Part shown: piece by piece, positions 1-64,000 of the stretch | Position numbering within the stretch: position 1 is the stretch's first letter | How the letters are laid out: each line of letters starts with the position of its first letter | From: Microbispora sp. H11081 | GTDB taxonomy: Bacteria; Actinomycetota; Actinomycetes; Streptosporangiales; Streptosporangiaceae | Assembly (NCBI RefSeq): GCF_012999535.1 | Contig: NZ_JABBWV010000006.1 | Coordinates: 310,001 to 374,000 of the forward strand | DNA length: 64,000 nucleotides | Direction: 5' to 3' | Translations under genes and position numbers: made by a program | The notes under the pieces: model-generated | Database searches by the model: none | Seen by the model: the letters and a program-made list of their open reading frames with translations, nothing else | Told to the model about the DNA's origin: nothing

Positions 1-1198
<1,198 letters not shown>

Positions 1199-1212
1199 CG
1201 AAAGAAGGGACC

Positions 1213-2013
1213 ATGGGCTACCGGTCGTACGTGGCGGTCGGCGACAGCTTCACCGAAGGGCTCAACGACCCCCTCCCGGACGCGCCCCCTCCAGCGCCGG
1301 GGGAGGCGGTGCGCTACCGGGGCTGGGCCGACCGGGTCGCCGAGCGGCTCGCCGCGCTGGAGCCGGACTTCCGCTACGCCAACCTCGCGGTGCGGGGCAA
1401 GCTGATCGACCAGATCGTCGCCGACCAGGTGCCCGTGGCCGTCGGCCTGAAGCCGGACCTGATCAGCTTCTGCGCCGGCGGCAACGACCTCATCCGCCCC
1501 GGCAGCGACCCCGACGAGATGGCCAAGACGCTGGCCGCCGCCGTACGCGACCTGCGGGCCACGGGCGCGGACGTCGTGCTGTTCACCGGCACCGACCCCC
1601 GGGACACCCCGATCATGCGCCGGGTGCGGGGCAAGTTCGCGATCTTCTACCTGCACATCCGCTCGATCTCCGACCTGTACGGCTGCCATCTGGTGGACAT
1701 GTGGTCGATGCAGGGGCTGCGGGACTGGCGGGCCTGGAGCGGCGACCGGCTGCACATGAACGCCGAGGGCCACCGCCTGGTCGCCGCCCGCGTCCTGCAC
1801 GTGCTGGGCGTGCCCGGCGAGGACGACTGGCGCAAGACCTGGCCGCCACGGGAGAAGGTGGACCCGAGGGCCAAGCGGCGCGAGGACGTGCAGTGGCTCA
1901 GGGAGCACTTCGGCCCGTGGATCGGGCGGCGCCTTCGCGGCACGTCGTCCGGCGACGGCCTCCCGCCCAAGCGCCCTGGCCTCAGCCCGCTGCCCCCGAT
2001 TCCCTCTCCCTGA
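1213..2013 (+). CDS. SGNH/GDSL-family hydrolase
   Basis: A 266-residue esterase/lipase-like protein. Block I is VAVGDSFTEG at residues 6-15 (nucleophile Ser in GDSFTEG), block III is GGNDL near residue 94, and block V is DRLHMNAEGHRLVA with the catalytic Asp-x-x-His near residues 178-181. No signal peptide is visible, so it is probably cytoplasmic. The substrate cannot be read from sequence; relatives act on acyl or acetyl esters. The ATG follows GAAAGAAGGG, a usable ribosome binding site, 14 bases after aroQ. The last 40 residues are basic and Pro-rich with no recognisable domain. Confidence 0.88.
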   Translation: MGYRSYVAVGDSFTEGLNDPLPDAPPPAPGEAVRYRGWADRVAERLAALEPDFRYANLAVRGKLIDQIVADQVPVAVGLKPDLISFCAGGNDLIRPGSDPDEMAKTLAAAVRDLRATGADVVLFTGTDPRDTPIMRRVRGKFAIFYLHIRSISDLYGCHLVDMWSMQGLRDWRAWSGDRLHMNAEGHRLVAARVLHVLGVPGEDDWRKTWPPREKVDPRAKRREDVQWLREHFGPWIGRRLRGTSSGDGLPPKRPGLSPLPPIPSP

Positions 2014-2041
2014 CCCGGTCCCGCGCCGATCCGGCTACTAC

Positions 2042-2416
2042 GCCGGCGTATCGGCCGCGGCGACGTGCCCTGGCTGCTACGGGCTGGAGCGGCTGGCCTC
2101 CGGCGTCTACGCGGAATCGGGACTGCCGCCGTCCCGGGGACGGCAGGTGCTGTCCGCGGTGGAGGAGGCGGAGCGGCGTGTCGGCGCCTTCTACGGCGGC
2201 AGGCGAACCTCTCCCCGGATCCTCGCCTGCCTCAGCGACCGCTGCTCCCGCCGGATCGGCGGTGGCGGCGAACGGGGCGTCGCGGTGCTGAATCGCGCGG
2301 TCATGCTTTCGCCCGCGGGCGTGGACCCGGTGATCGCCTCCCACGAGATGTCGCACGTCGAACTGCACGCCAGGCTGGACTCGGGCGAGACCTTCGGAGC
2401 CGTCACGAGGATGTGA
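2042..2416 (+). pseudogene. remnant of a zinc-metalloprotease-like protein (HExxHxxxH motif)
   Basis: The frame reads continuously from about 2030, with CPGCYGLERLASGVYAESG, to a stop at 2416. It contains ILACLSDRCSRRIG and ends in SHEMSHVELHARL, a HExxHxxxH zinc motif 18 residues before the stop. No ATG and no ribosome binding site lie near its 5' end; the first possible start, GTG at 2147, is far inside the conserved-looking part. Proteins with such a motif normally continue well beyond it with the third ligand and helices. Both ends therefore look lost, and the 3' end abuts the dinG terminus. A short genuine protein starting at 2147 (89 residues) cannot be excluded. Confidence 0.5.
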
Positions 2417-2431
2417 TCCCGCCGGCTTCGC

Positions 2432-4459
2432 TCAGGAGCCGGCGGTGAGGCGGCGCAGCGCGTCGCGGACCTTCGCGGGGTCGGTGGTGCGCCAGAAGGG
2501 CGGCAGCGAGTTGAGCAGGAATCCGCTGTAGCGGGCGGTGGCGAGTCTCGGGTCGAGCACGGCGACCACGCCCCGGTCGTCCATGGAGCGCAGCAGCCGG
2601 CCCGCGCCCTGCGCCAGCAGCAGCGCGGCGTGGGTGGCCGCCACCGCCATGAAGCCGTTGCCTCCGGTGGCCGCCACATGCCGCTGCCTGGCCGAGGCGA
2701 GCGGGTCGTCGGGGCGAGGGAACGGGATCCTGTCGATGATCACGAGCGTCAGCGACGGGCCAGGCACGTCGACCCCCTGCCACAGGGACAGCGTGCCGAA
2801 CAGGCAGGTCGCGGGGTCGGCCGCGAACTGCTTGACGAGCTGCGAGGTCGAGTCGTCGCCCTGGCAGAGCAGCGGCACGTCCAGCCGCTCGCGCAGCGCC
2901 TCCGTGGCGGCCTTGGCGGCCCGCATGGAGGAGAAAAGGCCGAGCGTCCGGCCGCCGGCCGCCTCGACGAGCTCGGCGATCTCCTCGACGTACGCCTCGG
3001 GCAGGCCGTCGCGTCCTGGCTGGGGGAGTTGCGTGGCGACGTAGAGGATGCCGCGGCGCGGATGGTCGAACGGCGAGCCGACGTCGAGGCCGGTCCACTC
3101 GCCCGCGCGCAGGCCCCACTGGCGGGCCAGGCTGTCGAACGAGCCGCCGAGCGCGAGCGTGGCGCTGGTGAGGACGACGGTCCTGTCGCCGAACAGCTTG
3201 TCGCGCAGCATGCCGCCGACCGACAGCGGCGCGACCCGCAGCGTGGGGGGAACGCGCCCGCGCCCCTCGTCCAGCCAGACCACCTCGGCCCGGTGGACCT
3301 CCTCCTGCCCGGCGTCCGCCGCGGAGGCGTCATCGGTGTCCTCGGTCTCGTCCGCGGCCGCGGGGCCGAAGGCGTCGAGCATCCGCTGGGCGGTGTCGTG
3401 CACGTCGTCCAGCGCGGTGAAGGCGGCCTTGCGCAACCCGGCGTTCTCCGGGTCGTCCTTGTCCTTGTTGCGCGGCCCGAGCGCGGTGATGCAGGCGAAC
3501 GCGGCATCCCTGACCAGCGCGAGGGTCAGGCCGAGCGACTGCGGCAGCGTGTCGATCCGGCCGGGCGGCGCGGCGGCCAGCAGGGCGCGCAGGTCCTCTG
3601 CGGCCTCCTGCAGGCGGTCGGCGATGCCCTGCTCGACGAGCCTGCCCACCCGGCGTACGGCGAGGCCGACCGTGCTCTCCGACAGCTCCCCGGTGACCAC
3701 CGAGGTCACCCGGTCGACCAGCTCGTGCGCCTCGTCGACCACGACCACGTCGTGCTCGGGCAGGACCGCGAAGTCCTCCATCGCGTCGATCGCCAGCAGC
3801 GCGTGGTTGGTCACCACGACGTCGGCCTCGCCCGCGCGCTCCCGGGCGAGCTCGGCGAAGCAGTCGGCGCCGCTGGGGCACCGCTGCGCCCCCAGGCACT
3901 CCCTGGCCGTCACGGAGAACTGCCGCCAGGCCTGGTCGCTCACGCCGGGCACGATCTCGTCGCGGTCGCCGGTCTCTGTCTCGTTGGCCCACTCCTGGAC
4001 GCGCTGCACCATCCGGCCGGTGGCGCTGACCTCGCGGGGGTCGAAGAGCTGGTCCTCCTCGTCGTCGGGCATGCCCGCGGCCATCTTGTGGCGGCACAGG
4101 TAGTTGCGGCGGCCCTTCAGGATCGCGAACTCGGGGCGGTGCGGCAGCAGGCCCTCCAGCGCGTCGGCGAGCCGGGGCAGGTCGCGGTCCACCAGCTGGC
4201 GCTGCAACGCGATGGTGGCGGTGGACACCACCACGGCCTCGCCGCTCTCGGCGGCGTGCCTGATCGCGGGCACGAGGTAGGCCAGGGACTTGCCGGTGCC
4301 GGTGCCCGCCTGCACCGCGAGGTGCTCCTCGCTTTCGACGGCGTCGCGCACCGCCTGCGCCATCTTGACCTGGCCCGGCCGCTCGACGCCGCCCAGCGCG
4401 GTCACGGCGGTGGCGAGGAGCTCTTCGACTGGCGGCAGTTCCGGACGGTCCTTGGGCAC
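2432..4459 (-). CDS. dinG: DinG-family ATP-dependent DNA helicase (XPD-like, Fe-S)
   Basis: A 675-residue superfamily 2 5'-3' helicase of the DinG/XPD group, involved in resolving structured DNA and R-loops. Walker A is AGTGTGKS (residues 51-58), motif II is DEAH (242-245), and TNHALL lies at 217-222. Four cysteines at 122, 188, 194 and 200 have the spacing of the XPD/DinG 4Fe-4S cluster. The C-terminal RecA domain holds LTSATLALGGSF, LWQGVDVPG and a QGAGRLLRS motif VI. The GTG start at 4459 has a TAGCGT box six bases upstream and no ribosome binding site, which suggests a leaderless transcript. It is divergent from the next gene. Confidence 0.93.
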   Translation of the reverse strand: MPKDRPELPPVEELLATAVTALGGVERPGQVKMAQAVRDAVESEEHLAVQAGTGTGKSLAYLVPAIRHAAESGEAVVVSTATIALQRQLVDRDLPRLADALEGLLPHRPEFAILKGRRNYLCRHKMAAGMPDDEEDQLFDPREVSATGRMVQRVQEWANETETGDRDEIVPGVSDQAWRQFSVTARECLGAQRCPSGADCFAELARERAGEADVVVTNHALLAIDAMEDFAVLPEHDVVVVDEAHELVDRVTSVVTGELSESTVGLAVRRVGRLVEQGIADRLQEAAEDLRALLAAAPPGRIDTLPQSLGLTLALVRDAAFACITALGPRNKDKDDPENAGLRKAAFTALDDVHDTAQRMLDAFGPAAADETEDTDDASAADAGQEEVHRAEVVWLDEGRGRVPPTLRVAPLSVGGMLRDKLFGDRTVVLTSATLALGGSFDSLARQWGLRAGEWTGLDVGSPFDHPRRGILYVATQLPQPGRDGLPEAYVEEIAELVEAAGGRTLGLFSSMRAAKAATEALRERLDVPLLCQGDDSTSQLVKQFAADPATCLFGTLSLWQGVDVPGPSLTLVIIDRIPFPRPDDPLASARQRHVAATGGNGFMAVAATHAALLLAQGAGRLLRSMDDRGVVAVLDPRLATARYSGFLLNSLPPFWRTTDPAKVRDALRRLTAGS

Positions 4460-4677
4460 GGAAGAACGCTACCCGCTGCCACCGACATCCGGTGCGTGTC
4501 CGTCCCACCACATCCTGGCGTTCCAGAAACTCCCTCCCGGCTCGCGTGGCACACTGGAGTGTCAGTGCTCTCAAGGTCAACAGCGATCTACCCATTGAGG
4601 TCAAAAAGGGACAAAACGGGATATTTCGCGAGGGTTTCCCGAGATCGAGTGGACGGAAAAGGGCAGGTAAAGGCACT
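4460..4677. promoter_or_regulatory. divergent promoter region between dinG and the Tyr-rich gene
   Basis: This 218-base gap serves two outward-facing genes. On the minus strand TAGCGT (4466-4471) fits a -10 box for a leaderless dinG. Towards the plus gene there is a less GC-rich stretch at about 4570-4630 with a direct repeat AGGTCAA (4574-4580 and 4598-4604, 24 bp apart). I cannot assign a regulator to the repeat. Confidence 0.4.
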
Positions 4678-5901
4678 ATGTCTGCCATGTCGGAAGTTGT
4701 CCCACTGCCATCGTTCGGCGAGGTGTTCTTCGACGCGCGAGGCCAGGACCGTGTGCTCCGGGTCACGTGGCACGACGGCACATTGGTGCTGAGCCTGTGG
4801 CGGGGCGAGATGTGCACGGCGAGTTTCCGCATGCCCATGGACGACGTGGGACGGCTGATCGACACCCTGGACGAGGGTTTCGCCGAGGCGGGTGGTCCGG
4901 AGCAGGACGCGGGAACGGGTCCCTTCCCCCAGCAGGGGGCGGCGGGCCAGGAGGGCTACGCCCCTCAGGCGGCCTACCCCGCGCCTCCGCAGGACCAGGC
5001 GCAGGACCCCTACGCCACCCAGGTCCACGACCCGTACGCCACGCAGGTCCACGACGCGTACGCGGCCGACACCCCTGAGGGGTACCCGGCGCGCGTCCAG
5101 GACGCCTACGCCGGGCAGCCCGGTGACGGGTACGCGCCCCAGGACCCCTACGGCACGCCCCGCGGCGCGCCCCAGGACCCGTACGGCCAGGCCAGGGACG
5201 GGTACGCCGCCGACGGCCACGCTTCCGCCCCCGACGCCTACGGCAGGGCCCGCGACGAGTACGCGTACGGGGAGAACGGCTACGCGCAGGCGGACGACGG
5301 CTACGGTCGCGGGAGGCGGGACGCCGGGTTCCCCGAGCCCGCCGGGCACGCCGACCACGAGTACCCGGACTACCCGGACTATCCGGACTACCCGGGGACG
5401 GGGCAGTACGCCCGCCCGCCCGTGCCGCCGCCCGCCCCGGCCCCCGAGGCCTACCCCGCGCCCGCCGCGCTCGGCCCCAACGACGTCCTCGTGGCCCGCG
5501 GCACACCGCCCACCCAGGACCGCCTCGTCGCGTCGTCGGCCCCCCACCTTGGTCCCCAGACCGGCGCCCACGCGCCGTACCCTTCCGCCGCGCAGCAGGT
5601 TCCGGTGGACCCCAGCGACCCGCTCGGGCTCGGCGGGGTCCGGCATCACGCCAACGAGGCCTATCCCCACGAGGCCTATCCCAACGAGGTCTACGGCAAC
5701 GAGGCCTACGGCGGCGAGCCGCCGATCTACACCACGGGCGAGCGCCTGCGGCCCGACCAGTGGCCGGGCGGCCAGGCCTCCGACCCGCGCGCGGAGCACG
5801 AGCGCCGCGCGGGGCGCCGGGCGGCACAGCCAGCCCCGGACTCTCCGATCCCCTGGGCGGACGATAACGGGGACGGCTGGGAGGGTTCCCGGGGCTGGTG
5901 A
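4678..5901 (+). CDS. protein with small N-terminal domain and long Tyr/Pro/Asp-rich disordered tail
   Basis: A 407-residue protein of unknown function. Residues 1-70 look folded, with alternating beta-like strands (VLRVTWHDGTLVLSLWRGEM). From about residue 75 to the end it is low complexity, rich in Tyr, Pro, Asp, Ala, Gly and Gln. It carries recurring DPYATQVH, DAYAxxx, QDPYG and DGYAxDGY units, three PDY triplets (5370-5390) and EAYPHEAYPNEVYGNEAYGG near the C-terminus. No signal peptide or membrane segment is seen. I chose ATG 4678; ATG 4687 is also possible and longer starts reach into the promoter. The tail resembles sticker-and-spacer tails of condensate-forming proteins, but that is inference. 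Confidence 0.75.
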   Translation: MSAMSEVVPLPSFGEVFFDARGQDRVLRVTWHDGTLVLSLWRGEMCTASFRMPMDDVGRLIDTLDEGFAEAGGPEQDAGTGPFPQQGAAGQEGYAPQAAYPAPPQDQAQDPYATQVHDPYATQVHDAYAADTPEGYPARVQDAYAGQPGDGYAPQDPYGTPRGAPQDPYGQARDGYAADGHASAPDAYGRARDEYAYGENGYAQADDGYGRGRRDAGFPEPAGHADHEYPDYPDYPDYPGTGQYARPPVPPPAPAPEAYPAPAALGPNDVLVARGTPPTQDRLVASSAPHLGPQTGAHAPYPSAAQQVPVDPSDPLGLGGVRHHANEAYPHEAYPNEVYGNEAYGGEPPIYTTGERLRPDQWPGGQASDPRAEHERRAGRRAAQPAPDSPIPWADDNGDGWEGSRGW

Positions 5902-5949
5902 GAGGCTCCGGTCAAGTGGGGTTCCAACTGTAAGTAATCTCGCTGTCTG

Positions 5950-7539
5950 ATGGACACGTCAACAGCACTGCAGTTCCTCCTACTCCCGGCCGGCGCTCTC
6001 TGCGTCGCCGCCCTGGCCGCGTGGCGCGGCTGGTCGGCCCCGTTGCTCCTGGTGCTGGCCGGGCTGGCCGCGTCCTACCTGCCGGGGATTCCCGACTACA
6101 GCCTCGATCCGCACATCGTCCTGGTGGTCTTCCTGCCGCCGATGCTGTACTCGGCGGCACTGGACAGCTCGTACCTGCGGCTGCGCGACGCCGCCAGGCC
6201 CGTCGGCCTCCTGGCCGTCGGTCTCGTCCTGGTGACTACGGTGGTGGTCGGCTTCGTCGCGCACGCGATCATCCCCGATCTCCCGCTCGCCGCGGCCTTC
6301 GCGCTCGGCGCGATCGTCGCGCCTCCCGACGCGGTGTCGGCGGTCGCCATCGGGCGCAGGCTCGGCCTGCCGAGACGCGCGCTGACGATCCTCGTGGGCG
6401 AGAGCCTGTTCAACGACGCCACCGCGCTGACCGCCTACCGGGTCGCGGTCGGGGCGGTGGCCGGCGCCGCCGCCGGACTGCTCGACATCGGCGGGCAGTT
6501 CCTCCTGGCCGCCGGCCTCGGCGTGGCGATCGGCCTCGTCATCGCCTACCTGTCCGGGCTCGCGCTGCGGCGGCTCGGCGACCCGCTGATCGCCAACGGC
6601 GTCTCGCTGCTCGTGCCGTACGCCGCCTATCTCGCGGCCGAGGCCGTGCACGCCTCGGGCGTGATCGCCGTCGTGATCGTCGGCATCTATCTGGGCCACC
6701 AGCTCAGCCGGACGACGTACGGCACGCGGCTGCTGTCGGGCGCGGTCTGGAAGGTCGTCGACATGGTGCTGGAGTCGATCGTGTTCGCCCTGATCGGACT
6801 GCAGTTGCGCCCGATCGTGGCGGGGCTGGACGGTCAGCGGCCCGCGGAGCTGGCGACGTACGCGGTCGTGCTGTTCCTGGTGGTCGTCCTCGTGCGGATC
6901 GCCTGGGTGCCGCCCAGCACCTATCTGCCCCGGATGCTGTCGAAGAGAGTGCGCGCACGGGAGCCCAAGACCCCGTCCTGGCAGAACGTGACGCTGACGA
7001 GCTGGGCGGGGATGCGCGGGGTGGTGTCGCTGGCCGCGGCCTTCGCGCTGCCCGAGCAGTTCCCCCAGCGCAACCTGCTGCTGTTCCTGACGTTCACGAT
7101 CGTCGTGGGCACGCTGATCGTCCACGGCCTGTCGTTCCCGTGGCTGATCAGGCGGCTGGGCGTGTCCACCGCCGCGGAGCGCTACGGCGACGACCTCGCG
7201 GAGGCGGGCGCCCAGCAGGCCGCGGCGGCCGCGGCCCTGGCGCGGCTCGAAGAGCTCACCGCCGACGGCGTGCTGGACGTGCACGAAGAGGTGGTCGAGC
7301 AGTTGCGCGGCCGCGCCGAGCGCCGGGCCATGCACGCCTGGGAGAGGCTCGGCGGCGGCACCGGCCCCGAGGGCGAGGAGACGCCCGCCTCGCTCTACCG
7401 GCGGCTGCGCCGGGAGATGCTCGCCGCGGAACGCGAGGTGTTCGTACGGATGCGGGACGAGCGGCGCATCGACGACGAGGTGCTCCACCGGGTCATGCAG
7501 GAGCTCGACTTCGAGGAGGCGGCACTCGAACGCGGCTGA
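5950..7539 (+). CDS. CPA1-family Na+/H+ antiporter
   Basis: A 529-residue membrane protein exchanging Na+ (or K+) for protons. It has about 12 hydrophobic segments over residues 1-400, including the ion-site motif GAIVAPPDAVSAVAIG (the Pro-Asp of CPA1 exchangers), then GESLFNDATALTAYRVAVG with the Asn-Asp pair, and SWAGMRGVVSLAAAFALP with the conserved Arg. Residues about 415-529 form a hydrophilic, Ala/Glu/Arg-rich, probably helical cytoplasmic tail, as in bacterial NhaP/YjcE proteins. The ATG has no clear ribosome binding site; TAATCT (5935-5940) lies nine bases upstream. Confidence 0.92.
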   Translation: MDTSTALQFLLLPAGALCVAALAAWRGWSAPLLLVLAGLAASYLPGIPDYSLDPHIVLVVFLPPMLYSAALDSSYLRLRDAARPVGLLAVGLVLVTTVVVGFVAHAIIPDLPLAAAFALGAIVAPPDAVSAVAIGRRLGLPRRALTILVGESLFNDATALTAYRVAVGAVAGAAAGLLDIGGQFLLAAGLGVAIGLVIAYLSGLALRRLGDPLIANGVSLLVPYAAYLAAEAVHASGVIAVVIVGIYLGHQLSRTTYGTRLLSGAVWKVVDMVLESIVFALIGLQLRPIVAGLDGQRPAELATYAVVLFLVVVLVRIAWVPPSTYLPRMLSKRVRAREPKTPSWQNVTLTSWAGMRGVVSLAAAFALPEQFPQRNLLLFLTFTIVVGTLIVHGLSFPWLIRRLGVSTAAERYGDDLAEAGAQQAAAAAALARLEELTADGVLDVHEEVVEQLRGRAERRAMHAWERLGGGTGPEGEETPASLYRRLRREMLAAEREVFVRMRDERRIDDEVLHRVMQELDFEEAALERG

Positions 7540-7544
7540 TCGGG

Positions 7545-7598
7545 CTCGGGACGCTCAGGACGCTCGGGACGCTCAGGACGCTCGGGACGCTCAGGACA
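7545..7598. repeat. 9/18-bp minisatellite between convergent genes
   Basis: Six consecutive 9-mers alternate CTCGGGACG and CTCAGGACG, making three 18-bp units. The last is imperfect (CTCAGGACA). The array starts just after the antiporter stop and runs into the last codons of the zinc-finger gene, whose stop is at 7591-7593. It is not palindromic and so does not look like a hairpin terminator. Confidence 0.9.
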
Positions 7599-7860
7599 CG
7601 GTCTGGCCCAGGCGCTGGTCCACGAAGCACCAGCGCCAGTCCTCGCCCGGCTCGAACGAGCGCACCACCGGGTGGCCGGTCTCCTTGAAGTGGGCGGTGG
7701 CGTGCTTGCCGGGAGAGGAGTCGCAGCAGCCGATGTGACCGCACTCCAGGCACTTGCGCAGGTGGACCCATCGCATGCCGCGCTCCAGGCACTCCTGGCA
7801 GCCTTCCGGCGTGAGCGGCTCGTGGTCGGTGGTCACGAGCATGTGTTCGCAGTTACCCAT
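7591..7860 (-). CDS. UBP-type zinc finger protein
   Basis: An 89-residue protein that is essentially one zf-UBP domain. The Cys/His series is complete: C4 and H6, CQEC at 21-24, CLECGHIGCCDS at 37-48, then KHATAHF and ETGHPVV. The domain binds ubiquitin C-termini in eukaryotes; in actinobacteria its stand-alone form has no established role, so function is open. The ATG at 7860 begins MGNCEHM; longer readings run into non-coding sequence. Its 3' end overlaps the minisatellite, so copy-number changes there could alter the last residues. Confidence 0.9.
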   Translation of the reverse strand: MGNCEHMLVTTDHEPLTPEGCQECLERGMRWVHLRKCLECGHIGCCDSSPGKHATAHFKETGHPVVRSFEPGEDWRWCFVDQRLGQTVS

Positions 7861-7981
7861 GCCGCAGATGCTACGGCGCTCGGCCGGGTGACCGGCGCCT
7901 CCCGGTCGCGGGGCCGCTCGCACCGAACCTCTACGAAGTGCCCATCCGAATCTGCACACGGCCTCCGTAGGTTGATGGGCC

Positions 7982-8695
7982 ATGACGATGGCGCACACCG
8001 GCGGTTTCACCTCCTGGCTGCACGACTTCGAGGGCGCGGCGCTGCTGCGGCGCACCTGGGGCGACCCGGACTGGAGCGCGGGAGCGCGGCTGGCGCCCGC
8101 CCTCGTACGCAGCCTTCAGCGGTTCCAGGTGGGGGAGGACGGCGACGGCGCCCGCCTCCTGGACAAGGCGCGCCGGGCGGGCGACCCCGTGTACGCGGAG
8201 GCGGTCCGCCTGTTCGTGGCGGAGGAGCGGGAGCACGCCCGCCTGCTCGGCCTGCTCCTGGAGTCGGCGGGCGCCACGACGATCTCCGGTCACTGGACCG
8301 ACGCCGTCTTCGTCCGGCTGCGGCGGCTCCTCGGGCTGCGCACGGAGCTGATGGTCCTGATGCTCGCCGAGGTCGTCGCGCTCGGCTACTACCGCGCGGT
8401 GCGCGACGGCGTCGGCGACCTCCTCGCCTCGGAGGTCGCGGGCCGGATCCTCGCCGACGAACTGCGCCACGTGCCCTTCCACCGGGACCGGCTGCGGCGG
8501 TCCTTCCTGAGATCGTCCCCGTTACCGCGGACGGTCGCCAGGGCCGTGTGGTGGTGGCTGCTGGCGGGCGTGCTGACGGTCGTCGTGCTGGGCCACGGCG
8601 ACGCGCTGCGCGCGGCGGGAGTGTCGCGCACCGCCTTCGTCCGCGAGGTCGCGGGGTACTTCCGCGGGGTCGTCGCCGAGGTCATGGCGCGGTGA
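7982..8695 (+). CDS. ferritin-like diiron protein with C-terminal membrane segment
   Basis: A 237-residue protein whose motifs fit a four-helix ferritin-like diiron site: Glu52, E81-E82-x-x-H85 (EEREH), Glu130 (LMLAEVVALGYYR) and D159-E160-x-x-H163 (ADELRH). Residues about 188-206 (AVWWWLLAGVLTVVVLG) form a hydrophobic helix, so the protein is probably tethered to the membrane. An oxidase, hydroxylase or iron-handling role is possible; the substrate cannot be read. The ATG at 7982 follows TAGGTT by eight bases and lacks a ribosome binding site; ATG 7988 is an alternative. Confidence 0.75.
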   Translation: MTMAHTGGFTSWLHDFEGAALLRRTWGDPDWSAGARLAPALVRSLQRFQVGEDGDGARLLDKARRAGDPVYAEAVRLFVAEEREHARLLGLLLESAGATTISGHWTDAVFVRLRRLLGLRTELMVLMLAEVVALGYYRAVRDGVGDLLASEVAGRILADELRHVPFHRDRLRRSFLRSSPLPRTVARAVWWWLLAGVLTVVVLGHGDALRAAGVSRTAFVREVAGYFRGVVAEVMAR

Positions 8696-8713
8696 GGGAG
8701 GGGACGGCGCGGG

Positions 8714-8800
8714 GCCCGGCTCCGGTTTCCGGCGGCGAGGGGGCCCGGCTCCGGTTTCCGGCGGCGAGGGGACTCGGCTCCGGTTTCCGGCGGCGCGGGC
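8714..8800. repeat. 29-bp tandem repeat, three copies, plus degenerate copies to about 8880
   Basis: Three copies begin at 8714, 8743 and 8772 with an exact period of 29 bp. Each carries the core GGCTCCGGTTTCCGGCGGCG. Beyond 8800 the pattern decays into related pieces, including the perfect 12-bp palindrome GGTTCCGGAACC at 8810-8821 and CCCGGTTCCGGATTCC near 8850. The array fills the space between the ferritin-like gene and the lipoprotein gene. No open frame of note crosses it. Confidence 0.9.
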
Positions 8801-8899
8801 GGAGGGAGCCGGTTCCGGAACCAGCGGGCGGAGGGCCGTGAACGGGAGCCCGGTTCCGGATTCCGCGGCGGCGGGCGGTGGTTGGGTAGGGTGATCGGC

Positions 8900-9265
8900 A
8901 TGCGACTCCTCCCGCTCGCCGCCGCAGGCGCGGCCGCCGTCCTGCTCGCCTCCGGCTGCGCGACCGTGGACAAGGCCCAGTCGTGCGCAGAGGCGACGCA
9001 GCTGATCAGCCGGACGGTCAGCGAGATCGGCAAGGCCGTCAGCGACCCCGCCACCATGCAGCGGAAGATCGAGGAGGGCGCGACAGGGCTGGAGGACATG
9101 GCGAACAAGGCCGCCGACACCACGCTCAGGGACGCGCTCCAGGGGCTCGCCGACAGTCTGCAGAAGCTCAACGTCGACGACGCCAACGCGGCGGTGGACG
9201 CGGCGCAGAAGGTCGCCACCGACGGCGCGACCTATCTGCGCCAGGCCGGCGAGGCCTGCCTCTAG
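8900..9265 (+). CDS. small secreted lipoprotein
   Basis: A 121-residue lipoprotein. The N-terminus MRLLPLAAAGAAAVLLASGC is a type II signal peptide with lipobox LASG-C. The mature part is mainly amphipathic helix (EATQLISRTVSEIG, DALQGLADSLQKLN) with one Cys near each end (SCAEA and GEACL). Function is unknown. I chose ATG 8900; TAGGGT (8887-8892) lies seven bases upstream, fitting a leaderless start, and the longer GTG/TTG readings would bury that box. The gene stands alone between a tandem repeat and the DUF202 pair. Confidence 0.85.
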   Translation: MRLLPLAAAGAAAVLLASGCATVDKAQSCAEATQLISRTVSEIGKAVSDPATMQRKIEEGATGLEDMANKAADTTLRDALQGLADSLQKLNVDDANAAVDAAQKVATDGATYLRQAGEACL

Positions 9266-9340
9266 CCTCCACGGGCCGGGGAGACGGTAATGGCAACCCC
9301 GACAAGGCGAGGGGAAAAGGGGCGAAAATAGCGTTCTCGT

Positions 9341-9676
9341 ATGGAAGAGAACGAACCAGACCCTCGTTTCGTCCTCGCCAACGAGCGTACGTTTCTCACC
9401 TGGATCACCACCTCGCTCGCGCTGAGCGCGGGCGGCATCGGCATCGCGGTCGTCCCCGAACACGTCTTCGTGCCGTGGGTGCGCACTCTGCTCGCCGTCG
9501 TGCTCGTGCTGCTGTCCGCCGTGGCCGCAGGCTCGGCCTATCCCCGCTGGCGGCACATCGACCGGGCGCTCCGGCAGGACCGCGCGCTTCCGCCGCCCGC
9601 CCTGGCCCCCGTGTTCGGGTTCGGCGTGGCGGCGGTCGCCGTACTCGCCCTCGTCCTGGTCCTCCTGGCGAGGTGA
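9341..9676 (+). CDS. DUF202 (YidH-type) membrane protein, first of a pair
   Basis: A 111-residue membrane protein with the DUF202 signature LANERTFLTWITTSLAL at residues 12-28 and three hydrophobic segments (about 23-41, 46-64, 88-109). The role of the family is unknown. Its stop overlaps the GTG start of the next gene, another DUF202 protein, so the two are translationally coupled and may form a heteromer. TAGCGT (9329-9334) lies six bases before the ATG, again a leaderless-type start. Confidence 0.88.
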   Translation: MEENEPDPRFVLANERTFLTWITTSLALSAGGIGIAVVPEHVFVPWVRTLLAVVLVLLSAVAAGSAYPRWRHIDRALRQDRALPPPALAPVFGFGVAAVAVLALVLVLLAR

Positions 9677-10011
9677 CCGCTCCCGTGGGCGAAGCGCAGA
9701 GGCCGGGCCTGCACAGCGAGCGGACCCGGCTGGCCTGGGTCCGCACCGCCATGACCATGGCGTGCTCCGGCATGGTCATGGCGGGGCTCGCCGTACGGCA
9801 CGATCGGCCGGGCTCCGCCGCCCTCTTCGCGGCCGCCGGGCTGGCCGGGGCCGTCCTGCTCGTGCGCACCGGGACGCGCCACAGCCGCCTCGAACGGGCG
9901 CTGAGGCATGGTCACCCGCTCGACCACCGGCTGGACGTGGTCGTCGCCTGGGCCGGCGCGCTGGCCGTCGCCGTGGCGGCGCTAATTCTCGTGCTGGCCC
10001 TGGCCGGGTGA
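9673..10011 (+). CDS. DUF202-like membrane protein, second of a pair
   Basis: A 112-residue protein starting at GTG 9673 inside the stop of the first DUF202 gene (GTGA overlap). The motif HSERTRLAWVRTAMTMAC at about residues 13-30 parallels ANERTFLTW in its partner, followed by three hydrophobic segments ending VAVAALILVLALAG. Paired DUF202 genes are common in actinobacteria and are usually annotated as YidH-like. Nothing in the neighbourhood reveals a job. Confidence 0.85.
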   Translation: MTAPVGEAQRPGLHSERTRLAWVRTAMTMACSGMVMAGLAVRHDRPGSAALFAAAGLAGAVLLVRTGTRHSRLERALRHGHPLDHRLDVVVAWAGALAVAVAALILVLALAG

Positions 10012-10104
10012 CCCTGCCCCCGGCCGCCGGACCGGGAGCGGGCCGTCGCCCGCGCGCGGTGAGGAGGAGCGGCATCGCACCGGCGGATCACGACGGAGGA
10101 GCTC

Positions 10105-10842
10105 TCAGATCGCCGGCACGGCCTCCATGCTGTGCGGGCGCGTGCTCGTCTGCAGCCGGATGCCGCCGATGGCCGTGACCGCCGCCCTGTCCGCGTTCTC
10201 GCCGGCCCAGGCCTCCGCCTTGGCGCGCAGGGCCGGGTCGGGGGACAGCAGTGTGCCCGCCATCTTCGCGAAGAGGTTCGCGCACGTCTTCGTCCCGGGG
10301 CCGAGCTTGCAGTCGGCCTTCACCGACACCAGCCGGTCGGGCGCGTCGTACCAGATGAAGACGGACATCCGGCGGCCGGCGGCGTCGCCGGGCCGGCAGA
10401 TCATTCCCGTCTTCGCGCCGGTCAGCGGGTCGGGCGCCGCGGTCTTCGCGCACCTCCAGGAGCCGGCCGCCCGCAGCCAGTCCACCGTGACCATGGTGAC
10501 CGTCGCCTTGGGCAGGTAGCGCTGCCTGCCCGCCGGGAACCTCTCGGGGAAGGCGGGCGCGGCGGCGTCCGTCACCGGTTCCGTGGTCGTCAGGCCTACG
10601 GCGGCGCCGGTGACGCCGCCCAGCGCCAGCGCCGCGATCAGCGTGCCCACCGTGACCAGCACGAACACCGCTGTTCCGCCGCGGCGTCCTGCGGGGGCGA
10701 TGCCGGGAGGCGCCGGAGCAGGTGGCACGCCGGGGCCCTGCTGGGCCGGGGGTCCTGGGGGCGGCTGCACCGGCTGCCAGGAGGCGCCGTCCCACCAGAA
10801 CCTGCCGTCGGGCGAGTACGGCCGGCCGGGCGGCGCCCCCAT
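10105..10842 (-). CDS. single-pass membrane protein with DUF2510-like N-terminus
   Basis: A 245-residue protein. The first 25 residues (YSPDGRFWWDGASWQPV) resemble the short Trp-rich DUF2510 element found at the N-terminus of actinobacterial membrane proteins. A Pro-rich linker and one membrane helix follow (about 57-83, TAVFVLVTVGTLIAALALGG). The roughly 160-residue outer domain has four Cys (in SWRCAKT, GMICRPG, KADCKLG and KTCANLF) that could form two disulfides. The ATG overlaps the stop of the upstream gene (ATGA at 10839-10842 on the minus strand), so the pair is an operon. Function unknown. Confidence 0.75.
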   Translation of the reverse strand: MGAPPGRPYSPDGRFWWDGASWQPVQPPPGPPAQQGPGVPPAPAPPGIAPAGRRGGTAVFVLVTVGTLIAALALGGVTGAAVGLTTTEPVTDAAAPAFPERFPAGRQRYLPKATVTMVTVDWLRAAGSWRCAKTAAPDPLTGAKTGMICRPGDAAGRRMSVFIWYDAPDRLVSVKADCKLGPGTKTCANLFAKMAGTLLSPDPALRAKAEAWAGENADRAAVTAIGGIRLQTSTRPHSMEAVPAI

Positions 10843-11408
10843 CAGTGCCTCCTGCTCATCGTGAGCTCGACGGACCTGGTGTTCGCCTCGCGCTCCAGCG
10901 TGTACTCCCAGTCCATGATGAACGTCACGTCCCCGTCGCCGGTGATCTGCTCGGTCAGCCAGCCACGGACCTTCTCGGCTGTCGAGGGATCGTCACGGTG
11001 CGGCAGGGCCGCGAACCACGACGTGTAATCCAGCCCGGCCGCCGCCGTGGTGCTGTCCGGATTGACGATCCTGGCCTCGACCTTGCTGATGTACTCGGAG
11101 AAATCCGCCCCGCTGACGGAGCGGAAGAGGTCGGCCTCGAAGCGCACTCTGCCGATGCTCAGCCGGCACGACCAGAACTGCCTGTTGTCCACGCAGGTGT
11201 GCCCCCGGCCCTGCAGCGCCTCGACCACGGTGCCGATCCCGATGCCGGGAACGCAGTCGTGGCCGCAGTATTTCGTGTCCTGGAGGCGGTCGTGGCGCGC
11301 GACGGCGTACGCCCCCAGGCCGGCGAGCAGGAAGGCGACCAGGCCGATCACCCCTACCGCGATCCGGCGGCGAGGCCTGCGGCCGCTCGGCGGCAACTCC
11401 ACTGTCAC
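10842..11408 (-). CDS. single-pass membrane protein, partner of the downstream gene
   Basis: About 188 residues from GTG 11408 (VTVELPPSGRRPRRR); a second GTG two codons on, or a longer start at 11504, is possible. A basic patch precedes one membrane helix (IAVGVIGLVAFLLAGLGAYAV). The outer part carries four Cys (KYCGHDC, HTCVDN, FWSCRLS). Its overall plan, one helix then a Cys-containing domain of 120-160 residues, matches its translationally coupled neighbour, so the two may be distant paralogues or partners. No domain was recognised and no ribosome binding site is clear, so the start is uncertain. Confidence 0.65.
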   Translation of the reverse strand: MTVELPPSGRRPRRRIAVGVIGLVAFLLAGLGAYAVARHDRLQDTKYCGHDCVPGIGIGTVVEALQGRGHTCVDNRQFWSCRLSIGRVRFEADLFRSVSGADFSEYISKVEARIVNPDSTTAAAGLDYTSWFAALPHRDDPSTAEKVRGWLTEQITGDGDVTFIMDWEYTLEREANTRSVELTMSRRH

Positions 11409-11621
11409 GAAGACAGGAGTATGGCAAGGATTCCGCACAGGCGGGGCAATCGCCGCCAATCCCGAATTCGGCGTGCGGCGGGGCATCGGGAACGTCCTGG
11501 CCACCGGCGTGAACCGGCCGGTCGCCCATGGCGGCGAGGGGAGTGGGCCGCGTCCTCCAGGAGGTCGGAACCGGCGGTGCGGGCGACGGGCGGCAGGCCG
11601 CCGGTCACCCGCACCGGGTTC

Positions 11622-12332
11622 TCAGTACCAGTTGTGGGACCGGAAGTGGCCCCAGGCGCCGCACGGCGAGCCGTAGCGGCCCTTGATGTAGCGCAGACCC
11701 CACCTGATCTGGGTCTGCGGGTTGAACCTCCAGTCGCTGCCTTCGTAGCCCATCTTGTGCCCGGGCAGCGCCTGCGGGATGCCGTAGGCGCCCGAGCCGT
11801 GGTTGTAGGCCCGGTGGTTCCAGTTGCTCTCCCTCGTCCACAGGCTGTCCAGGCACTGGAACTGCTGGCCTGACCAGGTGCGGCGGGTGACGAGCCGGAA
11901 GGCGTACGCCTTGCTGCGTATCTTCGCCGGGGCCCGGCGAACCCTGGGCGGCTGTGCCGCCGCCCGCGTCGTCCAGGTGCCCACGTGGGTGACAGGCCGG
12001 ACGCTCCGCGCGGTCCGCGCGGTCTCCGCGGTCCGCTGGGTGTCAGCGGTCTGCTGGATGTCAGAGGTCCGCTGCGTGTCAGAGGTTCGCTGGGTGTCAG
12101 CGGTCCGCTCTGCCTCGGAGGCCCACTCCGGCCGGCCGGTCCACGCGGTGTCCCCGGCCGACGCGGTCTGCCCGGCCCAGCCGGCCCATTCCGGCCATCC
12201 GGGCCACCCGGTCTCCTGGGGCCGCTCAGGGGCGGTCCACTCGCCGGCCAACGCCACTCCGCTTCCGCCGGCGGTCACGGTGACCGCGACCAGGGCGGCG
12301 ACTGTGTTGCGTAGAACGCTTCTGCTGTCCAA
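11622..12332 (-). CDS. secreted transglycosylase-like cell-wall protein
   Basis: About 236 residues with a signal peptide (VLRNTVAALVAVTVTAGGSGVALA), a Trp/Gly/Pro-rich stretch, a repetitive Thr/Asp/Gln linker, then a C-terminal lysozyme-fold domain of about 90 residues. That domain reads CLDSLWTRESNWNHRAYN, with the presumed catalytic Glu in TRESNW, then GSGAYGIPQALPGHKM, RYIKGRYGSPCGAWGH and the terminal HNWY. This is the pattern of actinobacterial transglycosylase-like proteins that cut peptidoglycan. I prefer TTG 12332, which has AAGGA five bases upstream and places the signal peptide correctly; a start at 12401 would add 23 residues. Confidence 0.82.
   Translation of the reverse strand: MDSRSVLRNTVAALVAVTVTAGGSGVALAGEWTAPERPQETGWPGWPEWAGWAGQTASAGDTAWTGRPEWASEAERTADTQRTSDTQRTSDIQQTADTQRTAETARTARSVRPVTHVGTWTTRAAAQPPRVRRAPAKIRSKAYAFRLVTRRTWSGQQFQCLDSLWTRESNWNHRAYNHGSGAYGIPQALPGHKMGYEGSDWRFNPQTQIRWGLRYIKGRYGSPCGAWGHFRSHNWY
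12031..12120 (-). repeat. 18-bp coding minisatellite in the transglycosylase linker
   Basis: Five contiguous 18-bp units begin at 12031, 12049, 12067, 12085 and 12103, related to GTCCGCTGGGTGTCAGCG on the plus strand. They encode a six-residue repeat of the type RTSDTQ on the minus strand. The units differ by 1-4 bases, the last being most diverged. They lengthen the linker between signal peptide and catalytic domain. Confidence 0.88.
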
Positions 12333-12648
12333 ATCGGTCCTTGTCGTCGGGTCGCGTGCGGAAGCGGGCGCGCGTGGCGCCCTCCGTCCGGCCGCGCCCA
12401 TGGCGTGGGCGCCGCCGTCCGCTCGGCCCGCACCGGATCATCAAGAACTTCCGGCGGGCACCGCGACGGGTCCTCACGCGGATTGAAATACGGACGGCGG
12501 CTCCGCCGGTGGCATCGCGACACACCGCGGCCGGTTCTTTGCCGATCCACCCCCCAACGCCGACCCTCCTCGGAGGCTCGGGTTACCGTGCGGCCGCCCG
12601 GCGCGCCCCGCGGCGAGTGCGCGAAGGGCCCTCGTTTAGGGTGCGGAC
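12333..12648. other. intergenic region between divergent transglycosylase and peroxidase genes
   Basis: About 316 bases without a convincing gene. On the plus side TAGGGT at 12637-12642 fits a -10 box for the peroxidase. On the minus side I looked for a long structured leader, because c-di-AMP riboswitches precede many actinobacterial cell-wall hydrolase genes, but did not find the conserved core. GC-rich imperfect stems exist but none stands out. Confidence 0.4.
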
Positions 12649-13137
12649 ATGAGTGTTCTCGAGATTCCGGTGACCACCATCGACGGAGAGGGCACGACCC
12701 TCGGCGCACTGCTCGGCGGCGGGGCCGCCCTGGTCGTCAACGTGGCGTCCAGGTGCGGGCTGACCCCGCAGTACGAGAGCCTGGCCGCCCTCCAGCGGGC
12801 GTACGCCGGCCGGGGCCTCACCGTCGTCGGCGTGCCCTGCAACCAGTTCGGGGGCCAGGAGCCCGGCACGGCCGAGGAGATCAAGGAGTTCTGCTCCACG
12901 ACGTACGGCGCCGACTTCCCGCTGCTGGAGAAGACCGAGGTCAACGGCCCAGGACGGCATCCTCTCTACGACGAGCTGACCGCCGTCCCCGACGCGGCGG
13001 GCGAGGCGGGCGACGTCCAGTGGAACTTCGAGAAGTTCCTGGTCGGCTCCGACGGCCGGGTCGTCGCCCGATTCCGCCCCCGCGTCGTCCCCGAGGCCCC
13101 GGAGGTCGTCGAGGCGATCGAGAAGGTCATCTCCTAG
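12649..13137 (+). CDS. glutathione peroxidase-family thiol peroxidase
   Basis: A 162-residue peroxidase of the GPx fold, reducing peroxides; in actinobacteria such enzymes use thioredoxin or mycothiol-linked donors rather than glutathione. The peroxidatic Cys is in NVASRCGLTPQY (about residue 36). GVPCNQFGGQEPG carries the conserved Gln and the second Cys, and WNFEKFLV supplies the Trp and Asn. The enzyme therefore has a Cys-type tetrad. The ATG lies six bases after TAGGGT, a leaderless-type start. Its last 11 bases overlap the 3' end of the convergent LacI gene. Confidence 0.93.
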   Translation: MSVLEIPVTTIDGEGTTLGALLGGGAALVVNVASRCGLTPQYESLAALQRAYAGRGLTVVGVPCNQFGGQEPGTAEEIKEFCSTTYGADFPLLEKTEVNGPGRHPLYDELTAVPDAAGEAGDVQWNFEKFLVGSDGRVVARFRPRVVPEAPEVVEAIEKVIS

Positions 13138-14131
13138 AGGTCGCGACCCTGGGCCCGCAACTCGCCCGTACGACGAGCTGGGTGGGCAGCGTGACGGCTG
13201 GGGGCCGTCTGCCGTGCCGCAGCACGAGTTCGGCGGCGCGGTAGCCGATGTCCTGGGCCGGCTGGGCGATCACCGTCAGCGGCGGGGAGCACAGCTCGGC
13301 CCACGGCACGTCGTCGAACATGATGAGCGACACGTCCCTGGGAATCCGCACGTCCAGCTCCCTGGCGGCCAGGACGGCCGCCTCGCCGAGCACGTTGCCG
13401 CCCGCGATCACCGCCGTGACGTCCGGCCGGTTCTGCAGCAGCCCCGCGGCGGCGGCGTAGGCGGAGTCACGGCTCGACCGGGCCTGCACGACCAGTTCGC
13501 GGTCGGCGGGCAGCTTCAGCGAGGCGAGCGCGGCGGTGAAGGCGGCGATCCGCTGCGACTGCCCGTGCCGGCCGAGGTAGGCGATCTTCCGATGCCCGAG
13601 CCCGGCCAGATACTCCACCGCCGTCAGCACCCCCGCCCGGTCGTCGGGCACCACGCTCGGCACGTCCGGCCGCACCCGCCGGTCGGCGAACACCACGTTC
13701 AGCCCCGCGCGCAGCGCCGGCGCCCACATGTCCCCGTCTCCTGACGGCACCGCGATCAGCCGGTCCATACTCTGCTCGATGAGCGTGCCGATCAGTTCGG
13801 CCTCGCGTTCCGGGTCGTCGCCGGTGACCCCCACCGTGACCGGCTCGCCGTACGAGCGGGCGCACGCCAGCACGCCGTCGGTCAGCCGCGCGTAGAAGCT
13901 GTCGGTGATGTCGGGGACCAGCAGGCCGATGCCGCCCGTCCGCTGGCGCCTCAGGTTGCGGCCGAGCGCGCTCGGCCGGTAGTCGAGGCGCGCCGCCGCG
14001 GCCAGCACCTTCTCGCGGGTCTCGGCGCTCGCCGAGCCGCCCGACAGGACCCGGGACACGGTGGCCACCCCGACCCCCGCCGCCTCCGCCACTTCCTTGA
14101 TCGTTATCCGCCGCTGCGTTGGACCGTTCAT
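13127..14131 (-). CDS. LacI-family transcriptional regulator
   Basis: A 334-residue repressor. The DNA-binding head ITIKEVAEAAGVGVATVSRVL is at residues 9-29, with the hinge region DYRPSALGRNLRRQRT. A periplasmic-binding-protein-like effector domain follows (IGLLVPDITDSFYARL through ISLIMFDDVPWAEL-type segments), which in this family binds sugars. It is divergent from a sugar-importer ATPase gene, and palindromes resembling LacI-family operators lie over its own start and over the predicted ATPase transcription start. It probably represses both genes until an inducing sugar is present. ATG 14131 gives the canonical head length. Confidence 0.93.
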   Translation of the reverse strand: MNGPTQRRITIKEVAEAAGVGVATVSRVLSGGSASAETREKVLAAAARLDYRPSALGRNLRRQRTGGIGLLVPDITDSFYARLTDGVLACARSYGEPVTVGVTGDDPEREAELIGTLIEQSMDRLIAVPSGDGDMWAPALRAGLNVVFADRRVRPDVPSVVPDDRAGVLTAVEYLAGLGHRKIAYLGRHGQSQRIAAFTAALASLKLPADRELVVQARSSRDSAYAAAAGLLQNRPDVTAVIAGGNVLGEAAVLAARELDVRIPRDVSLIMFDDVPWAELCSPPLTVIAQPAQDIGYRAAELVLRHGRRPPAVTLPTQLVVRASCGPRVATSRR

Positions 14132-14144
14132 GGAAACGATTCCA
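14131..14144. promoter_or_regulatory. LacI-family operator-like palindrome O1 at the regulator's own start
   Basis: TGGAAACGATTCCA, an inverted repeat centred on CG with arms TGGAA/TTCCA, the usual form of LacI/PurR/CcpA-type operators. It begins at the first base of the lacI-family start codon and lies just downstream of a TATGGT box on the minus strand, so a bound repressor would block its own transcription. Confidence 0.65.
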
Positions 14145-14175
14145 CCATAGTTCCATGCCCTGAGTCGCCTAAATC

Positions 14176-14221
14176 TTGACAATAGGCGGCATTTCACGGG
14201 ACAGTCATGAAAACGTATCCA
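14176..14221 (+). promoter_or_regulatory. promoter and operator-like palindrome O2 of the sugar ATPase gene
   Basis: TTGACA (14176-14181), an 18-base spacer and GACAGT (14200-14205) make a good housekeeping promoter with a start near 14212. Directly over that start lies TGAAAACGTATCCA (14208-14221), which shares the TG-AAACG-T-CCA pattern with O1. The two sites are 77 bp apart centre to centre. The arrangement suggests repression of the ATPase gene by the divergent LacI protein. Confidence 0.6.
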
Positions 14222-14254
14222 CTTCCTCTTGTCCCGGAAGCGCGAAGGACTGGC

Positions 14255-15475
<1,221 letters not shown>

Positions 15476-15481
15476 CCCCGG

Positions 15482-16552
15482 TCACCCCCGCCGCACGTGT
15501 GGCGGCGGGGGATTTCCCGCGGAGCGCGGGCGCGGCACGCGCCCGCGCTCTCGTGCGTCTCCGGACGGCGCCCGCCCGGAGACCCCCACCGGCGTCCCGC
15601 GTGCGACCTCGTCGCGCCGGGGGTGGGCATGAAGGCCGCGCCGATCGAGCGCCCGCGAGCCATCGCGGCGCATGCGGCGCGCCAGGCACGCGTGGGACAG
15701 GAACGCGGCGGAGGTGACGGCGGTGACCGTCGCCGCCGGCCCCGCGGGCACCCAGCCGAGCGCGACCGCGAGCCCGGCCGTCCCGGCGCAGGCGGCGACG
15801 CCGCACAGGGCGGGCGCGGCCCCGCGCGCCTGCCCGGGCCGCCACGGCCGCCGGACGGCGTAGGCCGAGGCCCCCACGACGGCCGCGAGCGCCGGCAGCA
15901 GCAGCCCGGCCGCGATCACGGCGGTGCCCCGCCCCGCCGTCAGCGCGGCGGCCGTGCAGGTCAGGACGAACCCGGCGAACAGCGAGCCGGACGGCCCGAG
16001 CCGGACCCTGCCCGGCGTCCTGCCGTACGGCAGCGCGGCGAGAAGCACCCCGGCGAGCGCGGCCGTGAGCACCGCGAGGAACGGGTCGCCCAGCACGAGC
16101 GCCGTCCCGGTGAGGAACGCGCCGGTGACCGCGGCCACCGCGGCCAGCGCGCCGCCGAGCCGGTCCAGCAGGCCGTACGCGTTGGTCATCGCGACGATCC
16201 ACATGACGCTGACCGGCCCGTCGAGCCAGTCGCCCGTCAAGGTCACCTGAACGCCGCACAGCACGACCCCGCCCGCCGCCACCGACTCCACGATGAGCCG
16301 CGTGGCGAGCGGCAGGGTGCCGACGTCGGCGATGAGGCCGAGCAGCGCCACCGCCGCGGCGGCCAGCAGGACCGCGCTCACCCGCCGGTCGGGCAGGCCG
16401 AGGATCGCCATCGCGGCGCCCGCCGTGGCCGCCACCAGCGTCATCCCGCCGAGATAGGGGATCGTACGGCGGACCGGGCGCAGCCCCACGGTGGCGAGCA
16501 GGCAGGCGGTGGCGCCCGCGAGCACGGGCGCCAGCGCCGGAACGGGTGTCAA
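15482..16552 (-). CDS. WecA/MraY-like polytopic membrane protein lacking catalytic residues
   Basis: A 356-residue membrane protein with about 10 hydrophobic segments and a hydrophilic tail of about 70 residues. It aligns by eye with polyprenyl-phosphate HexNAc-1-P transferases: RTIPYLGGMTLVA (canonical R-x-P-x-x-GG), LLGLIADVGTLPLATRL, TNAYGLLDRLGG and RLGPSGSLFAGF. At catalytic positions it differs: the metal-binding Asp pair of GLIDD is Ala75-Asp76, NxxNLxDGxDG is N-AYGLLDRLGG, the Asp of GDSGS is Pro, and no HIHH-type loop is present. It is probably not an active transferase. TTG 16552 overlaps the stop of the glycosyltransferase gene (TTGA) with GGGGAG upstream. Confidence 0.75.
   Translation of the reverse strand: MTPVPALAPVLAGATACLLATVGLRPVRRTIPYLGGMTLVAATAGAAMAILGLPDRRVSAVLLAAAAVALLGLIADVGTLPLATRLIVESVAAGGVVLCGVQVTLTGDWLDGPVSVMWIVAMTNAYGLLDRLGGALAAVAAVTGAFLTGTALVLGDPFLAVLTAALAGVLLAALPYGRTPGRVRLGPSGSLFAGFVLTCTAAALTAGRGTAVIAAGLLLPALAAVVGASAYAVRRPWRPGQARGAAPALCGVAACAGTAGLAVALGWVPAGPAATVTAVTSAAFLSHACLARRMRRDGSRALDRRGLHAHPRRDEVARGTPVGVSGRAPSGDARERGRVPRPRSAGNPPPPHVRRG
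15485..15511. terminator. GC-rich hairpin terminator
   Basis: A perfect 10-bp stem, CCCCCGCCGC (15485-15494) with GCGGCGGGGG (15502-15511) and a seven-base loop, ten bases after the ATPase stop. A short T run (ATTTC) follows. It also covers the last codons of the convergent minus-strand gene. Confidence 0.7.
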
Positions 16553-17718
16553 AGGCTCCCCACCTCCGACCGCGTCGCGCCGCGCAGCGCGCGGTAGAGG
16601 GCCTCGGTGTCGGCCACCAGCCGGTCCGTGCTGAAAGCGCGCCCGGTCCACGCGCGGGCCGCCTCGCCCATCCTCCGGGCCAGGCCCGGATCCACGAGCA
16701 GGCGGACGACGTGGTCGGCCATCTCGTCGGGGTCGAAATCCGTCAGGAACCCGGTGCGGCGGTCCATGACGATCTCCGGGACGCTGCCGACCCGGGTGGC
16801 CACCACCGGCAGGCCCGCCATGCCGGCCTCCACGAGCGCGAGCGGCGTGCCCTCGCTGTCGGAGGTGAGCAGCACGACGTCGGCCGCGGCGTACACCGTC
16901 TCGACGTCGCGGCGCCAGCCGAGCAGCCGGAAGGAGTCCCACATCGGCATGACGGCCCGCTCCACCTCCTCCTTCAGCTCGCCGCTGCCGCAGACGAGGA
17001 ACCGGGCGCCGGGCAGCCGGGCGAGCACCGCCCTGGCCACCTCCGCGAACCGGTCGGGCCGTTTGGCCTTCTTCAGCCGCCCGATGTACGCCACGACGGG
17101 CGCGTCGAGCGGGACGCCCAGCGCGGCGCGCGCCGGGGCGCGCTCGGGCAGCGGGCCGAGTCCGGTGCCGGGTGGGATGACGACGTACTGCTCGGGCCGG
17201 CCGATGCCGGCCGCGAGGAGGTCGTCGCGCACCCGGGCGCCGACCGTGACGATGCGGTCGGTCATCCTGGCGAGCCCGCGCTCGATGCGGACGTAGACGG
17301 CCCGCCGGAGACGGGACAGCTGCCCGTCGAGTAGGTGGCCGTGGTAGCTGTGCACCCGTGCCGCCCCGACACCGGAGAGCCGCACCGCGAGGCGGCCGAG
17401 CGTGCCCGCCTTGGTGGTCCTGGTGTGCACGATGTGCGGCCGGAACTCGCGCATCGCGTTCGTCAGCCTGAACAGGGCGCGGTAGTCGTCGGCCGGCTTG
17501 ATCGCGCGGCCGAGGCCCGGCACCCGGTGGACCGGGATCGTCGCGTCGCGAAGCTGCAGGTGGTCGCCTTCGCCGCCGTCGACGTAGCCGGTGTACAGAC
17601 GGTGGTCAAAGTCCACCGCGCTGAGCCGCTCGCAGAGCCCGGTGACCTGGGTGGCGGGACCGCTCACGTTCATCCGGGCGATTATCTCCATGACACGAAT
17701 CCGGTCGTCCGGTTTCAT
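16549..17718 (-). CDS. GT4-family glycosyltransferase
   Basis: A 389-residue GT-B fold glycosyltransferase. The N-terminal domain begins IRVMEIIARMNVSGPATQV. The C-terminal domain holds VVAYIGRLKKAKRPDRF, FLVCGSGELKEEVER, VYAAADVVLLTSDSEGTPLALVEAGMAG (the E-x7-E retaining-GT motif) and GLPVVATRVGSVPEIV. All expected motifs of an active family 4 enzyme are present. The sugar is not readable. ATG 17718 has GGAGG nearby. It overlaps the following WecA-like gene and is divergent from a nucleotide-sugar-dehydrogenase-like gene, a context that suggests cell-surface or lipid-linked glycan assembly. Confidence 0.9.
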   Translation of the reverse strand: MKPDDRIRVMEIIARMNVSGPATQVTGLCERLSAVDFDHRLYTGYVDGGEGDHLQLRDATIPVHRVPGLGRAIKPADDYRALFRLTNAMREFRPHIVHTRTTKAGTLGRLAVRLSGVGAARVHSYHGHLLDGQLSRLRRAVYVRIERGLARMTDRIVTVGARVRDDLLAAGIGRPEQYVVIPPGTGLGPLPERAPARAALGVPLDAPVVAYIGRLKKAKRPDRFAEVARAVLARLPGARFLVCGSGELKEEVERAVMPMWDSFRLLGWRRDVETVYAAADVVLLTSDSEGTPLALVEAGMAGLPVVATRVGSVPEIVMDRRTGFLTDFDPDEMADHVVRLLVDPGLARRMGEAARAWTGRAFSTDRLVADTEALYRALRGATRSEVGSL

Positions 17719-17883
17719 GCTGGCTCCTCCCTGATCATGTGGAGAAGCTAGCCCCTGTTCCCACCGCCGACGGGGTGCGCGGACGCCGCCGGAAGAGACT
17801 TTTCCCAATCCGTACCCAAGCCTTAAAGCGGACCGGTACGCCAATCCCGCAGGTGACGGCGGGGTCGTCCCTACAGTCGTAGC

Positions 17884-19122
17884 GTGGCGGAGAAGCTGGT
17901 GGTCGTGGGCCAGGGCGCGGCCGGGCTGCCCCTGGCGATGCGTGCCGTGGAGGCCGGGTTCCGCGTCGTCGGCCTGGACGAGGACGAGTGGCGGGTCAAG
18001 CGGCTGAACGCGGGGGAGCCCTGCGTCGAGGGAGTCGGCGCGGGCGCGCTGGCCGCCGCGCACGCCTCAGGCCGGTACACGGCGAGCGCCGACGTGGCCG
18101 ACGCGTCCGGTTTCGACGTCTGCGTGCTCACCGTGCCCGTGCCCGTGCGGAACGGCGCCCCCGACCTCGGCCCGCTCGGCACGGCGGCCGGCCGTACGGC
18201 CCCGTTCCTGCGGCCGGGTGCGACGGTGGTGCTGGAGAGCGTCGCCTACCCCGGCACCACGGAGGAGTTCCTGCGGCCACTGCTCGAACACGGATCGGGG
18301 CTGTGCGCGGGAGACGACTTCCACCTCGGCCACAGCCCGCGCAGGGCCGCGCCAGGCAACCCGCGCTGGCGGGTCGGCAACACGCCCAAGGTCGTCTCCG
18401 GCGTCGACGCGGCCTCGCTGCGTGCGGTGACGGACTTCTACGGCCGGCTGGTGCGGGAGACCGTCCCGGTCTCCTCGCCTCGGGTGTCGGAGTTGTGCGC
18501 CCTGCTGGAGAGCGCCCGCGCGCACGTCGACGCGGCCCTGGCGAACGAACTGTCGATGTTCGCCGCGCAACTCGGCGTCGACGTGTGGGAGGCGCTCGGG
18601 GCCGCGGCCACCACGCCCTTCGGCCATGCCGCCATGACGCCGGGCCCCGGATCCGAGGACCCCTGCCTGCCGCTCGACGTGGCGTACCTGCCGTGGGGGA
18701 TCAGGCGCTCGGTGGGACGGACCTTCCGCCTGGTGGAGGCGGCCAACGACGTCAACGCGCACATGCCCGCCCAGGTGGTCGACCGGCTGGGTCTCGCGCT
18801 CAACCGGAGGTGCCGCTCGATCAGGGGCAGCAGGATCCTGCTGCTCGGGCTGTCGCCGGTCGAGGTCGCCAAGACGCTGTGCCGGCTCGGCGCCCGGGTG
18901 CGGGCCGCCGACCCCCGCGTCGACGACTGCGGCGCCCCCGACCTCGTCGTACCGGCCGGGGTCGAGATCGTGGAGCCGGACGCCGCCGAGCTGGCGCGGG
19001 CCGACGCGGTGGTCGTGCTGGGCGGGCAGGACTGCTACGACTACGACCTCGTCCAGCGGGCGAGCAGGTTCGTCTTCGACACCCGGGGCCTGTGCCGCGG
19101 CCCGAACGTCGAACGCCTCTGA
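17884..19122 (+). CDS. UDP-sugar dehydrogenase-like protein lacking key catalytic residues
   Basis: A 412-residue protein that follows the plan of UDP-glucose/UDP-ManNAc dehydrogenases: Rossmann start VVVGQGAAGLPLA (residues 6-18), YPGTTEEFL at 122-130, and PGPGSEDPCLPLDVAYLPW with the thiolate Cys261 retained. However, SPER is SPRR (Glu to Arg153), the catalytic Lys of ELVKLLEN is Ala206 in SELCALLES, and the YKPxxxDxRESP segment of the C-terminal domain is missing (GLSPVEVAKTLCRLGA follows directly). It may bind nucleotide sugar and NAD without oxidising it. GTG 17884 lies six bases after TACAGT. Confidence 0.78.
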   Translation: MAEKLVVVGQGAAGLPLAMRAVEAGFRVVGLDEDEWRVKRLNAGEPCVEGVGAGALAAAHASGRYTASADVADASGFDVCVLTVPVPVRNGAPDLGPLGTAAGRTAPFLRPGATVVLESVAYPGTTEEFLRPLLEHGSGLCAGDDFHLGHSPRRAAPGNPRWRVGNTPKVVSGVDAASLRAVTDFYGRLVRETVPVSSPRVSELCALLESARAHVDAALANELSMFAAQLGVDVWEALGAAATTPFGHAAMTPGPGSEDPCLPLDVAYLPWGIRRSVGRTFRLVEAANDVNAHMPAQVVDRLGLALNRRCRSIRGSRILLLGLSPVEVAKTLCRLGARVRAADPRVDDCGAPDLVVPAGVEIVEPDAAELARADAVVVLGGQDCYDYDLVQRASRFVFDTRGLCRGPNVERL

Positions 19123-19123
19123 G

Positions 19124-19873
19124 TCAGCGGTGGCGCGACTTCGCCAGGCGGCCGACGAGCTTGGGTGGCAGCAGTCTGAGCAGGGCCGCGACCGCCTTGT
19201 AACGGGCCGACGGCACGCTCACCCAGGCCCCGCGGGCGAGGTCGCGCATCGCGTCGGCGGCGACCCGGTCGGCCGTCAGCCACGCGAAGCGCGGCAGCCC
19301 GGACATGTCGAGCCTGGCCCTGTCGTGGAACTCGGTCCGCACGAACCCCGGGCACAGCGCCATCACCCGCACGCCGTGCTCGTTGACCTCGTTCGCCGCC
19401 GAGGCGCTGTAGGTCACCACCCACGCCTTGGTGGCGCTGTAGGTGCCGCCGGGCAGGAACGCCCCGACCGAGGCCACGTTGACGACCCCGCCCCTCCCCT
19501 TGGAGATCATGTACGGCATGGCGGCCTGGGTCAGCCGCAGCACCGCCTCGCAGTGCAGCCGCAGCATCCGCACCTCGTCCTCGACGGGAGTGTCCAGGTA
19601 GCCGCCGGGGTGCCCGAACCCGGCGTTGTTGACCAGCAGGTCGATCCCGGAGCGCAGCCGCTCCTCGGCCGCCGCCAGCCCCTCCTCCTCCGTCAGGTCG
19701 GCGCGCAGCGTCTCCACCGCCACGCCGTACCGCTTGCGCAGAGCCTCGGCGGACGCGGCGAGCCGCTCCCCGTCGCGGGCCAGCAGGACCAGGGAGAATC
19801 CGTCGGCGGCCAGACGGCGCGCGAAGGCGGCGCCGATGCCGGCGGTCGCGCCGGTGATGAGTGCGGTGGGCAT
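19124..19873 (-). CDS. short-chain dehydrogenase/reductase
   Basis: A 249-residue classical SDR oxidoreductase using NAD(P)H. The cofactor motif TGATAGIG is at residues 7-14, NNAG at about 82-85, the catalytic Ser in NVASVGAF, and Tyr-Lys in YSATKAW. The Arg-rich turn after strand 2 (LLARDGERL) points to NADP preference. C-terminal residues MSGLPRFAWLTADRVA resemble the SDR subgroup often called YqjQ-like. Only one base separates it from the convergent upstream gene, and TACGCT six bases before the ATG suggests a leaderless message. The substrate is unknown. Confidence 0.9.
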   Translation of the reverse strand: MPTALITGATAGIGAAFARRLAADGFSLVLLARDGERLAASAEALRKRYGVAVETLRADLTEEEGLAAAEERLRSGIDLLVNNAGFGHPGGYLDTPVEDEVRMLRLHCEAVLRLTQAAMPYMISKGRGGVVNVASVGAFLPGGTYSATKAWVVTYSASAANEVNEHGVRVMALCPGFVRTEFHDRARLDMSGLPRFAWLTADRVAADAMRDLARGAWVSVPSARYKAVAALLRLLPPKLVGRLAKSRHR

Positions 19874-19921
19874 GACGGCAGCGTACCGACCGCGCGGGTC
19901 CGTCCGTCCGGCCGCCGGGCG

Positions 19922-20248
19922 TCACGCCTCCGTGGTCTGGCTGATCAGCTCCTCCACCTTCGCGTTCAGGCGGGCGGCGCGGGGCCACCCGGCGTAGAGC
20001 GTGAGGAACACGACCGTCTCGCGCAGTTCGGCCGGGGTCAGCTCGCCCGAGCGCAGGGCGGTGTCGAGGTGCAGGACGAGCATGTCCTCCATGTCCTGGC
20101 CGACGAGCAGGCCGAGCAGCAGCAACCGCCGTTCCCTGACCGTGAGGACCTGCCGGGACCACACCTCGGAGAACATGCGCTCCGCCGTAGAGCCGAAGAA
20201 GCCGTCCGGCCCCTCGCCGGCGCCGTCCTCCTCGTCGACCTGCTTCAT
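19922..20248 (-). CDS. carboxymuconolactone-decarboxylase-like protein
   Basis: A 108-residue all-helical protein resembling gamma-carboxymuconolactone decarboxylase (AhpD-like fold): RERRLLLLGLLVGQDMEDML, then LHLDTALRSGELTPAELRETVVFLTLYAGWPRAARLN. It has no Cys at all, so it cannot be an AhpD-type peroxidase with a CxxC; a decarboxylase or lactonase role would rest on the conserved His/Glu region. GGGGGA precedes the ATG. It lies 48 bases upstream of the SDR gene on the same strand and may be cotranscribed with it. Confidence 0.8.
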   Translation of the reverse strand: MKQVDEEDGAGEGPDGFFGSTAERMFSEVWSRQVLTVRERRLLLLGLLVGQDMEDMLVLHLDTALRSGELTPAELRETVVFLTLYAGWPRAARLNAKVEELISQTTEA

Positions 20249-20594
20249 GTCCCCCAGCCTCTCCCACGGCGATTCCTGACGTCGTGCATCAAGTTGTCGT
20301 GTTCCAGGCAGTCAGGCGTTACATCATCCGCTCATCCGGCATGGCCGTCCGATGCGCGGCGTGCGCTTCCGGCGGTCCTCCACTGGGTATCGCCAGAGCG
20401 GAGGAGCGCGCCGCCGCCGGAGTTCCGGTGCCGCGGCCGGCTGGGGGAAATGCAACCTCCGCGTAACAAGGGGAATCAGAATTCGGAAAAGATTTGGTCT
20501 AGTTTTCTGGCGTGTCGCCGTCTTACCGTGAGATGGACAGGGTGGAAACAGGCACTACTCCCTCGTAGGCCCGCAAAGCGGAGGTTGGGCCCTG
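20249..20594. other. intergenic region between divergent CMD-like and lipoprotein genes
   Basis: About 346 bases with no convincing gene. The segment at about 20450-20515 is distinctly less GC-rich (AACAAGGGGAATCAGAATTC and the following A/T-rich bases), as expected of a promoter for the lipoprotein-protease operon. I could not fix a -35/-10 pair. GGAGG at about 20579-20583 is the ribosome binding site for the GTG at 20595. Confidence 0.4.
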
Positions 20595-21299
20595 GTGGAA
20601 AAACCGCGGGTTGGGGCTGGGGCGATAGGCACGGTCGTGGGGGCGGCGATGGCCGCCTCCTTGCTGTCCGGCTGTGCCGGCCCCGAATACACGTACGTCC
20701 GCGACGAGACAGGCGGCACCTATTTCAAGGTCCCGGCGTCGTGGCGGCAAATCGACCAGAAGACGCTCGACGAGGCGGTCTACGGCGAAACCGAGTCGGC
20801 CACCGCGCAGGCCGTGAAACAGCTCGTGTGGACGACGGCATTCGACGCCCACGCCCGGCCGTCGGCCGGGCATCTGCTGCAGGGGTCGCCCGGAGACGAG
20901 GACCAGCCGTTCGTCTTCGCCAAAGTGGAGAAGCTGACCGAGGACGCGCAGAACGCGGTGTCGCTCAACGAACTCCGCAACTCCAGCGGGCTCTATGTCG
21001 CCGTGTCGGAGGAGACGCGCAAAAAGATGGAGGAGTCCACGGTCTACAAGGGCTTCGAGTTGCTCGCCGACGAGGTGCTGCCCGTCTCGGACGGCGTGCG
21101 CGGGGTGCGCAGCGTGTTCAACTACCGGCTGCTGGGGGGCCCGGTGCAGACCTTCGACGAGACCGCCTACCTGTCCGCCGACGGGACCACGGTCTCCACC
21201 CTCCTGATCCGCTGCTCGCCCGCGTGCTACCGCCAGCGGGCCGCGGAGATCGACACCGTCGTCAAGTCCTTCAAGGTCAAGCGCCCCATCAACCCGTGA
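20595..21299 (+). CDS. lipoprotein encoded directly upstream of an FtsH-like protease
   Basis: A 234-residue protein with a type II signal peptide ending MAASLLSGC (lipobox LLSG-C near residue 27). The mature domain begins EYTYVRDETGGTYFKVPASW, like proteins with a PsbP/LpqN-type fold that follow an F-x-VP-x-x-W pattern, and ends CSPACYRQRAAEIDTVVKSFKV, which is also typical of that group. The fold assignment is tentative. Thirteen bases separate its stop from the FtsH-like gene, so the two form an operon and probably cooperate at the membrane. Confidence 0.8.
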   Translation: MEKPRVGAGAIGTVVGAAMAASLLSGCAGPEYTYVRDETGGTYFKVPASWRQIDQKTLDEAVYGETESATAQAVKQLVWTTAFDAHARPSAGHLLQGSPGDEDQPFVFAKVEKLTEDAQNAVSLNELRNSSGLYVAVSEETRKKMEESTVYKGFELLADEVLPVSDGVRGVRSVFNYRLLGGPVQTFDETAYLSADGTTVSTLLIRCSPACYRQRAAEIDTVVKSFKVKRPINP

Positions 21300-21312
21300 A
21301 GGAGCCCCTCAT

Positions 21313-24279
21313 ATGAGCACGGCCCTCCCTCCGAAGCACCATGAGGGGCTTCGCGAACCGGGGTCGGGTCCCGTGGACCGCGACCCTCTCACCAGGAAGC
21401 GTCTCCCCCTGTGGGACAGGACGAAGTTCCTGATCCTGCTCGCCGTCGCCTTCGGCGTGCTGGTGTGGAACGAGATCGCGACGTTCTCCGGGATCATCTC
21501 GCCGTACGACGCGGTCGTCCTCACGGTGACGAACGCCTCCTGGGTCCTGTGGCTGGCGGGCGCCGAACTGCTCAGGCAGATCCACTTCCTGATCAGCGAG
21601 CGGTCGGCCGGCTATCACCGGTTCTGGACCCGCACCGTCTTCGGCGGCTGGAACCGGTGGACCCACCGCAGGTTCAACGACTGGAACCGCTACCGCATCT
21701 CGCGCGCGATCAAGTGGGCCGTCTGGATCGCGGTCATCGCGCTGGTGCTCGGCAAGGTGCAGCAGGTCTCGCCGCTGCAGGCGCTGTTCAGCGTGCCGGC
21801 CACCGTGTGGGGCTTCCTCCCCATGGTCCTGCAGCTCATGCTGATCATGGTGGTCGCCGTGGGGCAGTTCGTGGCGATCTTCTGGTTCCTCTCGCGGGGC
21901 GGCGTCGACGTCTACTACCCCGACGACATCAAGACGCGGTTCGCCGACGTCTGGGGACAGGACCACGTCGTCGAGCGGGTCAAGGAGAACATCGTCTTCC
22001 TGGAGAAGCCGGACGAGATCGAGGCCAGGGGCGGCTACGTGCCCAGCGGCATCCTGCTGTGGGGCCCGCCCGGCACCGGCAAGACGCTGATGGCCGAGGC
22101 GGTCGCGGGCTCCACGGGCAAGCCGTACGTGTTCGTGGACCCGGGGGCGTTCATCAACATGTTCTTCGGCGTCGGCGTGCTCAAGGTGAAGTCGCTGTTC
22201 CGCAAGCTGCGCAAGCTGGCCCTGCGGTACGGCGGCGTCATCGTGTTCTTCGACGAGGCCGACTCGCTCGGCAACCGCGGCGCGCTCGCGCAGGGCGGTC
22301 CGGGAGGCTGGGGCCGCTCCGCGCCCGCGCCCTTCGAGGGGGCGGGCTGCAACGGCTTCGCCTACCTCGACCCGCACACCCGCACCGTGCTCGGCCGTCA
22401 CGCCGCGGGCCCGGCCTCCGAGGCCGCGCCCGCGCGGATGCCCCGCACCGGCGCGTTCGTCAACCGCCTGATGTACGGCGGGGGCATGGGCGGCGGTGGC
22501 GGGATGGGCACGCTGGAGGCGCTGCTCACCGAGATCTCCGGGCTGAAGAAGCCGCGCGGCTTCGTCAACCGCCACGTGCGCAGGCTGCTCGGCATGCGCC
22601 CCAAGCCGCCGCCGAAGTACCGCATCCTGATCATGATGGCCACCAACCTGCCCGAGGCCCTGGACGAGGCGCTGCTGCGGCCCGGCCGGATCGACCGCAT
22701 CTACAAGGTCGGCTACCCCTCCAAGGCGGGCCGGATCCGTACGTACCGGGGCTACTTCGACAAGGTCAGTCACGAGCTCACGGACGACCAGATCGACAAG
22801 CTCGCCACGATCACGCCGTACGCCACCGGCGCGACGATCAAGGACCTGGTCAACGAGTCGCTGATCACCGCGATCCGCGACGGCAGGGAGACCATCACCT
22901 GGTCGGACGTCATGCGGGCCAAGCGGCTCAAGCAGCTCGGGCCGCCGGAGGACGTCGAGTACATCGAGCGCGAACGGCACGCCGTCGCGGTGCACGAGGC
23001 GTGCCACGCGGTCGCCGCCTACCGCACCCGCCACCACCTGGAGATCGACCTGGCGACGATCGAGAAGGGCGCCGACTACCTCGGCATGGTGGCCAGCATC
23101 AAGCCGGAGGACCAGTTCACCCGGTGGAAGTCGGAGTACGAGGCCGACATCATGGTCTCGCTCGCCTCGCTGGCGGGGGAGCGGATGTTCTTCGGCGAGG
23201 ACAACTCCTCCGGCGTCTCCGGCGACCTGCAGAGCGCCACCGCGATCACCGGCCTGATGGAGGCCCACTGGGGCATGGGCATCGGGGTCGCCTCGCTGCC
23301 CGCGCTCCAGGAGCTCGGCCTGCGCGAGGGCAAGGCGGCCCAGCCGCAGCCCGGGGGCGGCGGCATCGGCTTCACCGGCACACCGGCGGGCCGGCGCGAC
23401 GAGATGATGCCCGACATGCTCCCCGAGCGGATCGAGTTCAACCTCAGCCGGCTGCTGGAGAAGACGGCCGAACTGCTGCGGGACAACCGCCGCGAGGTGC
23501 TGTCGGTCGCGCACGCCCTCGAACAGCACAAGACGCTCAACGGCGACGACGTGGTCGCCGTCATCGAGGGCAGGACGGGCCCGCTGATCGACGGCACCGT
23601 CTACACCTCCGACGAGTTCTACGAGGAGATCGAGGCGTACCACACGGCCGCGGTGGCGGCGCACAAGGCGCACAGCGCGGTCCCGGTCGAGCTTCCGCTG
23701 CCGCACACGCGGGTGATCGAGGCGTCGGTCGTGACGGCGTCCACCGGCGGCGGCGCCCTGCCGCTGCTGGTCGCCCCGCCGCCGAACGGTGTGACCGGCG
23801 GCAACGGGCACGCCACGGCGGTCCAGCCGGCGCCGCCGGCGCCGCCCGACTTCGTGCCGTGGAGCGGCGGCGCGTCGCCACCGGTCACCCCGGCCGCGCA
23901 CTACGCCGCCGCGCCCGCGGCGCCGCCCCGCAGGTCGCGCGGCGCTCTGTGGGCGGTCTTCGGAACGGTCGTGGCGGTGGTGCTGTTCGTGCTGCTGGGC
24001 GCGCTGGTCCTCACCCCGCCGCAGGGCGCCCCCGGGGCGGCCGCGGTCGGCGCCGTGCCCGCGGGCACGGCCGTGCTGCTGGCCGTCGCGCTGGTCGCGG
24101 TGATCGGCGGCATCGCCGTCGCGATCCTGCTGGTCCGCTCCCACCAGGCGGGGCGGCGGCGGGCGGAGGAGGCCAGGGACCGGGCGGCGGACCGGGCCCA
24201 GTTGCTCGCGGCGGCCATGGACCCCGAGGTCGCGATGCGGCTCCTCGGCTACGACGGCCGGCGAGGTCCCGAGGCGTGA
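21313..24279 (+). CDS. FtsH-like membrane AAA+ zinc metalloprotease with unusual termini and insert
   Basis: A 988-residue protein with four N-terminal membrane segments (within about residues 38-200). The AAA domain has Walker A GPPGTGKT (251-258), Walker B IVFFDEAD (about 309-316) and an SRH segment LPEALDEALLRPGRIDR (about 445-461). The protease domain has HEACH (about 561-565) and a possible Asp ligand in GVSGDLQSAT (about 637). Unlike standard FtsH (about 650 residues, two membrane helices), it has a Gly-rich insert of about 110 residues between Walker B and the SRH, and a C-terminal tail with a Pro/Ala linker and two more membrane segments (about 876-940). AAGGAG precedes the ATG. Confidence 0.88.
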   Translation: MSTALPPKHHEGLREPGSGPVDRDPLTRKRLPLWDRTKFLILLAVAFGVLVWNEIATFSGIISPYDAVVLTVTNASWVLWLAGAELLRQIHFLISERSAGYHRFWTRTVFGGWNRWTHRRFNDWNRYRISRAIKWAVWIAVIALVLGKVQQVSPLQALFSVPATVWGFLPMVLQLMLIMVVAVGQFVAIFWFLSRGGVDVYYPDDIKTRFADVWGQDHVVERVKENIVFLEKPDEIEARGGYVPSGILLWGPPGTGKTLMAEAVAGSTGKPYVFVDPGAFINMFFGVGVLKVKSLFRKLRKLALRYGGVIVFFDEADSLGNRGALAQGGPGGWGRSAPAPFEGAGCNGFAYLDPHTRTVLGRHAAGPASEAAPARMPRTGAFVNRLMYGGGMGGGGGMGTLEALLTEISGLKKPRGFVNRHVRRLLGMRPKPPPKYRILIMMATNLPEALDEALLRPGRIDRIYKVGYPSKAGRIRTYRGYFDKVSHELTDDQIDKLATITPYATGATIKDLVNESLITAIRDGRETITWSDVMRAKRLKQLGPPEDVEYIERERHAVAVHEACHAVAAYRTRHHLEIDLATIEKGADYLGMVASIKPEDQFTRWKSEYEADIMVSLASLAGERMFFGEDNSSGVSGDLQSATAITGLMEAHWGMGIGVASLPALQELGLREGKAAQPQPGGGGIGFTGTPAGRRDEMMPDMLPERIEFNLSRLLEKTAELLRDNRREVLSVAHALEQHKTLNGDDVVAVIEGRTGPLIDGTVYTSDEFYEEIEAYHTAAVAAHKAHSAVPVELPLPHTRVIEASVVTASTGGGALPLLVAPPPNGVTGGNGHATAVQPAPPAPPDFVPWSGGASPPVTPAAHYAAAPAAPPRRSRGALWAVFGTVVAVVLFVLLGALVLTPPQGAPGAAAVGAVPAGTAVLLAVALVAVIGGIAVAILLVRSHQAGRRRAEEARDRAADRAQLLAAAMDPEVAMRLLGYDGRRGPEA

Positions 24280-24334
24280 GTCACCGCACCGATCCCCGGT
24301 GGGCCGCCCCGCGCGGGACGGCGGCGCTCCGGAG

Positions 24335-25840
24335 TCAGAGCCGGAAGCCCGGATCGGGCGTGATCTCGGTCACGTCCATCTGGGCCTTCTGCAGGCGGCC
24401 CGAGTAGTCCCAGTTCATCGCCTGCCAGCGGGTGAACTGGTCGAGCACCCACATGCCGCTCTGCCTGCTGCCGTTGCCCGACTTGCCGTTGCCGCCGAAC
24501 GGCAGGTGGGCCTCCGCGCCCGAGGTGGAGTTGTTGACGCTGACCATCCCGGCCGACACGCCCTCGCGGAAGCGGAACACCGCCTTCGGGTCGGTGGTGT
24601 AGATGGACGACGACAGGCCGTATCCCGGCCGGTTGGCGAGGTCGATCGCCTCGTCGAGGGTGGAGAACGTCGTCACGCCCACGATCGGGCCGAACGTCTC
24701 CTCCAGGAAGAGCCGGTCGTCCGGGCGGACGCCGTCCACGACCACCGGGTGGTAGTAGAGGCCGTCGCCGTCCATCCGCCCGACCGGCCCGGGCAGCGCG
24801 GTGTGGTGCGGCTGGATCCAGCCCAGGTACTCCTCGTACCGCTCGGCGAACCTGTGGTCGAGCAGCGGGCCGTACAGCACGTCGCCGTTCGGATCGCCGA
24901 TCTTCGCGTCGCGTACGGCGGAGGTGAACCGGCGCAGGAACTCGTCGTGCACATCCTCGTGGACGATGACCGTGCCGAGGGACGTGCACCGCTGCCCGGC
25001 GGTGCCGAACCCGGAGAACAGGGCGCCCTCGGCGGCGAGGTCGAGGTCGGCGTCCGGCATCACGACCATCGGGTTCTTGCCGCCGAGCTCCAGGCAGGGC
25101 GACTGCAGGTGCCGGCCGCACAGCTCGCCGACGGCCCGGCCGACCGCGCTCGACCCGGTGAAGCCGACCTTCTGCACGGTGCCCTCGCCGAGCGCCCGGT
25201 CGAGGCCCGCGTACGTCTGGTCGCCGTCGGCGAAGACGAGGTTGAGCACGCCGTCGGGGAGGCCGGCCGCCGCGAACAGGCGGTAGAGCGCGTGCGCGGA
25301 CGCCGCGGCGTACTCCGCGGGCTTCCACACCACCGCGTTGCCGCACAGCAGCGCGGGCACCAGGTACCACGAGGGAACCGCCACCGGGAAGTTGCCCGCC
25401 GTGACGACGGCCGCGACGCCGACGGGCACCCGGAAGGTGAACAGGGTCTTGTCCGGCATCTCCGACGGCACGGTCTGCCCGTAGAGGCGGCGGCCCTCGC
25501 CCAGGAAGAAGTCGCAGGTGTCGACGATCTCGCGGACCTCGCCCAGCGCCTCGGCGTACGGTTTGCCGATCTCCTCGGTCACCAGCCGGGCCAGCGTCTC
25601 GGCGTTGGCCTCGACCAGGCGGCCGATCGAGGCGATCACCCGTCCGCGCACGGGGGCGGGGACGCGCGCCCACTCCCGCTGGGCGGCCGCCGCGGCGCGG
25701 CAGGCGCCGGCGAAGCCGTCCGCGTCCGAGAGCAGGACGGTGGCCACGGTCTCCGCGGGCCGCGCCGGGTTCACCGACTCGTACGGCGTGCCCGAGGAGA
25801 GCTCCTCACCCGCGACGACGGAAACGATCTGCCGAGCCAC
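24335..25840 (-). CDS. aldehyde dehydrogenase
   Basis: A 501-residue NAD(P)-dependent aldehyde dehydrogenase. Catalytic Glu is in CLELGGKNP, and the nucleophile Cys in GFGTAGQRCTSLG. The cofactor segment is VGFTGSSAVGRAV, NFPVAVPSW carries the oxyanion Asn, and EETFGPIVGV is intact. The GQRCTS context and long conserved C-terminus (LDQFTRWQAMNWDYSG) are more like ALDH7/alpha-aminoadipic-semialdehyde-type enzymes than GabD, but I cannot fix the substrate. GTG 25840 has GGAGG upstream. It lies downstream of the large LuxR gene on the same strand, 38 bases away. Confidence 0.92.
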   Translation of the reverse strand: MARQIVSVVAGEELSSGTPYESVNPARPAETVATVLLSDADGFAGACRAAAAAQREWARVPAPVRGRVIASIGRLVEANAETLARLVTEEIGKPYAEALGEVREIVDTCDFFLGEGRRLYGQTVPSEMPDKTLFTFRVPVGVAAVVTAGNFPVAVPSWYLVPALLCGNAVVWKPAEYAAASAHALYRLFAAAGLPDGVLNLVFADGDQTYAGLDRALGEGTVQKVGFTGSSAVGRAVGELCGRHLQSPCLELGGKNPMVVMPDADLDLAAEGALFSGFGTAGQRCTSLGTVIVHEDVHDEFLRRFTSAVRDAKIGDPNGDVLYGPLLDHRFAERYEEYLGWIQPHHTALPGPVGRMDGDGLYYHPVVVDGVRPDDRLFLEETFGPIVGVTTFSTLDEAIDLANRPGYGLSSSIYTTDPKAVFRFREGVSAGMVSVNNSTSGAEAHLPFGGNGKSGNGSRQSGMWVLDQFTRWQAMNWDYSGRLQKAQMDVTEITPDPGFRL

Positions 25841-25878
25841 CGATGACCTCCGGAAGTGTTGCTGGTGCCGAGCCTCGA

Positions 25879-28866
25879 TTACACAGTATTTCCAGGCTCG
25901 GCGCCCGGCGACAGGCCCTCCTGGTGGGCGACCGCGGCGGCCTGGGTGCGGCTGGTCACTCCCAGCTTGGCCAGGATGTTGGAGACGTGCACGCTGACCG
26001 TCTTCTGGGAGATGAACAGCCGCTCGCCGATCTCCCGGTTGGCCAGGCCGTCCGCGACGTGGACCAGCACCTCGCGCTCGCGCGCGGTGAGCGCGGCCAG
26101 CCGGCCCGGTTCCGGGCCCGCGGGGGCGGCCGGAGCGGAGGTCCCGTCTGCGGCGAGGACCTCCGTAGCGGGGACGGCCGGGCCGCCCTTCGTGACGTCC
26201 TTCGTGCCGGTCGCGGCGGGGTCAGGGAAGCCCGCCCGCGCGCCGACCGACCTGAGCGTCTCCAGGAAGGGCCGGGCTCCGAGAGTGGCGGCGACGCGCA
26301 CCACGTGCTCCCACTCGGCGCGGGCCGCCGCTCGATCGCCCGCCCGCAGCAGGCTCTCGGCCAGCCGCCACCGCGACCGCGCCTCCTCGTACACGAAGCC
26401 GAAGCCGAAGGCGTCGGTGGCGCGCCGCCAGACCTCCGGGTCCGCAGTGCCGTGGGCGCGGTGCCACTCGGCCTCCGCCCGCGCCAGCCAGGCGCCGCCT
26501 TCCGGTCCCAGCCGGGCGCGCGGGCCGTTCGGCCCGTTCTGCGCCGCCCACCGCGCCCGGCGCAGCAGGTCGTCGCAGGGCTCGCCGGTCCGGCCGAGGT
26601 CGGCGAGCGCCCACAGGCCGGTGGCCGCAATGCGGATCACCCCGGGGTCGAACGGATCGAGCGTCGCGATGACCGCGCCGGCATGGTCGAGCGCGGCCTG
26701 GGGGTCGCCGCGCCACAGGGCCTGCTCGGCCGCCATGCCGCGCGCCATGTAGCCGACCAGTTCGTCGGACCAGAACCGGGTCAGCCACCGCAGCCTCTCG
26801 TCGGCGCCCGGCCGTTCCCTGCCCACCTCGACGAAGAGGGCGAACGACGACAGCCGGGCCTCCGCCAGGGTGCCGACCCGGACGCCGAACCCTCCGGCCA
26901 GCCGTTCGGCGGTGTCCCAGTCGCCGCCCGCGTAGTGCGCGAGGTAGTGGAGGAACCGCAGGTCGGTGCCGTACGTGCTCCAGGTGAGCCCGGTCTCCCC
27001 GGCGAGCCGTACGCCGTCCTCGGCGATGCGGGCGGCCACCGCGAGGGCGCCGTTCTCGTAATGGACGCGGGCGAGGTTGAAGTGCGCCCGCAGGTCGATG
27101 GACAGGTCGCCCGAGGGCCGGCGGGTGGCACGGGTGAGCAGGTCGACCGCGCGCTCGACGCGGCTCGCCGACTCCTCCTCGATCAGGGCGAGCGTGATGA
27201 GGGCACTGGCCTCCGCGTCGCGCGCGCCGGTCGCCTGGGCCACATCCAGCGCCCTGGACGCCGTCGCGGCCGCCTCCTCGTAGCGGTACTGCCGGAACAG
27301 GGCGCGGGCGTAGGTGGCCAGGGTCCTGGCCAGCAGCGGGCTGTGCGGCGCGATGTCCACCGCCTCCCGGGCCACGGTGATCGCCTCGGCCTCGTCGCCG
27401 CCCGCGTCCGCGAGGTAGTAGGACAGGCGCTCGCCGGTCTCGGCGATCAGGGCCGGGTCGCTCGCCGCTCGCCGCAGCCGTCGCAGCTGCTCGGCCGCGC
27501 GGTGGTAGTCGCCGCTCGCGGCCGCCGCCGCCGCGCTGTCCAGCGCGATCCTCGCCCGGGTCTCCCCGGCCAGCCGCTCGGCCTCCGGCACGCGTTCCCA
27601 GACCTCCAGCGCCCGTTCGAAGTGCCGGTGCGCCTCCGCCGGCGCGCCCAGCCCCGCGGCCAGCCGCCCGGCCTCCACCGACGCCCTCAGCGCGCCCGGT
27701 AGGTCGTGCGCGGCGAGATGGTGATGGGCCAACTCGGCGGGGGAGCCGCCGCGTTCTTCCAGCAGTGCGGCGAAGGTGGCGTGCAGACGCGTCCGCTCGC
27801 CGGGCAGCAGGTCGTCGTAGACGGCCTCCTGCAGCAGCGCGTGCCGGAAGGCGTAGCCGTCGCTGCCCGCCGTGAGCAGCCCGCGCGAGACGATCTCGCG
27901 CAGCGCCTCCTCCAGCGGCAGGTCGCCGAGGCCCGTGGCGTCGCGCAGCAGGTCGTGGCCGACCCTGCGGCCGGCCACGGCGGCGACGCGCAGCACCTGC
28001 CGGGCGGTGTCCGACAGCGTCTCCGCCCGGGCCAGCAGGAGGTCGGAGAGCGTTCCAGGCACCCGCGCCCGCTCCGCGCCCGCCGCGAGCAGCTCCTCGG
28101 CGAAGAACGGGTTGCCTCCCGCGCGCTCGATCACGGTCGTCATGCCCCGCCCCGACCCCGGTTCAGCCGGGCCCTCGCCGGACCGGTCGAGAACGCCGAG
28201 ATACTCCGCCATCTCCTCGTCCGCGAGCGGCGGAAGCTCGACGGAGGTCACCAGCGGCAGCCGCCGCAGCTCGGCCAGCACCGGGCGCAGCGGGTGGCGA
28301 CGGTGGAGGTCGTCCGTGCGGTAGGTGCCGACGAGGCAGACCCGCTCGCTCTGCAGCATCCGGGTGAGGAAGACCAGCAGGTCCCGCGTGGAGCGGTCGG
28401 CCCAGTGCAGGTCCTCGAACACGAACAGGACCGGCTGCCGCCCCGCCACCTCGGACAGCATGTCGAGCACGGAACCGAACAGGCGCTGCTGGGCCAGCCC
28501 GCCGGTGGTCGCCTCCGCCGGGCCGGCCTCGTCGCCGGGCAGCAGCCGCCGCAGCGCGGGACGGGCGGCCGCCGCCGCGCCCACCGGGCCGTCCGGGTCG
28601 GCGGCGGCGCCGCGCAGGGCGTCGGAGAGCGGCAGGTAGGGCAGCGCGTCGCCGAGCTCGGCGCACTGGCCGACGAGCGTCACGAACCCCCGCCGCTGCG
28701 CGAGGCCGCACAGCTCGGTCACGATCCGGGTCTTGCCGATCCCCGCGTCGCCGCCCACCAGCGCGACCCCCGCCAGGCCGCCCGCAGCGGCGTCGAGCAC
28801 GCCCGCGAGCCGATCGAGCTCGGCGGCACGCCCGATCAGCGCTTTCTGGGGCGTTCGTGCGACCAC
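25879..28866 (-). CDS. large ATP-binding LuxR-family (LAL-type) regulator
   Basis: About 995 residues. Residues 1-330 form a STAND/AAA ATPase with Walker [10 protein letters not shown] (38-46) and Walker [16 protein letters not shown] long helical, TPR-like middle region follows, then a LuxR helix-turn-helix at the C-terminus ([20 protein letters not shown], then [20 protein letters not shown]). LAL regulators activate catabolic or antibiotic genes in response to ligands or ATP state. I chose GTG 28866, which lies seven bases after CATACT; upstream reading runs into low-complexity sequence. The aldehyde dehydrogenase gene just downstream may be its target or operon partner. Confidence 0.9.
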
Positions 28867-30373
<1,507 letters not shown>

Positions 30374-30426
30374 CGCGGCGGTGACCCCGGCCGTCTCTGC
30401 CTCCTGATTCCCTTCGTCACCAATGA

Positions 30427-30459
30427 GCTCCGGTGCGGCGGTGTCCGCCGCACCGGAGC
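30427..30459 (+). terminator. strong hairpin terminator after the xylanase
   Basis: A perfect 14-bp stem, GCTCCGGTGCGGCG (30427-30440) with CGCCGCACCGGAGC (30446-30459), and a five-base loop GTGTC, followed by GTTCTC. It lies 54 bases after the xylanase stop and isolates it from the next operon. Confidence 0.85.
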
Positions 30460-30556
30460 GTTCTCATGACCGGCGCCGTCCCGCCAGGACCGGGCGGACG
30501 GTTCCCGGCTCCGCGGGCGAGGCCGAATGTCGGAGCGCTTGGCTACTGTGCGGCGG

Positions 30557-31564
30557 GTGACGAAAAGGTGGGGCCAGGCCGCGATCCGGGGCACGGGCGA
30601 CGCCGGGACGGGCCGCGACGGGACCGGCGCCGACGCCGCGGGCCGGGCCGCGGACAGGCGCACCCATGCCGAGCGGCGGGAGAGCAGGGTCGCCGCGGGC
30701 CTGTCCGAGCTTGAGCGGTGGCTGGCCGACCAGGTCGGGCACGGCATCGCGCAGGCACGGCAGACGGGACCGTCCGACTGGGACGACCTGGCCAGGCGGC
30801 TGGTCGACGCACAGGCGCCCGGCGTGGCGGGCACGGTCACCCGGCTCTCGCGGGTGCTCGGCGCCGAGGACTGGCCGGGCCTTCTCCTCGGGGAGTACGC
30901 GCTGCTCCATCTGCTCGCGGTCGCCCATCGCCGCTCCGCCGCACTGCCCGAGCCGTTGCGGCAGACCGTCCGGGCGCGGGTCGGCTTCCCCGTCACCAGG
31001 GAGTCCGTGCTCGCGACCCCGGCGGTTCGCGACCACTGGCACGTCGTCGGAGACCGGGACGAGGAGCAGGAGCGGCTGGTCGCCCGGCGCGTGTGGCTGG
31101 CGGGCCGCACGACGGGCCGGCGCGCGATGGTGCTGTCCTTCTCGCCCGCAGGGCAGCCGGCCGAGCCGTTCCCGCCGCCTGGCGCGACGATCGACGCCGA
31201 CCTCGCCTTCTATCCCGGGGCGTCGCCGCTGCGGGCCCTGGTGGCGGGGCAGCGAGGACCCGTCGACGCGGGCCCGCCCCCGGGGACGGCGGTCTCCGAG
31301 GCGCCCGCGCTGATCGCGGAGGTGCTCGCGGCCGACCCCTGGACCGACTCGTGGCCGCTGGTGCTCGCCGGGGCCGTCCCCGGCATGGACGGCGTCGCCG
31401 ACGGCGAGGGGAACGCGCTGCCGCTGCACCCGGCCGCGGGCGTCCCCTGGCGGCTGCTGGCCGTCTCCGGCGGGCGGCCGGTGACGGTCGCCGCCGAATG
31501 GACGCCACGCGGGCTGCTCCCCCTGACGGTCTGGGACGAGCGGGGCGGGGCGGTGCGGCTGTGA
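30557..31564 (+). CDS. SWIM-protein C-terminal-like protein without the SWIM zinc finger
   Basis: About 335 residues from GTG 30557, which lies seven bases after TACTGT; GTG/ATG at 30527 would place the start inside that promoter. The body (LSELERWLADQVGHGIAQA, WDDLARRLVDAQAPG, RRVWLAGRTTGRRAMVLSF, DLAFYPGASPLRALV) matches what I recall as the C-terminal part of actinobacterial SWIM zinc-finger proteins that head MoxR/VWA clusters. No CxC...CxH SWIM motif is present; the first 45 residues are low-complexity Gly/Ala/Arg/Asp. This looks like a domain loss rather than a frameshift, since no SWIM-like reading is seen upstream before the xylanase terminator. Confidence 0.65.
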   Translation: MTKRWGQAAIRGTGDAGTGRDGTGADAAGRAADRRTHAERRESRVAAGLSELERWLADQVGHGIAQARQTGPSDWDDLARRLVDAQAPGVAGTVTRLSRVLGAEDWPGLLLGEYALLHLLAVAHRRSAALPEPLRQTVRARVGFPVTRESVLATPAVRDHWHVVGDRDEEQERLVARRVWLAGRTTGRRAMVLSFSPAGQPAEPFPPPGATIDADLAFYPGASPLRALVAGQRGPVDAGPPPGTAVSEAPALIAEVLAADPWTDSWPLVLAGAVPGMDGVADGEGNALPLHPAAGVPWRLLAVSGGRPVTVAAEWTPRGLLPLTVWDERGGAVRL

Positions 31565-31610
31565 GCGGTGTGCGGTCACGCCCGGTGCGCGGTCATGAGG
31601 GGTGGCGCCG

Positions 31611-32963
31611 ATGAGCGGTCCGTGGGAGGAGCTGGTGTCCACCGCGCTGGTGGGCGCGGGACGCCGGGCCGTCCCGCCGGAGATCCTGCTGGAGCGGGCG
31701 GCCGAGCAGGTGGTGCGGATGCGCGCGGGACGGCGGACGGGCAGGGCCGGGCTGCCGGCCGTCGCCCCTGAGGAGACGCTGCCGCCCGTGCCCGCCGCGG
31801 CCGCGGAGCGGCTGGCGCGGATGCTCGCAGGACAGCAGAGCAGGCTGCTGACGGAGTGGCTGGAGACCGCCGCCGCGCGGCGGGTGCGGGTCCCCGCCGC
31901 GCTGGTTCCCGGCCTGCTCGACCTCGGGGCGCGGGACCGTTCGATCCGTGCGCACCTGGGCGCGGTCACCGGAGCCAGGGGCCGCTGGCTCGCCGGTCTC
32001 AATCCCCGCTGGGCATACCTGCTGGCCGAGCCCGCGCACGTGCCCCCCGACCAGGTGTGGGAACTCGGCACGAGCGGCGACAGGCGGGCCTTCCTGACCG
32101 CGCTGCGCCGCGCCGACCCCGCGGCCGCCAGGGAACTGCTCGAACGCGGCTGGGACGCGGAGACGCCGGAGGACAGGGCCGCGTTCGTGGCGATCCTCGC
32201 CGACGGGCTCGGCATGGCCGACGAGCCGTTCCTCGAGGCGGTGCTGGACGACCGGCGCCGCGAGGTGCGGCAGGCCGCCGCCGACCTGCTCACCCGCCTG
32301 CCCGGCTCGCGCCTGGCGCTCCGGATGACCGCGCGTGCGCGCCGGTCCGTGACCGGGCACGGCGGCCGGTTGCGGGCGGAGCCGCCTGCGGCCTGCGACA
32401 CGGCGATGGAGCGCGACGGCGTCAGGGCCAGGCCGCCGGCCGGCATGGAGACGCGGGGGTGGTGGTTGCAGCAGGTCGTCGCGCACACGCCGCTGTCGTT
32501 CTGGCCGGATCATCTCGCGATGCGGCCGGACGAGATAGTCAGGGCCCGGATCGGCGCGTGGGAGCGGGAGGTCCGCATGGGCTGGACCCGGGCCGCGATC
32601 CTGCAGCGGGACCCGACGTGGGCGCGCGCCCTGTTCGAGATCGAGCCGCTGACCGATCTGCTGACCGTGCTCCCGCCCGGCGAGCGGTCCCGCCGGGCGG
32701 CCGAACTGGTGGCGGGCCATCCCGTGGACGGCCAGATGGTGATGATGCTGGGCGGCGTGCCACGGCCGTGGGGGCGGCGGCTGGCCGTGGCCGTGCTCGA
32801 GAGGATCGCCGAGACCTTCCGGACGCAGCCGTGGAACGCCGGCGAGCTGACCCGGCTGGCCGGCGAGCGGTTCGACCCCGCCATGCACGAGCACGCGGGA
32901 AAGGTCCCGGAACTGGCCGAGACCCTGCGGTTCCGCTTCGACATGCTGAAGGAGCTCCAGTGA
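31611..32963 (+). CDS. DUF5691-like helical-repeat protein of the MoxR/VWA module
   Basis: A 450-residue protein of unknown biochemical role. It opens WEELVSTALVGAGRRAVPPE, a typical opening for DUF5691 proteins encoded next to MoxR ATPases. The rest is a series of short helices rich in Arg/Leu/Ala (HEAT-like), for example REVRQAAADLLTRLPGSRLA and GWWLQQVVAHTPLSFW. No membrane segment or catalytic motif is visible. ATG 31611 has GAGGGG upstream. The stop overlaps the GTG of the ATPase gene, so expression is coupled. It is probably an adaptor or scaffold. Confidence 0.75.
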   Translation: MSGPWEELVSTALVGAGRRAVPPEILLERAAEQVVRMRAGRRTGRAGLPAVAPEETLPPVPAAAAERLARMLAGQQSRLLTEWLETAAARRVRVPAALVPGLLDLGARDRSIRAHLGAVTGARGRWLAGLNPRWAYLLAEPAHVPPDQVWELGTSGDRRAFLTALRRADPAAARELLERGWDAETPEDRAAFVAILADGLGMADEPFLEAVLDDRRREVRQAAADLLTRLPGSRLALRMTARARRSVTGHGGRLRAEPPAACDTAMERDGVRARPPAGMETRGWWLQQVVAHTPLSFWPDHLAMRPDEIVRARIGAWEREVRMGWTRAAILQRDPTWARALFEIEPLTDLLTVLPPGERSRRAAELVAGHPVDGQMVMMLGGVPRPWGRRLAVAVLERIAETFRTQPWNAGELTRLAGERFDPAMHEHAGKVPELAETLRFRFDMLKELQ

Positions 32964-34027
32964 CCACCGTTCTGCGCCCGCACGCGGAGGACCAGTTCGC
33001 CGACGAGCTGGCGATCCTCGCGAAGACCGACGACCGGCCGCGCCCGCCGGGCTGGCGGCTGTCGCCCTGGGCGGTGACGACGTACGTGCTGGGGGACGGC
33101 GGCCAGATCACGCCGAAGTACGTCGGCCCGCGCAGGATCGTCGAGGTCGCGGTGGCGACGCTCGCCACCGACAGGGCGCTGCTGCTGCTCGGCGTGCCCG
33201 GCACGGCCAAGACCTGGCTGTCCGAGCACCTCGCCGCGGCGATCAGCGGCGACTCGGCCCTGCTCGTGCAGGGCACGGCGGGCACGTCCGAGGAGGCCGT
33301 CCGCTACGGGTGGAACTACGCGCGGCTGCTGTCGGAGGGCCCGTCCCGCGCGGCGCTGACGCCGAGCCCGGTCATGCGCGCGATGACGGAGGGACGGCTG
33401 GCCAGGGTCGAGGAGCTCACCCGCATGCCGTCCGACGTGCAGGACGCGCTGATCACCGTGTTGTCGGAGAAGACGCTGCCGATCCCCGAGCTGGGGGAGG
33501 AGGTGCAGGCGGCCAAGGGCTTCAACGTCATCGCGACCGCCAACGACCGCGACCGCGGGGTCAACGACCTGTCGAGCGCGCTGCGCAGACGCTTCAACAC
33601 CGTCGTGCTGCCGGTCCCGGCCACCACGGAGGAGGAGGTCGACATCGTCGCCCGGCGCGTGGCGCAGCTCGGCCGCTCCCTGGAGCTGCCGGAGATCGTG
33701 ACCGGGCTGGAGGAGATCCGCCGGGTGGTGACGGTCTTCCGGGAGCTGCGCGCGGGGGTGACCGCCGACGGCCGGACCAAGGTCAAGTCGCCCAGCGGCA
33801 CACTCAGCACGGCGGAGGTGATCTCGGTCGTCACCAGCGGGATCGTGCTCGCCGCCCACTTCGGGGACGGCGTGCTGCGCCCGGCCGACGTCGCGGCCGG
33901 CATCACCGGAGCGGTGGTGCAGGACCCGGTGTCCGATCGCGTGGTGTGGCAGGAGTACCTGGAGACCGTCGTCAGGGGCCGCGACGACTGGCGGGACTTC
34001 TACCGGGCCTGCCGCGATGCCGGCTGA
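32960..34027 (+). CDS. MoxR-type AAA+ ATPase
   Basis: A 355-residue AAA+ ATPase of the MoxR group, which usually works with VWA proteins as a metal-insertion or remodelling chaperone. Walker A is GVPGTAKT (about residues 78-85), Walker B lies in LARVEELTRMPSDVQDALIT, sensor 1 in FNVIATANDRDRGVNDL, and the arginine finger in SSALRRRFNTVVLP. It starts at GTG 32960 overlapping the previous stop, and its last 11 bases overlap the next gene. The ATPase, the DUF5682-like and the VWA protein almost certainly act together. Confidence 0.9.
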   Translation: MTTVLRPHAEDQFADELAILAKTDDRPRPPGWRLSPWAVTTYVLGDGGQITPKYVGPRRIVEVAVATLATDRALLLLGVPGTAKTWLSEHLAAAISGDSALLVQGTAGTSEEAVRYGWNYARLLSEGPSRAALTPSPVMRAMTEGRLARVEELTRMPSDVQDALITVLSEKTLPIPELGEEVQAAKGFNVIATANDRDRGVNDLSSALRRRFNTVVLPVPATTEEEVDIVARRVAQLGRSLELPEIVTGLEEIRRVVTVFRELRAGVTADGRTKVKSPSGTLSTAEVISVVTSGIVLAAHFGDGVLRPADVAAGITGAVVQDPVSDRVVWQEYLETVVRGRDDWRDFYRACRDAG

Positions 34028-36386
34028 GAGCGCCGCCCGCGCCGCGTCCGGTCCGCGGGCGCTCCCGGGCGGTCACCCCGGGAGCGACAGGGACGGCGGG
34101 GCTCGCCGAGGCCGCGCGGGCGCGCCCGAGGTGTGGGTGCTGGGGGTGCGGCACCACGGTCCCGGATCGGCCAGGGCGGTGCGGGACGAACTGCACAGAA
34201 TCCGGCCCGACCTCGTGCTGGTCGAGGGCCCGCCCGAGGCCGACGGTCTGGTGCGGCTCGCCGCCGACCCCGGCATGCGCCCGCCCGTCGCGCTCCTGGC
34301 GTACGTGCCGGGCGAGCCGTCGCGGGCCGCGTTCTGGCCGTTCGCGGAGTTCTCCCCGGAGTGGCAGGCGATCGCCTACGCGGCCGGGGCGGGCGTCGAG
34401 GCGCGGTTCTGCGACCTGCCCGCCGCCCACGGCCTCGCGCTGGACGCCGAGCCCGTGCGCCGCGATCCGATCGGCGAGCTGGCCAGGGCGGCGGGGTACG
34501 ACGACCCGGAGCGGTGGTGGGAGGACCTGGTCGAGCACCGCGGCGAGGCGGGCACGCTCGACGTGGTCGCAGAGGCGATGCGAGCCGTGCGCGAGGGGCA
34601 CGTCGCGGAGGGCGTCGAGGCCAGGCGCGAGGCGTACATGCGCGCGACGCTGCGGAAGGCGGGGCGGGAGGGCTTCGCCCGCGTCGCCGTGGTCTGCGGA
34701 GCCTGGCACCTGCCCGCGCTGTCCCCGCCTCCGCCGACCCCGTCCACGGTGGCGGACGACGAGCGGCTGCTGCGCGGACTGCCTAAGGTCAAAGTCGAGA
34801 TGACGTGGGTGCCGTGGACCCACAACCGGCTCGCCGCGGGCGCGGGCTACGGCGCGGGCGTCGTCGCCCCCGGGTGGTACGAGCACCTGTTCACCGCGCC
34901 CGACCGGCCGGTGGAACGCTGGCTCACCCGCGCCGCCGAGGTCCTGCGCAAGGAGGACCTGCCCGTCTCCTCCGCGCACGTCATCGAGGCCGTACGGCTG
35001 GCCGAGGGGCTGGCGGCGCTGCGCGGCAGGCCGCTCGCCGGGCTGTCGGAGGTCACCGAGGCGGTCAGGGCGGTGCTGTGCGACGGCGACGAGCCGAAGG
35101 TGGAGCTCGTCCAGCGGCGGATGGTCGTGGGGGAGCGGCTCGGGCGGGTGCCGGACGCCACGCCGATGCTGCCGCTGCGCCGGGACCTGCGCGACGAGCA
35201 ACGGCGGCTGCGCATGAAGCCGGAGACCCTCACCGGGGAGCACGACCTGGACCTGCGCAGGCCGCTCGACCTCGGCCGCAGCCGCCTGCTGCACCGGCTC
35301 GCCCTGCTGGACGTGCACTGGGGGACGCCGCGGCGGGCCAGGAGCAAGGGGACGTTCAAGGAGTCCTGGTCGCTGGAGTGGCGGCCGGAACTCGACGTCG
35401 CGCTCGTAGAGGCCGCCGTGTGGGGAATCACGGTCGAGATGGCGGCGACGTCCCGCGTCCGCGACCTCGCGGCCGGCGCGAACCTGCCCGAACTGGCCGC
35501 GCTGGTCGAGCGCTGCCTGCCGGCCCATCTTCCCGGCGCGCTGCCGCACCTCCTCGGGCGGATCGAGGACCGGGCCGCGCTCGACGGCGAGGTGCGCCAC
35601 CTCATGGGGGCGCTGCCCGCGCTCGTGCGGGCCCGCAGGTATGGCGACGTGCGCGGCACCGAAGGGCTCGCGGGTGTCACCGAGTCGATGCTCACCCGGA
35701 TCTGCGCCGGGCTTTCCCCCGCGCTGACGGGGCTGGACGACGACGCGGCCCGCGCGATGGCGGCGCTCGTCGACGGCGTGCACGGCGCGGCCGGACTGAT
35801 GGACGCGGCGGGGGCGCCGGGGACGGGGGCGCCGGGCGCCGCGTCGGCGGAGTCCGGCGGGACGACGGGGAGCGAAGGGCCGGCGGGGATGCCAGGCGGC
35901 GGGACGACGGGGAGCGGCCGCTGGCTCACGACGCTGGCCGCGATCGCCCGCCGCGACGACCTGCCGGGGCTGCTCGACGGCCGCATCGTGCGGATCCTGT
36001 CCGACGCCGAGGCACTGGAGGACGACGTGGCCACCCGCATGGCCAGGGCGATGTCGCCGGGCAACCCGCCGGCCCGGTCGGCGGCCTGGATCGAGGGCTT
36101 CCTGTCCGGGGGCGGCCTGCTGCTCGTCCACGACCCGCGCCTGCTCGCCGCCGTGGACGCCTGGCTCACCGGCCTGCCGCCCCAGGACTTCGCAGACGCG
36201 CTGCCGTTGCTGCGGCGCGCCTTTGGGGCGTTCCCCGCGCCCGAGCGCCGGATGATCGGACAGCGGATCCGCTCCGGCCACACGCCGAGCGGCGGCGCCG
36301 GGGCGGAGTACGACGACGGGCTGGCGGCGGGAGCCGTACGGACGGTGCGGGAGATCCTGGGGCGCGAGACGGGCGGAAGGCAGTGA
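34017..36386 (+). CDS. DUF5682-like protein of the MoxR/VWA module
   Basis: A 789-residue protein. After about 38 disordered residues it reads VWVLGVRHHGPGSARAV, then RPDLVLVEGPPEADGLV, then VAVVCGAWHLPAL. The GxRHHGPG, VEGPPE and CGAWH elements resemble the conserved His/Glu motifs of TraB/EreA-like proteins, which suggests an unproven metal-dependent hydrolase core. The C-terminal half is helical, with a Gly/Thr-rich linker (about 600-635) containing a repeated GTTGS. It overlaps the MoxR gene at its start, and its final A is the first base of the VWA start codon. No membrane segment was found. Confidence 0.78.
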   Translation: MPAESAARAASGPRALPGGHPGSDRDGGARRGRAGAPEVWVLGVRHHGPGSARAVRDELHRIRPDLVLVEGPPEADGLVRLAADPGMRPPVALLAYVPGEPSRAAFWPFAEFSPEWQAIAYAAGAGVEARFCDLPAAHGLALDAEPVRRDPIGELARAAGYDDPERWWEDLVEHRGEAGTLDVVAEAMRAVREGHVAEGVEARREAYMRATLRKAGREGFARVAVVCGAWHLPALSPPPPTPSTVADDERLLRGLPKVKVEMTWVPWTHNRLAAGAGYGAGVVAPGWYEHLFTAPDRPVERWLTRAAEVLRKEDLPVSSAHVIEAVRLAEGLAALRGRPLAGLSEVTEAVRAVLCDGDEPKVELVQRRMVVGERLGRVPDATPMLPLRRDLRDEQRRLRMKPETLTGEHDLDLRRPLDLGRSRLLHRLALLDVHWGTPRRARSKGTFKESWSLEWRPELDVALVEAAVWGITVEMAATSRVRDLAAGANLPELAALVERCLPAHLPGALPHLLGRIEDRAALDGEVRHLMGALPALVRARRYGDVRGTEGLAGVTESMLTRICAGLSPALTGLDDDAARAMAALVDGVHGAAGLMDAAGAPGTGAPGAASAESGGTTGSEGPAGMPGGGTTGSGRWLTTLAAIARRDDLPGLLDGRIVRILSDAEALEDDVATRMARAMSPGNPPARSAAWIEGFLSGGGLLLVHDPRLLAAVDAWLTGLPPQDFADALPLLRRAFGAFPAPERRMIGQRIRSGHTPSGGAGAEYDDGLAAGAVRTVREILGRETGGRQ

Positions 36387-37525
36387 TGGACGGCGAGGAC
36401 GAGCGGCTGCGCCGCTGGCGGCTGGTGCTCGGCGGCGCGGCGGAGGGAACGCTCGAAGGGCTGGACGCCCGGATGGACGCCGCCCTCGCGGCCCTCTACG
36501 ACGAGCAGGACGGGCGCGGCGCCGGTCTCGGCGCGTCCGCGCCGCGGGTCGCCCGGTGGCTGGGGGACATCAGGGAGTGCTTTCCCTCCAGCGTCGTGCG
36601 GATCATGCAGAGGGACGCCATCGAGCGGCTCGACCTGACCCGGCTGCTGCTGGAGCCCGAGACGCTGGAGGCCGTCGAGCCCGACGTGCACCTGGTGGGC
36701 ACGCTGCTCTCGCTGGGCAGGCTAATGCCGGAGCGGGCCCGCGAGTCGGCCAGGGCCGTCGTCCGCACGGTCGTGCGCGAGCTGGAGGAGCGCCTGACCA
36801 GGCGCACGCTGGCGGCGGTCGGCGGCGCGCTCGACCGCTCGGCCAGGACCCGCCGGCCGAGGCGGGCCGCCGACATCGACTGGGACCGGACGATCCGGGC
36901 GAACCTGGGCAACTACTTGCCGGAACGGAAGACCGTCGTGCCGTCCCGGCTGGTCGGGTACGCCCGCGGTCGGCGGGCCGTGCGGAAGGAGGTCGTGCTG
37001 GCCGTCGACCAGAGTGGATCGATGGCCGCCTCGGTCGTGTACGCCGGGGTGTTCGCCGCCGTGCTCGCCTCGATGCGTTCGCTGAAGACCTCGTTCGTGG
37101 CCTTCGACACGGCCGTCGCCGACCTCACCGACCGGCTGCACGACCCCGTGGAGGTGCTGTTCGGCACCCAGCTTGGCGGCGGCACCGACGTCAATCGGGC
37201 GGTTGCCTACTGCCAGACGCTGATCACCCGGCCGGCCGACACCATCTTTCTGCTGGTCAGCGACTTGTACGAGGGCGGGCCGCGGGAGGAGATGCTGCGC
37301 AGGATCGCCGCGCTGACCGCCGCCGGCGTCCAGGTGATCGTGCTGCTCGCGCTGTCGGACGAGGGGGCGCCCCAGTACGACCACGACAACGCGGCGGCGC
37401 TGGCCGCGATGGGCGTGCCGGCCTTCGCGTGCACACCGGACGCGTTCCCAGGCCTCATGGCCGCCGCCATCGAGCGCCGGTCCTACGACCAAGGTCGGAT
37501 TTCCGCGCCCGGCCGCGATTTGTAA
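36386..37525 (+). CDS. VWA-domain protein of the MoxR module
   Basis: A 379-residue protein. The C-terminal VWA domain has a full MIDAS: DQSGSM (about 208-213), the Thr of GGGTDVNRAV, and the Asp of LLVSDLYEGG. The N-terminal 190 residues are helical and Arg-rich, ending RTIRANLGNYLPERKTVVPSRLV, a typical lead-in to the VWA domain of MoxR partners. The ATG shares a base with the preceding stop (TGATG). It is the last gene of the module; its TAA stop forms part of a TAAGGT box that probably drives the MFS gene. Confidence 0.9.
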   Translation: MDGEDERLRRWRLVLGGAAEGTLEGLDARMDAALAALYDEQDGRGAGLGASAPRVARWLGDIRECFPSSVVRIMQRDAIERLDLTRLLLEPETLEAVEPDVHLVGTLLSLGRLMPERARESARAVVRTVVRELEERLTRRTLAAVGGALDRSARTRRPRRAADIDWDRTIRANLGNYLPERKTVVPSRLVGYARGRRAVRKEVVLAVDQSGSMAASVVYAGVFAAVLASMRSLKTSFVAFDTAVADLTDRLHDPVEVLFGTQLGGGTDVNRAVAYCQTLITRPADTIFLLVSDLYEGGPREEMLRRIAALTAAGVQVIVLLALSDEGAPQYDHDNAAALAAMGVPAFACTPDAFPGLMAAAIERRSYDQGRISAPGRDL

Positions 37526-37535
37526 GGTCCGTTTT

Positions 37536-38921
37536 ATGAATTCGGTGATGACCGCCCCGGGTGTCTTCAGCCGGCGATACCGCGCGCTGAGCGTCGGCAT
37601 CGTGGCCCTGGGGATCCTCGTGGCGTTCGAGTATCTGGCGGTGGCGACCGCCATGCCGTTGATCGGCCGGGAGCTGGACGGCTACCACCTGTACGGCCTC
37701 GCCTTCAGCGGCGGCATGGCGGCCACGATCATCGCCACGGTGGCAGGCGGGCGCTGGGCCGACGTCCGGGGGCCGCTGCCCGTCCTGTGGACGGGAGTGG
37801 CGGGGTTCGTCGCCGGGCTGGCGGTCTCCGGGTTCGCGACCGTCATGGAGGTCTTCCTCGTCGGCCGGTTCCTGCAGGGGCTCGGCGGTGGCCTGTTCAA
37901 CGTGGCGCTGTACGTCCTCGTCGCCCAGGCCTACCCCTCCGCCATGCACCCGCGGGTGTTCTCGGCGCTGGCCGCGGCGTGGGTGCTGCCGTCCGTGGTC
38001 GGCCCGGCGGTGACCGGTTTCGTGGCGGAGACCTGGAGCTGGCGCTGGATCTTCCTGGGTGTCGCGGTGCTGTCGGTCCCCGCCGCGCTGGTCATGTGGC
38101 GTGGGCTGCCCGCGACCGCCGCACGGCCGAGGGAGGCGAACGACCCGGCCTTCCTGCCCAGGTTCGCCTGGGGCGTGTGCGCCGCGGCCGGCGCGGCCCT
38201 GCTGCAGTACGGCAGCGGCGGGGCCGGCGCGGGCGTCCCCCTGGCGGTGGCGGGACTGGTGGTGCTCGCGCTGGCGCTGCCGAGGCTGTTGCCCAAGGGG
38301 ACGCTGCGCGCCGCCCGTGGCCTGCCCACCGTGGTCGCGCTGCGCGGCCTGGCCGCGGGGGCGTTCTTCGCCGCCGAGGTGTTCGTGCCGCTGATGCTGG
38401 TGCGGGAGCGGGGGCTGAACGCGGCCGAGGCCGGTCTCGCGCTCACCGGCGGGGCGCTCGCCTGGTCGCTCGGCTCGTGGATCCAGGGCCGCAGGCCGCA
38501 CGCGCGGACGCTGACCATCCGCCTGGGCGCGACGCTGATCGCGGCCGGGATCTGCGTCACCGCCTCCGCCGTCGTCCCGGCCGTGCCCGTCCCCGTCGTG
38601 TTCGCGGGCTGGGTGGTGGCGGGGCTGGGCATCGGCATGCTCTTCCCGACGCTGTCGGTGCTGGTACTCGAACTGTCGGCGCCGGGGGAGGAGGGCCGCA
38701 ACAGCGCGTCGCTGAGCGTCGGCGAGTCGGTCTTCTCGGTCGTCGCCGTCTCGCTGACCGGCGCGCTGCTCGCCGCGTACGGGGGCCTGCCGTGGGTCTA
38801 TCTGACGTGCCTCAGCCTGCTCGTCGTCATGGCGGCCACGGCGGCGCTCGTCGGCGGGCGTTCCGAGCACCGCCGTGAAGCGGGCACCATGGAGGTCTGC
38901 GAAGTCCCGGAGATTCGATAG
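37536..38921 (+). CDS. MFS transporter (drug:H+ antiporter type)
   Basis: A 461-residue major facilitator protein with about 14 membrane segments. Motif A is GGRWADVRGPLP, motif B LVGRFLQGLGGG, motif C VLPSVVGPAVTGFVAE, the antiporter motif of drug exporters. The first helix contains LAVATAMPLIGREL, the motif D1 position of 14-helix exporters. The substrate is unknown. ATG 37536 lies seven bases after TAAGGT (37523-37528), which overlaps the VWA stop, so it probably has its own leaderless promoter rather than belonging to the VWA module. Confidence 0.9.
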   Translation: MNSVMTAPGVFSRRYRALSVGIVALGILVAFEYLAVATAMPLIGRELDGYHLYGLAFSGGMAATIIATVAGGRWADVRGPLPVLWTGVAGFVAGLAVSGFATVMEVFLVGRFLQGLGGGLFNVALYVLVAQAYPSAMHPRVFSALAAAWVLPSVVGPAVTGFVAETWSWRWIFLGVAVLSVPAALVMWRGLPATAARPREANDPAFLPRFAWGVCAAAGAALLQYGSGGAGAGVPLAVAGLVVLALALPRLLPKGTLRAARGLPTVVALRGLAAGAFFAAEVFVPLMLVRERGLNAAEAGLALTGGALAWSLGSWIQGRRPHARTLTIRLGATLIAAGICVTASAVVPAVPVPVVFAGWVVAGLGIGMLFPTLSVLVLELSAPGEEGRNSASLSVGESVFSVVAVSLTGALLAAYGGLPWVYLTCLSLLVVMAATAALVGGRSEHRREAGTMEVCEVPEIR

Positions 38922-38980
38922 GCGCCGTGTCCGGTCCGGCCACGGGCGGGGATCACCGGGGAGGAAACGAGGAGATCCGA

Positions 38981-39976
38981 GTGCCGCGTGTCCGGGAGCT
39001 GGAGGTCTTCAGGATGACCCTGCCGTACGGCAGGCGTCCGGAGACCGTCCTGGTGAAGATCACGGACTATGGCGGCATGGTCGGCTGGGGCGAGATCGTC
39101 GGCCCCGGTGAGGCCGGCTCGCTGGAGCGGGCCCTGCCCGCACTCGTGGGCCTCGACTGGGAGCACCCCCTGGAGCTGGGAGAAACCCCCTGGGGCTCGG
39201 CCGGCGACATGGCCTGCTGGGACCTGTGGGGCCGGATGAACGGCGTCCCGCTCGCCCACGCGCTCGGCGGCAGCCGCACGTCGCTGGTCGCGACCGTCAG
39301 GCTGACGGCGGACCGCTCCCTGGAGAGCATGGTGGCCCGGGTGAACCGGCACGTGTGCGCGGGCTACGGGCACGTGACGCTGGACGTCCACCCGGGCTGG
39401 GACGTGGAGCCGCTGCGCGCCGTACGCGCCGCCTACCCCGGCCTCGCCATAGCGGTGGACGGGCGCGGCGCCTACACCGAGATCGCCCAGCTGGAGGCCC
39501 TGGACGCCTACGGGGTGGTGGCCATCGAGCGCCCCTTCAAGGACCTGCTGACCAGCGCCGACCTCCAGGACCGGGTGTCGGCCGCGGTCGCGGTCGAGGT
39601 GAGCACGGTGGCCGAACTCGACGAGGCGGTCAGCGTCAGGGCGGGCCGGGCGCTGCTGCTGCGTCCCGCGAGGTTTGGCTCGCTCGGCGCCGTACGGCGC
39701 GCGCACGACCGCGCGGTGGAGGCCGGGTGGGACATCGTCTGCGCCGGGGGCCTCGGCGCGGGGCTCGCCCGGGCCGCGACGGTCGCCGTCGCCAGCCTGC
39801 CCGGCTGCTCCCTGCCCAGCGACGTCGCGGAGCCGCCGCGCAGCGCACAGGTGGTGCTCCCGCCGGTCGGCGCGTCAGGCGGGGTCGTCGCGGTGCCGCT
39901 CACCCAGCCGGGGCTCGGGCACACGGTGGACGAGGACCGGGTGCGCCGCATGGCGCGCGAGACGTTCCGCGTCTGA
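38981..39976 (+). CDS. enolase-superfamily (MenC/NSAR-like) protein lacking the catalytic lysines
   Basis: A 331-residue protein that aligns by eye with o-succinylbenzoate synthase/N-succinylamino acid racemase: VGWGEIVGPGEAG, GSAGDMACWDLWGR, VHPGWDVEPLRAVRAAYPG, IAVDGRGAYTEI and AVASLPGCSLPSDVA. Expected residues are changed: the KLK acid/base strand before PGWDVEPLRAVR is TLD, VDAN is VDGR, IEQP is IERP (Glu kept), LDES is VEVS, and NIKPGR is LLRPAR. Two of three metal ligands survive in form, but both general acid/base lysines are gone. GTG 38981 has AGGAG upstream. It is probably non-enzymatic or has altered chemistry. Confidence 0.78.
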   Translation: MPRVRELEVFRMTLPYGRRPETVLVKITDYGGMVGWGEIVGPGEAGSLERALPALVGLDWEHPLELGETPWGSAGDMACWDLWGRMNGVPLAHALGGSRTSLVATVRLTADRSLESMVARVNRHVCAGYGHVTLDVHPGWDVEPLRAVRAAYPGLAIAVDGRGAYTEIAQLEALDAYGVVAIERPFKDLLTSADLQDRVSAAVAVEVSTVAELDEAVSVRAGRALLLRPARFGSLGAVRRAHDRAVEAGWDIVCAGGLGAGLARAATVAVASLPGCSLPSDVAEPPRSAQVVLPPVGASGGVVAVPLTQPGLGHTVDEDRVRRMARETFRV

Positions 39977-39987
39977 TCCGCGCAGCC

Positions 39988-40008
39988 CGCCCGGTGAGTC
40001 ACCGGGCG
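39988..40008. terminator. bidirectional hairpin between convergent genes
   Basis: A perfect 9-bp stem CGCCCGGTG/CACCGGGCG with a three-base loop, placed between the enolase-like gene and the convergent LCP gene. No T run is present, as is usual for actinobacterial terminators. Confidence 0.6.
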
Positions 40009-40037
40009 TGGTCACGGGCGGACGACGGGAGACGGGC

Positions 40038-41549
40038 TCACTGGCCCATCGCCGTGGGCGGCGCCCCGCAGCCGTCGTCGATCGGGCTCGGCGCCCCGGG
40101 CGAGAGCACGGGCGTGGGAGAGGGCGCGGGGGAGTGCCGGTGCCGGTGCCGGCGCGGAGCGGCGGGCGAGGATCCGGCCGTCGGCCCGGCCTGGGAATGG
40201 ATCGAGGCGTGGATCGCCCTGGCCGTGAGCAGCCGGATCCGGTCCCAGTCGGGGTAGGCGGTGTTGATCAGCGGCGGCACGAACTGCAGGCTGTCGATCG
40301 AGCCGTGCTTGACCTTCCACGCCACCGGCACCAGGTGCTCCAGCATGGGCCGGGGCACGTCGGTGCGGATGAGCCCACGGGTCGCCGCCGCGATCTCCGT
40401 GAACCTCGTCAGCACCGTCGCGGGGTCGGCCTGGGAGAGCAGGGCCCCGAGCACGCACCGCTGCCGGTGCATGCGGTCGAAGTCGTCGCTGCCGGTGCGG
40501 GAGCGGGCGAACCACAGCGCCTCCGTGCCGGTCAGCCGCCGGGTGCCCGCCTTCACCAGGCCCTCGTCGTACCGGCCGTACACGATGTCGCGGTTCACCG
40601 ACACCACGAGCCCGCCGAGGGCGTCGATCATCTTCGCGAAGCCCCAGATGTTCACCAGGGCGTACCAGTCGATCCGCAGGCCCAGGATGTGCCCGACCGT
40701 CTCCTTGAGGACCTCGGCGCCCATGTGCCGTCGCCCGCCGAACAGCTCGGGATGGTCGTCGGCGTACTGCCACACGGAGAACAGCAGGTCCTCGCGCCAG
40801 CCGGGTTGCGACTCTGGAAGTTGGAACCCGAAGGGGAACCTGACCGCCATGGGGCTGCCCGGAGGGAATCGGACGTGCTCCAGGTTGCGGGGCAGCCCGA
40901 GCAGCACCGTGTTGCCGGTCCGCACGTCCACGCTGGCGACGTTGATGCTGTCGGTGCGCATCCCGATCCGGTTGTCGCCCCAGTCGCCGCCCAGCAGGAG
41001 CACGTTGACCCGGTCGCGGCCCGCCCACGGGTCGTCCTCGCGTACGGCGCCGCCCGCCTGGCCCGGCCGGTCCTGCGCGGTGAAGAGCGCGTCGAGGGTC
41101 TGCTCGGACACGCGGACGTACCGGGCGACGACCGCGAACGGCACCGCGACGGCGACCGCGAGGACGCCCGCGACCAGGCCGGTGAGGATCTGCCCCGAGC
41201 GGGGGAGCCGGCCGGGACGCAGGACGACGTACGAGCGGACGACCAGACAGAACCAGGCGACGGCGCAGGCCGCGAACACCAGTGAGATCTGGCTCAGCCA
41301 GCCGAGCGCGCGCCCGGCGAGGCCCGCGTCGGCGCCCGTGGCGACGCTCGCTACCGAGACGACCACGACCACGTAGCCGCCGAGCAGGAGCAGCCCGGTG
41401 CGCCACCGGCCCGCCCGCAGATGCGCCGCGCCGGGCAGCACCGCCGACAGAGCCACCCAGCCGAGGAGCGCGGCGGCTCTCCGCACCTGCCCGCCGCGCC
41501 GCGTGGGCGGCGCGGCGCCCTTCCTGGGTGCCAGCTCAGGGGTGACCAC
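40038..41549 (-). CDS. LytR-CpsA-Psr (LCP) family cell-envelope ligase
   Basis: A 503-residue protein. Four membrane segments lie in residues 25-145. The extracellular LCP domain (about 170-440) contains VNVLLLGGDWGDNRIGMRTDSINVASVD (with the conserved Arg-x-Asp), LLGLPRNLE, INIWGFAKMIDALGG-like phosphate-binding helix (VNIWGFAKMIDALGG) and WFARSRTGSDDFDRMHRQRCVL. These proteins attach glycopolymers from lipid carriers to peptidoglycan. Four helices rather than one is the longer type found in actinobacteria. The C-terminus is a Pro/Ser/His tail. The start is GTG 41549. Confidence 0.9.
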   Translation of the reverse strand: MVTPELAPRKGAAPPTRRGGQVRRAAALLGWVALSAVLPGAAHLRAGRWRTGLLLLGGYVVVVVSVASVATGADAGLAGRALGWLSQISLVFAACAVAWFCLVVRSYVVLRPGRLPRSGQILTGLVAGVLAVAVAVPFAVVARYVRVSEQTLDALFTAQDRPGQAGGAVREDDPWAGRDRVNVLLLGGDWGDNRIGMRTDSINVASVDVRTGNTVLLGLPRNLEHVRFPPGSPMAVRFPFGFQLPESQPGWREDLLFSVWQYADDHPELFGGRRHMGAEVLKETVGHILGLRIDWYALVNIWGFAKMIDALGGLVVSVNRDIVYGRYDEGLVKAGTRRLTGTEALWFARSRTGSDDFDRMHRQRCVLGALLSQADPATVLTRFTEIAAATRGLIRTDVPRPMLEHLVPVAWKVKHGSIDSLQFVPPLINTAYPDWDRIRLLTARAIHASIHSQAGPTAGSSPAAPRRHRHRHSPAPSPTPVLSPGAPSPIDDGCGAPPTAMGQ

Positions 41550-41666
41550 GCGTCAATTGAAGCGACACCGGCCGCGGAAAACCGGCGACCGGCCCGGGGC
41601 GGGACAGTCCATACCGGCATTTGACCGGGACTCGACCCGCGAGTCGACCTGCGGGGGAACGGAGCC

Positions 41667-43160
41667 CTACCAGGGAAAGGCGAACAGGCCGTAGTAGGCG
41701 GCGGTCAGCAGCAGCAGCGTGGTCCCGCCGAGCACGCCGGCGATCACGCTCCTCTGCCAGGGTGTGGGCTCCCAGCCGTCCCGCAGCCCGCCGATCACGG
41801 CCATGAACGTCGTGACCGTCTGCACGAGCATCAGGATGGCGAGCAGCCGTACGACGAGCCACCCGGCCTGCACGGCGGGCCAGGCGCCCGCCTGATTGAC
41901 GGAGAACAGCACGATGAGCGTGATGAAGGCCATGACCGCGGCCAGTTCGCCGAGCCCGGTCCAGGCCATCCGGCGCAGCCGCCGCCTGAGGGCGGGCCAC
42001 AGGTGGACCGTGGCCTGCAGCCGCAGGTCGCGCCCGCGCAGCCGGACGACCATCTCGGTGACCGGCGCCGCCACGTAGCCGACCGCGGCCAGGCAGAGCG
42101 TGAGCCACAGGATGGTGCTGTCCCCCCACCACGGCGCGGCCGGCACGTCGCTCGCCACGAAGCGCTGCACCGGGGTCGCCCCCGCCATCGGCACCGACGG
42201 CCTGGCCGTGTGCGGCAGGTCCCTGATCCAGTTGGCCAGCGTCGGCAGGTAGTCCGGCGCGTACGTACCGCCCCGGATCCGCATCGCGTGGTCGGCGCCC
42301 GCGAGGAAGCGGATCGTGTAGCCGGTGTTGCCGCTCAGCGTCAGCGCGCCGGTGAGCGTCTCGGTGCTCTCCACGAAGGGGATGGACGGGTCCTCGGTGC
42401 CGTACAACGCGAGGACGGGCCGGCTGATCCCGCGCAGGGCGGGCACGCCGTCGTAGCGCAGGAAGTCGAAACCGACCCCGCCCATCGCGCGGGTGAGCAG
42501 GTCGCGCACGCCGGTCGGGGCGTGCAGGCGCAGCAGTTGCTCGTTCAGCGCCCAGGCGACCTGGCGCAGCGGCGAGACGTTCGGGGAGGAGACCAGGACC
42601 ACGAACGCGGCGTGGGGATCACGGGCGGCGGCGATGGGGACGACCCAGCCGCCCTCGCTGACCCCCCACAGGCCGGCCCGCGCGGGGTCGACGTCCGGCC
42701 GCTCGCGCAGCACCCGCAGCATGCGCAGGGCGTCGTCGGCGAGCAGCCCGAAGTCGCGGCTGCGGAAGGAGTAGCCCACCGTCCGCTTGTCGTACGCCAG
42801 CGTCACGATGCCCGCCCGGGCCAGCCACTCGGCCTGCTGGGTGAACTCGCCGCCGTCGCCCGACCCCGAGCCCTGCACGAACACCATCGCCGGGTGGCGT
42901 CCCGGAGCCAGGGGCGCCCTGATCGTCGCCTTCAGCGTCTCGTTCCTCGCCGGCACGAGGATCGTCTCGGTACGGAACCCGTCGGCGCGGGCGACCGGCC
43001 GCACCTCGGCGGCGGGCTGGGGAGGTAAGTCGCTGAACTGGGGCGAAGCGGGCAGTGGTGGGGGATCGAAGGCCGGCGGGGAGAGCAGATGGCCGACTGC
43101 GGCGAGCAGCACCATCAACACCCCGGCGATCACTCCCAGAGTGCCCCGGCCGACGTTCAT
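41667..43160 (-). CDS. alpha/beta hydrolase fused to a C-terminal membrane domain
   Basis: A 497-residue protein. One N-terminal helix (LGVIAGVLMVLLAAVGHLL) leads to an extracytoplasmic alpha/beta hydrolase: MVFVQGSGSGDGGEF (oxyanion region), nucleophile Ser in GLWGVSEGGWV, Asp in LYGTEDPSIPF, His in LAGADHAMR. After about residue 375 come four membrane helices (LWLTLCLAAVGYVAAPV to LLTAAYYGLFAFPW). The hydrolase part resembles YqiA/acyl-CoA-thioesterase-like peptidases; the substrate is unknown. ATG 43160 has GGGGAG upstream. It is divergent from sbcD. Confidence 0.86.
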   Translation of the reverse strand: MNVGRGTLGVIAGVLMVLLAAVGHLLSPPAFDPPPLPASPQFSDLPPQPAAEVRPVARADGFRTETILVPARNETLKATIRAPLAPGRHPAMVFVQGSGSGDGGEFTQQAEWLARAGIVTLAYDKRTVGYSFRSRDFGLLADDALRMLRVLRERPDVDPARAGLWGVSEGGWVVPIAAARDPHAAFVVLVSSPNVSPLRQVAWALNEQLLRLHAPTGVRDLLTRAMGGVGFDFLRYDGVPALRGISRPVLALYGTEDPSIPFVESTETLTGALTLSGNTGYTIRFLAGADHAMRIRGGTYAPDYLPTLANWIRDLPHTARPSVPMAGATPVQRFVASDVPAAPWWGDSTILWLTLCLAAVGYVAAPVTEMVVRLRGRDLRLQATVHLWPALRRRLRRMAWTGLGELAAVMAFITLIVLFSVNQAGAWPAVQAGWLVVRLLAILMLVQTVTTFMAVIGGLRDGWEPTPWQRSVIAGVLGGTTLLLLTAAYYGLFAFPW

Positions 43161-43287
43161 GAGGCCGCTCCCCCATGCGTGCGGGTGATACTCAGTCCAG
43201 GCTAAGTCATTACTCCTGATTTCCGGCGAGCACCAGAGGGACGGTTGGGGCCGTGTTTGTCGGCGGGACCTGTTAGCTTCCTGCGAC

Positions 43288-44388
43288 ATGCGCGTCCTGC
43301 ACACCTCCGACTGGCATCTCGGCCGGTCGTTCCACCGCGAGAGCCTGCTCGGGGCCCAGGCGGCGTTCGTCGACCACCTGGTCGAGACCGTGCGGGCCGA
43401 GCGCGTGGACGTCGTCGTGGTCTCCGGCGACGTCTACGACCGGGCCCTGCCGCCCGTCGACGCGGTCGCCCTGTGCAACGAGGCGCTGGCGCGGCTCAAG
43501 GCCCTCGGCGCGCACACCGTGCTGATCAGCGGCAACCACGACTCCGCCGTACGGCTGGGCTTCGGCGCCGATCTCATGGAGCGGGTGCATCTGCGCACCG
43601 ACCCCGGCCGGGCCTGGGAGCCGGTCGTGATCGGCGACACGGCGTTCTTCGGCATCCCCTACCTGGAGCCCGAGCTCGTCCGGGGGCCGTGGGAGCTGGC
43701 CGAGCGCAGCCACACCGCCGCGATGTCGTACGCGATGGACCGGGTCAGGGAGCACCCCGCGGCCCGCAAGGTGGTGCTCGCGCACGCCTTCGTCACCGGA
43801 GGGGAGGCGAGCGACAGCGAGCGGGACATCAGCGTCGGCGGGGTCTCCCACGTGCCGCTGGGCGTGTTCGCCGGGGCCGACTACGTGGCGCTCGGGCACC
43901 TGCACGGACGCCAGGTGATGAGCGAGACCGTCCGCTACAGCGGATCGCCGATCGCCTACTCCTTCTCCGAGGCCGGTCACACCAAGGGCTCCTGGCTGGC
44001 CGACCTCGCCACGGGCGGCACGGAGTTCGTGCCCGCTCCCGTGCCCCGGCCGGTGAGCACGGTGCGGGGCCGCATCGACGACCTGCTGACCGACTCCCGC
44101 CACGATCGGTACGAAGACCACTGGCTGCAGGTGACGCTGACCGACCCGGTGCGCCCGCGCGAGGCGATGGAGCGCCTGCGCCGGCGCTTCCCGCACACGC
44201 TGGCGCTCGCCTTCGAGCCGGACGGCGTGGCGCCGGGGCCGGCGGCCAGGGCGGCGATCGCCGGGCGGCCCGAGATCGAGGTGGCGCTCGACTTCGTCCG
44301 CGAGGTCCGGGGCGAGCCCGCCGACGACGAGGAACGGCGCCTCCTGGAGGAGGCGGTCGAGGCCTGCCGCATCAGGGAGAGCGCGTGA
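43288..44388 (+). CDS. sbcD: nuclease SbcCD subunit D
   Basis: A 366-residue Mre11-type nuclease subunit that cleaves hairpins and DNA ends with SbcC. Phosphoesterase motifs are all present: HTSDWHLGRSF (residues 5-15), SGDVYDR, ISGNHDSAVRLGFG, LAHAFVTGG, and ALGHLHGRQ. The capping domain occupies about 260-366. TAGCTT eight bases before the ATG suggests a leaderless transcript. The sbcC gene follows after 73 bases. Confidence 0.95.
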   Translation: MRVLHTSDWHLGRSFHRESLLGAQAAFVDHLVETVRAERVDVVVVSGDVYDRALPPVDAVALCNEALARLKALGAHTVLISGNHDSAVRLGFGADLMERVHLRTDPGRAWEPVVIGDTAFFGIPYLEPELVRGPWELAERSHTAAMSYAMDRVREHPAARKVVLAHAFVTGGEASDSERDISVGGVSHVPLGVFAGADYVALGHLHGRQVMSETVRYSGSPIAYSFSEAGHTKGSWLADLATGGTEFVPAPVPRPVSTVRGRIDDLLTDSRHDRYEDHWLQVTLTDPVRPREAMERLRRRFPHTLALAFEPDGVAPGPAARAAIAGRPEIEVALDFVREVRGEPADDEERRLLEEAVEACRIRESA

Positions 44389-44461
44389 GCGCCCCGGCCC
44401 AGGCGGCGGCCCGGCGGGTGACGAGGCGCGGGCCCGGCCCGTGGACGAGTGTGGAGGTCCG

Positions 44462-47400
44462 GTGAGGCTGCATCGGCTGCGCCTGGTCGCGTTCGGGTCG
44501 TTCCCGGGAACGGAGGAGGTCGACTTCGACGCGCTCGGCGCGGCGGGTCTTTTCCTGATCCACGGGCCGACCGGCGCGGGGAAGACGACCGTGCTCGACG
44601 CCGTCTGCTACGCCCTGTACGGCCGGGTGCCCGGCCAGCGGGAGAGCGCTCGCAGCCTGCGCTGCGACCACGCGCCGCCCGAGCGGGGGCCGTCGGTGAC
44701 GCTGGAGGTGACGATCCGGGGCAGGCGCCTGCGCGTCACCCGTTCCCCCGCCTGGATGCGGCCGAAGCTGAGGGGGTCGGGCCTGGTTGAGGAGAAGGCC
44801 AAGGCCCGGTTGGAGGAGCTGACCGAGCCCGGCGGGCAGTGGATCGTGCGCAGCACCCGCAGCGACGAGGTCGGCGACCTGGTCAACACGCTGACCGGCA
44901 TGACCCTGGCCCAGTTCTGCCAGGTCGCGATGCTGCCGCAGGGCGAGTTCGCGAAATTCCTGCGGGCCGGTGGCGAGGAACGGCGGGAACTGCTCGAACG
45001 GCTCTTCTCCGTGCGGGTGTTCGGCGACGTGGAGCGGTGGCTCGCCGAGCACCGGACGCGCACCGGGCGGGACGCGCAGGAGCTGGGCCAGCGGGTCGAG
45101 TCGGTGCTCGACCGCATGCGCGGCGCGGCCGGCGACGACCTGCCGTTGCCCGAGGACGCCGCGGAGCCGGCCGCCTGGTCGGGACAGGTGCTCGACCTCG
45201 CCCGCGGCGCGCTCGCCGACGCCGTCGCGGCCGCCGCGCGGAGCGGGGAGGCGCTGCTGTCCGCCCGCTCCCGGCTGGAGGAGGGCCGGGCGCTGGCCGA
45301 CCGGCAGCGCAGGCACGCCGGCGCCCTCGCCCGGCGGCAGGAGCTCGACGCGGCGGCGGACGAGCGGTCGGACCTGGATGCGATGCTCGACGAGGCGGCG
45401 CGGGCCGACCGGGTGGCGCCGCTGATCCGGCAGGCCGCCCAGCGGGCGGAGACCGCGGCCAAGGCGCGGCGGGTGGCCGCCGACGCCGCGCTCCGTGCGC
45501 TTCCCGGCCTTACGGCGCCGCGTTCCCTCCCGGGACCGGGCGCGGATCCGGGATCGGGCGTGGACTCGGGCGCGGGCCTGGGATCGGGCGTGGACCTGGG
45601 ATCGGGCGTGGACCTGGGAGAGGTAGCGGGCCCGGATCCCGAGCGGCTGGCGGCGCTGGAGCGGGCGCGGCGCGACGAGATCGCCCGGGTGCGGCAGATC
45701 CTCCCGGAGGAGGCGCGTCTGCGGCAGGTGCGTGACGAGCGCGCGGACGCGGAACGCGCGCTGACCGGGCTGACCGAGGAGGAGGCCGGGCTGACGCGGC
45801 GGCTGGCGGCCCTGCCGGCCGAGCGGCTCGACATCGAGGAACGGCTCGCGCGGGCGCGCGCGGCGGCGGCGAGCCTGCCGCACCTGACCGCCGTGCGGGA
45901 CACCGCGCTGCGGGTGCGGGAGGTCGGCGAGCAGGCCCGCCTGCTGGACGAGGAACTGACGCGGCTCGCCGAGGAGGAGGCGCGGGCGAGGGCCGCGCAG
46001 GCGGAGCTGCCCGCGTCGCTGGCCGGCGCGGAGGAACGGCTCAGGGGCTTGCACGGCATGGCCGCGCGCGTGCCCGCGCTGGAGGCCGCCGCCGGCCTGG
46101 CGCGGGAGCGCCTGGACGCGGCGCGGCTGCGTGACTCACTGGCCGCCGGGCTGGAGGAGGCCGAGCACGACCGGCGCGCGGCCGTCGACCTGGCCCAGGA
46201 ACGCCGGGACCGGCTCCAGGAGGTCCGTCAGGCCAGGATCGACGGCATGGCCGCGGAACTGGCGGCGGGGCTCGTGCCCGGGGAGCCGTGCGCCGTCTGC
46301 GGGTCCGGCGAACACCCGCGCCCCGCGGCGCCGGCGGGACGGGTCGCGACCGCGGACGACGAGCGGGCGGCCCAGGAGGAGTTCGACGCCGCCCAGCTGG
46401 CCCGTGAGGAGGCGGAGGCGGCCGTCGCCGCGCTCTCGTCGCGGCTCGGCGACGCGACGGCGCGCGCCGCGGGCCTGTCCCAGGACGACGCGTCCGCCGC
46501 CGTCGCGGACGCCCGCGAGGAGCTGTCGCGGCTGCGCGAGGCGGAGACGGCGGTCGCGGGGGCAGAGGAGGAGGTCCGGCGGCTCGCGGCGGAGCTGGAG
46601 GCGGCCCGCGACCGCGCCGCCGAGCTGACCGGGCTGCTGACCGAGGCCAGGACCAGGCGGGAGGCCCTGCTCGCGGAGGGCGAGCGGCTCGCCGCCGGAC
46701 TGGAGGGCGACCTCGCGGCGGCGGAGGCGGACCTCGAACGCGCCCGGTCCCTGGCCGCGGCCGAGCGGGAGCTGGCCGTCCGCGCCACCGGGCTCGCGGC
46801 CGAGCTCGAGGAGCTGGGCACGCGGGCCGCGCGCACCGGCGCGGCGATCGCGGAGGCGCGGGCGCACCGGGACGGGCTGGCGGCCGACGAGCGCAGGCTG
46901 GCCGAGGTGATCGATGCCGCCCGCGGCGAGGACGCGTCGCTCGCCGCCCGTCTCGACCGGCTGGAAGAGGAGGCGGACCTGCTCAGGGAGGCCGCCGAGG
47001 CGGCGGCCGAGGCGGCCGCGGCCGACCGCGAGAGCCGGGCGGCGCGGACGGAGGCGGCCGTGGCCGCCGCCGGTGAGGGGTTCGCGAGCGTGGAGCACGC
47101 GGCCGCCGCCGTCCGCGCGCCGGAGGACCGGGAGGCGTTGGCCGAGCGGCTGGGTCACCTGGACGCCGAGCGCGCCACGGTCGAAGGGCTGCTGGCCGAC
47201 CCCGAGCTGGTGGCGGCGGCGGCCCGGCCCGCCGCGGACCTGCCGGAGCTGGAGGCCGGCCACGAGCGGGCCGAGCACGACCACGCCGCCCGCACCTCGG
47301 CTCGGGACCGGGCACAGGGCAGGCTCGGCCAGCTCACCGGGCTCGCCGGCGAACTGGACGCCGCGCTGCGCGCCTATCGGCCCGCCGAGGAACGGCACCG

Positions 47401-47950
47401 CCTGGCGCGCCGGCTCGCCGAGCTGGCGACAGGGACGTCGGGCGACAACCGATGGCACATGCGGCTGTCCGCGTACGTGCTGGGGGAGCGGCTCCGCCAG
47501 GTCGTGGACGCGGCGAACGAGCGCCTCGACCACATGTCGGGTGGTCGCTACCTGCTGCGGCACGACATGAGCCGGTCCGCGGGCGACCGGGGCCGGTCGG
47601 GCGGCGGGCTGGGCCTGCGCGTGCTCGACGCCTGGACCGGCGTGGAACGCGACCCCGCCACGCTGTCCGGCGGCGAGAGCTTCGTCACCTCGCTCGCCCT
47701 GGCGCTGGGCCTGGCCGACGTGGTCACGGCGGAGGCGGGCGGCGCGGAGATCGGCAGCCTGTTCGTGGACGAGGGCTTCGGCACGCTCGACGACGAGACG
47801 CTCGACGACGTGCTCGACATCCTCGACGGCCTGCGGGAGGGAGGCCGCGCCGTCGGCGTCGTCAGCCACGTCGCCGAACTGCGGGTGCGCATCCCCGCGC
47901 AGCTCCGCGTGATCAAGGGCAGGTCCGGCTCGGCCCTGTCGCAGCGCTGA
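44462..47950 (+). CDS. sbcC: nuclease SbcCD subunit C (SMC-like ATPase)
   Basis: A 1162-residue Rad50-like ATPase. N-terminal Walker A GPTGAGKTT with FGSFPG just before it, then LPQGEFAKFLRA. Long Ala/Glu/Arg coiled coils flank the zinc hook CAVCGSGEHP (about residues 610-613). The C-terminal part has signature LSGGESFVTSLALALGLAD and Walker B LFVDEGFGTLDD. GTG 44462 has GGAGG upstream. An 18-bp minisatellite at about 45545-45616 inserts a Gly/Ser/Val/Asp repeat into the first coiled-coil arm (about residues 361-385), so the arms are probably interrupted there. Confidence 0.95.
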   Translation: MRLHRLRLVAFGSFPGTEEVDFDALGAAGLFLIHGPTGAGKTTVLDAVCYALYGRVPGQRESARSLRCDHAPPERGPSVTLEVTIRGRRLRVTRSPAWMRPKLRGSGLVEEKAKARLEELTEPGGQWIVRSTRSDEVGDLVNTLTGMTLAQFCQVAMLPQGEFAKFLRAGGEERRELLERLFSVRVFGDVERWLAEHRTRTGRDAQELGQRVESVLDRMRGAAGDDLPLPEDAAEPAAWSGQVLDLARGALADAVAAAARSGEALLSARSRLEEGRALADRQRRHAGALARRQELDAAADERSDLDAMLDEAARADRVAPLIRQAAQRAETAAKARRVAADAALRALPGLTAPRSLPGPGADPGSGVDSGAGLGSGVDLGSGVDLGEVAGPDPERLAALERARRDEIARVRQILPEEARLRQVRDERADAERALTGLTEEEAGLTRRLAALPAERLDIEERLARARAAAASLPHLTAVRDTALRVREVGEQARLLDEELTRLAEEEARARAAQAELPASLAGAEERLRGLHGMAARVPALEAAAGLARERLDAARLRDSLAAGLEEAEHDRRAAVDLAQERRDRLQEVRQARIDGMAAELAAGLVPGEPCAVCGSGEHPRPAAPAGRVATADDERAAQEEFDAAQLAREEAEAAVAALSSRLGDATARAAGLSQDDASAAVADAREELSRLREAETAVAGAEEEVRRLAAELEAARDRAAELTGLLTEARTRREALLAEGERLAAGLEGDLAAAEADLERARSLAAAERELAVRATGLAAELEELGTRAARTGAAIAEARAHRDGLAADERRLAEVIDAARGEDASLAARLDRLEEEADLLREAAEAAAEAAAADRESRAARTEAAVAAAGEGFASVEHAAAAVRAPEDREALAERLGHLDAERATVEGLLADPELVAAAARPAADLPELEAGHERAEHDHAARTSARDRAQGRLGQLTGLAGELDAALRAYRPAEERHRLARRLAELATGTSGDNRWHMRLSAYVLGERLRQVVDAANERLDHMSGGRYLLRHDMSRSAGDRGRSGGGLGLRVLDAWTGVERDPATLSGGESFVTSLALALGLADVVTAEAGGAEIGSLFVDEGFGTLDDETLDDVLDILDGLREGGRAVGVVSHVAELRVRIPAQLRVIKGRSGSALSQR
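45545..45616 (+). repeat. 18-bp coding minisatellite inside sbcC
   Basis: Units related to GGATCGGGCGTGGACCTG occur at 45551 (last bases diverged), 45581 and 45599, with a 12-bp partial unit between the first two. They encode GSGVDL-type six-residue repeats in the proximal coiled-coil arm, where helical sequence would be expected. Confidence 0.85.
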
Positions 47951-48108
47951 CGCTCTTGGTCGGTCGTGGCGAGAGAGGTCACGGGCAAGGCAAGGTCAAG
48001 CGCTCTGCAACCGTGCGGTCCTATCAACGGCTTGTGAGGCCGCGGAGCCCACCACGAGGGCTTCGCCTGACCGGCCGAGCGGCACAGCCGCCGATGAGAG
48101 GAAGCGTC

Positions 48109-48555
48109 ATGAAGAGCATCCGCAGGAGCACCGTCATGGTCGTCACCGTGGGCGCCCTCGCCCTAGGCCTGGCGCTTCCGGCCGGGACGGCCAACGCGTC
48201 CGCCTACAAAACGTTCACCTGGAAGAAGGGCTCGACCGCGGGCGACTGCACCATGTACAGCGGCGGCGCCGACTGGACGGCCCCGACATGGACTCTCTAT
48301 CCGGACGGCACGGCCCGGTTCGACGCCACGCTCACCAGTCTGTCGGGTGACGACGCCTGGCTGATGTGGGCGCATCTCAAGGACGGGAACGGCGCGCTGC
48401 TCGCCGACATACGCATACCCGGCAGCACCAGCACCAAGTTCGTCAAGAACCTGCCTCTCGCCTGGCCGCGGAAGTATCGATGGCTGGCCGAGGGCCGGTT
48501 CGACCCCAGCTTGTATCCCCTGATCAAGCGCATGTCGCTGAGCAAGCACTGCTGA
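48109..48555 (+). CDS. small secreted protein (DUF6294-like?)
   Basis: A 148-residue protein with signal peptide MKSIRRSTVMVVTVGALALG, processed at ANASA. The mature part of about 115 residues is beta-rich (YKTFTWKKGSTAGDCTM, TWTLYPDGTARFDATL, WAHLKDGNGALLADI) with two Cys (GDCTM and the C-terminal KHC). I recall the FTWKKG...GDCTM start from small actinobacterial secreted proteins grouped as DUF6294, but that is uncertain. ATG 48109 has AGAGGAAG upstream; ATG 48094 is less likely. It converges with the next gene, leaving seven bases between stops. Confidence 0.78.
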   Translation: MKSIRRSTVMVVTVGALALGLALPAGTANASAYKTFTWKKGSTAGDCTMYSGGADWTAPTWTLYPDGTARFDATLTSLSGDDAWLMWAHLKDGNGALLADIRIPGSTSTKFVKNLPLAWPRKYRWLAEGRFDPSLYPLIKRMSLSKHC

Positions 48556-48562
48556 GAACGTC

Positions 48563-49105
48563 CTAGGGAGCGGGCTCGCCCGCCGGCGTGGTGAGCGCGG
48601 CCAGGGCCCGCAGCGCAGCCGCAGGATCGTCGGCGAAGAACCGCAGCCGCCGGACGGCCGTCGCCGGGCGTACGGCCTGCCAGGGACGGCGCGGAAGGGA
48701 CACCTCGATCGGTTCCCGCAGGTCGACCACGAGGTTGGTCTGGGACGAGACCGCGATGACGAGCTCGCCGTCCGAGAGGCGCAGGAGCCTCCTCTCGTCG
48801 TAGCGGCGGTCGATCCGCGCCGACACGACGAGATCCGCCGGGACGTCCAGGCTGAACATGCGGCCGTACCGCAGGCGCAGCGCGTCCGGCCCGATGGTGT
48901 GCGGCCGGCGGGCGCAGCCCACCATGAGGCCGAGCACGCCGAGGACCGACGCCGCGTCGAGAGCCAGGATCACCAGACGCGGCACGTCGGGCAGCCCGAA
49001 TCTGCGCAGCAGCAGGTCCATGGCCACGGTCTCCAGGACCAGCACGGACAGCAGCACCGCCATCGTCGGCGTCTGCTCCCGGCTGTAGCCGGCGGCGTGC
49101 CTCAC
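48563..49105 (-). CDS. membrane protein with PH-like cytoplasmic domain, coupled to a MerR regulator
   Basis: About 180 residues. Two hydrophobic segments (AVLLSVLVLETVAMDLLL and LVILALDAASVLGVLGLMVG) are followed by a beta-rich soluble domain (IGPDALRLRYGRMFSLDVPADLV, VSARIDRRYDERRLLRLSDG) typical of bacterial PH-like domains. GTG 49105 overlaps the stop of the MerR gene (GTGA), so it is translated with the regulator and is likely its sensor, target or immunity-type partner. No function is known. Confidence 0.7.
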   Translation of the reverse strand: MRHAAGYSREQTPTMAVLLSVLVLETVAMDLLLRRFGLPDVPRLVILALDAASVLGVLGLMVGCARRPHTIGPDALRLRYGRMFSLDVPADLVVSARIDRRYDERRLLRLSDGELVIAVSSQTNLVVDLREPIEVSLPRRPWQAVRPATAVRRLRFFADDPAAALRALAALTTPAGEPAP

Positions 49106-49857
49106 GACGCCCCGTCCGCGAGCAGCGCCATGGCCTGCCGTGCGACCTCGGCCTGCGCGGGGGACAGATCGGCGAGGAACGCCCGGGCGAACGGGTCGTC
49201 GTCGGCGGGCATCGCGGAGGCCAGCGAGGCGGCGAGCTCGGGAGGCAGGTGCGCGGCCAGGTCGGCGGCGAGTGCGCCGACACGGGGATCGGCGGGATCG
49301 GCGCCGTCCAGCTCCGCCAGCCTCCGGTGCAACTCCTCGGCGCGGGCGACCGCCTCCGGTGTGGTCATGGGCCGCATCAGCTCCAGCAAGCGATCCCGGT
49401 CCTCCGGCTCGGCCGCCGCGTCGAGGAGGGCGAGTAACTCGGTCTCCGCAGCCGCGAACGGCGAGTCGCGCACGGGTTCGAGGCACCGCAGGAAGCCGGC
49501 CATCTCCGGCGAGACGGCGTCGTCCGGCGACGGCGACTCCTCGCTCAGCAGCGCGGCGAGCCGCTCGCGCCTGGCTCTGATCACCGCCTCCTGCCGGGCG
49601 AGGTCGGCGTCCAGCTCCAGCAGGATCTCCCGCAGTTCCCGGGCGCAGTCGCCGGCCAGCACGTCGCGCACCTCGTCCAGCGACAGGCCCAGCTCGGTCA
49701 GCCTGCGGGCCCGGGCGAGGCGGAGCGCGTCGCGCAGGCCGTACTCGCGGTAGCCGTTGACCCGCCTCGGCGGCTCGGGCAGCACGCCCTGGTGGTGGTA
49801 GTGCCGCACGGTACGGGTGGACACCCCGGCCAGCGCGGCGAGTTCTCCGATCCGCAT
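49102..49857 (-). CDS. MerR-family transcriptional regulator
   Basis: A 251-residue regulator. The winged helix-turn-helix MRIGELAALAGVSTRTVRHY is at residues 1-20, followed by HHQGVLPEPPRRVNGYREYG and the dimerisation helix to about residue 105. Residues about 110-251 form a longer effector domain, rich in Ala/Glu/Leu helices, of a size that fits TipAS-like or antibiotic-binding domains, though no family was recognised. Its own promoter region holds the dyad TTGACGTAGCGGCAAGGTCAA, the type of site MerR proteins bind between -35 and -10, so it is probably autoregulated. The downstream membrane gene is coupled. Confidence 0.9.
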   Translation of the reverse strand: MRIGELAALAGVSTRTVRHYHHQGVLPEPPRRVNGYREYGLRDALRLARARRLTELGLSLDEVRDVLAGDCARELREILLELDADLARQEAVIRARRERLAALLSEESPSPDDAVSPEMAGFLRCLEPVRDSPFAAAETELLALLDAAAEPEDRDRLLELMRPMTTPEAVARAEELHRRLAELDGADPADPRVGALAADLAAHLPPELAASLASAMPADDDPFARAFLADLSPAQAEVARQAMALLADGAS

Positions 49858-49873
49858 GCCCCAATTGAAGACA

Positions 49874-49894
49874 TTGACGTAGCGGCAAGGTCAA
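49874..49894. promoter_or_regulatory. MerR-type operator
   Basis: TTGAC-N11-GTCAA (on the minus strand TTGACCTTGCCGCTACGTCAA) lies 16 bases upstream of the MerR start codon. The CTTG/CTACGTCAA form is common upstream of self-regulated actinobacterial MerR genes. The left arm doubles as the TTGAC of a -35 element. Confidence 0.65.
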
Positions 49895-49898
49895 CAGC

Positions 49899-50639
49899 TC
49901 ACCCGGGCAGCCATCGGGCGATGAGCAGATAGCCGCCGTAGACGAGCGAGGCGACGGAGACGAGCAGGAAAAGCAGCACCCAGAAGGTGCCCGGCACCCG
50001 GGTCAGCCGGGCGAGCTGGTCGGCGTCGGAGTCGGGGGCGCGGCCATGCCGCCGCTTGCTCCGCAGTTCGAGGATCGGCCGTACGCCGCCGAGCAGCAGG
50101 AACCACGCGGCGGCGTACGCGCAGGCCGACTGGACGTTCGGCGGCGCGAACCACGACAGCGCGAAGACCGCGCCGCCCACGGCGAGCAGCGAGAGCGCGC
50201 CGAAGAAGTTCCTGATCATGAGCAGCATGCACACGAGCAGCGCGAGCACGGCCCACAGCAGCATCGTGATCCGCCCGTCGGCGACCAGCCAGGCCGCCCC
50301 GAGCCCGATCAGGGAGGGCGCGACGTACCCCGCCGCGGCCGTGGCGATCATGCCGGGCCCGGTGGGCCTGCCTCTGGTGAGCGTCACGCCCGAAGTGTCC
50401 GAGTGAAGGCGGATGCCCCGCAGCTTGCGCCGGGTCAGCACCGCGACCAGCGCGTGCCCGCCCTCGTGCGCGATCGTGATCAGCCCGCGTGAGATGTGCC
50501 ACGACTGGGGGTAGGCGACGACGCCGAGGGCGGCGAATCCGGACAGGACGGCCAGCCAGAGGGGAGGCGCGATCTGTACGGCGGTCAGGTGGTTCCACAG
50601 GGCCTTCAGGGGGGTCACCCCCGGAATCGTACGGCGCAC
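49899..50639 (-). CDS. M50-like membrane metalloprotease
   Basis: A 246-residue membrane protein with about six hydrophobic segments. GLITIAHEGGHALVAVLTRR carries the zinc motif HEGGH (about residues 58-62). The second M50 motif, an Asp in a later helix, is not clear; NFFGALSLLAVGG is the nearest candidate. It belongs to the M50B-like family seen in many actinobacteria and may act in intramembrane proteolysis, or may only bind metal. GTG 50639 was used; GTG 50618 would remove seven residues. It is divergent from corA. Confidence 0.8.
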   Translation of the reverse strand: MRRTIPGVTPLKALWNHLTAVQIAPPLWLAVLSGFAALGVVAYPQSWHISRGLITIAHEGGHALVAVLTRRKLRGIRLHSDTSGVTLTRGRPTGPGMIATAAAGYVAPSLIGLGAAWLVADGRITMLLWAVLALLVCMLLMIRNFFGALSLLAVGGAVFALSWFAPPNVQSACAYAAAWFLLLGGVRPILELRSKRRHGRAPDSDADQLARLTRVPGTFWVLLFLLVSVASLVYGGYLLIARWLPG

Positions 50640-50707
50640 GCCCCCTGGCCGCGGACGCGCCGGGCGGCTGAGGCCGGCGACCTTACGAGGACGGTTACCT
50701 TCTAGAT

Positions 50708-51844
50708 GTGGCTGAGCGGCGTATGCGTGGACTGCGTGGATTGAGTGGGCTGATGAGGGCGAAACCGGAGCAGGCTCCCGAGCACTCGATGGATCCGCGT
50801 GCGGACGAGGAGGAGCCGTTCCGGCAGAGTGTGATCGACAACGCCGTGTACGTGGACGGCGAGCGCGTGGACTCGCCGCTCTCGCTGGGCGGCGCCATCG
50901 CCGCGCTGCGCTCGCGGCCGGGCGCGATGGCGTGGATCGGCCTGTACCGGCCGGAGGAGGCCGAGCTCATCAAGGCGGCCGAGGAGTTCGGCCTGCACGA
51001 GCTCGCCATCGAGGACGCCATCGTCGCCCACCAGCGGCCCAAGGCCGACCGGTACGGCGACACGCTGTTCGTGGTGCTGCGGGCCGCCCAGTATCTCGAC
51101 CAGCCGGAGAAGGTGGCGTTCGGCGAGCTGCACGTGTTCGTCGGCCCCGACTTCGTGCTGACCGTACGGCACAGCGAGGCGCCCGACCTGTCCAAGGTGC
51201 GCCGGCGCATGGAGTCGGACCCCGACCTGCTCCGCCAGGGGCCGCAGGCCGTGCTGTACGCGATCCTCGACGCGGTCGTGGACGGCTACGCGCCGGTGGT
51301 CGCCGGGCTGCAGAACGACATCGACGAGATCGAGGTGCAGGTCTTCGGCGGGGACCCGGCCGCGCCCCGGCGCATCTACGCGCTGTCCCGCGAGGTCATC
51401 GAGTTCCAGCGGGCCACCAGCCCGCTCGTCCCGATGCTCGACGGCTTCATCGCGGGCTCGCCGAAGTACGGCGTGAACGAGGAGCTGCAGCGCTATCTGC
51501 GCGACGTGTCCGACCACGCCATCACGGTCACCGAGCGCGTGGCGGGCTTCCGGCAGATGCTGCAGGACATCCTCGTCGTCAACTCGACACTCGTCAGCCA
51601 GCAGCAGAACGAGGAGATGACCAAGCTCACGGCCGCGAGCATCGCCCAGGGCGACGAGGTCAAGAAGATCTCCGCCTGGGCGGCCATCCTCTTCGCCCCG
51701 ACGCTGGTCGGCACGATCTACGGCATGAACTTCGACCACATGCCCGAGCTGCACTGGGTGCTCGGCTACCCCATAGCGATCATGCTCATGGGCGTCGTCT
51801 GTCTCACGCTCTATCTGGTCTTCAAACGCCGCGACTGGCTCTGA
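50708..51844 (+). CDS. corA: CorA-family Mg2+/Co2+ transporter
   Basis: A 378-residue pentameric divalent-cation channel. The N-terminal alpha/beta domain includes LAIEDAIVAHQRPKADRYGD and LHVFVGPDFVLTVRH. A long stalk helix follows, then two C-terminal membrane helices with the pore signature YGMNF between them (about residues 338-342) and the terminal KRRDWL. GTG 50708 lies six bases after TACCTT (50696-50701), a leaderless-type start. A perfect hairpin follows the stop. Confidence 0.93.
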   Translation: MAERRMRGLRGLSGLMRAKPEQAPEHSMDPRADEEEPFRQSVIDNAVYVDGERVDSPLSLGGAIAALRSRPGAMAWIGLYRPEEAELIKAAEEFGLHELAIEDAIVAHQRPKADRYGDTLFVVLRAAQYLDQPEKVAFGELHVFVGPDFVLTVRHSEAPDLSKVRRRMESDPDLLRQGPQAVLYAILDAVVDGYAPVVAGLQNDIDEIEVQVFGGDPAAPRRIYALSREVIEFQRATSPLVPMLDGFIAGSPKYGVNEELQRYLRDVSDHAITVTERVAGFRQMLQDILVVNSTLVSQQQNEEMTKLTAASIAQGDEVKKISAWAAILFAPTLVGTIYGMNFDHMPELHWVLGYPIAIMLMGVVCLTLYLVFKRRDWL

Positions 51845-51880
51845 CGCCCGCGCGGCCGCCGCCCTCGGGCCGGGGTATGG

Positions 51881-51915
51881 GCCGGCCCGGGACGTGGGGC
51901 GCGTCCCGGGCCGGC
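51881..51915 (+). terminator. hairpin terminator after corA
   Basis: A perfect 13-bp stem, GCCGGCCCGGGAC (51881-51893) with GTCCCGGGCCGGC (51903-51915) and a nine-base loop, 37 bases after the corA stop. The remaining gap to 52080 shows no gene. Confidence 0.8.
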
Positions 51916-52080
51916 TCAGTGATCCTCATGGGTGGTGTCCGACAGATCATGGCCCTGCCGGGCGTGGACCCCGCCTCGCCGCGTCGTCGTCGCCCATGGC
52001 CGCGCCATGGCCGCTCCTCCGCCTCGCGAGGCGTGCATCAGGATCCACGCTCGCGACCGGCAGCATCCGTCGGACTCTCC

Positions 52081-53391
52081 CTAGCGCTTCACGCGCACCC
52101 AGTCGGTCCCGCTGGAGGACGGACGGGCCTCACCGTTGCCGGCGAAGACGACCTTCCAGTAGCCGGACGCCGACGCCGTGGTCTTGCCCCAGAGCTTGCC
52201 GGAGCCGTTCGTCCACAGCGTCTTGACGTAGTGCCAGGAGCCGCCCGGCTTCTTGAACCAGACGGTCACCTTCTGGTGGCCGTACCCCTCCCAGCCGTGG
52301 TCCCAGACCTGCAGCTGGCCGGTGAAGGTGAGGTACTTGCGGTACTTCACCGGCTCGGGGGAGGCGTTGAACTGGACCACGCGGGTGCCCGCCCGGGGCA
52401 CGCTGACCGTCACGTAGTCGGTCGCGCTCGCGGTGTACGCCGCGCCGCCTGTTCCCTCGAACTGCGCCCGCCAGGTGCCGGAGACCTCGGCCGTGACGTC
52501 CACGGCGAACCGGCCGTGGGAGTCGGTCCTGTCGGTGGTGACGTACTGCCAGCTGTAGCCGCCGGCCGGCTTGAAGAGGATCTTCACGCCGCGTCCGGGG
52601 TAGCCGCTCCAGCCGGCGAAGCCGGAGATCTCCAGCCGGCCGCGCAGGCGCAGGGTGTCACCGACGTCGACGGGCTCGGGGGAGGCGTCGAACCCGGTGA
52701 TGCGGGTGCGGCTGACCGCGGCCTTGACGTCGACCCGGTCGCTGTCGCTGGTCGCGGGCTCGGCGTCGGTCGCGCCGGCGAACTCGGCCCGCCACCAGCC
52801 GGTCCTGTCGGCCTTCTGGTAGACGGAGAACCGGCCGCGCCGGTCGGTCGTGACCGAGCCGACCCGGCTGTAGGAGCCGCCGACCGGCTTGAAGGCGATG
52901 TCCACCCGCTGGCCGTCGTAGGCCTGCGGGCCGTCGCCGTCACGGAAGGTCAGCGCGCCGGTCAGCTTGATCCGGTCGCCGCGGTCGACGACGTCGGGCG
53001 CGGCGTCGAAGTCGAGGTCGGTGGTCCAGTGGACCTGGAACTCCTTGCTCGCGGTGCCGCCGCCGGCCCGCACCTGCAGCTTCCAGACGCCCGGCTCGTC
53101 GTCGAAGGTGAAGCCGTACTTCGCCGAGTAGACGCCGTAGCCCGCGGGGGTGGGGCGGAGCAGGACGACGCGGCCGTCACGGTCGACGAGCCTCGCCGCG
53201 CCCCTGTCGGACGCCTTGTAGGTGAAGGTCGCCGTCGTGCCGGAACCGGCGGAGACGACCACGGGACTGGGGGAGACGGTCAGGGCGCTCGGACCCGCTG
53301 CCGTCGCCGCGCCCGCTGCGGCCGGGAGCGCGACGAGGACCGCGCCTCCCATGACCACTGCCGCGATCGCGGCTTGAATGCGTTTCAACAT
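52081..53391 (-). CDS. secreted protein with three Ig-like repeat modules
   Basis: A 436-residue exported protein. A signal peptide (RIQAAIAAVVMGGAVLVALP to AGA) is followed by a beta domain of about 110 residues with FTYKASDRGAARLVDRDGR. Three tandem modules of about 100 residues follow, each opening F-(D/N)-A-(S/A)-P-(E/D)-x-V and carrying a W/GY segment, a VxIxFKPxGG-type strand and GRF/GKL. They look like Ig-fold or carboxypeptidase-regulatory-type repeats that act in adhesion or as spacers. No enzyme motif is seen. ATG 53391 is placed just before the signal peptide. Confidence 0.82.
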   Translation of the reverse strand: MLKRIQAAIAAVVMGGAVLVALPAAAGAATAAGPSALTVSPSPVVVSAGSGTTATFTYKASDRGAARLVDRDGRVVLLRPTPAGYGVYSAKYGFTFDDEPGVWKLQVRAGGGTASKEFQVHWTTDLDFDAAPDVVDRGDRIKLTGALTFRDGDGPQAYDGQRVDIAFKPVGGSYSRVGSVTTDRRGRFSVYQKADRTGWWRAEFAGATDAEPATSDSDRVDVKAAVSRTRITGFDASPEPVDVGDTLRLRGRLEISGFAGWSGYPGRGVKILFKPAGGYSWQYVTTDRTDSHGRFAVDVTAEVSGTWRAQFEGTGGAAYTASATDYVTVSVPRAGTRVVQFNASPEPVKYRKYLTFTGQLQVWDHGWEGYGHQKVTVWFKKPGGSWHYVKTLWTNGSGKLWGKTTASASGYWKVVFAGNGEARPSSSGTDWVRVKR

Positions 53392-53594
53392 TCCGGTGAA
53401 CCATCCTTCCGGTGGTTGAACGCGGCCTGAGGGTGCCACGTCATTCATAACGAGTAGACGGGTGAATGGCCCCGAGGGTTTAACGCACTGACCTATCGTC
53501 ATCGATTTGTGTCAAACGAAGTGATCCATAACGGTCATGCGCGGAGTTGTCGCTGTGCGGGACGGAGCGTGCATCGTGCGACATAATCGGCCGT

Positions 53595-55811
53595 GTGGTG
53601 CGGGACGCTGTGGAGACGCATTTCATCGAGGCCGTCGGGGCGCTGACCCCCGGACCAGCCCGGGATCCTGACCTGCCGGTGCGGCCCGGGACGGGCCTGA
53701 CGGGCAGGCGGTGCCGTGAGCTGTTCGCCGTCCAGCTCGGCAGCCGGCTCCTCGACGTCGCGGCCCGGCACATGCGCGAGCGCGACGAGGGCTTCTACAC
53801 GATCGGCTCGTCGGGGCACGAGGGGAACGCCGCCGTCGCCGCCGCGCTCCGCGTGGACGACCCCGCGCTGCTGCACTACCGGTCCGGCGCCTTCTACCTG
53901 ACCCGATCCGCCCAGGCGGGCCGGCTGGCGGAGGAAGGGCTGCGCGACGTCCTGCTCGGCGTCGCGGCGTCGGCGGAGGATCCGATCGCGGGTGGCAGGC
54001 ACAAGGTGTTCGGCCACCCAGGGCTCGCCGTCATCCCGCAGACCTCCACCATCGCCAGTCACCTCCCGCGCGCCGTCGGCGTGGGCTTCGCCATCGAGCG
54101 GGCGGGCATGCTCGGCCTGCCCTCTCCCTGGCCGCGGGACGCCATCGCCGTGTGCAGCTTCGGCGACGCGTCGATGAACCACGCCTCCGCGCTGTCCGGG
54201 CTGAACACCGCCGCGTACGGCCGTCATCGCGGGCTGCGGATCCCGGTGCTGTTCGTCTGCGAGGACAACGGCCTCGGCATCAGCGTGAAGACGCCGCCGG
54301 AGTGGATCGAGCGGGCCAAGCACCCCCTGCTGGAGTATTTCCACGCCGACGGCGGCGACCTGGCCGACGCGTACGACGCGGCGCTGCGCGCGGTCGAGCA
54401 CGTGCGCGTCAACCGTGCCCCGGCGTTCCTGCACCTGCGGACCGTACGCCTGATGGGGCATGCCGGCTCGGACGTGGAGATCGGCTACCGCACCCGCCGC
54501 GAGATCACCGCCGACCTGGGTCGCGACCCGCTCGTCCGTACGGCGCGACTGCTGGTGGAGGCGGGACTGGCTCAGCCCGACGACCTGCTGGCGCGCTACG
54601 AGGCCGAGCGCGACCACGTGCTGAAGCTCGCGTCGGAGTGTGCGCGGCGGCCCAGGCTCACCACGGCGGAGGAGGTGACGGCACCGCTCGCGCCGCGCCG
54701 TCCCGGCGTGGTGGCCGCCGAGGCCGTCCGGGCGGCGCCCGCCGAGGCGCGTGAGCGCGCCTTCGCCACCCTGCCGGAGCGGGAGGGCGGGCTGACCGTG
54801 GCCCAGGCGGTCAACCGTACGCTGGCCGACGCGCTGGCGCTGGACCCCGGGGTGCTCGTGTTCGGCGAGGACGTGGCCCGCAAGGGCGGCGTGTACGGCG
54901 TGACGCGCGGGCTGTCGCGGAGGTTCGGGGCGGAGCGGGTCTTCGACACGCTCCTCGACGAGCAGGCGATCCTCGGGCTGGCGCTCGGGAGCGGGGTGGC
55001 GGGTCTGCTGCCGGTGCCGGAGATCCAATATCTCGCCTACGTGCACAACGCCCTTGATCAAATTCGCGGCGAGGCGTCGACCATGCAGTTCTTTTCGCAG
55101 GGCGCGTATCGCAATCCCATGGTCGTACGAGTCGCCTCGTATGCCTATCAAAAGGGATTTGGCGGGCATTTTCATAATGACAACTCGGTAGCCGCTTTGC
55201 GGGATATTCCCGGGGTGATCGTCGCGTCTCCCGCCCGGCCCGACGACGCCGCCGCGATGCTGCGCACCTGCCTGGCCGCCGCCCGCGCGGACGGCAGTGT
55301 CTGCGTGTTCCTCGAACCGATCGCGCTTTACCACACCCGTGATCTGTTCGAGGAGGGCGACGGCGGCTGGCTCGCGCCGTACGCGCCGCCGGCGCGCTGG
55401 ACGGAGACCCACGTCCCGGTGGGGCGCGCCCGCTCCTACGGCGACGGGCGCGACCTGACCATCGTGACGTACGGCAACGGGCTGCGCATGAGCCTGCGGG
55501 CGGCGGTGAAGCTCACGGCGGAGGACATGAGCTGCAGGGTCCTCGACCTGCGGTGGCTGTCGCCGCTGCCGGTGGACGACCTGGTGCGGGCGGCGGAGCT
55601 GACCGGCCGGGTGCTCATCGCCGACGAGACCCGGCGCAGCGGCGGGGTCTCGGAGAGCGTGATAGCGGCGCTCGTCGACAACGGCTTCCGCGGCCCGATC
55701 CGCCGTGTGACCTCACAGGACAGCTTCGTGCCGCTGGGCCCGGCCGCCGACACCGTCCTGCTGTCCGAGTCCGACATCGAACGCGCCGCCCGCAAACTCC
55801 TCACGGCGTGA
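53595..55811 (+). CDS. fused alpha-beta E1 component of a 2-oxoacid dehydrogenase
   Basis: A 738-residue thiamine-diphosphate enzyme. Residues about 1-360 match E1-alpha (IGSSGHEGNAAVAAAL, AVCSFGDASMNHASALSGLN with GDA in place of GDG, LFVCEDNGLGISV). Residues about 400-738 match E1-beta (TVAQAVNRTLADALALDPGV, VFGEDVARKGGVYGVTRGL, LPVPEIQYLAYVHNALDQIR, ADETRRSGGVSESV). No E2 or E3 gene is nearby, so partners must be encoded elsewhere. The neighbourhood (leucine/isovalerate operon) suggests branched-chain oxoacids as substrate. GTG 53595 lies seven bases after CATAAT and lacks a ribosome binding site. Codon use is AT-rich at about 55021-55215. Confidence 0.88.
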   Translation: MVRDAVETHFIEAVGALTPGPARDPDLPVRPGTGLTGRRCRELFAVQLGSRLLDVAARHMRERDEGFYTIGSSGHEGNAAVAAALRVDDPALLHYRSGAFYLTRSAQAGRLAEEGLRDVLLGVAASAEDPIAGGRHKVFGHPGLAVIPQTSTIASHLPRAVGVGFAIERAGMLGLPSPWPRDAIAVCSFGDASMNHASALSGLNTAAYGRHRGLRIPVLFVCEDNGLGISVKTPPEWIERAKHPLLEYFHADGGDLADAYDAALRAVEHVRVNRAPAFLHLRTVRLMGHAGSDVEIGYRTRREITADLGRDPLVRTARLLVEAGLAQPDDLLARYEAERDHVLKLASECARRPRLTTAEEVTAPLAPRRPGVVAAEAVRAAPAEARERAFATLPEREGGLTVAQAVNRTLADALALDPGVLVFGEDVARKGGVYGVTRGLSRRFGAERVFDTLLDEQAILGLALGSGVAGLLPVPEIQYLAYVHNALDQIRGEASTMQFFSQGAYRNPMVVRVASYAYQKGFGGHFHNDNSVAALRDIPGVIVASPARPDDAAAMLRTCLAAARADGSVCVFLEPIALYHTRDLFEEGDGGWLAPYAPPARWTETHVPVGRARSYGDGRDLTIVTYGNGLRMSLRAAVKLTAEDMSCRVLDLRWLSPLPVDDLVRAAELTGRVLIADETRRSGGVSESVIAALVDNGFRGPIRRVTSQDSFVPLGPAADTVLLSESDIERAARKLLTA

Positions 55812-56098
55812 TCTTGTAGTTTGTCGCACGTACGGCGCCTGACCTGCTCGTCTTCGCTTCGTGATCTTGCATGAAATCCGGCCCTGTGGCTGGTGACCAG
55901 GGTTTTCTCGTTCCGTGATCTTGCACTTGCAAGATCACGGAAGGCGTACGCGCTGGCAGGCAGGGGTTTGGTGTCGAGAACTGCAAGATCACGGACGGGA
56001 TCTCGGCAGTTCGGGGGCCGTACGTGCGACAAACTACAAGATCACGCGCGGTTGGGGTGCGGGTCGCGCCACCTCTCTGCGACAAATTACAAGATCAC
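55807..56098. repeat. cluster of CAAGATCAC/GTGATCTTG inverted repeats
   Basis: Six copies of a 9-bp core occur in 292 bases: GTGATCTTG at 55808, 55861 and 55915, and the reverse complement CAAGATCAC at 55930, 55984, 56037 and 56090 (seven counting both arms of the central hairpin). The outer copies extend: bases 55807-55836 are the perfect 30-bp reverse complement of 56017-56046, and 56080-56098 is a shorter relative. The cluster starts on the E1 stop codon and ends before the TetR gene. It resembles an intergenic REP/BIME-like element, not a CRISPR, since orientation alternates and spacers are irregular. Confidence 0.9.
55911..55942. repeat. perfect 15-bp inverted repeat at the centre of the cluster
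   Basis: TTCCGTGATCTTGCA (55911-55925) and its exact reverse complement (55928-55942) are separated by only CT. As RNA on either strand this would be a very stable hairpin and could act as a bidirectional terminator between E1 and the convergent TetR gene; as DNA it could form a cruciform. Confidence 0.85.
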
Positions 56099-56136
56099 CC
56101 CCTCCTCCCTCCTCCCACCCCCCTCCTCCTTTTTTC
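56098..56136. other. polypyrimidine tract after the repeat cluster
   Basis: A run of C and T of about 38 bases broken by one A (near 56118), ending in TTTTTT just at the 3' end of the TetR gene. On the minus strand it is a purine run directly downstream of the TetR stop. Confidence 0.7.
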
Positions 56137-56728
56137 AACCTAAGGGGGAGAGGGCGGCGCGGGCCATGGTGTGGAGGAGGGCGGCCATGGCGTCGGGGGC
56201 CAGCTCCCCCGCGCTGCGCGGAGTGGAGTTGAGCAGGCCGAACACCGCGTGCGTCGCGGCGCGCAGCCGCGCGGGCGGGCAGGCGGGGTGCAGCTCCGAC
56301 AGCACGGTCACCCACTCCTCGGTGTACAGCCGCTGCAGCCGCCGGATGGCCCGCCGGGCCTGCTCGGGCACGTTGTCCAGCTCGCGCTCGTGCACCCGGA
56401 TCAGCGCGGGGTGATTCATCGCGAACTCGATGTGCCCGGACAGCAGCGCCTCAAGCGCGGCCTCCGCGGTGTCCGGGTCGGCGGTGGTGGCCAGCCGCGC
56501 CCCCTGCTCGCGCAGCCGCTCGCTGATGTCCAGCAGCATCTCGGCGAGCAGGGCCTCCTTGCCGCTGAAATGCCGGTACAGCGCCGGTCCTGACACGCCC
56601 ACGGCCGCGCCGATGTCCTCGATGGACACGCCGTGGAAGCCGCGCGCGGCGAAGAGCTCCGCGGCGGCGTCTAGGATCTCGGCCCGCCGATTGCGGGTAG
56701 GGGTCGTCACGGTCCTCCCGGTCTTCAC
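56135..56728 (-). CDS. TetR-family regulator of the adjacent leucine/isovalerate operon
   Basis: A 197-residue TetR repressor. The DNA-binding domain is [20 protein letters not shown] followed by [20 protein letters not shown] (about residues 15-55). The effector domain is all-helical with a C-terminal TetR_C-like segment. It is divergent from the methylcrotonyl-CoA carboxylase operon, and a palindrome in between (56751-56766) is its probable operator. Such regulators usually respond to an acyl-CoA. GTG 56728 lies six bases after TACCAT; GTG 56710, which has GGGAGG upstream, is a good alternative. Confidence 0.9.
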
Positions 56729-56750
56729 GGCACCATGGTAGACGGAGTCT

Positions 56751-56766
56751 GTTAGCGATGATTAAC
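56751..56766. promoter_or_regulatory. TetR operator-like palindrome over the carboxylase start
   Basis: GTTAGCGATGATTAAC; with flanking bases the arms read TGTTA...TAACA. It overlaps the ATG at 56758 and a GAGTCT box (56745-56750) seven bases before it, so bound repressor would block a leaderless transcript of the carboxylase operon. It lies about 10 bases upstream of the TetR gene's own TACCAT box. Confidence 0.62.
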
Positions 56767-58350
56767 ATTCCGAGCATGAGTACGAGTGACTGGCCGGTGC
56801 TGGAGAGCCGGTGCGACCCGGGCGGCGAGCCGTACAAGCGCAACGCGGAGGCGAACGAACGCCTGGTCGCGGACCTGCGGGAACGGCTCGCGACGGCGGC
56901 GCGCGGCGGCCCGGAACGGGCTCGGACCAGGCACGTCCAGCGCGGCAAGCTGCTGCCCAGGGACCGTGTCGACACGCTCCTCGACCCCGGTGGGCGATTC
57001 CTGGAGCTGTCCCCGCTCGCGGCCACCGGCATGTACGACGACCAGGCCCCGGCCGCCGGGATCATCACCGGCGTGGGGCGGGTCGCCGGGCGCGAGGTCG
57101 TGATCGTGGCCAACGACGCCACCGTCAAGGGCGGCACGTACTACCCGATGACGGTCAAGAAGCACCTGCGGGCCCAGGAGGTCGCGCTCCACAACAACCT
57201 GCCGTGCGTGTACCTGGTCGACTCCGGCGGCGCGTTCCTGCCGAAGCAGGACGAGGTCTTCCCCGACAGGGAGCACTTCGGCCGCATCTTCTACAACCAG
57301 GCCACCATGTCGGCCAAGGGCATCCCGCAGATCGCGGCCGTGCTGGGCTCCTGTACGGCGGGCGGGGCGTACGTCCCGGCGATGAGCGACGAGGCGGTGA
57401 TCGTCCGCGGCCAGGGCACGATCTTCCTGGGCGGGCCGCCGCTGGTGAAGGCCGCGACCGGCGAGACCGTCACGGCCGAGGAACTCGGCGGCGGCGAGGT
57501 CCACGCGCGCGTCAGCGGCGTCACCGACCACCTCGCCGACGACGACGCGCACGCCCTGAAGATCGTGCGCGACATCGTCGCGTCGCTCGGCCCGAGAAGT
57601 CCTCGCCCGTGGGAGGTGGGCCCCGCCGAGCCGCCGCTCCACGACCCGCACGACCTGTACGGCATCGTCCCGCAGGACACGCGCCAGCCGTACGACGTGC
57701 GCGAGGTGATCGCCCGGATCGTCGACGGCAGCCGGTTCCTGGAGTTCAAGGCGGAGTACGGCCCGACCCTGGTCACCGGGTTCGCCGCGATCCACGGGCA
57801 CCCGGTGGGGATCGTGGCCAACAGCGGCGTCCTGTTCGGCGAGTCGGCGCTCAAGGGCGCCCATTTCATCGAGTTGTGCGACCGGCGGTCGATCCCGCTG
57901 GTGTTCCTGCAGAACATCAGCGGCTTCATGGTCGGCAAGGCGTACGAGGCCGGGGGGATCGCCAAGCACGGCGCGAAGATGGTGACGGCGGTCGCCTGCG
58001 CCCGGGTGCCGAAGCTCACGGTGATCATCGGTGGCTCGTTCGGCGCGGGCAACTACGCGATGGCGGGCCGCGCCTACTCGCCCCGCTTCCTGTGGATGTG
58101 GCCGAACGCCCGCATCTCGGTCATGGGCGGTGAGCAGGCCGCCACCGTGCTCACCATGGTCGGCGACGCCGACGCGGACGAGATCCGGGCACAGTACGAG
58201 CACCAGGGCAATCCCTACTACTCGACGGCACGCCTGTGGGACGACGGGGTGATCGACCCGGTGGACACCAGGACCGTGCTCGGACTGGCGCTCGGCGCCG
58301 CCGCGAACGCCCCCCTCGAACCCGTCGGCTACGGCGTCTTCCGGATGTGA
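56758..58350 (+). CDS. 3-methylcrotonyl-CoA carboxylase carboxyltransferase (beta) subunit
   Basis: A 530-residue carboxyltransferase that moves CO2 from carboxybiotin to an acyl-CoA, probably 3-methylcrotonyl-CoA given the operon. Two crotonase-fold halves are visible: [20 protein letters not shown] and [26 protein letters not shown] in the first, [23 protein letters not shown] and [20 protein letters not shown] in the second. KQDEVFPD and the length match MCC-beta better than propionyl-CoA carboxylase. ATG 56758 fits a leaderless start; an in-frame ATG lies at 56776. The biotin subunit gene follows after 75 bases. Confidence 0.93.
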
Positions 58351-58425
58351 GGCAGTGTTGATGACGCGTTCACCGGCTCCCCGCCCGCTTCACGAGCGGC
58401 CGTCCCGTCACCTGGGGTGGTCGTG

Positions 58426-60369
58426 ATGTTCACCGGTGTCCTGGTCGCGAACCGGGGTGAGATCGCCGTACGGATCATCCGCACGCTCCGCGCGCTGGGG
58501 ATCCGCGCGATCGCGGTGCACAGCGACGCCGACCGCGACGCCCGTCACGTGCGCGAGGCCGACCTCGCCGTACGGCTCGCGCGCGGCTATCTCGACGTCG
58601 AGGGGATCGTCGAGGCCGCCCGGGTGAGCGGTGCCCAGGCTGTCCACCCCGGGTACGGCTTCCTCGCCGAGAACGCCGGGTTCGCCCGGCGCTGCGCCGA
58701 GGAGGGCCTGGTGTTCGTCGGGCCTCCGGCCGGGGCCATCGAGGCCATGGGCGACAAGATCAGGGCGAAGGAGACGGTCGCCGGCGCGGGCGTGCCGGTC
58801 GTCCCCGGCGGCGCGGAGCCACACGACGACCTGGCCGAGGTCGCCGCGCGCATCGGCTTCCCCGTGCTGATCAAGCCGTCCGCGGGCGGGGGCGGCAAGG
58901 GCATGCTGCGGGTCGACTCGGCCGAGGGCCTGACCGCGGCCGTCGAGTCGGCCCGCCGTACGGCGACGGCGGCGTTCGGGGACGGCACGCTGCTGATCGA
59001 GCGGTTCGTGGACCGGCCCCGGCACATCGAGATCCAGGTCATGGCCGACCGTCACGGCAACGTCGTCCACCTGGGCGAGCGCGAGTGCAGCCTGCAGCGG
59101 CGCCACCAGAAGATCATCGAGGAGGCGCCGTCGCCGTTGCTCGACGAGGAGACGCGGGCCCGCATGGGCGCGGCGGCGGTGGAGGCCGCCCGGTCGGTCG
59201 GCTACGTCGGCGCGGGCACGGTCGAGTTCATCGTCCCCGGTTCCCGTCCCGGCGAGTTCTTCTTCATGGAGATGAACACCCGGCTCCAGGTCGAGCACCC
59301 GGTCACCGAGATGGTCACCGGCCTCGACCTGGTCGAGTTGCAACTGCGGGTCGCGGCGGGGGAGCCGCTGCCGTTCGGCCAGGACGAGGTGCGCCTGCGC
59401 GGCCACGCCGTCGAGGCCCGCGTGTACGCCGAGGACCCCGCGCGTGACTTCCTCCCCACGGGCGGCCGGGTCCTGGCCCTGCGGGAGCCGGCGGGCGAGG
59501 GCGTGCGCTTCGACTCGGGGCTGACTCCCGGGATGACGGTGGGCAGCGACTACGACCCCATGCTGGCCAAGGCGGTGGCCTGGGCCCCCGGCAGGGCGGG
59601 CGCGCTCGCGGCGCTCGACCGGGCGCTGGCCTCCACCGTGGTCCTCGGGGTCACCACGAACATCGGGTTCCTGCGCGCGCTGCTGGCCGATCCGGAGGTC
59701 ACGGCGGGGCGGCTCGACACGGGGCTGGTGGAGCGGCGGCTCGGCGACCTGGTGAGCGGAAACGTGCCGGACGAGGTGCTCGCGGCGGCTGCGCTCGTCT
59801 TCCAGTCAGGCTTCGACCGCCGCGCCTCGGGCGATCCGTGGGACGTGGCCGACGGCTGGCGGGTGGGAGAGCCCGCGTGGACGGTGCACCGGCTCGGCGT
59901 GCCCGTACGGGTCAGGGGCGCGGCGGGAGACGCGGAGATCGAAGTTAACGATCGTTCACTTGGCCGGGCGCGGCTGGCGTGGACAGGCCCGGAGGAGGTG
60001 GCGGTCACCGTCGGCGGTGTCACGCGCGCGTACGCCGTGGCCCGGAACCGCGACACGGTGTGGCTCGCCGAGGGCGGCCGGGCCTGGCCGGTCACCCGGC
60101 ACGAGCCTGGCGACCCGAACGACCGGCCGGGCGGGGCCCTCGCGGGCGACGGGGCCGTACGCAGCCCCATGCCGGGAACGGTGCTGCTGGTGAAGGCGGC
60201 CGAGGGCGACCGGGTCAGCGCCGGGCAGCCGCTGGTCGTCGTGGAGGCGATGAAGATGGAACACACCCTGACGGCGCCGGCCGACGGCGTGCTCGCCGAG
60301 CTGCGGGCCCGGCCGGGACAGACGGTGGAGCTGGACGCGGTCCTCGCGAGGGTGACGCCGTGCGAGTGA
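58426..60369 (+). CDS. acyl-CoA (methylcrotonyl-CoA) carboxylase biotin-carrying alpha subunit
   Basis: A 647-residue protein with biotin carboxylase (about 1-450) and biotinyl carrier (about 575-647) domains. The first has [36 protein letters not shown], the ATP-grasp Gly-loop [21 protein letters not shown], and [19 protein letters not shown]. The biotin site is EAMKMEH (Lys about residue 609). It carboxylates biotin with ATP and bicarbonate for the beta subunit. ATG 58426 was chosen. A TetR-operator-like palindrome lies within the gene at 59944-59959. Confidence 0.94.
59944..59959. promoter_or_regulatory. operator-like palindrome inside the alpha-subunit gene
   Basis: GTTAACGATCGTTCAC, a near-perfect palindrome (one mismatch in GTTAACGATCGTTAAC). 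It shares GTTA-CGAT--TT-AC with the site upstream of the operon and is notably AT-rich against its surroundings. It may be a secondary TetR site. Confidence 0.4.
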
Positions 60370-61253
60370 CGATCTACGAGGTCGGCCCGCGCGACGGCCT
60401 GCAGAACGAGTCCGCCGTCGTGCCCGTCGAGGTCAAGCGCGAGTTCATCGGGCGGCTGGCCGAGGCAGGGCTGACGACGATCGAGGCGACGAGCTTCGTC
60501 CACCCGAAGTGGGTGCCCCAGCTCGCGGACGCGGGCGAACTGCTGGAGAGCCTGACCCGGGTGCCGGGAGTGCGCTACCCGGTGCTCGTCCCGAACGAGC
60601 GGGGTCTCGACCGCGCGCTCGATCAGAGGGTGACCGACATCGCGATCTTCGGCAGCGCCACCGAGTCGTTCGCCCGGCGCAACCTGAACCGGACCGTCGA
60701 GTCGCAGTTCGAGATGTTCGCCCCCGTCGTCGAACGGGCCCTCGCCCACGGCATGCGCGTCAGGGCGTACGTGTCGATGTGCTTCGCCGACCCCTGGGAG
60801 GGCCCGGTCGCGCCCGAGCAGGTCGCCAGGGTCGGGCGCAGGCTGCTCGACCTCGGCTGCTATGAGTTGTCGCTGGGCGACACGATCGGCGTCGGCACGC
60901 CACGGCACGTCGAGGCGCTGCTCGACGCCTTCGCCGGGGCAGGTGTCGGGACGGACCGGCTTGCCGTCCACTTCCACGACACCTACGGCCAGGCCCTGGC
61001 CAACACGCTCACCGCGCTCAAGCGGGGGATCACGGTCGTGGACTCCTCCGCCGGCGGCATCGGCGGCTGCCCGTACGCCAAGAGCGCCACCGGCAACCTC
61101 GCGACCGAGGACCTGGTCTGGATGCTCGACGGTCTCGGCGTCGAGACCGGGGTGGACGTCAGGTCGCTGGCCGCCACCAGCCTCTGGCTCGCCGAGATCC
61201 TGGGCCGGCCGAGCCCCTCCCGCGTCGTCCAGGCTCTCGCCAAGGAGATTTGA
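60360..61253 (+). CDS. hydroxymethylglutaryl-CoA lyase
   Basis: A 297-residue TIM-barrel lyase splitting HMG-CoA to acetoacetate and acetyl-CoA, the last step of leucine degradation. [12 protein letters not shown] (residues 7-18) carries the catalytic Arg-Asp, [17 protein letters not shown] follows, metal His-x-His is in [11 protein letters not shown], and the signature [18 protein letters not shown] holds the catalytic Cys. GTG 60360 overlaps the end of the alpha-subunit gene by 10 bases; GTG 60366 is also possible. Confidence 0.95.
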
Positions 61254-61254
61254 G

Positions 61255-62403
61255 ATGCTCAACGAGGAGCACGTCGAACTGCGCAAGTCGGTCGAGGAGT
61301 TCGCCCGCGAGGTGGTGGCCCCCGTCATCGGGGACTACTACGAGCGGTGCGAGTTCCCGTACGACATCGTCCGCAAGATGGGGGCGATGGGCCTGTTCGG
61401 CCTGCCGATCCCGGAGGAGTACGGCGGCATGGGCGGCGACTACTTCGCGCTGTGCCTGGCCCTGGAGGAGCTGGCCAGGGTCGACTCCTCCGTGGCGATC
61501 ACCCTGGAGGCGGCGGTCTCGCTGGGCGAGATGCCGATCCTGCGGTTCGGCACGGACGCGCAGAAGCAGCGGTGGCTGCCGAGGATGGCGGCGGGGGAGG
61601 TCCTCGGGGCGTTCGGCCTGACCGAGCCAGGCGGCGGGTCCGACGTGCCGGGCGGCATGCGCACCACGGCCGTCCTCGACGGCGGCGAGTGGGTGATCAA
61701 CGGATCGAAGGCGTTCATCACCAATTCGGGCACCGACATCACCGGCGTGGTCGGGGTGGCGGCGATCACCGGCCGCCGCGAGAACGGGAAGCCGGAGATC
61801 TCCACGATCCTCGTGCCGTCGGGCACGCCCGGTTTCACGGTGTCGAAGAAGTATTCCAAGGTCGGCTGGTCGGCCTCGGACACCAGGGAACTGTCGTTCG
61901 CCGACTGCCGGGTGCCGGAGGAGAACCTGCTGGGCGAGCGCGGCCGGGGCTACGCCCAGTTCCTGCAGACCCTCGACGAGGGCCGGGTGGCCATCGCGGC
62001 GCTGTCGGTCGGTCTCGCCCAGGGCTGCGTGGACGAGTCGCTGCGCTACGTGGGCGAGCGCCGGGCCTTCGGCCAGGAGATCGGCCGCTACCAGGCCCTG
62101 CAGTTCAAGATCGCCGATATGGAGGCCAGGGCGCACACCGCCCGCCTGGCCTACTACCACGCCGCCGAGCGCATGCTGGCGGGCCTGCCGTTCAAGAAGG
62201 AGGCCGCGATCGCCAAGCTGGTGTCGTCCAACGCCGCGATGGACAACGCCCGCGACGCGACCCAGATCTTCGGCGGCTATGGCTTCATGAACGAGTTCCC
62301 CGTCGGCCGCTTCTACCGGGACGCGAAGATCCTGGAGATCGGCGAGGGCACCAGCGAGGTGCAGCGCATGCTCATCGCCCGCGAGCTCGGCCTGCCCGCT
62401 TAG
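61255..62403 (+). CDS. acyl-CoA dehydrogenase, probably isovaleryl-CoA type
   Basis: A 382-residue FAD enzyme. FGLTEPGGGSDVPGGMRTTA and WVINGSKAFITNSG form the flavin/substrate region, DEGRVAIAALSVGLAQG lies in the middle domain, RRAFGQEIGRYQALQFKIADM and ATQIFGGYGFMNEFPVGRFYRD near the end, and the catalytic-base candidate Glu in LEIGEGTSEVQRM. Operon position with MCC and HMG-CoA lyase points to isovaleryl-CoA (leucine) or a related branched acyl-CoA; citronellyl-type substrates are an alternative. AAGGAGAT precedes the ATG, two bases after the lyase stop. Confidence 0.92.
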   Translation: MLNEEHVELRKSVEEFAREVVAPVIGDYYERCEFPYDIVRKMGAMGLFGLPIPEEYGGMGGDYFALCLALEELARVDSSVAITLEAAVSLGEMPILRFGTDAQKQRWLPRMAAGEVLGAFGLTEPGGGSDVPGGMRTTAVLDGGEWVINGSKAFITNSGTDITGVVGVAAITGRRENGKPEISTILVPSGTPGFTVSKKYSKVGWSASDTRELSFADCRVPEENLLGERGRGYAQFLQTLDEGRVAIAALSVGLAQGCVDESLRYVGERRAFGQEIGRYQALQFKIADMEARAHTARLAYYHAAERMLAGLPFKKEAAIAKLVSSNAAMDNARDATQIFGGYGFMNEFPVGRFYRDAKILEIGEGTSEVQRMLIARELGLPA

Positions 62404-62474
62404 ATCGCTGTCACCTGGCGATACGCCGTGCTCGATCGTGCGAGCCGGGGTCGCGTACACGTACCGGAGGCCGT

Positions 62475-62503
62475 CGTCGCCGGGGGATGCCCCCGCGGCG
62501 ACG
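62475..62503. terminator. hairpin terminator between convergent operons
   Basis: A 12-bp stem with one bulged G (62475-62486 with 62491-62503) and loop ATGC. It closes the leucine operon and faces the convergent HAD gene. Confidence 0.6.
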
Positions 62504-62524
62504 AGCGGCTGCCGCGAAGACGCC

Positions 62525-63157
62525 TCAGGCGCTCGTGCCGCTCGGCCGGCGGGTGAGCGGCCGGACGTCGATGATCGCCATGCCCGCCGCCTGGGCGGCG
62601 GCGATGCCTTCGTCGCTGTCCTCGTACACGGTGCAGCGGTTCGGGGGGACGCCGACCAGCTTCGCCGCACGCAGGAAGATGTCCGGCGCGGGTTTGCCCC
62701 GTTCGACGTCGTCGCGGGTGACAACGGTGCCGAACCGGTGGCGGATCGGCAGGTGGCGGAGCGTCATCTCGATCACTCTCCGGGCGCCGCCGGAGGCCAC
62801 GGCCATGGGCAGCCTGCCGTGGAAGGAGGAGACCACGGCCTCGATCTCCGGGTGCACGCGGATCTCGTGCGCCGTCCGCAGGAACCGTTCGTCGCGATCC
62901 GCCACTATCTCCTCCACGGGCCGCCGGAGGGTGAGCCCGCCCTCGCGTGCCAGCAGACGGACCATCTCGGCCGAGGAGAGGCCGGTGCGCGCGTCGAACC
63001 ATCCCTGGTCCAGCTGTACGCCCTCCTCGGCCAGCGCTCCGGCCAACGCGACATAGTTCGCCCGCTGGCTGTCCACCAGCGTTCCGTCCCAGTCGAAGAG
63101 CAGGGCACCGGCGTCTCCGGGATGGAGTTCAGGCAATAGATGATGATCGATTCTCAC
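62525..63157 (-). CDS. HAD-superfamily phosphatase (beta-phosphoglucomutase-like)
   Basis: A 210-residue HAD hydrolase of subfamily I. Motif I is LLFDWDGTLVDSQ with both Asp (about residues 21 and 23), motif II is MAVASGGAR, motif III the Lys of RGKPAPDIFLRAA, and motif IV YEDSDEGIAAAQAAG. The DFDGT-type motif is DWDGT here. It probably dephosphorylates a small sugar phosphate; the substrate is unknown. The GTG at 63157 begins VRIDHHLLPEL; a longer start near 63214 is possible. No ribosome binding site is clear. Confidence 0.85.
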   Translation of the reverse strand: MRIDHHLLPELHPGDAGALLFDWDGTLVDSQRANYVALAGALAEEGVQLDQGWFDARTGLSSAEMVRLLAREGGLTLRRPVEEIVADRDERFLRTAHEIRVHPEIEAVVSSFHGRLPMAVASGGARRVIEMTLRHLPIRHRFGTVVTRDDVERGKPAPDIFLRAAKLVGVPPNRCTVYEDSDEGIAAAQAAGMAIIDVRPLTRRPSGTSA

Positions 63158-63339
63158 CGTTGCACCGTACGCGTCCTTGCCGATGGAGGGCCACGGCTCA
63201 GGCCGGCTCCGCATACGTCCGACTTCGGCCTCCGCGAGGGGTGCGGCGCGCCCGGCGGCAGTGGAGGACCCGTACGCGTGCATGTACGGCGCCGGGCTGG
63301 GGGGCATGAGCCGCCCGCCCCGGCGGCTCAGTGACCGGA

Positions 63340-63705
63340 TCAACGGGCGGGCGGCTGGAACTCCGGCTGGTCGAGCACCCGCAGCCAGCTTCCATCGGGC
63401 TGGCGCCGTACGACCTGGGCCCGGGCGCCCGCGCCGTCCTTCGGCGGGGTCGAGGTCAGCGCGAGGTCGCCGCTGACCAGGGTCGGCAGTGGCTCCTCGG
63501 GCTCGAACCGGGGACGGTTCGCGAGGACCTTCTCCCACAGGGCGCGAATCGCCTCCCGGCCGGTCGTCACGCCGCCCGGCGGGTAGGCCAGCACCGCGTT
63601 CTCCTCGTACAGCGCCGCCACGCCCGCGGCGTCCCCGGCGTTGGACCGCTCGACGAACAGGCGGGTGATGTCCTCCGGCCGCATGGCCTTCTCGTACTCC
63701 GGCAT
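63340..63705 (-). CDS. SnoaL/NTF2-like protein
   Basis: A 121-residue cone-shaped NTF2-fold protein: [32 protein letters not shown], then [19 protein letters not shown] and [20 protein letters not shown]. Members include polyketide cyclases, ketosteroid isomerases and many proteins of unknown role with YybH-like architecture. No catalytic Asp pair could be assigned. GGGAGG lies upstream of ATG 63705. It is divergent from a LysR regulator, which may control it. Confidence 0.85.
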
Positions 63706-63798
63706 GGTTCCTCCCGATCTCTCGTACGGTCTCCAGCCTGTCGAGGGGCCGATGAGAAGTCCAACAGATGGATCAGATGGAATCTAGAATCGCTGGTT

Positions 63799-64000
63799 AT
63801 GGAACTGCGCCAGCTGGAGTATTTCGTGGCGGTCGCCGAGGAGCGCAACTTCACCCGCGCCGCCGAGCGGGTGCACATCAGCCAGCCGGGTGTGAGCGCG
63901 CAGATCAGGCAGCTCGAACGCGAACTCGGGGCCGAGCTCTTCGACCGGTCCGCGCGCAGCGTCACGCTCACGGACGCGGGGAAGGCCGCGCTCGACCACG
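63799..64000 (+). CDS. LysR-family regulator, cut by the window end
   Basis: The first 67 residues of a LysR regulator: [20 protein letters not shown] then [20 protein letters not shown] and [21 protein letters not shown], the complete winged helix-turn-helix. The effector domain lies outside the window. TAGAAT (63785-63790) is eight bases before the ATG. It is divergent from the SnoaL-like gene, the common arrangement for a LysR protein and its target. Confidence 0.93.

What the first reader, a model, noticed from the sequence alone, without database searches (positions are those of the whole stretch)
15482..16552. WecA/MraY-like membrane protein that has lost its metal- and substrate-binding residues
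Seen: fold landmarks are clear, but GLIDD is GLIAD, NxxNLxDGxDG is NAYGLLDRLGG, GDSGS is GPSGS and no HIHH-like loop exists. Known: these Asp, Asn and His residues bind Mg2+ and the nucleotide sugar in MraY, WecA and TagO. Inference: a non-catalytic member, perhaps a polyprenyl-phosphate-binding scaffold or flippase-like partner for the coupled glycosyltransferase.
Basis: partly seen in the sequence, partly recalled or inferred. Interest (0 to 1): 0.72.

Follow-up and report, generated by a model that had tools for sequence, protein, structure and literature searches.

The report
Inactivated WecA-like glycosyltransferase partner protein
An actinobacterium carries a membrane protein descended from a sugar-transfer enzyme that has lost its metal- and sugar-binding residues, yet natural selection still preserves it and its gene overlaps that of a normal-looking sugar-transferase, so it probably serves as a non-enzymatic helper.

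Summary
The minus-strand ORF 16552..15482 is a PF00953 protein (49 bits, cut-off 27). MraY-numbered D117, N190, D196, N255, F262 and D265, the N-loop and the HxxHR loop are gone; D118 and D193 remain. All 15 held genomes of the genus (Microbispora, judged from relatives' titles) carry it, and so do two other genera of the family. These 17 copies form one clade, sister to an intact enzyme that stands beside the same ABC-transporter flank. Purifying selection is clear: omega 0.14 in frame, about 1 in two shifted frames. In 17 of 17 the start overlaps the stop of a GT4 glycosyltransferase gene; in 23 relatives outside the clade, none. Intact MraY and WecA-type genes exist elsewhere in the genome.

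Related genomes show exopolysaccharide clusters here at different stages of dismantling. The adjacent NDP-sugar dehydrogenase has lost its Glu, Lys and Asn too.

Best reading: a pseudoenzyme kept as a co-translated membrane partner of the GT4. Against an obligate partnership: G073 keeps the GT4 with no PF00953 neighbour. The structure prediction failed (pLDDT 45). Calls: 5, 8, 18, 29, 53, 56, 57, 64, 65, 81.

The parts
15482..16552 (-). pseudo-WecA ORF, TTG start at 16552, 356 aa; PF00953 without most catalytic residues
15659..16552 (-). membrane core (298 aa) used for the alignments
   Evidence: omega 0.137 over residues 10-290
15482..15658 (-). unconserved C-terminal tail, repeat-like in several relatives (NG86 omega 0.92; ML 0.43)
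16325..16330 (-). A75-D76, the former DD pair (MraY D117/D118)
16148..16309 (-). most constrained block tested, residues 82-135 (TM4 - outer loop - TM5 by alignment to MraY; helix numbers recalled), omega 0.074
16151..16183 (-). NAYGLLDRLGG, residues 124-134: N190->G, D193 kept, Arg131 invariant in the clade, D196->G
15983..15997 (-). GPSGS, residues 186-190; Mg-binding D265 -> P187
16549..16552 (-). 4-nt overlap (TTGA) between GT4 stop and pseudo-WecA start, behind a GGAGG sequence
16549..17718 (-). GT4-fold glycosyltransferase, 389 aa, E-x7-E kept (by eye), omega 0.063
17884..19122 (+). NDP-sugar dehydrogenase homologue, divergent; catalytic Glu, Lys, Asn changed, Cys and Asp kept; omega 0.063
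14207..15475 (+). UgpC-like ABC ATPase, convergent flank that marks the site (not part of the system)

Best explanation
The gene encodes a pseudoenzyme: the descendant of the priming phosphoglycosyltransferase (WecA/TagO-like, PF00953) of an exopolysaccharide cluster. Shown by sequence: 17 copies that lack D265, N190 and the His loop form one clade across three genera, so those losses most simply happened once; the epimerase genes that separate GT4 and PF00953 genes in intact clusters are absent and the two frames overlap by 4 nt; the protein is under purifying selection, most strongly, among the parts tested, in residues 82-135 (predicted TM4 - outer loop - TM5). Inferred: it is translated together with the GT4 and acts as its membrane anchor or activating subunit, holding the GT4 near its acceptor, with the invariant Asp130-Arg131 pair stabilising the emptied active site. 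The GT4 would do the chemistry; priming in the cell is left to the separate intact WecA-type and MraY genes.
For: D265, N190 and HxxHR missing in 17 of 17 copies, present in 15 of 15 fully intact rows. One clade, support 100/99, sister to the G036/G090 rows. Found in 15 of 15 held genomes of the genus. In-frame omega 0.137 (LRT 300 against 1) with 1.05 and 0.99 in two shifted frames; block 82-135 omega 0.074. 4-nt overlap with the GT4 in 17 of 17 copies, 0 of 23 other rows. Eleven gap intervals, some overlapping, in residues 10-235 of 15 genus rows while the frames stay open. Arg131 in 17 of 17, Asn in 15 of 15 intact rows. Intact MraY and WecA-type genes and an EPS-type paralogue in the same genome.
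Against: No interaction, expression or activity data. G073 has the GT4 (74% identical) at this site with no PF00953 match in 16 kb by the A1 profile and none genome-wide to the window protein, so this GT4 can persist alone. G078 has a partly altered PF00953 gene at the site without the GT4, though of another branch. Selection is weaker than on the GT4 (0.137 against 0.063). Three genus rows have lost the last helices and G048's copy lacks the first. D117 is present in 3 of 17 and D118 in 14 of 17 rows, and two rows keep a full DD pair. The structure model is unusable.
Confidence: 0.48

Rival explanations
1. It is a slowly decaying remnant of a dismantled exopolysaccharide locus, still made because it sits in the GT4 operon, with no present function or a dwindling one.
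For: The site shows many stages of erosion: cluster with intact enzyme in G036, GT4 plus GGSGS in G090, GT4 without PF00953 in G073, one epimerase and an altered motif in G052, PF00953 without GT4 in G078; the last two belong to other branches. The D117 site drifts among A, D, E, C, H. Tail and last helices vary. The neighbouring dehydrogenase shows intact, intermediate and degenerate forms.
Against: In-frame omega 0.137 with shifted-frame controls near or above 1, apart from the antisense frame that shares the third position; 15 of 15 held genus genomes keep it; invariant Arg131; 4-nt overlap in 17 of 17.
Confidence: 0.22
2. It pairs with another PF00953 protein of the cell (WecA-type, MraY or the EPS-type paralogue) as an inactive subunit and tunes its activity.
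For: MraY and DPAGT1 are called dimeric (PMC12724621, start of abstract in a listing); dead paralogues that activate partners are known in trypanosomes (PMC5201418, PMC3663545, listing and start of abstract). Four PF00953 genes over the cut-off and one below it occur in this genome.
Against: Five of 15 genus genomes keep the pseudoenzyme without the EPS-type paralogue, so that partner is not required. The operon link is to the GT4.
Confidence: 0.12
3. It is a polyprenyl-phosphate-binding scaffold or flippase-like partner.
For: The family acts on polyprenyl phosphate and the TM5-side block is the most constrained part tested.
Against: The His-loop segment is deleted and D117, proposed to act on the lipid phosphate (PMC5039524 passages), is lost in 14 of 17 rows. 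No flippase-like match in Pfam or NCBIfam.
Confidence: 0.08
4. It is still an enzyme with changed chemistry, using the two retained Asp residues.
For: D193 equivalent kept in 17 of 17, D118 equivalent in 14 of 17.
Against: D265 and N190 lost in 17 of 17, D196 in 16 of 17, F262 in 14 of 14 rows without a gap there, His loop deleted.
Confidence: 0.04

Closest known systems
PF00953 polytopic phosphoglycosyltransferases (WecA, TagO, MraY, DPAGT1)
   Same: Family match over the cut-off; a profile of A1, which mixes intact and degenerate rows, finds MraY structures at E 3e-18; motif positions line up.
   Different: Lacks D117, N190, D196, N255, F262, D265, the N-loop and the His loop.
EPS-cluster PF00953 enzymes of Streptosporangiaceae (C12:171 kb of the same genome, L007; L039 in G036)
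   Same: 42% identity to L007; L039 is in the sister group and lies by the same ABC-LacI-peroxidase flank (its other flank was not reached).
   Different: Those keep all motifs. L039's cluster is GT4 - epimerase - epimerase - PF00953 - P-loop protein, with a LMW phosphatase and a LytR/CpsA/Psr gene on the other strand; here GT4 and a degenerate dehydrogenase are the only such neighbours seen.
Catalytically dead paralogue activators (trypanosome prozyme, deoxyhypusine synthase paralogue)
   Same: Conserved protein without catalytic residues; a works-like analogy only.
   Different: There the partner is a paralogue; here the linked partner is another enzyme family. Seen as listing and start of abstract.
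EpsW-EpsZ of Myxococcus (PMC12802240, abstract) and EcpK pseudokinase (PMC12004946, title and start of abstract in a listing)
   Same: Non-catalytic proteins acting on polysaccharide initiation or assembly.
   Different: Other protein families and host (recalled; not compared here).

Membership tests
PF00953 polytopic phosphoglycosyltransferase (by descent) | HMM score over the curated cut-off | tested here: met
   49.1 bits, cut-off 27; 17 of 17 clade members match PF00953 at E<=0.01; the 15 genus copies are over the cut-off
PF00953 polytopic phosphoglycosyltransferase (as active enzyme) | DD pair (MraY D117/D118) | tested here: not met
   A75-D76 in the window; D117 site is D in 3 of 17 rows
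PF00953 polytopic phosphoglycosyltransferase (as active enzyme) | NxxNLxDGxDG loop (N190, D193, D196) | tested here: not met
   N190 0 of 17, D196 1 of 17, D193 17 of 17
PF00953 polytopic phosphoglycosyltransferase (as active enzyme) | Mg-coordinating Asp (D265) in GD(T/S)GS | tested here: not met
   0 of 17; fully intact rows 15 of 15
PF00953 polytopic phosphoglycosyltransferase (as active enzyme) | His loop (HHH / HIHH / HxxHR) | tested here: not met
   0 of 17; 18 of 18 rows of A1 outside the clade have HxxHR
PF00953 polytopic phosphoglycosyltransferase | Ten-helix MraY fold | tested here: inconclusive
   helical model but pLDDT 44.7, pTM 0.33; no fold search was run on it
PF00953 polytopic phosphoglycosyltransferase | HexNAc-1-P transfer activity | not testable with these tools
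   needs biochemistry
Conserved pseudoenzyme | Purifying selection despite lost active site | tested here: met
   omega 0.137, LRT 300 against omega 1; other frames 1.05, 0.99, 4.8, 5.5, and 0.175 in the antisense frame that shares codon position three
GT4 partner subunit | Physical or functional dependence of the GT4 on it | not testable with these tools
   only gene overlap seen; G073 shows the GT4 without it

The most novel reading that the evidence does not exclude
Two enzymes of one polysaccharide pathway, the priming phosphoglycosyltransferase and the NDP-sugar dehydrogenase, were both turned into non-catalytic subunits or sensors around a single surviving GT4 glycosyltransferase, giving a new kind of glycosyltransferase complex in which the membrane part is a dead WecA and the dehydrogenase reports nucleotide-sugar or NAD state.
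Probability: 0.2. Interest if true: 0.82.

Novelty: new variant of a known kind. Interest (0 to 1): 0.6.

Why it matters
If the protein works without catalysis, it is a natural separation of the structural from the chemical role of the WecA/MraY family, and makes testable whether priming transferases also organise downstream glycosyltransferases at the membrane. Related genomes offer intact, altered, dead and absent versions at one site. The parallel change in the neighbouring dehydrogenase is unusual.

Tried and rejected
Chance ORF or frameshift artefact: rejected by 17 open copies and the in-frame selection signal. Assembly error: rejected because the same substitutions recur in separate Microbispora records. 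Asp ligands restored elsewhere by another alignment: not seen across 35 rows, although the F262/R184 column is uncertain where L028, L041 and L053 have small gaps. Defence system: no PADLOC match at 0.01 for four proteins. Plasmid carriage: no tblastn match. Spread beyond the family: in a class sample of 296 genomes 10 matched at E<=1e-20; five are of the genus and the other five keep the motifs by eye. In the order sample of 121 genomes 42 matched at 1e-10; among loci returned I found 12 new intact rows by eye, L091 was not read because the script picked another frame, and matches without a locus were not examined. In the family sample of 80 genomes 16 matched at 1e-8. Heterodimer with the EPS-type paralogue as a requirement: rejected by five genomes without it. 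Structure: model too poor, so no fold search. NG86 omega (about 0.5) was replaced by a codon model with shifted-frame controls; the tail is 0.43 by that model, so not strictly neutral. Promoter and terminator scan of 15440-18000: none found. Literature: seven searches listed no paper whose title or abstract start describes a dead WecA/MraY homologue of this kind; the library lacks most subscription papers and I did not read the listed papers beyond those named in the report.

Full report
What is there. The finding's coordinates hold an open reading frame on the minus strand, TTG at 16552 to the stop at 15482. Its start overlaps the stop codon of the upstream gene (TTGA), behind a GGAGG sequence. 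The upstream gene, 17718..16549, is a GT4-fold glycosyltransferase. Divergent from it is an NDP-sugar dehydrogenase homologue, 17884..19122. The eight relatives found in named genomes are all Microbispora, a genus of Streptosporangiaceae, so I call the window's genus Microbispora; no call names it.

The residues. PF00953 matches with 49.1 bits. MraY roles come from passages of PMC6606608 (D117, D118 and D265 critical, D265 binds Mg; T75, N190, D193, G264 pocket; K70, G194, L195, D196, F262 uracil pocket) and PMC5039524 (D117 and the lipid phosphate, HHH motif). N255 as a ligand is recalled. In alignment A1 of 35 rows, 17 rows are the degenerate group, 15 are fully intact and three partly altered (L040, L048, L051). 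Degenerate versus fully intact rows: D117 3/17 v 15/15; D118 14/17 v 15/15; N190 0/17 v 15/15; D193 17/17 v 15/15; D196 1/17 v 15/15; N255 0/17 (two gaps) v 15/15; F262 0/17 (three gaps) v 15/15; D265 0/17 v 15/15; HxxHR 0/17 v 15/15. Two degenerate rows, L018 and L041, keep both Asp of the DD pair. The residue after D193 is Arg in 17/17 and Asn in 15/15. A1 holds five of the ten EPS-type paralogues found in the genus; the other five were read by eye and are intact.

Other copies in the genome. PF00953 finds four genes over the cut-off and one below: MraY on C1 (NCBIfam mraY 307 bits, cut-off 192), a WecA-type gene on C50 and an EPS-type paralogue at C12:171 kb (both best matched by the wecA model but below its cut-off; all motifs read; the paralogue is 42% identical to the window protein), the window gene, and a weak relative at C12:15 kb (19 bits). 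Over 15 held genus genomes the census by score class gives MraY 15, WecA-type 15, EPS-type 10, window-type 15, weak relative 12; motifs of the MraY and WecA-type genes were read only in G000. Five genomes (G005, G006, G007, G012, G013) keep the window-type gene without the EPS-type one.

Selection. Six row pairs of the genus under a codon model give omega 0.137 for residues 10-290 (LRT 300 against omega 1), 0.074 for residues 82-135 and 0.43 for the tail (four pairs). The same DNA in other frames gives 1.05 and 0.99, two frames above 4, and 0.175 in the antisense frame that shares the third codon position, as expected. Neighbours by the same method: ABC 0.027, LacI 0.037 (five pairs, two with saturated distances), GT4 0.063, dehydrogenase 0.063, SDR 0.066, and the small gene at 19922-20248 0.157. 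The gene is constrained, but less than most neighbours. NG86 gave about 0.5 for the core and 0.92 for the tail.

Coupling. In 17 of 17 degenerate copies the start overlaps the GT4 stop by 4 nt; in 0 of 23 other rows does it. In G090 the GT4 stop lies 158 nt upstream.

Origin. A tree of 40 rows puts the 17 in one clade (100/99), joined at 100/98 by L039 (G036, intact) and L040 (G090, D265->G). A GT4 tree of 20 rows groups ten GT4s of this site (100/99); G052's GT4 falls instead with EPS-cluster GT4s, as its PF00953 gene does, and G078's PF00953 gene is on a further branch. So the site was not filled by one lineage only. Gene maps share flanks: ABC ATPase, LacI regulator and glutathione peroxidase on one side, SDR and AAA/M41 protease genes on the other (labels; the small gene called CMD in my scripts had no Pfam match at 1e-8 and that label is recalled). 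Both sides were seen in the window, G004, G007, G010, G013, G073 and, without the AAA gene, G053, G052 and G078; only the ABC side in G036 and G090; only the AAA side in G048. At the site: G036 GT4 - epimerase - epimerase - PF00953 - P-loop protein, with phosphatase and LytR/CpsA/Psr genes on the other strand; G052 one epimerase-like gene called (not scanned) and a motif altered to NSFARLDNVDG; G090 GT4 and PF00953 with GGSGS; G078 PF00953 with GLLGDM and no GT4; G048, G053 and Microbispora GT4 plus the dead protein; G073 GT4 without any PF00953 match.

The neighbour. Aligned to solved UDP-sugar dehydrogenases (4r16), the window's dehydrogenase has Arg for the catalytic-loop Glu, Ala for Lys and Ser for Asn, and lacks GGH before the Cys; Cys and Asp remain (roles of these residues recalled). 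In 13 of 13 aligned rows from 13 of the 15 genus genomes the Glu, Lys, Asn and GGH are gone. G048 and G064 have intact versions and G073 an intermediate one. So two enzymes of one locus have lost active-site residues.

Interpretation. The data show a conserved protein without a plausible active site, descended from a priming transferase, under selection and overlapping a GT4 gene. That it anchors or activates the GT4 is inference. Strongest against it: the GT4 lives alone in G073, and the site looks eroded in many genomes. I keep decay as the main rival at 0.22.

Limits. Papers: passages of PMC5039524, PMC6606608 and PMC11915815; abstract of PMC12802240; the others as search listings only.

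Noticed in passing
window 17884-19122 (+): NDP-sugar dehydrogenase homologue lacks the catalytic Glu, Lys, Asn and the GGH before Cys in 13 of 13 aligned genus rows, yet omega is 0.063; intact in G048 and G064, intermediate in G073.
   Followed up: partly
G000:C12:15432-15935 (L005): Distant PF00953 relative below cut-off (19 bits) with motifs YDD, NLANLFDLRPG and GDAGAN; found in 12 of 15 genus genomes. Function unclear.
   Followed up: no
window 15482-15658: The tail of the ORF is variable, with RLRHD-like repeats in several relatives, and the ORF ends 7 nt from the stop of the convergent ABC gene.
   Followed up: partly
L057:6213-7388 and L058:7932-9068: GT4 genes of G053 and G048 have changed the FHGHLLHG-like motif (FHAPYPHG, FHTPLPRG), so the GT4 may be changing too in these two genomes.
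   Followed up: no
L016 and L017, start of the ORF: Tandem PALTSI/PALTSV-like repeats extend the N-terminus of the pseudoenzyme in two relatives.
   Followed up: no
L118:6858-7664: In G073 a methyltransferase-domain gene (PF08241) lies between the dehydrogenase and the GT4 at the same site.
   Followed up: no
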